From contig LSSN01001639.1 of the NCBI GenBank assembly GCA_001970855.1, positions 1 through 21,975 of the forward strand: a stretch of 21,975 bases of DNA, read 5' to 3'. The notes below the pieces were generated by a model. It ran no database searches, was not told the DNA's origin, and saw only the letters and a program-made list of their open reading frames with translations. Origin of the DNA: Smittium culicis (taxonomy: Eukaryota; Kickxellomycota; Harpellomycetes; Harpellales; Legeriomycetaceae). The position numbers were made by a program, and so were the translations under genes. Below, in pieces: positions 1 through 21,975 of the stretch (the first letter of the stretch is position 1; the number at the start of each line of letters is the position of its first letter).

Positions 1-1703
1 TTTTTAATCCTCCTAATTCCGAAGCTAGTTGTTATTTTTTTATAGAGTAAAAATTTGTATATCAAAAAAATTTCCTACTAATATAAATGGCCCAGCCCTA
101 ATGGTTTGGCGGATAAAGTAAATTATCTATAGGTTTTTTCTTTATTTCTTTGGCTAGTTTTCTGAAAAGTGTAATATTTCTTTTCCATTGATCCCAAGTT
201 TAAATGTAAACCATAGATAAGTAATTTTATAATTTAGTTGGTTCAGCTAAAAGATAATATTATCGAATGGCATCAGTTAAATACTAAATCAAAAATAAAA
301 TCACTAATTATAATAAAAACTTTAAAGAAGCAAATAATAAAAGAGAAGTTAGTCAATTATCAATGAAAAATTAATGAAACATTAAATCTGCTAGAAGTCG
401 ATAAAAATAAAAACCTCATTAATTGATATAATTAAAATTATTTAAAAGGCGATCTTTTTAAGCCAACTAAAGTAAAAATTAAGACCAAAAAAACCTTTTA
501 AAATTTAAAAAAAAAAGATATTAAAGCAATGGCTAAAGCTTCAACGGAAGAGAATCGAAAAATATTCATCTGAAAAAGAATACAAGATTAAATATAAGAA
601 TTTAGTGTTTTATTAAATATCAAATTTATTTTTTGGTAAAATTATTTTAGCCTTAAAAAACCTTTACTTAATCTTGATATTTTTTTTATTTTTCTTATTG
701 TTAAATAAAAATCTAACACTAAAATTTAACGAAAACAATTTAAATAATAAAAATAACAAGAAAAAAAAACATATATAAAACCCGTTTTCCTGGAATTTAT
801 CTTTATCTTATATTTTTTTAAACTGTAAATTTATTTTAATCAACTAATACAATATGAACAATTCACAAATTCAAATAACAACAAAGAAAGATGAAATCAG
901 TTCATAAAAGGGTTGGTGCTTCGAAGAATACTTCGGTGAAGGCAGTATCTTCTACATATATGGGTGTCTATTTTGTAGGGGCGAAAAACCCTAAATTAAA
1001 AATTTTTCTTATAAATTCTATTTGGAGGTTAAATTCAAATAGAAAAAGCAAACAGATGGATTAGATATTTTAGCCAATAAATCTAAATTATTACTACTAA
1101 CAAATTTAATTACAGAGAAAAAAATAATCTCATAAATTTAATTTTTGCAATGATAAATTTGATTTTGAAACTATTACTTATGTATTAAATAAAATTTGTA
1201 TTGTCAGTTAATTTTTATGTATTTTAGATATTGTACTCAATACACTATAAAAAACTTGCTTTATAAAGAATCTCGAGTATAGGTTTATGATATATAAGAA
1301 TATTAATAAATCAAAAAATTTTGATTTGCTCAGAGATTTTTTAATTATAATTTCTATTTGATTAAAAATGCTAGTTAGCCAATAGCTGGTATTGTTTAGA
1401 GTAGTAAAAATTTTTTTAGCTGTAAATGATTAATTGTGTAGGATAATACAGACTTACTAAACCGAAAGAGGTAAAAAAAAAACTACTGTTATATTTTTGA
1501 TCCACATATAATCGTGTATTTTTTAGTATATTAAAGACTAATAAATTTTAGATTAGTTACAAATGTTAATAGAATATCCAATGTATGTTGAAAGAAGGCT
1601 TTGGGTTTTTTATTTACTGATGAAATTTGTTAGTTAAATTTAATTTAATCAGTAGTAAGTCTATTGGCTATTTTATTAAGTATGTTAATTTGTTGATGAT
1701 CCA
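1..1703. other. AT-rich upstream region, no supported gene
   Basis: Long A/T tracts and frequent stops in all frames. The only compositional island is near 891-1064, where a 57-codon ATG frame coincides with higher GC. It resembles no family I recognise. No tRNA, rRNA or snRNA signature was found. Confidence 0.6.
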
Positions 1704-1714
1704 ATGGAGGTCAA

Positions 1715-1997
1715 GTATGTCGGGCGCAGCCAATGAGTGAATACAGTAAATTTTTTTAGTATTTGTTTTTTTTTATGTTTTCGTGAAAAGAAAGTATGTT
1801 TGTTATTACTTCGCGATCCACAATACTTTTAGGAATGAGCTTTGTGTTTTTTAGCTTATTAGATCACTCAAGTTTTTTTAATTTTAGTTTTTATAAGCGT
1901 TTGTTTTTTTTTTTATATACTTATATTATTACATAAAGATATCCTCATTGTTATTTACCTAAGCCTGACTCATCGATATTTTATTTTGTAATTACAG
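1715..1997 (+). other. Possible leader intron upstream of PRP8
   Basis: A textbook fungal donor GTATGT at 1715 is paired with an acceptor TTACAG ending at 1997, five bases before the PRP8 ATG. CTGAC near 1965 is a candidate branch sequence about 30 nt upstream of the acceptor. A short upstream ATG exon at 1704-1714 would join in frame and give MEVN-LMEIDNN. At 283 nt it is longer than the four other introns here. A TATATAC motif at 1914 lies inside it, which argues for an alternative transcription start downstream. It may be a 5'UTR intron, a coding intron or chance. Confidence 0.35.
1914..1920 (+). promoter_or_regulatory. Candidate TATA element of PRP8
   Basis: TATATAC lies 88 nt before the ATG at 2002 after a long T-tract. 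The same heptamer occurs about 90 nt before the other two genes. Confidence 0.35.
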
Positions 1998-2001
1998 TTT
2001 A

Positions 2002-5000
2002 ATGGAAATCGATAATAATAAATCGGCCGAGAAGGCTTTGCAAGATAAAGCAAAAAAATGGGCTCAGCTGAATTCAAAAAAATATTCCGAAAAGCGCAGG
2101 TTCGGTTTTTCAGATCAAGAAAAAGCCATGATGCCACCTGAACATCTACGAAAACTTATCAAAGATCATGGAGATATGACCTCCCGTAAATTTAGACTAG
2201 ATAAAAGAGTCTACTTAGGCGCTTTAAAGTATCTACCCCATGCCGTACTAAAGCTTTTGGAAAACATCCCTATGCCTTGGGAGCAGATCCGTGAAGTCCC
2301 TGTTTTGTACCATATCACTGGTGCCATCACTTTTGTTAATCAGACACCATTGGTAATCGAGCCTCTATACATAGCCCAATGGGGAACTATGTGGATAGTT
2401 ATGCGACGCGAAAAGCGTGATCGAAGACACTTTAAAAGAATGCGTTTCCCCCCCTTTGATGATGAAGAACCCCCTCTTGATTTCGGCGACAATCTCTTAG
2501 ATGTAGAACCCCTCGAAGCAATTCAAATGGATCTTGACGATGACGAAGATTCTGTTGTAAAAGAATGGTTTTACGACAATAAGGCTCTTGTTGAAGATGG
2601 CAACTTTGTTAGCGGCGAAGCCTACAAGAAATGGAATCTATCTATTCCTATAATGTCAAATCTACATCGTTTGGCCGGTCAATTGCTATCTGACATAGTA
2701 GATCCAAACTACTATTACCTTTTTGACCTTAAATCCTTTATCACCGCTAAATGTCTAGGCATGGCTATCCCTGGTGGTCCTAAATTCGAACCTATGTATA
2801 AAGACATAATTGATCCTGCAGATGAAGACTGGAATGAGTTTAACGACATAAACAAGCTAATAATCAGGCAACCAATTCGTACTGAATACAAAATTGCTTT
2901 TCCATTCCTTTATAATTCTATGCCACGAGGTGTACAAGTTAGCAATTATCACTATCCTATGACTGTTTATATCAAGCCTGAAGACCCTGATCTCCCTGCG
3001 TTTTACTTTGATCCTGTAATAAACCCAATTTCTTCACGAAGTTTAGTAGCCGGAGTGGGAAAATCTAACGAGGACGAATTGTTTTATGGCGAAGAAGCTG
3101 ATTTTGAACTACCCGATTTTGCCGAGCCATTCCTTGAAGATGTTCCATTATTCACAGATAATACTGCTGGAGGCCTTAGTTTATACTGGGCTCCTCACCC
3201 ATTCAACACAAAAGCCGGAAGAATGCGCAGAGCTGAAGACATTCCACTAGTTAAAGATTGGTACTTGGAACATTGCCCAGCTGGGATGCCAGTTAAAGTT
3301 CGTGTTTCCTACCAAAAACTCCTAAAATGTTACGTATTGGGATTTTTGCATAAGCGAAAACCTAGAGCTCTAAACAAAAAGTATCTATTTAGGCAGCTAA
3401 AAGCAACCAAATTTTTCCAAACCGCTGAAATAGATTGGGTAGAAGCAGGTCTCCAGGTTTGTCGCCAAGGTTATAATATGTTGAATTTGTTAATTCACAG
3501 AAAGAATCTCAATTACCTCCACCTTGATTACAATTTCAACTTAAAACCTGTAAAGACATTAACAACAAAAGAAAGAAAAAAGAGTAGATTTGGTAACGCT
3601 TTTCACTTATGTAGAGAAATTTTACGCCTTACTAAGCTTATAGTCGATGCCCATGTTCAATTTCGCCTGGGAAATGTTGATGCTTTCCAGTTAGCTGACG
3701 GACTTCAATACGCTTTTGCCCACGTTGGTCAACTGACTGGTATGTATAGGTATAAATACAGACTGATGAGACAAGTACGTATGTGCTTTGGTCCTGATAC
3801 TCCTGTTATAACTTCTTCTGGCCAAACAAAAATGATTCAAAATATCAAAATCGGAGATACTCTAATTGGCGATGATGGAGAGTCCCGTGTTGTTACCTCA
3901 ATAACATCAGGAAAGTCACCAATGTTCAGAGTAAACCCAGTATCTTCCTTTGGTGCTATTAATAAAGGATTATCTAGATCCTTTATGGACAATGGCTTCT
4001 TGGTAAACCCAGCCCACATTTTAATTATCTCTTTCCCTGATTATCCAAAAGTAGTATTTAGCCACAATAATTTTGAATCGGTTGAAGTTCAATACATTTC
4101 CCTAAAATTCAACGAAAAACTCAAATCTATTGCTCCAGTAATCCATAAAAAAATCATAACTAACGCTTTCAATAAAGAAATAGGATTGAGATCTTCTCAT
4201 TCAAAAGCTTCGAAGAAATTAGAATTACTAAAGTCTAAAAATTATAGATGCAAAATAGTTGAATGCCCAAAAGACTGTTATACTCATTTATACTATGTTC
4301 GTGGTGACGGATCAAAAGCCAAAGTGTCTTATAACCACCGCAAGGAGTCATCTCTACATTTTGCTAGCGAATTCATACAAAGTTTGCCAAAGGTTGAATG
4401 GGAAGTATCAGTTTCTGAGTATATTCGTGCTTACGAGATGTATCCTGAAATATCCAAGATATCTTACATACCTCGCAGCTCCTCAAAATTAACTTATGAA
4501 ATAAGCGGAGTTTCAAGCAACATTAAATTCTCTTCATATTTTAGTGATATCCAACTCCAAGCTCTTGAATCTTCATCTTTAATCGGTTCAATTTTATCTT
4601 TATATGCTTCGTCTAAATATAATGCCTCGATTAATTTTATTACTGAAGACAAATACATAAGAATATCCCTCGAAGAGTCTTCTTCCAATAATGAAAATGA
4701 TTTGAAAAAATCAGTATCATCAATCGCGAAATCATTGACTGAATTAAAGGAAGATTTTAACATTTCCAAAATTTCTTCGGGGTACATAATATCTATTAAC
4801 AAACACAGCAATATTATTTCTGTCATTCAAAATCGCTACAATATTTCTTTGAATAATTCCCGACCATTAGATTTCACAAAACTCGTTGATTCTCTTAGAG
4901 TTGACAGCGTAGAGATTAGAGAGAGATTTGTTTATGGAGTCATTTCTGTACTCGGATTTAAATCACAGACCAACAACGGAAAAGATTGTTTTATTTTATC

Positions 5001-8000
5001 TCAAGTAGTAGATGATTTAAAATCATGCACCACATTCAACACTTTTATTGCTTCAGTACATTTAGTAGCTTTATCTCTTGGACTTAACTCTGAAGTATTC
5101 AACTCTAATTTAGAATCTAAAATTTTTGTTTTTATTAGTTACTGCAAACCTCATTCTGATAACAGAAATAACGACTATCTTTTTACTATCACCAAAGAAC
5201 TTAATCACGGCCATTACTATGGAGTTTCGGTGTCTGGAGCTAATGATAAATTCCTACTCGCTGATAACACTGTGGTTCATAATTGTAAAGATTTAAAGCA
5301 TTTGATTTACTACAGGTTTAACACTGGACCTGTTGGTAAAGGTCCAGGTTGCGGATTTTGGGCTCCATCGTGGAGAGTTTGGCTTTTCTTCCTAAGAGGA
5401 ATCGTCCCACTTCTAGAACGATGGCTTGGAAACTTATTGGCCCGCCAGTTTGAAGGTCGTCACTCGAAGGGTATCGCTAAAACAGTAACTAAGCAACGTG
5501 TTGAATCTCATTTTGATCTTGAGCTCCGTGCAGCCGTTATGCACGACATTATTGATATGATGCCAGAAGGCATCAAAGCGAATAAAAGCAAGACTATCCT
5601 CCAGCATCTCTCTGAAGCATGGCGTTGCTGGAAAGCTAATATTCCATGGAAAGTTCCTGGAATGCCTCAGCCAATTGAAAATATGATTTTGCGATATGTT
5701 AAAGCTAAAGCCGATTGGTGGACATCTGTTGCTTACTATAACCGTGAACGTATTAGAAGAGGCGCTACTGTTGACAAAGCTGTAGCCAAAAAAAATCTTG
5801 GTAGATTAACTAGATTATATCTTAAATCTGAACAAGAAAGACAGCACAATTATCTTAAAGATGGTCCATATGTGACTGCTGAAGAAGCTGTAGCGGTTTT
5901 CACAACAACTGTTCATTGGCTTGAGTCTCGACGATTTTCTCCAATTCCATTCCCACCTCTATCTTATAAGCACGATACAAAGCTACTTATCCTATCTTTA
6001 GAGCGGCTTCGTGAGGCTTACTCAGTACAGGGACGTCTTAACTCTAGTCAACGCGAGGAATTAGGCCTAATTGAGCAAGCATATGATAACCCCCACGAAA
6101 CTTTAAATAGAATAAAACGTCTTCTCTTGACTCAGCGTGCTTTTAAGGAAGTTGGAATTGAGTTTATGGATATGTACTCACATTTGATTCCTGTCTATGA
6201 TGTTGAGCCCCTTGAGAAAATTACTGATGCATACTTAGACCAATATTTATGGTATGAAGCAGACAAAAGAAAATTATTCCCAGCTTGGATCAAGCCTTCT
6301 GATTCAGAGCCTGCTCCGCTTTTGGTGTATAAATGGTGCCAAGGAATTAACAACCTTGATCAAGTGTGGTCTACAAAAGACGGAGGTTCTTTGGTTATGT
6401 TCCAAACTAAATTGAGCAGAGTGTATGAAAAAATTGACTTGACTTTGCTAAATAGATTGCTAAGACTTATTCTTGACCACAACTTGGCAGATTATATGAC
6501 CGCAAAGAACAATGTTGGCTTGTCTTTCAAAGATATGAACCATACAAATGTATATGGTTTGATTCGAGGTTTACAGTTTGCCTCATTTATCTTCCAGTAC
6601 TATGGACTAGTTTTGGATCTGCTAATTCTTGGTTTACAAAGAGCTAGTGAAATTGCTGGACCACCTCAACTGCCAAACTCATTTTTGCAGTTCCGTGACG
6701 TTTCAACTGAGACTCGCCATCCAATCCGCCTATACTCCAGATACATCGATAAGATATATATCCTGCTAAAGTTTGATGGAGAAGAGTCACGTGACCTTAT
6801 TCAGAGATACTTAACAGAGCATCCAGATCCAAACAACGAAAATATTGTAGGATATAACAATAAGAAGTGCTGGCCACGCGACTGTAGAATGAGACTTATG
6901 AAGCATGACGTGAATCTTGGTAGAGCTGTTTTCTGGGATATTAAAAATAGACTGCCTCGATCTATTACTACAATCGAGTGGGACGATACCTTTGCAAGCG
7001 TTTATTCTATTGATAACCCTAATCTGCTTTTTGACATGTCTGGTTTTGAAGTAAGAATTTTACCTAAATCTAGACAACTCACCGAAGAATTTACCGTAAG
7101 GGATGGATGTTGGGCATTAGTTAATGACCATACCAAAGAAAGAACTGCTATGGCTTACCTAAGAATTGACGATGAATCTATTGCTAAGTTCAACAACCGT
7201 GTTCGTCAGATTTTAATGTCAGCAGGTAGTACCACCTTTACAAAAATAGCAAACAAGTGGAATACGTGCTTGATCGGACTGATGACATACTACAGAGAAG
7301 CTGTAGTACATACACGTGAAATTCTAGATCTGCTAGTTAAAGCTGAGACAAAAATTCAAACTCGTGTAAAGATTGGTCTTAACTCTAAAATGCCATCCAG
7401 ATTTCCACCCGTATTGTTTTATTGTCCAAAAGAGCTTGGTGGGCTTGGTATGCTAAGTATGGGTCACGTGCTAATTCCTCAATCAGACTTACGTTGGTCT
7501 AAACAAACTGATGTTGGAATTTCTCATTTTAGGTCAGGGATGTCACACGATGATGATCAAATGATTCCTAACTTATTTAGATACATCCAACCATGGGAGA
7601 GCGAATTCATTGATTCTCAGAGAGTTTGGGCAGAATATGCACTTAAGCGCCAGGAAGCTAATTCGCAAAATAGAAGGCTTACTCTTGAAGATTTGGAAGA
7701 CTCGTGGGATAGAGGTATACCTAGAATTAATACCTTGTTCTGTTTTGCATTTGGAACAAAGGTTATGATGTCAGACGGATCAGATAAAGACGTTCAGGAC
7801 ATTATTGTAGGAGATAAAGTTATGCAAGATGTCGGTACAATCCCCAGAACCGTTCTCAAGACTTGTGTCGGAAATGATCATCTCATTAAAGTTAGTTTCA
7901 CATCAGATGAAATGGGTGGATTTTATTGTACCAAAAACCATATTTTAGTTTTATCGTCGACTCCAGATTCAATAATTAGATCTCAAACCAATGAGGGCAA

Positions 8001-11000
8001 AACTATTGTTACTTATTATGACGCTAATTTGGAAAAAACTGATTTTACTTTTGAAAATACATCCGATGCCAATACATTTATCGAAAACCTATTAACTAAT
8101 CAACCCCAAATATATGAAATATCAGCCGAAGATCTACTAAACAAGTTTAACCACGATTTACAAATTAAAAATCACTTTGTAATGTACACCATCCCAAACA
8201 GCGAAAACAGCATTAGAACTTTCAGCTTTGACTTAACATTAAGTTCAGAGCAAGATTTCGCAGGCTTTGAGGTTGATGGTAACGGAAGATTTGTACTAGG
8301 TGGATCTAACCATGGACTTGTCGTTCACAATTCTAAAGATCGCCACACTTTAGCATACGACAAAGGCTGGCGTGTTAGAACCGAATGGAAACAGTATCAA
8401 TTATTAAAGAATAATCCTTTCTGGTGGACCAATAATAGACATGATGGTAAACTTTGGCAGCTTAATGCTTATAGAACTGATATGATCCAAGCACTTGGTG
8501 GAATTGAATGTATTCTTGAGCATACTTTGTTTAAGGGAACCGCCTTTCCTACATGGGAAGGTCTATTCTGGGAACAAGCGTGTTTCTCTAAAGACACAAA
8601 GCTCATGCTATTTGACGGATCTCTAGTGGAAGCGCAAAATATTAAATCTGGCGATCTTCTCATGGGCGACAATGGAAGCCCTCGCGAAGTAGTCGAATGT
8701 TGTAATGGAATAGCCCCTCTTGCTATAATTGAATTTGAGGGAGCTGAAAATTTAATTGTAACCTATAACCACATTCTTTGCGTTGTTTTTGACCGAGATC
8801 ATTCATCCAACGTTAACTTGAGAGTTTTGGAAGATAATACAGTAATATCTGATTCAGATTCTAAAGATGGAGTCTCGGTTAGTTCAGGGGAAATAGTCGA
8901 ATTAACTATAAGAAACTTCCTTCAATTGTCAGAAACAGCTGCGAAGTCATTGTGTCCATTTTCAGTTGATAAAGATTTGAATAAAATTTACCATTCATTA
9001 AAGTCTGTCAAAGATTTTGGCCCTGGTGAGTATTTCGGGTTTAAAGTTAAAGGACTTGACCAAAGATTTTTAAGACATGATAGAATGGTTGTGCACAATT
9101 CAGGTTTTGAAGAAAGTATGAAATACAAAAAATTAACTAATGCTCAAAGAAGTGGTTTGAACCAAATTCCTAACCGTAGATTTACCCTATGGTGGTCTCC
9201 AACAATTAATCGCGCAAATGTTTATGTTGGTTTCCAAGTGCAGTTAGATTTGACTGGTATTTTCATGCACGGAAAACTACCAACTCTTAAAATTTCATTA
9301 ATCCAGTTATTCAGATCTCATCAATGGCAACGTATACACGAATCTTTAGTCATGGATCTTTGTCAAATTTTAGACCAAGAGTTAGAAGCTCTTCAAATTG
9401 AAACTGTACAAAAAGAGGCTATACATCCAAGAAAATCATACAAAATGAACAGTTCTTGCTTCGATCCAAAGACTCTTGTCAAGTTATATACTGGAGAATA
9501 CGTTAAAGCAATTGATGTAAAAGTTGGAGATAAGCTCCTTGGAGACGATGGATCCGAAAGAAATGTACTAAAATCTTGGGTTGGTAAATCCAATACTATG
9601 TATAAAATGAGCCAATCTCACGGAATGGATTATATTGTAACTCCAAAGCATATCCTAGTTTTATCATACACTGGACCTTCGCCTAAAATATCTATAATTT
9701 CAAAAGATCTTGTAATTGCCGAATTTTATGACAAGTATTTAACAAAATATAGCTTGATTATAAAAATTAAGAATAGGTCTAACAAAAAATATAGGTCAGC
9801 TTCATATACTAGCCAATCAGTTATTTCAATTTACATATCAAATAATAATTCATCAAGACGCTATATGACTATGTCTAATAAACTGTCAGAAGCTTTAATA
9901 AAAGCTAAGAATTGGTTATCTTTAAAGCTTAAGCAGATCGAGTTTGCTAGAACTGGGTCAATTATTGAAATTACTGCTTCAAAATTCTATAAGCTATCTC
10001 CAATTCAGCGCAGTTTACTAAGAGGTTATAAGTATGAATTGAAGCCTGGAAATGATACCATGACAGGATCCCTAAGCGTCGTTGGCATTTCTAAACTTAG
10101 AAAGTCTAATCAACCTTTTATCGGAATTACCACCGATGGAAACCAAAGATTTGTTTTAAGGGATAACACTGTTGTTCATAATTGTGCAGACATCTTGATA
10201 TTTGCTGCTTATAAATGGTCTGTATCCACCCCTTCGTTGTTAACTGACTCTCGAGATAGAATGGACTCAGCAACTACTCAGAAATATTGGATAGACGTCC
10301 AGCTAAGATGGGGTGATTTTGATTCTCATGATATTGAGCGTTATACTAGAGCCAAATTTTTAGATTATACTACCGATAATATGTCAATTTATCCTTCACC
10401 AACAGGTGTAATGGTAGGCGTAGATTTAGCTTATAATTTGTACTCAGCATACGGAAATTGGTTCCCTGGAATGAAACCATTGCTACAACAAGCAATGGCC
10501 AAGATAAACAAAGCTAACCCAGCCCTATATGTGTTAAGAGAGCGTATCAGAAAGGCACTACAACTTTATTCTTCCGATCCAACTGAACCTTACCTCAATT
10601 CTCAAAACTATGGCGAGCTATTTAGTAATCAGACCATTTGGTTCATCGATGATACTAATGTATACAGAGTAACCATTCATAAAACTTTTGAAGGTAATTT
10701 AACAACAAAGCCTATCAATGGCGCCATTTTCATTTTCAACCCCCGTACTGGTCAACTTTTCCTCAAGGTAATTCACACCTCGGTTTGGGCTGGTCAGAAA
10801 CGTTTGGGTCAATTGGCAAAATGGAAAACTGCCGAAGAAGTAGCTGCTTTAATTAGGTCCTTACCAGCTGAAGAACAGCCTCGTCAGCTTATTGTTACTC
10901 GAAAGGGTATGTTAGATCCGCTTGAAGTTCATTGTTTGGATTTCCCGAATATTGTAATTAAAGGCTCAGAACTGCAACTCCCATTCCAAGCTTGTCTTAA

Positions 11001-12432
11001 AATCGAAAAGTTCGGAGATTTGATATTGAAAGCAAACGAACCTCAGATGTGCTTATTTAACTTGTATGATGACTGGCTTAAGACCATTTCATCATATACC
11101 GCCTTTTCTAGACTCGTTTTAATCCTTCGCTCTCTCCATGTCAATAACGAAAAAACCAAAATTATCCTTAGACCAGATAAAACAACATTCACGGAGCCTC
11201 ATCATGTTTGGCCTACTCTCACAGATGAGCAATGGGTTAGCGTTGAAAACAACTTAAAGGACTTAATATTGGCTGATTATGGTAAAAAGAATAATGTAAA
11301 CGTTGCAAGTTTGACACAATCAGAAATTAGAGATATCATCCTTGGTATGGAAATACAAGCGCCATCTTTACAAAGACAGCAAATAGCTGAAATGGAAAAA
11401 CAGGCCAAAGAACAAGCTCAGCTTACTGCTGTAACTACTAAAACGCATAATATTCATGGTGACGAAATCATTGTAACCACTACTAGTAGCTATGAAACCC
11501 AAACTTTTGCTTCTAAATCCGAATGGAGAATTCGCGCTATTTCATCACAGAACTTACCACTTCGTACTAATCATTTGTATGTGATGAGTGATGATATTCG
11601 TGAATCAGGATTCACTTATGTGCTTTCTAAAAATCTGTTAAAGCACTTTATAACTATAGCTGATCTACGTACCCAAATATCAGGATACCTATTTGGAGCA
11701 TCTCCTCCGGATAACCCAAGCGTCAAAGAAATTAGAGCTGTAGTTATGGTTCCTCAATGGGCATCTAACCAAGATATTTATCTTCCAAACCAGCTTCCAA
11801 TGCATCCATACCTTGATGACCTTGAGCCTCTTGGCTGGATTCATACTATGCCAAATGAGTTACCCATGCTTTCTCCTCATGATACAGCTTTACACTCAAA
11901 GTTGCTGGTTTCCTCTACTAATCCACACTTTTCTAAGAAAAAGTGGGACAGCGAATCTTCTATAGTGATTACTTGCGCTTTTACACCAGGGTCATGTTCA
12001 TTAAGTGCTTACAAGCTAACTCCAACAGGCTATGAGTGGTCTCAAAAGCTTATTGGAGAGCTAGCTTTGTCGCTAAGTACTTATGACCCAGAATCATCTA
12101 GTACTTCTACTTCAAACTCATTAAGTTTAAGCCAAATGGGAATGACAAATCTAATTAATGAAGGAACAAATACATATTCGCCCTCGTGTTATGAAAGAGT
12201 TCAGCTTTTGCTATCTGATAGATTCAATGGTTTCTTTATGGTGCCCAACGACGGAGGAATCTGGAACTACAATTTCATGGGTCCGAGCCATAGACCAGAC
12301 ATGACATTCGGACTATCTTTGGATGTACCACTTTCATTTTATGATCAAAAGCACAGACCAAGTCACTTTTTGAATTTCGCAGAAATCGAATCTCCTAACG
12401 ACGAAGCCGACTTGGAAGATCAATTCAGTTGA
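2002..12432 (+). CDS. PRP8: Pre-mRNA-splicing factor PRP8, precursor with four inteins
   Basis: This is the U5 snRNP scaffold that cradles the U2/U6 catalytic RNA and contacts the 5' splice site, branch region and exons in the nucleus. The frame is open for 3476 codons. Outside the inteins the protein follows PRP8 end to end: the N-terminal PRO8NT region (about 15-165), the large RT-like/linker/endonuclease-like core, and the motif QACLK (2996-3000), which in human PRP8 crosslinks to the 5' splice site. An RNase H-like domain begins near 2875. A Jab1/MPN domain (about 3190-3476) has HTMP at 3281-3284 in place of the metalloprotease HxHP, as expected for the inactive Brr2-binding fold. A Ser/Thr-rich insert lies at about 3355-3390. 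Inteins occupy residues 595-1094, 1914-2110, 2194-2366 and 2486-2727. The sum of exteins is 2364 aa, against about 2335 in human. The ATG at 2002 is the first in this frame after an in-frame stop at 1966. A short upstream coding exon remains possible. Confidence 0.97.
3784..5283 (+). mobile_element. PRP8 intein 1 (500 aa) with degenerate LAGLIDADG endonuclease
   Basis: This in-frame insertion splits the extein between RQVRM and [10 protein letters not shown], a junction that is continuous in other PRP8 proteins. Residue 1 is Cys (precursor 595) in block A, CFGPDTPV, followed by [10 protein letters not shown]. Block B reads NPAH, so His is present but the usual Thr is Asn. The C-terminal block ends ADNTVVHN, with Cys at +1. 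About 280 residues between the splicing halves match the size and layout of a dodecapeptide homing endonuclease. The two motif positions read LIGSILSLY (860-868) and YGVISVLG (978-985), where active enzymes have LLGLWLGDG-like and AGLIDSDG-like sequences. The catalytic aspartates are replaced by Leu (867) and Ser (982). The endonuclease is therefore predicted dead while self-splicing is retained. The middle is rich in Ser, Asn, Ile and Lys, consistent with relaxed selection. Confidence 0.95.
7741..8331 (+). mobile_element. PRP8 intein 2, mini-intein (197 aa)
   Basis: The extein is interrupted between RINTLF and [14 protein letters not shown]. The element starts with Cys (precursor 1914; CFAFGTKV) and has a block-A continuation [10 protein letters not shown]. 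Block B is TKNH followed by ILVLSS, and the C-terminal block ends GLVVHN. The +1 residue is Ser. At 197 aa it has no room for an endonuclease. The stretch YEISAEDLL near the middle is the linker module seen in the other three copies (for example VELTIRNFL in intein 3). Human PRP8 has Gln where this host has the obligatory Ser at +1. All residues needed for splicing appear to be present. Confidence 0.95.
8581..9099 (+). mobile_element. PRP8 intein 3, mini-intein (173 aa)
   Basis: The extein is interrupted between GLFWEQA and [12 protein letters not shown]. To my knowledge this is the insertion point of the widespread fungal PRP8 intein first described in Cryptococcus. Block A is [13 protein letters not shown] with [10 protein letters not shown] after it. 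Block B is TYNH, and the C-terminal block reads YFGFKVKG then MVVHN. The +1 residue is Ser. At 173 aa it is about the size of the minimal Cryptococcus mini-intein and lacks any endonuclease. It is the shortest of the four and lies only 83 extein residues after intein 2. Confidence 0.95.
9457..10182 (+). mobile_element. PRP8 intein 4 (242 aa), no endonuclease
   Basis: The extein is interrupted between SYKMNSS and [12 protein letters not shown], within a highly conserved PRP8 segment. Block A is [13 protein letters not shown] with [10 protein letters not shown]. Block B is TPKH followed by ILVLSY, and the C-terminal block ends RDNTVVHN, with Cys at +1. It is about 45-70 residues longer than inteins 2 and 3. 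The extra length is a Lys/Ser/Asn/Tyr-rich stretch between block B and the linker module [11 protein letters not shown]. No LAGLIDADG-like motif is visible, so the extra residues are either an expanded linker or the eroded remnant of an endonuclease. Both termini resemble intein 1 more than inteins 2 or 3. Confidence 0.95.
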
Positions 12433-12658
12433 TCATTTTTTACACTTATTTTTAATTATATATATATCAAGTCTGAATTCCTCATTTATTTTACTATATT
12501 TTAAAACTTTATACGAGTTTATTAATTTTGTTTTCGCATTTTTTTGCTCCTAATAAATCACATTACTTAATTCCTTATGGTACAATTCACTTATAGCTTT
12601 AGTTATTTTGAGTAATTATTCTTATTTTTCCAAATCAAATCAAATCACAATAACTTTA

Positions 12659-12689
12659 AAAAAATATGCACACAATGTACATATTTTTT
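12659..12689. repeat. Hairpin-forming inverted repeat downstream of PRP8
   Basis: The left arm AAAAAATATGCACA pairs with TGTACATATTTTTT across a 3-nt loop with one mismatch. It lies 227 nt after the PRP8 stop. It could be a transcript 3'-end structure or a cruciform. Confidence 0.5.
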
Positions 12690-13554
12690 ATTAATTGATA
12701 AGCAAAACATAATTTTATCTGATTGAATTTATAAAGTAGAAATATTTGATTATTTTTTAAAATTCCATTATTTATTTTTTCTATTTAAAATATTGATATT
12801 TCTTATTTAAAATTAAACCTAAATAATTGCAAAAATAAATGATCATTTCAACGTTAAATGTGAATATCTTATAGCCACCTTATATTCCAATTAATTAATA
12901 ATTGTAAACAATTTATAAAAATTTGTTTATAAAAATTTAATTACATTGATACAAGAAAATGATGAGGCGATACTTAGCTCAACTAAATTTTTTTGACAGG
13001 TAGTGTTATATCATAAGATTTAACGCATTTACTCTTTGGTTCTTTTTAATCATAAACGTGTTACTTTTTATAATGTATAAGAAATCCAATATAAATAATT
13101 CATTTTGATTATACTAAATTTGATGTAGTTGAAGTAGTATTAGTTTTTTATTGAAATTTTTTTAGAGTTTTTTGTTAAATTTAAAATATTTTTTCGACAT
13201 TATCTCTATGATAAAATAAGTTAAAAAATCTTGAAAAGAAAAAATTTTTTATTCTAAGATTTCAGATCTGATAGTATTTGCTTTTATCCAACATTAAAAA
13301 CAATCAAATCGATTTTAAATAGTATAAACCAATTTCATATAATTAAGTAAATAAAAAAAAAAACTCTTATCATAATAATATCAACTCAAGATGTAGGTGC
13401 AATTTGTTACGTATCGTTGAACTATAATTTTCAAATAAGGGTTCAAAAGTTATTACCCAATAATCATGAGCCAATTAAAATTATCCACACTTTAAATTCA
13501 AGTGGATTTAGCTGTGCTCGAAAGTCTAATATAGCCATTTATTTTTATAACTTT

Positions 13555-13591
13555 AGCTAGTTATATAATGTCCTAGGGATATAAACTAGCT
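13555..13591. repeat. Short inverted repeat in the PRP8-SQS1 spacer
   Basis: AGCTAGTTATAT (13555-13566) faces ATATAAACTAGCT (13579-13591), complementary apart from one extra base, across a 12-nt loop. Role unknown. Confidence 0.45.
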
Positions 13592-14660
13592 CGTATAGAA
13601 GGAGGGAGTCATGATCAAGTTAGGTACTATAACGAACCTTCATAAAAATCTAAAAAAAAAAAGTTTCGACTCTACTGTTGTAGGTTTGTAACTTACTAAA
13701 GGACAGTCATATAAATAGTAAAGTATTTGATCTAACAAATAGTTAACTACATGTAAAGAAGACTATTTATAGAATCAGAAATTTTTCTATTAAATATTTG
13801 ATTAACTATAAATATTTTTGTAAAATAAAAAAAATATCAATTAGATTAACAAGAATATAAAAAAATCATATTTATAATCTGAGAAGAATAAAATCACATA
13901 GAAAAATGCTCATCTCAATATAAGAATCACTCATATATAACGCTTCAATGATATAAAATTAACAATGGTTTGTTGCATGTATGTCTTTTTCTCTTTTTCT
14001 TCATCTAATACGCTACTGTAAACTAATTAACATTGCCAAAAGTGTGATTCAAAAAAGTCTATACAAAAATGAAGAAAATTCTAAATTGCACAGACCTTTT
14101 TAGCTTGGTATGTATAGAAATTCTCATTCAATTATACTAACTCTGCGGCAGGCTCTCTATTATATATATTTTTTTTTGATATGATACATGTTTAAAAAAT
14201 TTTTATTTATCTGCCTTTGTTATTCAGAATTTCAATGTACTGATGAAAAATGAATATACACAATTTGTATCCTATCTTGATTAGTTTATTGTTAGATCAA
14301 AAAATAGTCTACTGTTTGTTAAAGAGAATAGTATTGGTTCTTACAATTATTTAGCTAATTATGTTCATATTCTTGGTTATTTTAAAGCTGAATATAAATT
14401 TGATCATTGGTGCTTGTATAAAAATATGAAGACAATTCCAGTTCTGCCTTTATAGCTACAATTCTTTCAATCTGTTTACATTTGGGTATACCATAAAAAA
14501 TAAAGGAGGGATTTGCAATATCTCCACAAAGTTAATTTACGATAACGAAATATTGAATCAATTTTAGATTTTCATACTATAAATTATAATAGATATTTTA
14601 AATAGTCTATTGTTATTAATGATCTATATAATATAAAAAAAAATAAAAAGATAAAAGGAC

Positions 14661-14692
14661 AAATGTGTTAAATGTGTTAAATGTGTTAAATG
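14661..14692. repeat. Tandem repeat, unit AAATGTGTT, about 3.5 copies
   Basis: A 9-bp unit is repeated perfectly. It lies about 120 nt beyond the SQS1 stop and may be in its 3'UTR. Confidence 0.9.
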
Positions 14693-14811
14693 CACAAAAG
14701 CATAGTAAAAAAAAGAAAGAATTGCAGGAGAGGATAAACTTTGAAAGAAAGTAGATCGAATGATGAAGAGAAAAAAAAAGGTTATTACTAAAAAAAAACA
14801 ATCTAAAAAGA

Positions 14812-16804
14812 TTATGCACCGAGACCTCTTCTAGCATCTCTCATGATAGCTTTTACAGGGTCAACTATACCATCACCTTTAGAACCCAAAGATTCTCCAG
14901 GATTCCAACCCATTTTAGCAAGCATTTGGTGTCCTTTGTTTGAGTCACCGATGGATTTGACACCTTCACCAACAACCTTAGTATTATTAGTATCAAGTGG
15001 CGTACCAAGTTGGAAAGAGCCGAAATCAAATCCACGGGAACCTGAAAAAGCTTTTTTGGAGATACGGTTAGGAATTGACTTTCCTTCGTAGTCATTTTTA
15101 TCAACTTTCGATGCAAGATCTAAGATTTGTTTGATAGAGGAATTCTCATTTCGTGGGAAGCCAGTATTCTTTGTTTTAGTAAGAATTGGGTGGCGTAGAT
15201 TACCATTTCCACTTGATTTACAAACAAGGTTATATTCGAAGGATAAGAGCCTAACGAGTTTCCTGTCTCTTTTATTCATTGGCCATAGCCATAGACTAGA
15301 CATCGAACGGTCAGAGACCAAGTTTTTGATTTTTTTGTGAACCAAATGAATATCAATATTGTTAAGTCTAGGGATTTCTTTAACTTTTTTCTTACGTTCA
15401 GGCTTATTCTTTTTAGATTTCTTCTCTTTAGTAGCTTTAACTTTATCGTATTTAGTAGACTTGTTAGATTTTTTTGGGGTTTGAGGTTTTATTAGATACT
15501 TTCTATTTACATCAAATTCGTCAAGAATTGCACCAAACTCGTCATCAAAGTTCATAGATTCTAAATCATCATCATTATCTAAATGAATTAAGAATTGAAG
15601 GTAGAAAGGTTAATAAAAAAAATAAGAGCAGTAATGTATATCAATTATATTACCAGAGTTTGAGTTTTCTCCGAGAGCAAATTTACCAAAGTCCATAGTA
15701 TTTGATCTCATGGATACATCGTTAAAGTATTGAGAGGAGTCATCCTGGCTTTTGATGTTCTAAAATTTCAATAAACGGTGTTATTTAAATGGCAATTATA
15801 AAAATTATAGTATTATTAGTTACATCAAAATAGTCTTTTATTATATCGTCCGAAGGTTCAAAATCGTCGTCAAAAGCAACAGACTTTCGGTTTTTAGAAG
15901 GGCTTTTTTTTCTTTTAGCATTCAAAGATACAAAAGATAATTGCTCTTGCTCTTGATCATCTTCAGAAATATAGAACTCTTCTTCATCGATTGCATCGAA
16001 ATCATCAGTTTCCTCTGACGAATCTTCACTGGAACTATCAGTAGATTCATCTAGATCAATAATGAATTGGTCAGGGTTGATAAGATCAAAATTTGAGCTA
16101 TGAGAAGCATTAGAAGTGGTAGTAGCTTTAATGGAAATTGATCCAAGTTGGAGGTCAACCTTTTCAGTGATGTTTTTATTAGGAGTATAGGTGAAACTTT
16201 CTTCCTTTGAGTCAGTTGAAGGCTTGAAATCAATTTTTTTATCTGATAAATGGTTTTTAGATGAATTGTTATAATTGGATCCGCCGTTAGGAAGAGGCTC
16301 AAATCCTGATAGATCTACATTAAAATCAAGTTGATCGTCAGTGAGATATTTACCAGAGCTAATGGTCTTGAATTTGTTATTGCTTCCGGTAGTTGAAATG
16401 GGAGTTTTAAAATTAGCGGAATTATCAGTAATAGAGCTTGAGACATTTTGGCCAGCTGGATCAACAATACTTTCTTCAGCTTTGATTGCTGAAGATTTGA
16501 ATTCGATTTTCTTATCTGAGTAATAGGATTGAGAAGAATTTTTATAATTGGAACTGCCATTTGGAACTATGCTAAATTTATTGAAATCAATTTTAGGCAT
16601 TTTATCGAAATCCTCCATAGTGAGATACTTTTTTGGGGGATTGTAGCTCGGTTTAGTGTCGATTATAAAGGATGGATGCTCTTCGTCCAAGGCTTTTGAT
16701 TGAGAATCAGAATCAAGAGGTTTTTCTTCATTTGGACAGGAAGCATCACTAGTTTGTGTTGTTTCGGCTTTGGGACTTTTACCCATTAAATCGATGCTTG
16801 CCAT
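14812..16804 (-). CDS. SQS1: SQS1/PFA1-like R3H and G-patch protein (predicted Prp43 activator)
   Basis: Three exons, 16804-15824, 15759-15654 and 15578-14812, join with matching phases (0 and 1) into 617 aa. The C-terminus is a G-patch (about 566-617) containing GHQMLAKMGWNPGESLG and ending ARRGLGA. Before it is an R3H domain (about 440-502) with SLWLWPMNKRDRKLVRLL and a GNGNLRHPILTKT segment. A Lys-rich, probably nuclear-targeting stretch lies at about 398-430. The N-terminal 320 residues are acidic and Ser/Asn-rich, with an internal duplication. This architecture is that of yeast Sqs1/Pfa1, whose G-patch stimulates the DEAH helicase Prp43 in ribosome assembly and spliceosome disassembly. 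The short exon 2 encodes FGKFALGEN, a conserved-looking segment. The gene converges on PRP8. Retention of intron 1 would add a few residues and then a stop. Orthology to SQS1 is inferred from domain order. Confidence 0.85.
15579..15653 (-). other. SQS1 intron 2 (75 nt, phase 1)
   Basis: The donor is GTAATA at 15653 and the acceptor CATTTAG ends at 15579. The split codon becomes GAT. TTAAC lies upstream of the acceptor as a possible branch site. The join gives GENSNS-DNDDDLESM. Confidence 0.8.
15760..15823 (-). other. SQS1 intron 1 (64 nt, phase 0)
   Basis: The donor is GTAACT at 15823 and the acceptor TTTTAG ends at 15760. Removing it joins codon 327 (Asp, of DYFD) to NIKSQDDSSQYF in frame. 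Read through, it hits a stop within 14 codons. Confidence 0.8.
16196..16633 (-). repeat. Diverged duplication inside the SQS1 N-terminus
   Basis: Two units of about 53-55 codons lie at 16633-16469 and 16354-16196. Unit 1 contains KKYLT, PNGSSNYKNSS and SDKKIEFK. Unit 2 contains GKYLT, PNGGSNYNNSS and SDKKIDFK. The DNA is also visibly similar, so this is an old tandem duplication in a disordered region. Function unknown. Confidence 0.8.
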
Positions 16805-16810
16805 TATGTA

Positions 16811-16853
16811 AAAGGGTAGAGGTTATTGTATGGGGAGGGGTGAGGGTACTGGG
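16811..16853 (-). promoter_or_regulatory. Pyrimidine-rich leader of SQS1
   Basis: On the gene strand this stretch, immediately before the ATG, is C/T-rich with runs of CCC. It stands out from the AT-rich background. CT-rich tracts near the start codon are common in fungal promoters and often mark the transcription start. Confidence 0.4.
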
Positions 16854-16890
16854 ATAAATAGGATTTATTCTGAGTTTGTGGTGTGTTGAG

Positions 16891-16897
16891 GTATATA
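16891..16897 (-). promoter_or_regulatory. Candidate TATA element of SQS1
   Basis: On the gene strand TATATAC lies 93 nt before the ATG at 16804. It is followed downstream by a pyrimidine-rich leader. Confidence 0.4.
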
Positions 16898-17738
16898 GTA
16901 GTAACAGGTGCGATCAAAACAATGGAGCACGAAATAGAATTACTGAATGAAAATAAAAAAAGGGGATAATAGTGAAATAGCTGAAATATGAGTTAATCCT
17001 TTAAGATATTTTGAAGGGCTGTTAAAAAAGTGGGAGCAAAAACAGCGAAGGAGTGAACAAGACTTAATCTATTTAGTTGATACTAGTAGCTTAATTATGG
17101 AATTCAAATAAACAGAACATCATCACAGCTTCTTTAAAATATATCTGCTGCAGAAATTTGGCTCTGTATTCAATAGGCGGCTGAAATGGTTTCTTAATGA
17201 ATTTTGATTTTTTGATTTTAGGCTGATTAGCCGCAGTTTTTTAGATTATACACCCGATTGGCTGGTTTGTTATTATAAGCCTATTATATCTCTTGGCTAA
17301 ATTACATACTAAAACATATCCAAATAAATAATAGCTCTAAATTAATACAATACAAGTAAAATCCGATATAATAGCAAGCTGAAGGTTACTGGTTTTCAAT
17401 TAGGACTTTCTATTGATTTATCTCCACATTTTTCTTGATATAATTGGATGCATTATTTTCAATACCACTCAGTTCGTCATCATCATTGGTTTCAAATTCC
17501 ATAGGTAAAATTAAACATTCACTGCAAAACAAAATGGCTCAAATAACATTTTCTCGTTCATTACGCTATAATTAAACACATGTATTGATTTGTTAATAAT
17601 CTATAAGTAAGTTTATTATTTGCTAATATCCTATTACAAGCCAATGACTAATGATATCTCGGGATAAAGCTATTATCATGCAATGTAGTTGGCTGTATTT
17701 GGAAGACTAAATATTATCCACCGACCATGCGATTTTAA

Positions 17739-17930
17739 CCCTTTCAGGGGCGGTTGGCTTTTTTTGAACTACCAAAATCATCCAACCATATTACTAATAA
17801 ATAAATCGATTTATGAATGATACTTATTTATTGGCTACGAATTTTTTTTCGTTCAATAAAAAATTATTTATAATTTACCTATCTAATTATGATTTTTAAT
17901 GAAGCTTAATAGTGCTAGCGCCGGAAAGGG
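17739..17930. mobile_element. piggyBac-type MITE, 192 bp, TTAA target sites
   Basis: The element starts CCCTTTCAGGGGCGG and its right end reads, in reverse complement, CCCTTTCCGGCGC. TTAA flanks both ends (17735-17738 and 17931-17934). TTAA duplication and terminal CCC/GGG are hallmarks of piggyBac-family transposons. It is too short for a transposase and its interior is AT-rich. A 9-bp inverted pair (17796-17804 and 17824-17832) sits inside. The terminal repeats match perfectly for 7 bp, or 12 with the flank, and then imperfectly. Confidence 0.6.
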
Positions 17931-19685
17931 TTAAATAAATAATATCAGAATGTAGAGTCAATTTTTCTTTGTTGGCAGGAAAATATACATTTACGCAGCA
18001 AGCGAATTTATAGATTACCCAAATATAAGTTAAAAATGTGATCCAATCAATAATTTCCATCACCCTCTACTTGCTAATGCATTTAAAATCTAAAACTGGT
18101 TTCTAGAGAATTAAAAACAGTTCTGTTGAAAATTAATCAGCTTTACTCTCACATCTAATGCTACGGTATTTGAATATACCAGTTCATGATGTCATTTTTT
18201 ATTAGCTGAGCCTGAAATAATTAAACTAAATGTAAAATAACTCAATAATTACAGATTAAAGCAATATTTTCTATGCAATTAATTAACTAATTAGTTGAAC
18301 AGGAACATGACATTTATATAATGCATAACTTGCATTTTTCAGCAGACCGACTCCACAGTTTTTATCTATCAGCAAATAAACAGATAAATAAATCTAAACC
18401 AGGTACATTTCCGCAATGCGTTTATAGGCGAACATATATACATTTAGTATCGCATGTTTAGAGCCTGAATTAGGCCTAAATGTAATTTCATACATTATTA
18501 AATTGGTATATCATACTAAGAGTACCATTTTGATTCAACTATTTCACCGCTCGCACAATATGAAAAAAAAATAATTTCATCAATCAAAAAAGAAGTATTT
18601 ATTAAAATACATTCTAATTCAAAGTAGCTCAAAAGTATATGTTTATTGATTAATAAAAATTCAGTTTATAACTTGATACATAATCATCATGACGAATAGA
18701 TTTATTTGTTTACTTTACTTAAATGACTCTAAAATAGGCATTGGGAATTTCGAGATTCCAATTAAAAGAAATACAAACTTCTTATTGAAAGATTTTTAAG
18801 TATACTTGCTCAGTTATACCCATTTCAATATCTGGTAAATAATAAATAAATTTAATTAGCTATATCTGCATATAAACAGATAATTTTCCCAGTTTGATAA
18901 ATTTATTCTCACAAAAAATAAAAAGCTTGTGTTAAAATATTTATTATCTGAATCTTTTATTTCGGAGAGAGGAGGGGAGCTAAAATTACTTATACTGATA
19001 AATTATATAGATAATGTACCACTCTTTTATTGGCCAGATTAAGTACTAATTAAATCATTACACTTGGATTTTAATTTTAAATATATCTGATTTTATGCAG
19101 TGATTTTGTAGTGTAACTCAGTATGAAAATTTAGTTATCAATAATTTTTTATATTAAGTAAATTTTATTAAATACACACAATAAATATTTAAAGCTAATT
19201 TAAAAATCAATAAAAACATTAGTTATCTTTATACTAAAAATTGCTATTAAAAAAAAAAAGCTACCGTTTTTTAACTTTGTTTTTGTCTGTTTCAAATTAC
19301 TTCAACTTTATTCCAAATCCAGAAAGAATCATAATAGCTGCATTGATCTAATTTTAAACTCTTTCATATAAGCAATTAGACATCTCAATTATTAAAAATA
19401 AAGACATTTTATATAGTTTGAGTCCACTCAAGTCTCCTGAACGATGCTTGACTATGAAAATACGTTTTATATAATATATCAATTAACCAAGGGCCATAAC
19501 CTAAAAAATATTTGTTATTTTGCCTCCCCAAGGGCTAAAACTATTTTTGCTCTGAGTAAAATTACATTTGATTTCGCACATGTTGAATACATATTGGCTT
19601 TTTTTTTCCCTCCAAAATAAACCACTTAATTTACTATGTAAATAAAATCTATGAGAAAATAAGTTTCATGTTTAATTCTATAAAC

Positions 19686-19727
19686 AAAAGTAAAAGTAAA
19701 AATAAAAATAAAAATAAAAATAAAAAT
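19686..19727. repeat. Microsatellite, hexamer AAAAGT/AAAAAT x7
   Basis: Two AAAAGT units are followed by five AAAAAT units without interruption, about 230 nt upstream of ATG5. Confidence 0.9.
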
Positions 19728-19864
19728 GTGCCATTCTAATTCGCCAGTTTTCAATCTTAATATTCCAACCATAATATCTTATATTTAAGGTATTATACTT
19801 ATTGTACAATTCTTCGTAGAAAGTAAATAAATCAATTTAACTTACAACTATAGGCAACAAGCTA

Positions 19865-19871
19865 TATATAC
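19865..19871 (+). promoter_or_regulatory. Candidate TATA element of ATG5
   Basis: TATATAC, within CTATATATACC, lies 91 nt before the ATG at 19956. Confidence 0.4.
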
Positions 19872-19955
19872 CATTTTATTCTTATAGTAGTCTAGTAACC
19901 CTCTAATTAGTTCTACTCTAATTCATATTTTATTTTAACTGTTACTCATACTAAA

Positions 19956-21371
19956 ATGTCTAAAGGCCAGTTATCACAGGAAATAGAAAAGCGAATATAC
20001 GAAGCTGCTATACCTATAAGATTAAGACTCGATCCAACTGACTCAATAGAATTAACCTCAACACCTTCGCTACCAAGTCATTTCCAGACCTTCCATGTAA
20101 GTCTATTCATCTCATTTTCATAAAAATGCGCTCTTTTTTATCAGCTTGTTCTTTTCCTCTCTAAAAAAAATTCATCAATCCGTTTTTAAAAGATTTTAGG
20201 GCATAGAAATTCATATTTTCCATTTTTATTTAGTAAAATCAAAGAACAATGGTTAATCCCGTTGTTACTTCTTGAGAACAATGCTGGCACTTCTAAATTC
20301 TCTTCCAAATCCCATAATATCGATCAAGAACTTGGAATTCGCGAAAACGAATTTTGGCTCGAATACAACGGAACTCCTTTGAAATGGTACCTTAAATAGC
20401 TATTACCACTTCGATGAAAAAAACATAATAGTAAACTACGCTTTTCTAAATATTTATTTACGTAAATATATTTTCTTAGGCATTACCCTATAGGTTTGTT
20501 GTATGACATTGAAGTCAAAGCTGGAAAAAAACCTATTATCAAAGAAAAACCAACCTCAACACTTGAAGCGGCTATTGAAAGTCATATGAAAACGCACAAT
20601 ATCACAAAAAACGAAAAAAATCTACCATTAAGTTCTCCGTGGGATTTGGTTTTGCATTTAAGAAAGTACCCGAACGACAAAATAATCAAATCCCCCTCTA
20701 TAGATTTGCTTAAAAGTATGTACATGTTTTCTTTAAAAGAAGCCGATTTTATTAGACATGGATCTTCCAAACGAGTTATGGAACTTTCTAAAATCGATCA
20801 GACAGAGCTTCTCGACGGTCTATCAACCCACAAAATGTCCACGTTTATTCTTGTTCGCCACCTTCTTGGATTATACGCATCAAAATTTGACTGGTCTGCT
20901 ATCGAGTCTAGTCCTACCCTCAAATCTGACAAAATTCCATTAGGTCTTCCCAAAGCTATTCCGGTTAAATTATATTTCAACGGTTCTGATTCATTCTCCG
21001 AAGACAGATATGTCGTCTTTCAAGCTCCAGTTTCTCCAATTCAAAATACTATCCCGATTAACAACATATTTGGCGAACCACAGCCCTCCGAATATCGGTT
21101 CACTACTTTATTTGACGCGATTGATTCTTTAATTAACGAAAACAATTCGCTACATAATGTCATATATAAAAATATTACTCAACCTTCAACATTACCCAAC
21201 TCTAATAGCCAGGGTTCTCCTATGGCTCACAACAGCTCAAATTGGACAACTTTCTGGGATTGCACCTTGCAAGGGATAGATTTATCTCCAAATATCCCGT
21301 TACTATGGTTATCTGATAATTTGTCGTATCCAGACAGTTTTCTACATATTGTTTTATCTAAAAAAAAATAA
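19956..21371 (+). CDS. ATG5: Autophagy protein ATG5
   Basis: Three exons, 19956-20096, 20193-20386 and 20480-21371, join into 408 aa. ATG5 is the acceptor for the ubiquitin-like protein ATG12. The conjugate binds ATG16 and promotes ATG8 lipidation on the autophagosome membrane. Diagnostic segments are FWLEYNGTPLKWHYPIGLL (about 101-119, split by intron 2), LKEAD with the predicted ATG12-acceptor Lys198, and the C-terminal WLSDNLSYPDSFLHI. The first ubiquitin-like fold, helical middle and second ubiquitin-like fold are in the usual order. It is longer than human (275) and yeast (294) ATG5, mainly through Ser/Asn-rich loops before residue 100 and at about 330-370. The start is the first ATG of the open exon, with A-rich sequence just upstream. 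The gene is divergent from SQS1. Confidence 0.92.
20097..20192 (+). other. ATG5 intron 1 (96 nt, phase 0)
   Basis: The donor is a consensus GTAAGT at 20097. The acceptor AAAAG ends at 20192 and gives TFH-ILGHRNSYFP, matching the LLPRxSY region of ATG5. The better-looking acceptor TTTTAG at 20199 would break the frame. The one at about 20143 (ATCAG) runs into a stop. Confidence 0.7.
20387..20479 (+). other. ATG5 intron 2 (93 nt, phase 2)
   Basis: The donor is GTACCT at 20387 and the acceptor TTCTTAG ends at 20479. It splits the Trp codon of PLKW-HYPIGLL, one of the most conserved strings of ATG5, so the junction is secure. Confidence 0.9.
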
Positions 21372-21975
21372 TTTATCTTTTTATAAATATAAATAAATCT
21401 AAGCATTTAACAATTCAATATTATAGTTCCTCTCTCTCATAAGCCTGATATTATACCAATTATACTTTTATTCAATACCTATAGTTTTATTTAAAAACCA
21501 AAAATAAGCTTTCTAAGAAGTGTTATACTTCTCTTTTCAGAATTTCTAAACAAGAAATTAAAGTATGTAGAATACAGAAAATTCACTTTCGGAAACATTT
21601 GATAGGTACTATGTACAACAATCACAAAAAAAAAAGCGAATACTATTCAATATTATAGTTCATTAAATTTAAATAATAACTTTTGAGCTTTATTATAATA
21701 TTTATTGAACTTATTTTGCAAGAGCAATGCAATGTGTAAAATATAAACTAGTATATATTTTTACAAGTAGTAAAAATTTAAATAATAATACATTTCTTGC
21801 AAGCCTCTTTCACCGTTTATAGTAGCTCTGTACTTATTAGGGATTGGTTCAAGAGTACTCATAAACAGATTATAATGCGAATTAAAAGAGATTTTCAACA
21901 CAAATACATACAAAAATTTTATTGTTTACACCTTTAAAAAATATTTTCACTGTGATAGGAAATATTTATCTAAAG
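21372..21975. other. ATG5 3' flank
   Basis: AT-rich with AATAAA at 21392 shortly after the stop, a possible polyadenylation signal, then the direct-repeat pair. No gene is seen before the window ends. Confidence 0.6.
21413..21661. repeat. 17-bp direct repeat flanking a 215-bp segment
   Basis: ATTCAATATTATAGTTC occurs at 21413-21429 and again, identically, at 21645-21661. A 10-base A-tract lies just before the second copy. The layout resembles a target-site duplication around a small retroposed element, but no Pol III box is clear. Confidence 0.5.

Follow-up and report, generated by a model that had tools for sequence, protein, structure and literature searches.

PRP8 is a core protein of the RNA-splicing machine, and the inteins that interrupt it attract study both as targets for antifungals and because they might act as sensors coupling protein splicing to RNA splicing. 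Among them is the Prp8-a intein, known from Cryptococcus neoformans, C. gattii and many fungi (PDB entries 6mx6 and 6mwy). Further PRP8 inteins occupy sites b to g, giving seven sites in all by 2019, and the available text of the papers that report them describes no PRP8 with four inteins (PMC6805012, PMC5784728). Four inteins within a single protein have been reported for the ribonucleotide reductase of Trichodesmium erythraeum, which matches the present case in number and differs from it in being bacterial and a different enzyme (PMC1635734). The haloarchaeal MCM genes carry inteins at several sites per gene with endonucleases that work and home, and at one of these sites, MCM-d, invaded genes have a Ser at the +1 position while most uninvaded genes have a Pro (PMC10643990).

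The window, by which we mean the whole 21,975-nucleotide stretch of DNA analysed here, contains a PRP8 gene with four in-frame inteins. It comes from Smittium culicis, a fungus whose habitat is the guts of insect larvae. The gene is a single frame of 3476 codons plus a stop on the forward strand (positions 2002..12432), exactly as a first-pass annotation had recorded, and requires no intron. That annotation had also claimed that four separate inteins totalling 1112 residues interrupt one PRP8 precursor, and that their removal leaves a PRP8 of 2364 residues. Resolving the insert coordinates confirms both sums, and the claim of four inteins is upheld by the joins between exteins, by a Prp8-a profile and by the layout of the gene in S. 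culicis and S. mucronatum. When aligned to human PRP8, all four inserts are in frame and leave an intact host protein upon removal, with 2364 collinear residues and exact joins. The exteins, all on the forward strand, lie at 2002..3783 (extein residues 1-594; aligned to human PRP8 26-604), 5284..7740 (595-1413), 8332..8580 (1414-1496), 9100..9456 (1497-1615) and, with the stop codon, 10183..12432 (1616-2364). Scans of the window for Rfam families and tRNAs were empty.

The four inteins are encoded on the same strand. Intein 1 (3784..5283; protein residues 595-1094, 500 amino acids) lies at extein site 594, and its +1 Cys corresponds to human C605. Intein 2, a mini-intein (7741..8331; residues 1914-2110, 197 amino acids), lies at extein site 1413 with a +1 Ser at human position 1424. 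Intein 3, likewise a mini-intein (8581..9099; residues 2194-2366, 173 amino acids), lies at extein site 1496, and intein 4 (9457..10182; residues 2486-2727, 242 amino acids), in which no endonuclease domain was recognised, lies at extein site 1615 with a +1 Cys that corresponds to human C1626. Intein 3 is matched by the Cne intein, and its +1 Ser (human S1507, yeast 1579) is at the Prp8-a site. It therefore shares with the Prp8-a intein the insertion point, in the 1585 loop, and the +1 Ser, but here it is one of four within one protein. At site 1413, Ser stands against Gln at +1, which resembles Ser in invaded and Pro in most uninvaded genes at MCM-d (PMC10643990).

The splicing residues named in the first-pass annotation (Cys1, a block-B His, a terminal VVHN and a Cys or Ser at +1) are present in each insert. 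The +1 residues are C, S, S and C for inteins 1 to 4, so that every insert carries the terminal residues of a class-1 intein, namely Cys or Ser at position 1, a terminal Asn, and Cys, Ser or Thr at +1. The block-B His is His78 in intein 1 (NPAH; 4015..4017), His67 in intein 2 (TKNH; 7939..7941), His64 in intein 3 (TYNH; 8770..8772) and His65 in intein 4 (TPKH; 9649..9651), all on the forward strand. The Thr of the TxxH motif is found in three of the four; intein 1 keeps the His and lacks the Thr, which is a point against the explanation that we favor below.

Profile searches identify all four inserts as inteins. Pfam PF05203 (Hom_end_hint) matches each of them alone above its curated cut-off (E values from 1.1e-19 to 4.8e-11) and has four matches in the genome, searches of which with PF14890 and PF01079 returned zero. 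An NCBIfam scan of the inteins gave nothing above a cut-off. A Prp8-a profile trained on the inteins of other hosts found all four window inteins and no decoys; in the same test it missed seven of 74 inserts (four at site 536, two at 1789 and one at 607). The Hint/intein fold is present in the predicted models of inteins 1 and 2, the two with models, and a protein search with intein 1 as the sole query returned five matches, every one of them PRP8.

The predicted model of intein 1 has the fold of PI-SceI, the yeast VMA1 intein, across both its splicing and its endonuclease parts, and with it the LAGLIDADG fold. LAGLIDADG enzymes have a catalytic Asp in each of their motifs. Intein 1 differs from PI-SceI in having a Leu at this position in both of its degenerate motifs (4579..4608, intein residues 266-275, 10 amino acids; and 4927..4959, residues 382-392, 11 amino acids; both forward strand). 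We therefore rejected a working endonuclease in intein 1, and the model suggests instead that a folded LAGLIDADG-type domain has been kept without the expected acids. Pfam PF05204 (Hom_end) is absent from the window protein at E <= 1 and has zero matches across the 56-Mb genome. Because intein 1 lacks the catalytic acids and the genome lacks a Hom_end match, the four inteins look fixed rather than mobile or spreading. This differs from the haloarchaeal MCM inteins, whose endonucleases are active (PMC10643990), whereas none is recognisable in the PRP8 inteins of the window. Recognisable endonuclease domains do exist in the PRP8 proteins of Mycoemilia and D. verticillata, given their precomputed PF05204 annotation, even where our motif patterns, which are strict and were applied to 14 proteins, found no intact motif.

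The reading that we consider very probable is that a single PRP8 precursor is interrupted at four conserved points by class-1 inteins, each of which excises itself, and that the four were acquired separately and now look like a fixed set. By established intein chemistry, each intein would fold as a Hint domain after translation, its Cys1 would attack the preceding bond, the chain would be transferred to the +1 Cys or Ser, and cyclisation of the terminal Asn would be followed by ligation of the exteins. Four such excisions, which presumably go to completion in the cell, would yield the 2364-residue PRP8 that enters the spliceosome. Given the positions of the inserts in PRP8, including one in the 1585 loop, the spliceosome would be expected to depend on all four excisions.

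Two alternatives would deny that four inteins are translated together. The segments might be spliceosomal introns that merely look like inteins and are spliced out of the transcript. In favour of this, the publicly available gene models of S. simulii and S. megazygosporum are missing stretches at the ends of inteins, as though a gene finder had called introns there. However, all four inserts are in frame, open and a multiple of three in length; none has a GT start or an AG end at its boundaries; they encode conserved Hint domains, as seen with PF05203 and the Prp8-a profile; and the gene models of S. culicis and S. mucronatum retain all four segments. In simulations by a first-order Markov model with each insert's own dinucleotides, none of 2000 sequences per insert was open, and the mean number of stops ranged from 11.5 to 33.1. 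On frame, ends and conservation we rejected the intron reading, which is exceedingly improbable. An assembly error or a mixture of alleles could instead have joined inteins of different copies in one gene, and the assembly is indeed in draft form, with 2529 contigs. It is just as improbable, since the same four sites are filled by inteins of near-equal length in S. culicis (on a contig of 23144 bases) and S. mucronatum (on a contig of 73539 bases); in addition, PRP8_domainIV has a single match in the genome and window positions 9000-9600 have one match.

Two further readings accept the inteins as real. At least one of them might splice conditionally, making the set a switch on PRP8 supply, much as the Cryptococcus Prp8 intein is slowed by copper and zinc (PMC6805012); the departure of block B of intein 1 from TxxH also fits this idea. 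We regard it as quite unlikely, since the splicing residues are retained in all four inteins and also in those relatives whose models are complete, an uncut insert at these sites within the highly conserved PRP8 should block function, and no condition-dependent feature is visible in the sequence analysis. Also unlikely is a broader proposal in which PRP8 of the Kickxellomycota is a ratcheted intein sink, its sites filled serially, most endonucleases dead and the inteins trapped by the rarity of exact deletion. Intein 1 of Smittium, whose length is held while its sequence has drifted, would then be kept as a protein that binds nucleic acid and that each PRP8 molecule releases once, as a signal tied to spliceosome supply.

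That the four inteins are separate acquisitions, retained at their own sites and not recent copies of one another, is consistent with a tree of 90 rows from 23 chosen hosts, which rests on just 116 columns and has many open forks. It omits near copies (S. culicis, D. xerosporica and most Coemansia) as well as inserts that fail the rule on intein ends or are clipped (S. simulii 1413 and S. megazygosporum 594). Inteins cluster by insertion site, not by host, and those of the window fall in four places. Intein 3 belongs to a 12-row set of site-1496 inteins (SH-aLRT 96), outside of which lie the site-1496 inteins of Coemansia, the Dimargaris group and Mycoemilia. With these separate placements, the copying of one intein around the genome is unsupported for the window's four, although inteins at different sites of the same host show a slight excess of similarity (0.325 versus an expected 0.313, with none of 2000 permutations as high). 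This small likeness may reflect base composition or some exchange within genomes.

The protein nearest to the PRP8 of the window is from Smittium culicis, and S. culicis and S. mucronatum share its four-intein layout. We mapped inserts by dynamic-programming alignment in 142 proteins: the window protein itself, the 120 top-ranked of 2957 matches to its residues 1900-2500, and 21 new proteins from the 41 matches of a search that admitted long proteins only. Since these proteins were chosen by similarity or length, shares within the sample are not natural frequencies. A strict intein had to have C1, a terminal N, C, S or T at +1 and at least 130 amino acids; ten inserts fail this rule and are uncounted, including the clipped S. 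simulii 1413 and S. megazygosporum 594, and in at least two proteins (P0005 and P0011) the gene model includes foreign parts or is fused to them. Exactly one strict intein was found in 91 of the 142, in agreement with the first-pass annotation, which took a single intein to be the case in most known intein-bearing PRP8 genes, albeit in a similarity-chosen sample that is no census; by the same sampling, 32 have at least four. Two Dimargaris species have nine inteins each and Mycoemilia scoparia has ten, which make up 64% of its precursor, so four is a moderate load for this phylum, the Kickxellomycota. Among the mapped proteins, Batrachochytrium has two (708 and 1496), as does Acytostelium (536 and 1496). 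The best PDB match, 9r8v_A, seemed to have an insert near site 594, a reading that we rejected: its extra length duplicates the N-terminal part of PRP8 itself. Altogether the sample has 22 insertion points, compared with seven in PMC6805012.

For the four-intein PRP8, the analysis establishes its anatomy, the fold predicted for inteins 1 and 2, its conservation in Smittium and the grouping of its inteins by site. A PRP8 with four to ten inteins provides a test of how large an excision load one essential protein can tolerate and of the order of excision, as well as of cross-reaction among co-resident inteins and the reversibility of intein load. Within Smittium, an empty site (1496 in S. megazygosporum) is available for comparison with filled ones, and the Gln-to-Ser pattern in the +1 residue of site 1413 could serve to mark where invasion has happened or might happen. 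With up to ten PRP8 inteins in relatives, RNA splicing in these multi-intein fungi probably depends on repeated protein splicing.

The forward strand of the window holds a single open frame of 3476 codons (2002-12432), in which a Pfam scan recognises four Hom_end_hint stretches and eight PRP8-type domains, the latter in their expected order. Four inserts, all on the + strand and each beginning with CF and ending with VVHN, interrupt the PRP8 sequence. Intein 1 (DNA 3784-5283, residues 595-1094) is 500 aa long with block B NPAH and a +1 Cys; intein 2 (DNA 7741-8331, residues 1914-2110) has 197 aa, TKNH and a +1 Ser; intein 3 (DNA 8581-9099, residues 2194-2366) has 173 aa, TYNH and a +1 Ser; and intein 4 (DNA 9457-10182, residues 2486-2727) has 242 aa, TPKH and a +1 Cys. 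They follow residues 594, 1413, 1496 and 1615 of the intein-free protein, by which sites are numbered here. The first-pass annotation had described one PRP8 carrying four inteins, and that reading is sound: the observation is real, with Cys1, a block-B His, terminal VVHN and a +1 Cys or Ser in 4/4 inserts. The mapped boundaries also reproduce both of its figures, 1112 intein residues (32% of the precursor) and a 2364-aa PRP8 after their removal. The window further contains ORFs for a G-patch/R3H protein (14812-15555, - strand) and ATG5 (20496-21371, + strand), as well as a third ORF, of 339 aa, that matches no Pfam family (15785-16804, - strand).

Alignment of the exteins with human PRP8 agrees with this reading, its interruptions coinciding with the insert ends. 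Human C605, S1507 and C1626 directly follow inteins 1, 3 and 4, respectively. Intein 2 falls between human residues 1423 and 1425, and its +1 Ser stands in for 1424. The +1 residue of intein 3 corresponds to yeast 1579, within the 1585 loop, where one report places Prp8-a (PMC6805012). PDB entry 9r8v_A, a PRP8 chain, opens with 435 residues that duplicate a stretch of its N-terminal region, which may be a peculiarity of the deposited model. Chance open frames were rejected as a source of the inserts: for each insert, 0/2000 sequences simulated from its own dinucleotides remained open (mean stops 11.5 to 33.1), and the real inserts, read in their two other frames, show 10 to 59 stops. Introns were likewise rejected, as 0/4 inserts start with GT or finish with AG.

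Among the best 120 of 2957 matches, the closest protein is P0002, a 3476-aa Smittium culicis PRP8, to which the exteins are 99.6% identical and inteins 1-4 are 89, 88, 91 and 92% identical. By taxonomy S. culicis belongs to the Harpellales (Kickxellomycota), described as insect-gut commensals (PMC5954228). S. mucronatum has inteins at four identical sites (lengths 499/197/173/242, intein identity 51-62%). S. simulii (P0004) has four, with a site-1413 model clipped at its start, and S. megazygosporum (P0006) has three, with a clipped site-594 model; site 1496 of the latter is empty and the extein there unchanged ([15 protein letters not shown]). The clipped ends are probably false introns from the gene finder, and intein counts from public proteins are therefore lower bounds.

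Intein load was mapped in 142 PRP8 proteins, a sample picked by similarity, under a strict rule (C1, terminal N, +1 C/S/T, at least 130 aa). Zero inteins were found in 4 proteins, one in 91, two in 9, three in 6, four in 13, five in 8, six in 5, seven in 2, eight in 1, nine in 2 and ten in 1. The ten-intein PRP8 is that of Mycoemilia scoparia (P0123; inteins are 64% of 6458 aa), and nine each are found in Dimargaris verticillata (61% of 5994 aa) and D. xerosporica (61% of 6000 aa). Sixteen of the 19 proteins with five or more come from Dimargaris, Dispira, Tieghemiomyces, Mycoemilia or Coemansia; taxonomy assigns Mycoemilia and Dimargaris to the Kickxellomycota, to which we take the other three to belong as well. 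A non-fungal PRP8, P0021 from Anaeramoeba ignava, has four strict inteins. The sample contains 22 insertion points, of which 156, 1662, 1754 and 1830 are each occupied in one protein and 1447 in two.

The Prp8-a profile matches 8/10 Mycoemilia inteins and misses those at 607 and 1789, for which no Pfam intein model gave a match; both start with Cys1, contain a TxxH and end in an Asn that precedes Thr. Such divergent inserts, of the form CFPxxDHQIL...SRPxVVGN before Thr with penultimate Gly in place of His, occur at 607 in 5 proteins and at 1789 in 10, including Coemansia, Spiromyces and other rows, and their sequences possibly represent an undescribed intein class. Non-His penultimate residues are also seen in Coemansia, Mycoemilia and others at site 1307 (17/27: Ser 14, Ala 2, Gly 1) and at site 866 (Arg in 7/7).

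A tree was built from 90 splicing-domain rows of 23 hosts, over 116 columns and with SH-aLRT as its sole support measure; 37/87 inner branches are open. On it the site label requires 21 changes (minimum possible 17; shuffled mean 66.1; 0/200 shuffles reach so few), against 76 for the host label. Intein 1 groups with Smittium 594 inteins (SH-aLRT 100), intein 2 with Smittium 1413 (98), intein 3 falls inside a 12-row site-1496 set (96), and intein 4 joins Geranomyces, Dimargaris and Dispira in an 8-row site-1615 set (98). Because the four occupy four places on the tree and site fits better than host, they look like separate acquisitions, each kept by site. Against full independence, different-site inteins of one host resemble each other slightly more than they do when hosts are permuted (0.325 vs 0.313; 0/2000 permutations reach this value; 85 rows, with 607 and 1789 excluded), a likeness for which shared base composition may account. 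The Smittium 1413 group adjoins (86, not starred) the 1413 intein of P0142, a protist PRP8 from Chilomastix cuspidata whose strict inteins lie at 594, 1307 and 1413; transfer between distant eukaryotes is a possible explanation of this proximity.

The +1 residue was surveyed in 121 proteins (the window's and the best 120 of 2957 matches), whose rows are not independent. At sites 594, 1496 and 1615 it is much alike with or without an intein: intein-free rows have Cys in 102/105, Ser in 4/4 and Cys in 97/109, respectively. Of the rows empty at site 1413, 95/109 have Gln at +1; of the filled ones, 12/12 have Ser or Cys. The 13 empty rows with Ser or Cys comprise Coemansia (five), Spiromyces, Tieghemiomyces, Entrophospora, Acytostelium and four others. 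This pattern would fit either a permissive change preceding invasion or a scar following loss.

The first LAGLIDADG helix of intein 1 reads [10 protein letters not shown] and the second [11 protein letters not shown]; each holds Leu where intact-motif homologues hold Asp, and these correspond to the catalytic positions of PI-SceI. The site-594 homologue in P0124, another of the mapped PRP8s, has the intact motif LLAGLIDTDG. PF05204 was found neither in the window's PRP8 at E <= 1 nor in a genome-wide search. Intein 1 thus looks to have lost its mobility, yet its middle is predicted to retain a full fold. Total length is 494-500 aa across S. culicis, S. mucronatum and S. simulii, while identity to S. 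mucronatum is 62/160 in residues 91-255 and 91/194 in residues 256-450. Two strict patterns applied to 14 PRP8s count intact motifs in 0/4 inteins of the window, 0/10 of Mycoemilia, 1/9 of D. verticillata and 4/4 of P0124. These counts are tempered by precomputed PF05204 matches on the Mycoemilia and D. verticillata PRP8s, where some endonucleases are therefore at least recognisable; Smittium rows among the best 120 of 2957 matches have none.

Earlier reports give seven (PMC6805012) or six (PMC5784728) known PRP8 insertion sites, and another describes four inteins in a single cyanobacterial ribonucleotide reductase (PMC1635734), which the window's PRP8 resembles in bearing four. The kind is therefore already known. 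Among open-licence papers, none was found whose title concerns PRP8 with multiple inteins in these fungi, and neither the intein load nor the clade pattern was found in print there. The finding on the window's PRP8 leads on to a pattern in the phylum that is more striking.
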